6,446 nt of DNA, from the NCBI GenBank assembly GCA_001803565.1, contig MHDQ01000184.1, positions 1 through 6,446 on the forward strand, given 5' to 3'. Positions 1 to 6,446 of this stretch are shown here, piece by piece (the first letter of the stretch is position 1; the number at the start of each line of letters is the position of its first letter). Position numbers and translations under genes: made by a program. Origin of the DNA: Nitrospinae bacterium RIFCSPLOWO2_12_FULL_45_22 (GTDB lineage Bacteria > 2-12-FULL-45-22). The notes beneath the pieces are model-generated. The model was not told the DNA's origin, made no database searches, and saw only the letters and a program-made list of their open reading frames with translations.

Positions 1-2
1 CC

Positions 3-275
3 TTTGAATGGGATGAGGAGAAAGATAAGGAAAACCAAACTAAGCACAATGTCTCTTTTTCATTGGCTCAACAGGCGTTTCTTGATCCTCACCGTGTCAT
101 TGTCGAGGATATTAACCATAGTACAGAAGAGGAAAGATTTTACTGCATTGGCCGTGTCGGTGACGGCATAATGACCGTGAGGTTTACGTATAGGGCTAAT
201 GTTATCCGCATTTATGGTGCGGGGTATTGGAGAAAAGGGAGGAAGATTTATGAGGAGCAAAATAAAATATACTGA
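3..275 (+). CDS. brnT: BrnT family toxin (type II toxin-antitoxin), 5' end missing
   Basis: This is a RelE-fold ribonuclease toxin of the BrnT family, which cleaves RNA and is neutralised by BrnA. The reading frame is open from base 3 with no start inside the window, so a few N-terminal residues are lost; 90 residues remain, about a full BrnT domain. Family signatures are visible: an N-terminal FEWDEEK, then KHNVSF and AFLDP, a central EERFYCIGR, and a C-terminal IRIYGAGYWRKGRKIYEE. The GAGYWRKG ending replaces the SARRAT-type ending of many BrnT proteins, pointing to a separate subfamily. The gene overlaps the downstream brnA by 26 bp, the usual toxin-first, antitoxin-second order. An internal TTG at 63 is not the start, because conserved BrnT sequence lies upstream of it. 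The family call is firm; activity is not shown. Confidence 0.88.
   Translation, partial: FEWDEEKDKENQTKHNVSFSLAQQAFLDPHRVIVEDINHSTEEERFYCIGRVGDGIMTVRFTYRANVIRIYGAGYWRKGRKIYEEQNKIY
236..243 (+). promoter_or_regulatory. Ribosome binding site that fixes the brnA start
   Basis: AGGGAGGA lies six bases before the ATG at 250, inside the end of brnT. An upstream in-frame ATG at 199 has no comparable site and would add 17 residues encoded entirely within brnT, so the start at 250 is preferred. Confidence 0.75.
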
Positions 276-489
276 TGAACCGATGGGCGAACTGAGAGTC
301 ATTAAGGATTTTCTTCCTCCACCGGATCAGTTGGTATTGAAAGAAGAAAACGTTAAGGTAACGATCTCTTTGAAAAAATCGAGTGTTGAATTTTTTAAGA
401 AAGAGGCCAAAAAACATCATACTTCATACCAAAAAATGATTAGACAGGTTATCGATTGGTACACTTCACATTATCAAAAGAGTGCCTAA
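250..489 (+). CDS. brnA: BrnA family antitoxin, ribbon-helix-helix DNA-binding protein
   Basis: The 79-residue product is a CopG/MetJ-type ribbon-helix-helix antitoxin that should bind BrnT and repress the shared promoter. The N-terminal half (about residues 1-34) carries the basic and proline-rich segment MRSKIKYTDEP and FLPPPDQ, which fits the toxin-binding part of BrnA. The C-terminal half is the DNA-binding module: a beta strand at 35-41 (VKVTISL), a helix at about 43-56 and a second helix at about 59-73 (SYQKMIRQVIDWY). The start at 250 has a strong ribosome binding site and overlaps brnT by 26 bp, so translation is probably coupled. The stop codon at 487-489 lies inside the R'' box (GCCTAAC) of the following attC-like site, as happens in compact integron cassettes. 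No separate promoter was seen; it should lie before brnT, outside the window. Confidence 0.85.
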   Translation: MRSKIKYTDEPMGELRVIKDFLPPPDQLVLKEENVKVTISLKKSSVEFFKKEAKKHHTSYQKMIRQVIDWYTSHYQKSA

Positions 490-543
490 CAAAGCATTCC
501 AACGGATGGCATGGGACGCCACCGCTAATTTTGCATGTTAGTG
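484..543 (+). repeat. attC-like integron recombination site (60 bp)
   Basis: The element starts with GCCTAAC (484-490), which fits the R'' consensus RYYYAAC, and ends with GTTAGTG (537-543), an R' box that keeps the essential GTT but departs from GTTRRRY in its last two bases. The core folds as CGG, a bulged A at 506, TGGC (503-510), a 7-base loop, then GCCACCG (518-524); a bulged base in the stem is typical of attC. Its length equals that of the classical 59-base element, and from memory its layout (AAC plus spacer, a CATTC block, stem, a TAATT block, GTTAG) matches aadA-type attC sites position by position. It lies directly after brnA, as expected for a cassette end. The imperfect R' box keeps confidence moderate. 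Confidence 0.62.
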
Positions 544-572
544 GCTAAGAAATCGTAAATGAGAATAGAGAG

Positions 573-713
573 GTGAAGAAAATTCAAAAGAAAAGATTGT
601 ATTTAGACGTTTGCACCTTGTGCCGTCCCTTTGATGACCAGAACATGATGCGTATACGCCTTGAAACAGATGCATTCTATTTGATTCTTCGGAATATACA
701 AAATAAAACCTAG
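573..713 (+). pseudogene. PIN-domain toxin, N-terminal fragment
   Basis: A 46-codon frame starts at GTG 573, right after AGAGAG, and ends at TAG 711. It reads LYLDVCTLCRPFDDQ followed by MRIRLETDAFYLIL. This is the N-terminal beta strand with the first conserved acidic residue (Asp12) of a PIN-domain ribonuclease, plus the RIRLET segment seen in one PIN subfamily (recalled from family knowledge). Full PIN toxins run about 130-160 residues and need three or four acidic residues; only the first part is present, so it should be inactive. After the stop, a shifted frame (716-763) reads VMNPIDFC, which could be a decayed continuation, and its TGA overlaps the ATG of the next gene. It could instead be a short expressed peptide, but a decayed toxin is more likely. 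Confidence 0.6.
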
Positions 714-759
714 TATCAGTAATGAATCCAATAGATTTCTGCATTAGGGAGGATTTGAG

Positions 760-963
760 ATGAAGCAAGGTCAATTTATTAGCGAAGATAGACTGTTTAA
801 AAAAGCCATTGACATTCTGATGGAAAAATTGGGTCCAGTAGAGACAAATCGGTTTCTGTCCTTACCCTCGAAAGAAAGGATGGAATCGGTAAAACGACAT
901 CGAAAATGGCAGTCTAAGCTTGATAAAGACACTTTTTTCAATGAAGTTTTCGGAAATCAGTAG
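760..963 (+). CDS. Small hypothetical protein, possible antitoxin partner of the PIN fragment
   Basis: The ATG at 760 has a strong ribosome binding site (AGGGAGGA at 746-753, six bases upstream), so this 67-residue protein is probably translated. It is highly charged and appears all-helical: helix about 9-24, a turn at GPVE (25-28), a helix-break motif RFLSLPSKER (31-40), then a basic helix ESVKRHRKWQSKLDKD (42-57) and a hydrophobic end FFNEVFG. There is no signal peptide, membrane segment or known catalytic motif. Its size, its position next to a PIN fragment, and its placement between two attC-like sites suggest an antitoxin-type protein. The SVKRHRKWQ..LDKD..F pattern feels familiar from small proteins paired with PIN toxins, but this is recall, not a search. 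The function is otherwise unknown. Confidence 0.7.
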   Translation: MKQGQFISEDRLFKKAIDILMEKLGPVETNRFLSLPSKERMESVKRHRKWQSKLDKDTFFNEVFGNQ

Positions 964-973
964 GGGCATAATG

Positions 974-1093
974 GCCTAACAACCGTTATCGGCGATGATA
1001 TTATGTGAAATATCGTCTCGAGGCAATACAAATCCTCTGACCCGAATGGTAAATTTTTTTTGAGCCTTGCGAAGGATAAAAGGGAAGTTAGGC
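974..1093 (+). repeat. attC-like integron recombination site (120 bp)
   Basis: The ends are GCCTAAC (974-980) and GTTAGGC (1087-1093). They are exact inverted copies that match the R'' and R' consensus at every position; with flanking bases the inverted match is 8 bp. TTATC (986-990) can pair with GATAA (1075-1079), leaving spacers of 5 and 7 bases next to the R boxes, as in the unpaired central spacer of attC. The interior contains a 9-bp hairpin, GATGATATT (994-1002) with AATATCGTC (1009-1017), containing one G-T pair. The length lies within the 57-141 bp range known for attC. It begins 11 bases after the stop of the 67-residue gene. A T8 run (1054-1061) lies in the loop region. Confidence 0.6.
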
Positions 1094-1110
1094 CTAGCTC
1101 CCAGCAAGGC
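1064..1110. repeat. Nested inverted repeat at the convergent gene junction
   Basis: GCCTTGC (1064-1070) and GCAAGGC (1104-1110) are perfect inverted copies. Inside them GGGA (1082-1085) pairs with TCCC (1099-1102) around the palindrome TAGGCCTA (1089-1096). The structure sits between the end of the cassette region and the 3' end of the crotonase operon. Read from the minus strand it is followed by an A run, not a T run, so it is not a standard intrinsic terminator, though it could stabilise the operon 3' end. It overlaps the R' box of the second attC-like site. Confidence 0.4.
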
Positions 1111-1126
1111 ATCCAATATTTAATGT

Positions 1127-2041
1127 TTAGGCCTTGGGGGTAGCGCTGGCTGCTCTCTGGGCCACAAACCCTTTAAGGCCCCGGTCTCTCCTCTCTTTAT
1201 ACAAGCTGATTTCATCGGGCCGGAAGCGGATATACTGCAGCATCAGATGCGCGCCATAATGGGCCCTCATGGCAGTTCCCCAGCCATTGATGTCCAACAT
1301 ACCACTAAACCATTCCTTAGCCAGGGTAAAGACCTCCGCAGGGAGGAGGCTAAGCATCTCAGCCCAGCGATTCACTTCCTCATCCAGCTTTTCTTTAGGC
1401 ACTGCCAGGTTTACCGTACCCAATTGCTCAGCCTCTTTGCCCGAAATCTCTGGCAGCATCCGGCCGCAATAAGCCTTATTAGAGCCAATGGGATAGATGG
1501 GATAATTGTTTATCCCATTAACGAAGCGACCAAAACCCCGGGCGCCAAACTGGGCATCCTCGGCTGCGATAGTAATGTCACACATGGCGGCTACAATCTC
1601 GCCCGCACCGATGCAATAGCCATGCACCTGGGCAATAGTTGGTTTAGGGTAGTTAAAGATGTCTTCATGCTTGTTGCAGCGCCGGCGCTCGAAGCCATAA
1701 TAGTCCACCACCGTGGGATTTAAACTGGGGCTTACCGGTGGGGATTCCTCTTCTTTGGGTGAGCTAAGGTCATGCCCAGCAGAAAAATTTATCCCGGCCC
1801 CCCTTATAACCACCACCTTAACCTCAGGGTCATCATTAGCCTGGTGGAGCCCAGCCAGCATATCGCCAAACATACCATCATTATAGGCATTACGTTTTTC
1901 CGGGCGATTCAGGGTAATATAGGCTATCTTGCCTTTTTTCTCATAAAGGGCATCTTTATACTGCCTGCCCTGATACTCCATATGTTCCCATTGGCAGAAT
2001 TGGTACTGGGTCTTAAAATCCCAACCAAACCCGGTAGGCAT
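1127..2041 (-). CDS. Enoyl-CoA hydratase/isomerase (crotonase) family protein, atypical active site
   Basis: This 304-residue protein is the last gene of the crotonase operon. It has an N-terminal extension of about 28 residues before the usual first strand, then LNRPEKRNAYND (44-55), the first oxyanion-hole segment INFSAGHDL (84-92) and the second segment HGYCIGAGEIVAAMCD (140-155). An insert at about 93-130 contains a proline-rich stretch and YYGFERRRCNKH. Aligned by eye to rat mitochondrial hydratase, the Glu144 position is Ile149 (with Glu148 adjacent) and the Glu164 position is Gly169, so neither catalytic Glu is kept. CoA-thioester binding is likely, but the reaction is unknown; simple hydration is doubtful. 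The ATG at 2041 follows AAGGAGGG at good spacing. That site overlaps the stop codon of the preceding gene 12 bases upstream, implying coupled translation. No terminator was found after it. Confidence 0.85.
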   Translation of the reverse strand: MPTGFGWDFKTQYQFCQWEHMEYQGRQYKDALYEKKGKIAYITLNRPEKRNAYNDGMFGDMLAGLHQANDDPEVKVVVIRGAGINFSAGHDLSSPKEEESPPVSPSLNPTVVDYYGFERRRCNKHEDIFNYPKPTIAQVHGYCIGAGEIVAAMCDITIAAEDAQFGARGFGRFVNGINNYPIYPIGSNKAYCGRMLPEISGKEAEQLGTVNLAVPKEKLDEEVNRWAEMLSLLPAEVFTLAKEWFSGMLDINGWGTAMRAHYGAHLMLQYIRFRPDEISLYKERRDRGLKGFVAQRAASATPKA

Positions 2042-2053
2042 AATTATCCCTCC

Positions 2054-2899
2054 TTAGAAATTTAGTTTCTTGTATGGCACATCCCTCTGCTTCAGGGCCT
2101 GCTCTAGTCCCTTTTGCTCTCTTACTTTAAAGAAATCAAAATCATCCGGGCCGGGCTGGCGGCGCTGCATAGCAACCGCCATACTGTCGGTAAAGCGCCA
2201 GGCCCCACCTAATCCCCTGGACTCTATAGCGGCATTGAGGGTGTCTTTGGTTATTGCCAGGGCATCACTATGTACCAGGCTTATACCCTCAGCCAGGTTC
2301 TTGACTTCTGATTCTAGCTTTGCTAGTGGGACAACCTGATTTATCAGACCCCACTCCTCTGCCTCCCGGGCCGTGAGGTAGCGACCGGAAAAGAATATTT
2401 CTTTAGCACGTTTGATACCTAGTAACCAGAGGAGAAGGGGCATCTGGGGCAGAATGCCGGAGCGTAGTGCAGGGTCACCGAACAAGGCATCTTCTGAAGC
2501 AATAGTGATATCACAAGCTAAAGCCAGGTAAAACCCCAGGCCAGTACAATACCCATGCACCTGCGCAATAGTTGGCTTGGCAATATTAAATATATATTCC
2601 AGGCGCCGGGTCTGTCGTCTCGCATTCGTTAAAAGGGTTTTGTAAGGTAAGGCAGTGCCAGGTGGTGGCAGAAGCACCTCAGCGGTCCCTTGGGCGCTCA
2701 AGTCCTGGCCAACACTGAATGCCTTCCCTGCGCCCCTTACTACCACTACCTTGATGTCCAGGTCTGGTTCAATAGCAGCAAAGGTCTTATCCAACTCTGC
2801 TAACATAGCATCATTTATGGCATTGAGCTGATCAGGTCGGTTCAGTGTTACCCAACCTATGTTATTGGCCTTTTCATAAAGTATATGTTGAAACTCCAT
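2054..2899 (-). CDS. Enoyl-CoA hydratase/isomerase (crotonase) family protein lacking both catalytic Glu
   Basis: The 281-residue product has a full crotonase fold: LNRPDQLNAIND (19-30), oxyanion segment KAFSVGQDL (59-67), a variable loop with PPPGTALPY (78-86), the second oxyanion segment HGYCTGLGFYLALACD (115-130), and FGDPALRSG (140-148). The residue matching rat Glu144 is Tyr124 and that matching Glu164 is Ala144, so classical enoyl-CoA hydration is unlikely. Isomerase, hydrolase or lyase chemistry on an acyl-CoA, or a structural role with a paralogue, remain possible. The C-terminal end (FFKVREQKGLEQALKQRDVPY) closely resembles that of the upstream paralogue at 3027-3911, indicating gene duplication. 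The start at 2899 has AAGGAGG five bases upstream. The gene is separated from its upstream neighbour by 127 nt of repeats, and from its downstream neighbour by 12 nt. Confidence 0.86.
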   Translation of the reverse strand: MEFQHILYEKANNIGWVTLNRPDQLNAINDAMLAELDKTFAAIEPDLDIKVVVVRGAGKAFSVGQDLSAQGTAEVLLPPPGTALPYKTLLTNARRQTRRLEYIFNIAKPTIAQVHGYCTGLGFYLALACDITIASEDALFGDPALRSGILPQMPLLLWLLGIKRAKEIFFSGRYLTAREAEEWGLINQVVPLAKLESEVKNLAEGISLVHSDALAITKDTLNAAIESRGLGGAWRFTDSMAVAMQRRQPGPDDFDFFKVREQKGLEQALKQRDVPYKKLNF

Positions 2900-2918
2900 C
2901 TCCGCCTCCTTGTTTAGT

Positions 2919-3028
2919 TAGGTCATCAGTCACTGGTCATTGGGTCATTTGGTTACTGGGTTATTAGGTTATTGACTCATGGGAGTGACCGATACCTAAT
3001 CACGTAATGACCTAATAACCTAATGACT
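2919..3028. repeat. Tandem octamers forming a long imperfect inverted repeat between operon genes
   Basis: Five octamers of consensus KGGTYATT run head to tail at 2934-2973 (TGGTCATT, GGGTCATT, TGGTTACT, GGGTTATT, AGGTTATT), with a looser copy before them at 2920-2927. Inverted copies (AATGACCT, AATAACCT) follow at 3006-3021. Together, 2951-2973 and 3006-3028 form two 23-base arms matching at 18 positions; all mismatches are transitions, and the core 15 bases match at 14. The loop is 32 bases. The right arm ends within the stop codon of the 3027-3911 gene. In the operon mRNA this would be a strong stem between two genes. It is not a CRISPR: there are no spacers. It resembles small dispersed palindromic intergenic elements. 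Confidence 0.7.
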
Positions 3029-3911
3029 ATCTTTTGGGCATAGGGAAATGTTTTAGGAAGGGAAGGTCCCTCTGCCGGATAGCCTCTTTCATGCCTTTCT
3101 CTTCCCTGACCCGGTGGAAATCAAATCCTCCGCGATCAATATAGCTGCGGCCGGGGCGCTGGGCAGCGCTCAAGGCATGATAATTTGTGGCCAGGCGCCA
3201 GCCCGCAGCCAATCCTGCCATGTCAAAGCTAGCCCGGTCAAAGGCAAACCAGCCTACCTGCATATCAAACCCACCGATAGTGCCATACTTAGCTAAAGTA
3301 TCGGCATTGATAGCTACCTCTTCCTCCAGTTGTGCTGCTGGCAGGGACTTCATTACCAGCCCCAATCTTTCTGCCTCCCGGCCATCTATATATTTGCCGG
3401 TAAGGAGTAGTTCTTTGGCCTTCTTAAGCCCTATGCGCCATACCCATAATGGGTTGGTAGGGGATAGGCCTATCCGGATGGATGGGTCACCAAAGATACT
3501 ATTCTCAGCAGCTATAACGGTACGGCAGCACATGGCCAGGTCACAGCCCATACCCAGGCAATAGCCTTCTACCTGCGCAATGGTCCAGCGAGGGAAATCA
3601 AAGATAGCCTGCCAGCGCAAATAGCTCTTCATAGCCGCTTCATATAGGTCACTCAGGAAGGGCTTAGTATTGGGGTCGGGTGGCATTACTTCAGCAGTAT
3701 CTATTCCAGTGAGGTCTTGCCCGGCGCTGAAGTTCCCTCCTGCTCCTTTGATGATTACTACCCAGATATTGGAATCTTTTTGTAACTCTGCCAGGCCCGC
3801 TTCGATCTCCCGGAGCATGGTATCGTTTATGGCATTTAATTTCTCTGGCCGATTAAGCACCAGCCTCCCTATCTTACCCTCTTTTTCTAATTTTATGGTC
3901 TGATAAGCCAT
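3027..3911 (-). CDS. Enoyl-CoA hydratase/isomerase (crotonase) family protein, Glu-to-Asp/Ser active site
   Basis: This 294-residue crotonase-fold protein is the second gene of the operon. Segments in order: LNRPEKLNAIND (19-30), first oxyanion segment GNFSAGQDL (59-67), a loop with MPPDPNTKPF (76-85), second oxyanion segment EGYCLGMGCDLAM (115-127), and FGDPSIRIGLSP (140-151). The rat Glu144 position is Asp124 (conservative) and the Glu164 position is Ser144, so one catalytic acid may remain. A C-terminal insert at about 205-255, rich in aromatic residues and alanine, is longer than in the downstream paralogue and may shape the acyl pocket. The ending FHRVREEKGMKEAIRQRDLPF matches that paralogue's. 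The ATG at 3911 has AAGGAGA at good spacing. The gap to the first gene is 26 nt. CoA-thioester binding is likely; the substrate is unknown. Confidence 0.87.
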   Translation of the reverse strand: MAYQTIKLEKEGKIGRLVLNRPEKLNAINDTMLREIEAGLAELQKDSNIWVVIIKGAGGNFSAGQDLTGIDTAEVMPPDPNTKPFLSDLYEAAMKSYLRWQAIFDFPRWTIAQVEGYCLGMGCDLAMCCRTVIAAENSIFGDPSIRIGLSPTNPLWVWRIGLKKAKELLLTGKYIDGREAERLGLVMKSLPAAQLEEEVAINADTLAKYGTIGGFDMQVGWFAFDRASFDMAGLAAGWRLATNYHALSAAQRPGRSYIDRGGFDFHRVREEKGMKEAIRQRDLPFLKHFPMPKR

Positions 3912-3937
3912 CTTTAGCTCTCCTTAGTCTGAGTAAA

Positions 3938-4771
3938 CTATTCTTCATATACTCCCGGGAAGCTCTCTTTCCTCCTGAACTTCAGAGGATCAGGCTTTTT
4001 CTTCTCCCAGAAAGATTGCTTATAATATTTTGCCTCCTCACTTCCATAATATTTCCAGATAGCATCATACATCAGCAGTTCCAGCCCTCTTATGTCAGCG
4101 CTAACGGCATTAAAAGCGTATTTGAGGGCCCTGATAGCGCCAGGGCTCTTTGCCAGAATCTCATCACACCACTTATCTACTTCTTCTTCTAACTTGTCAG
4201 GCGGGACCACTGCATTCACCAGTCCCATTTCTAATGCCTCTTTAGCGGTATAGCGCCGACATAGATACCAGATTTCTCTCGCCTTCTTTTCTCCCACTAT
4301 CCTGGTCAAATAAGCGGCGCCATAAGCAGCATCGTAGCTCCCTACCATAGGGCCAGCTTGACCGAACTGGGCGGTCTCTGAGGCTATAGTAAGGTCACAG
4401 AGCTGGTGCAGAACCTGCCCCCCACCTATGGCAAAGCCATTTACTGCGGCAATAACAGGTTTAGGTGTCTCCCTTATAAGGGTATGAACCCGGGGAACAT
4501 TCTTGAGCATATCAGACCTATAGCCTGCCTCTGCTTCCTTGGCGTCTCCTCCGGTACAGAATGCCTTGTTACCTGCACCAGTAAGGACTACTACCCCAAT
4601 CTTATCATCCTCACCAGCATCCATCAGCGCCTCTCCTAGCTCTTTACCAGTATGGGAGGTAAAGGCATTGAAGGCTTGTGGTCTGTTTATGGTTATCCTG
4701 GCTACTCCTGGTCTCTTCTCATAGATAATATCTGTGAAATTAAATCCCGCTACTTTTTCCCACTGTGCCAT
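3938..4771 (-). CDS. MenB/BadI-like crotonase: dihydroxynaphthoyl-CoA synthase or ketocyclohexanecarboxyl-CoA hydrolase type
   Basis: The 277-residue product is the first gene of the operon and belongs to the MenB/BadI branch of the crotonase superfamily, whose members form a ring by Dieckmann-type condensation (MenB) or open one by the reverse reaction (BadI). Signatures: AFCTGGD (70-76) and GFAIGGGQV (112-120) for the oxyanion hole; GPMVGSYDAAYG (140-151), giving catalytic Ser145 and Asp147; AREIWYLCRRY (164-174); and YYGSEE (241-246), whose Tyr242 matches the MenB active-site Tyr. The glycine at 140 resembles bicarbonate-dependent type I MenB. The ending EKKKPDPLKF is typical. No other menaquinone gene is nearby and three crotonase paralogues follow, so a degradative ring-opening role seems more likely than menaquinone synthesis, but sequence alone cannot decide. 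The start is ATG 4771, set by a strong ribosome binding site; a TTG at 4792 would place that site inside the gene. Confidence 0.85.
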   Translation of the reverse strand: MAQWEKVAGFNFTDIIYEKRPGVARITINRPQAFNAFTSHTGKELGEALMDAGEDDKIGVVVLTGAGNKAFCTGGDAKEAEAGYRSDMLKNVPRVHTLIRETPKPVIAAVNGFAIGGGQVLHQLCDLTIASETAQFGQAGPMVGSYDAAYGAAYLTRIVGEKKAREIWYLCRRYTAKEALEMGLVNAVVPPDKLEEEVDKWCDEILAKSPGAIRALKYAFNAVSADIRGLELLMYDAIWKYYGSEEAKYYKQSFWEKKKPDPLKFRRKESFPGVYEE

Positions 4772-4780
4772 TTTATCTAA

Positions 4781-4789
4781 CCCTCCTTT
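4781..4789 (-). promoter_or_regulatory. Ribosome binding site that fixes the MenB/BadI-like gene start
   Basis: On the minus strand AAAGGAGGG lies nine bases before ATG 4771. The longer reading from TTG 4792 adds seven residues encoded by this very site and has no site of its own, so it was rejected. Confidence 0.75.
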
Positions 4790-4844
4790 CAAGCTTCAGC
4801 TCAAAGATTTTATCACCTCTCCTGTAAGATCACTTCTTTAAGCT

Positions 4845-4873
4845 ACTATACCAAATACTCCACAATTAATCAA
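4845..4873 (-). promoter_or_regulatory. Candidate sigma-70-type promoter for the crotonase operon
   Basis: Read on the minus strand: TTGATT (-35, 4873-4868), a 17-base spacer, then TATAGT (-10, 4850-4845). This matches 4 of 6 and 5 of 6 consensus bases. Transcription would start near 4838, giving a leader of about 65 bases before ATG 4771. It is the best match I found on this strand in the divergent region. Confidence 0.45.
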
Positions 4874-4902
4874 TACGTAACCGTTCACTAAGAGGGAATA
4901 GT

Positions 4903-4931
4903 TGCCACAGAGCTTCGTGCCCTTGGTGGCA
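4903..4931. repeat. Inverted repeat TGCCAC-N17-GTGGCA in the divergent region
   Basis: Six-base arms at 4903-4908 and 4926-4931 are perfect inverted copies. They lie between the two candidate divergent promoters, upstream of both, where a shared regulator could bind. The arms are short, so chance is not excluded. Confidence 0.25.
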
Positions 4932-4948
4932 GAAAAAAGTTAAAGGGA

Positions 4949-4977
4949 TTAACTTAGCAACTATTTTATGGTAGAAT
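4949..4977 (+). promoter_or_regulatory. Candidate sigma-70-type promoter for the UDP-sugar pyrophosphorylase gene
   Basis: TTAACT (4949-4954), a 17-base spacer and TAGAAT (4972-4977) match the -35 and -10 consensus at 4 of 6 and 5 of 6 positions. Transcription would begin near 4984, leaving a leader of about 115 bases before ATG 5099. The long leader contains the palindrome at 5012-5022. Confidence 0.38.
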
Positions 4978-5011
4978 GGCTTACGAGAGATAAAACCAGG
5001 GCTATTTAGCT

Positions 5012-5022
5012 TGACATTGTCA
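5012..5022. promoter_or_regulatory. Palindrome TGACATTGTCA, possible operator
   Basis: TGACA and TGTCA are perfect inverted 5-base arms around one base. The site lies about 28 bases downstream of the predicted start of transcription, where a bound protein could block elongation. A preceding T makes TTGACA, a perfect -35 hexamer, but no acceptable -10 lies 16-18 bases downstream. The binding protein is unknown. Confidence 0.3.
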
Positions 5023-5098
5023 CATTAAAGTTGAACCTCTCATCTAAATACTTCCTATTGAGACCGGGCAATAAATAACTGAAGGGAGTTATATAAAG

Positions 5099-6446
5099 AT
5101 GTCTACTCGTCAGGAGGAACAATTTTTTAGCCTGGTTAAAGATCATGACCAGCATCATCTTCTGGAGCATTATAAAAACCTAAAACCGGAAAAACAGAAG
5201 GAATTCTTGCAGGGATTGCAAGGACTCGATTTAGGGCTCGTTTTTAGACTGCACAAAAAGTTTGTAGCCGAAGATAACGCCCCCCCTACTCTTTACAACA
5301 TTATTAAGCCCGCTCCCATAATTACTATCCCTAAAACCCCGGAGGAGAAAACCCGTCGGGAAGAAGCCCGTATCCTGGGTGAATCCCTGATTCGTGAAAA
5401 CCAGGTAGCTATCCTGATTGTTGCTGGTGGCCAGAGTACTCGACTCGGTTATAACGGACCCAAGGGCACGTTTCCCATTTCACCCATCAAGAAAAAATCT
5501 TTATTCCGGCTCTTTGCTGAAACAGTAAAAGCTCTCTCTATCAGACATAGCGCTACCATTCCTTTGTTAATTATGACCAGCAGTGAAAACCATCGAGATA
5601 CCCAGCAATTCTTTCTATCTAATCAGTTTTTTGGTCTCGATCCCGGGAGCATATGTTTTTTTGAACAAGGGGTGTTGCCTACCATAACCCCTGAGGGGAA
5701 ACTAATCTTAAAGGATGATACACACCTTCTCGCAAATCCTGATGGGCATGGCGGTTCTCTTAAGGGACTATATGAGTCTGGCCTCCTCAAATATCTTACC
5801 GAAAACGGTTTTTCAGAGCTTTTTTACTGTCAGGTTGACAATCCCCTGGTTAAAACAGCCGATCCGGTTTTTATAGGCTACCACAGGATGGAGAAGGCTG
5901 AAATTTCTACTAAGGTAGTCCGCCGTCGAGACTTTGAGGAAAAAGTTGGTATTTACGGAATCGTAAACGGCAAGCCTGCAATTATCGAATACAGCGATCT
6001 TCTACCCGATAATCAGTACGCTCTGGACGAGAAAGGAGATATGCGCTACTGGGCTGGGAATATAGCAGTTCACATGATATCCCTTTCATTTGTTCAACGT
6101 TTGAACCAAGACGGGTATGGCTTACCCTATCACCGGGCAGTCAAGACAATTGAAACCCTGGGGCCAGACGGTAAACCTGCAAAGATGATAGGATGGAAGT
6201 TCGAAACATTCGTTTTTGATGCTATTCCGTTGGCCCAAAATACCTGTTGTGTCGAGGTAATTCGTGAGGAAGAGTTTGCACCGGTTAAAAATAGTGAGGG
6301 AGTGGATTCTCCTGATACGGCAAGGACAGCCATGAATATGCTTTATAGAACTTGGTTGAAAGAAGCTGGGGCAGAACTTGCACCTGAAGCACAAATAGAG
6401 ATCAGCCCCCTTTATGCGCTGGACAAAGAAGAACTAATAAAAAAGT
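5099..6446 (+). CDS. UDP-N-acetylglucosamine pyrophosphorylase-like (UAP1/AGX1 type) nucleotidyltransferase, 3' end missing
   Basis: This cytoplasmic enzyme family joins UTP with a sugar 1-phosphate to give a UDP-sugar and pyrophosphate, feeding cell-wall and glycan synthesis. The 449 codons present cover nearly the whole eukaryotic-like UDPGP type 1 protein. Motifs: nucleotide-binding VAGGQSTRLGYNGPKGTFP (108-126) with Lys122; TSSEN (160-164); NPDGHGG (213-219); QVDNPLVKTADP (245-256); KVVRRRDFEEKVGIYG (272-287); EYSDL (297-301); AGNIAVH (319-325); KFETFVFD (367-374); and EEFAPVKNSEG (391-401). These align by eye with human AGX1. The sugar-binding motif has His216 where AGX1 has Asn (PDGNGG), as in UDP-glucose-type enzymes (GHG), so UDP-GlcNAc is favoured but UDP-glucose or broad specificity is possible. 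An N-terminal helical region (1-100) precedes the Rossmann-like core. AAGGGAG lies about 10 bases before ATG 5099. The gene is divergent from the crotonase operon and no functional link is evident. Confidence 0.88.
   Translation, partial: MSTRQEEQFFSLVKDHDQHHLLEHYKNLKPEKQKEFLQGLQGLDLGLVFRLHKKFVAEDNAPPTLYNIIKPAPIITIPKTPEEKTRREEARILGESLIRENQVAILIVAGGQSTRLGYNGPKGTFPISPIKKKSLFRLFAETVKALSIRHSATIPLLIMTSSENHRDTQQFFLSNQFFGLDPGSICFFEQGVLPTITPEGKLILKDDTHLLANPDGHGGSLKGLYESGLLKYLTENGFSELFYCQVDNPLVKTADPVFIGYHRMEKAEISTKVVRRRDFEEKVGIYGIVNGKPAIIEYSDLLPDNQYALDEKGDMRYWAGNIAVHMISLSFVQRLNQDGYGLPYHRAVKTIETLGPDGKPAKMIGWKFETFVFDAIPLAQNTCCVEVIREEEFAPVKNSEGVDSPDTARTAMNMLYRTWLKEAGAELAPEAQIEISPLYALDKEELIKK

Follow-up and report, generated by a model that had tools for sequence, protein, structure and literature searches.

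In integrons, the integrase IntI brings a cassette into attI by recombining its attC site in the form of a folded bottom strand, and older cassettes are shifted to the far end of the array. The closest described systems to the locus reported here are CALINs (clusters of attC sites lacking an integron integrase) and the sedentary chromosomal integrons of Vibrio and Xanthomonas. According to surveys, CALINs are as common as, or commoner than, complete integrons; draft genomes inflate these counts (PMC9024848). Published work gives three ways in which integrase-less arrays arise: cassettes are inserted off target, intI is lost, or the array becomes separated from it (PMC8618304). BrnT/A cassettes are documented in CALINs (PMC7923331, PMC7370490), and one archaeal MAG on record carries 107 attC sites over >18 contigs (PMC9668308). 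Given this abundance, the archaeal MAG and the BrnT/A cassettes, the locus belongs to a known kind.

The window, i.e. the whole stretch of DNA analysed, is contig C184 (6446 bp) of a draft genome of 3.67 Mb in 321 contigs. Based on the features listed below, bases 1–1093 are very probably the last two cassettes of a chromosomal integron array, which ends beside a convergent crotonase operon.

3–275, + strand: BrnT ribonuclease toxin gene, lacking its start codon, which lies beyond the contig end (Pfam BrnT_toxin, E 3.5e-21, 75.7 bits)
250–489, + strand: antitoxin gene of BrnA type, 79 aa when read from the ATG at 250, overlapping the end of brnT (Pfam BrnA_antitoxin, E 8e-4, below cut-off)
484–543, + strand: attC site 1, with R'' 484–490, L'' 493–505, L' 522–533 and R' 537–543 (model R2, 31.7 bits, full length 1–60)
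573–763, + strand: PIN-domain toxin pseudogene, with 46 N-terminal codons (573–710), a stop at 711–713 and 17 C-terminal codons (710–763), from alignment to the PIN gene of contig C99
760–963, + strand: 67-aa partner gene, putative antitoxin, sharing ATGA with the PIN remnant (54% identical to its C99 counterpart, E 2e-28)
974–1093, + strand: degenerate attC site 2, with R'' 974–980 and R' 1087–1093, perfect 7/7 end pairing and unrecognisable inner arms
1127–2041, − strand: host enoyl-CoA hydratase/isomerase gene, convergent (Pfam ECH_1; the orthologue in genome CSMAG_2901 is 61% identical and has no cassettes after it)

The first 1.1 kb holds brnT, the brnA-like gene, site 1, the PIN toxin remnant, the 67-aa ORF and site 2; beyond it, the contig carries four crotonase genes on the opposite strand and one UDPGP-family gene. 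Like a CALIN, the window has attC-bounded toxin-antitoxin cassettes on one strand and no integrase on the contig, and it is short and decaying. Different from a CALIN, it has one full and one degenerate attC site, and the contig end may hide an adjoining integrase. A CALIN would have two or more attC sites on one strand, spaced by <4 kb; here, site 1 is model-supported, and site 2 has correct ends but no full-length match. Counted by model-supported sites, of which there is one, the window falls below the two-attC rule of IntegronFinder 2.0 (PMC9024848). At the contig level, the locus is best read as the end part of a small cassette array in decay, of CALIN type. No intI, attI or third attC was found on the 6446-bp contig, in agreement with the initial annotation, which had reported no integrase in view; its left side is cut off. 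The integrase of this array is off the contig or lost, and the integrase side is out of view because the contig stops at brnT.

The attC sites were assessed with covariance models built from attC sites of the same genome, the window being left out. Model R1 comprises 10 sites and model R2 44 sites, all from other contigs. Contig C304 carries an intact integron integrase and six attC sites in tandem. In the R2 structure, 81.8% of the cells are paired across the 44 sites and 23 pairs covary strongly. Its covariation score is 0.424, compared to 0.145 for shuffled alignments (0 of 500 shuffles reach 0.424), and it is at most 0.093 when the structure is slid by one to three columns. Known integrons served as outside controls for R2: both attC sites were recovered in the class 1 integron of a Pseudomonas plasmid, at 38.9 and 26.7 bits, and two in a cyanobacterial integron.

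Site 1 scores 23.0 bits with R1 and 31.7 bits over its full length with R2, corresponding to R2 E-values of 3.9e-7 in the window plus L091 and 1.5e-4 genome-wide. The R2 scores on the class 1 integron place it inside the score range of accepted attC sites; among the attC sites of its own genome, its score is in the lower part of the range. The site possesses the R''/R' boxes, the L''/L' arms, an extrahelical base and a position 3' of a cassette gene, and its bottom strand folds (z −2.2). The layout, R'' GCCTAAC, AA, L'' AGCATTC-C-AACGG, L' CCGCT-AATTTTGC and R' GTTAG, is one of R'', L'', bulge, L' and R' that is common to 44 other sites. The TAA stop of brnA falls within the R'' box, and the cassette junction is at G537/T538. 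Judged by score, fold and layout, site 1 is a genuine, canonical bottom-strand-folding attC of the host genome's own type. The bulged base noted earlier in its stem corresponds to C500 in L''; this extrahelical base is real, and C499 probably joins the bulge. Compared to an attC site on C281 (CCGCTGATTTTTG), L' of site 1 seems one base short, and a two-base bulge is therefore probable. A search of the window at Rfam gathering thresholds gave no match; neither site 1 nor the 67-aa protein was found in a search of plasmids, and a scan of viral contigs for the attC core was also negative.

The initial annotation had placed two attC-like sites on the same strand, each directly 3' of small genes. 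Their positions behind small ORFs on the + strand, the GCCTAAC starts at 484 and 974, the perfect GTTAGGC at 1087–1093 and the spacing of ∼550 bp (from the G of R' at 537 to the G of R' at 1087) are all visible in the sequence. The reading as attC stands for site 1, whereas site 2 is degenerate and retains the right ends only: in the proposed covariance-model check, 484–543 was matched over the full length, and 974–1093 gave only a 14-bit partial match at 974–991. The fold of site 2 is also unremarkable (z −0.8). Site 2 opens with GCCTAACAA, ten bases past the stop codon that ends the 67-aa gene, and closes with the perfect GTTAGGC. One perfect RYYYAAC/GTTRRRY pair occurs in the window, vs 0.02 expected. 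In 305 kb, counting both strands, there are six copies of the motif GCCTAACAA, four of them model-supported attC starts. On C99, the homologous cassette has an attC start at the corresponding place, and this attC is weak as well (15.6 bits). Because true attC ends are combined with an ordinary fold and no full-length match, site 2 is best described as a degenerate attC. The arms GTTATC/GATAA were considered as its L arms and rejected as too weak to count.

It is very improbable that both sites are chance inverted repeats, unrelated to integrons, beside ordinary toxin-antitoxin genes. The lack of a full-length model match at site 2 is what such a reading has in its favor; for site 1, it is already refuted by the model score and the layout shared with 44 sites. 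Moreover, the end pair of site 2 recurs in only 0.05% of shuffles of bases 901–1126 (frequency 0.0005), and a homologue of cassette 2 lies between attC sites on C136/C99. A strict GCCTAAC-N-GTTAGGC pattern was found at one other place only, a long inverted repeat on C202. This repeat (L021, 1879–1951) is near-perfect, lacks an extrahelical base and has a Xer-like recombinase gene at a distance of ∼2 kb; it is not called by the attC models and was not accepted as an attC.

The small genes before the two sites had been described as toxin-antitoxin-type; the pairs are BrnT-BrnA and a PIN toxin, now broken, with a putative antitoxin. Cassette 1 is a BrnT-BrnA toxin-antitoxin pair. Like the known type II BrnT/BrnA systems, it has a BrnT whose profile match is over the cut-off and a BrnA-like partner overlapping downstream; different from them, the BrnA match is below the cut-off and the brnT start is cut, as the contig begins about five bases from that start, inside the first codons. 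Another BrnT pair (BrnT by profile) is present in a small array on C95 (L025, 6300–10160), beside an intI remnant; this BrnT cassette ends in an attC core that differs from that of the window by 3 mismatches in 22. The same array holds, by eye, restriction-like/DNA-methyltransferase-like and RelE/ParE-like pairs.

Cassette 2 was originally a PIN (VapC-type) toxin gene with a small partner gene. No intact PIN nuclease gene is present in the window copy. Compared to the intact copy on C99, ∼268 bp are missing inside the gene, out of frame; the remnant is 71% identical to residues 6–46 of the 152-aa C99 protein, a PIN-like protein whose own PIN match (E 0.005) is below the Pfam cut-off. Unlike the PIN gene, the 67-aa partner gene in the window is still open; its product has no Pfam or NCBIfam family match. 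On C99, the partner ORF overlaps the PIN-like gene by GTGA. Contigs C136 and C99 join through an exact 72-bp end overlap, which places the intact PIN/partner copy between the attC at C136:24910–24999 and the weak C99 attC. The flanks there are unrelated to the neighbours in the window. This recurrence as a unit is the best evidence for regarding the second unit of the window as a cassette.

On the right, the array gives way to host chromosome at the gene 1127–2041, the crotonase side being chromosomal. The gap between the array end and this convergent gene is 34 bp, and the G+C content is 38–39% in the cassettes vs 50% in the crotonase block. In CSMAG_2901, what comes after the crotonase orthologue is a further crotonase gene and no cassettes. 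Relatives were checked for an empty site: the crotonase gene is absent from one same-order genome at E 1e-60, and CSMAG_2901 keeps it (61% identity) in another gene order, so there is no exact empty site. The crotonase block itself (1127–4792) contains four enoyl-CoA hydratase-family paralogues in tandem, three of which have CSMAG_2901 counterparts in a different order. Taken together, the model match of site 1, the recurrence of cassette 2 between attC sites and the chromosomal nature of the crotonase edge bear out the earlier reading of an integron array tail. The outcomes named beforehand as contrary to it (no model hit at either site, no intI in the genome, a conserved flanking gene order) were not observed.

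The host appears to be a bacterium, judging from its peptidoglycan genes, which, as read from the sequence, encode a LysM/L,D-transpeptidase-like protein (C281) and a cell-wall hydrolase (C95). Only one of the 60 genomes in the kinship comparison is closer than domain level, and the nearest named protein relative is from a MAG labelled Deltaproteobacteria.

The initial annotation had suggested a search for intI. Throughout the genome, two intI genes, on C243 and C304, score over the curated cut-off (467 and 439 bits vs 265) and have no internal stops; both are apparently intact and are candidates for action in trans. About nine more intI fragments were found, on C115, C136, C317, C7, C17, C248, C287, C95 and C106, with best segments of 44–72% identity to IntI over part of its length. 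The C304 integrase (L015, 4451–5815) has 454 aa, of which ∼137 form an extension N-terminal to the IntI domain. The remnants at C136:20129–20724 and C317:8560–9155 (L017, L019) are 83% identical over 596 bp and share an internal deletion (∼residues 125–268 missing); this suggests that the integrase gene was broken before it was duplicated. The R2 search gave ∼70 attC sites, distributed over 35 contigs. Sixteen of these contigs have more than one site, in each case with all sites on one strand; the other 19 contigs, the window among them, carry a single site. At least three arrays (on C243, C95 and the joined C136/C99) have chromosomal-type genes to their left and right, so not all arrays are pieces of one large array; since many attC sites lie near contig ends, the number of loci is uncertain. 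The related genomes G001 (same order) and CSMAG_2901 each have intact IntI, intI fragments and a few attC sites. One intact IntI gene of G001 (L034, 13173–14231) has no attC beside it by model and resembles an In0 element.

Like the sedentary chromosomal integrons of Vibrio and Xanthomonas, these arrays are chromosomal and hold toxin-antitoxin, restriction-modification and unknown-protein cassettes, with integrase decay as reported in Xanthomonas. Different from them, there is no single large array but a number of small ones at separate loci, and remnants make up most of the intI copies.

There is slightly better than an even chance that an integron head (intI and attI), intact or decayed, lies directly left of the contig end, the missing integrase being an effect of the assembly cut only. 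The start of the contig inside the first codons of brnT, the other intI remnants, four of which lie beside attC arrays, and the inflation of CALIN counts by draft assemblies (PMC9024848) are consistent with this, but the left end overlapped no other contig in an end-overlap search. It is unlikely, though worth weighing, that the locus never had its own integrase and that an IntI from elsewhere in the genome placed the cassettes at a non-attI site. The two intact IntI genes could act in trans, 19 contigs including the window carry a single attC, and off-target insertion is among the published origins of CALINs (PMC8618304). However, the contig end truncates the left side, many of the single-attC contigs end near their attC, so that fragmentation accounts for part of the pattern, and several other arrays, on C136, C95, C115 and C17, adjoin an intI remnant.

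For an integron array tail, the cassettes of the window would have been inserted by IntI, through recombination of a folded bottom-strand attC with attI or another site, and older cassettes would have been pushed toward the far end, beside the crotonase gene. This far end would now be decaying, with attC 2 degenerate and the PIN toxin gene deleted; decay of both the toxin gene and the attC of the last cassette would fit its place as the oldest. The BrnT-BrnA pair still looks intact and may have a stabilising effect on the array. The attI site and the Pc promoter would sit left of base 1. The integrase may once have been left of the array, where the contig stops, or the cassettes may have been placed in trans.

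The locus adds a well-supported cassette array to the integrons presumably outside the well-studied groups; the locus as such will not surprise a specialist. Many small, mostly integrase-dead integrons in a poorly sampled lineage are the mildly notable part. Because intact integrases, orphan arrays and integrase remnants decayed to different degrees coexist in it, the genome is a useful test case for the origin of integrase-less arrays. As a rather doubtful proposal, this lineage may have repeatedly founded small integrons at many loci, the integrases decaying locally while one or two active IntI serve all arrays in trans, so that cassettes would move without a single large platform.
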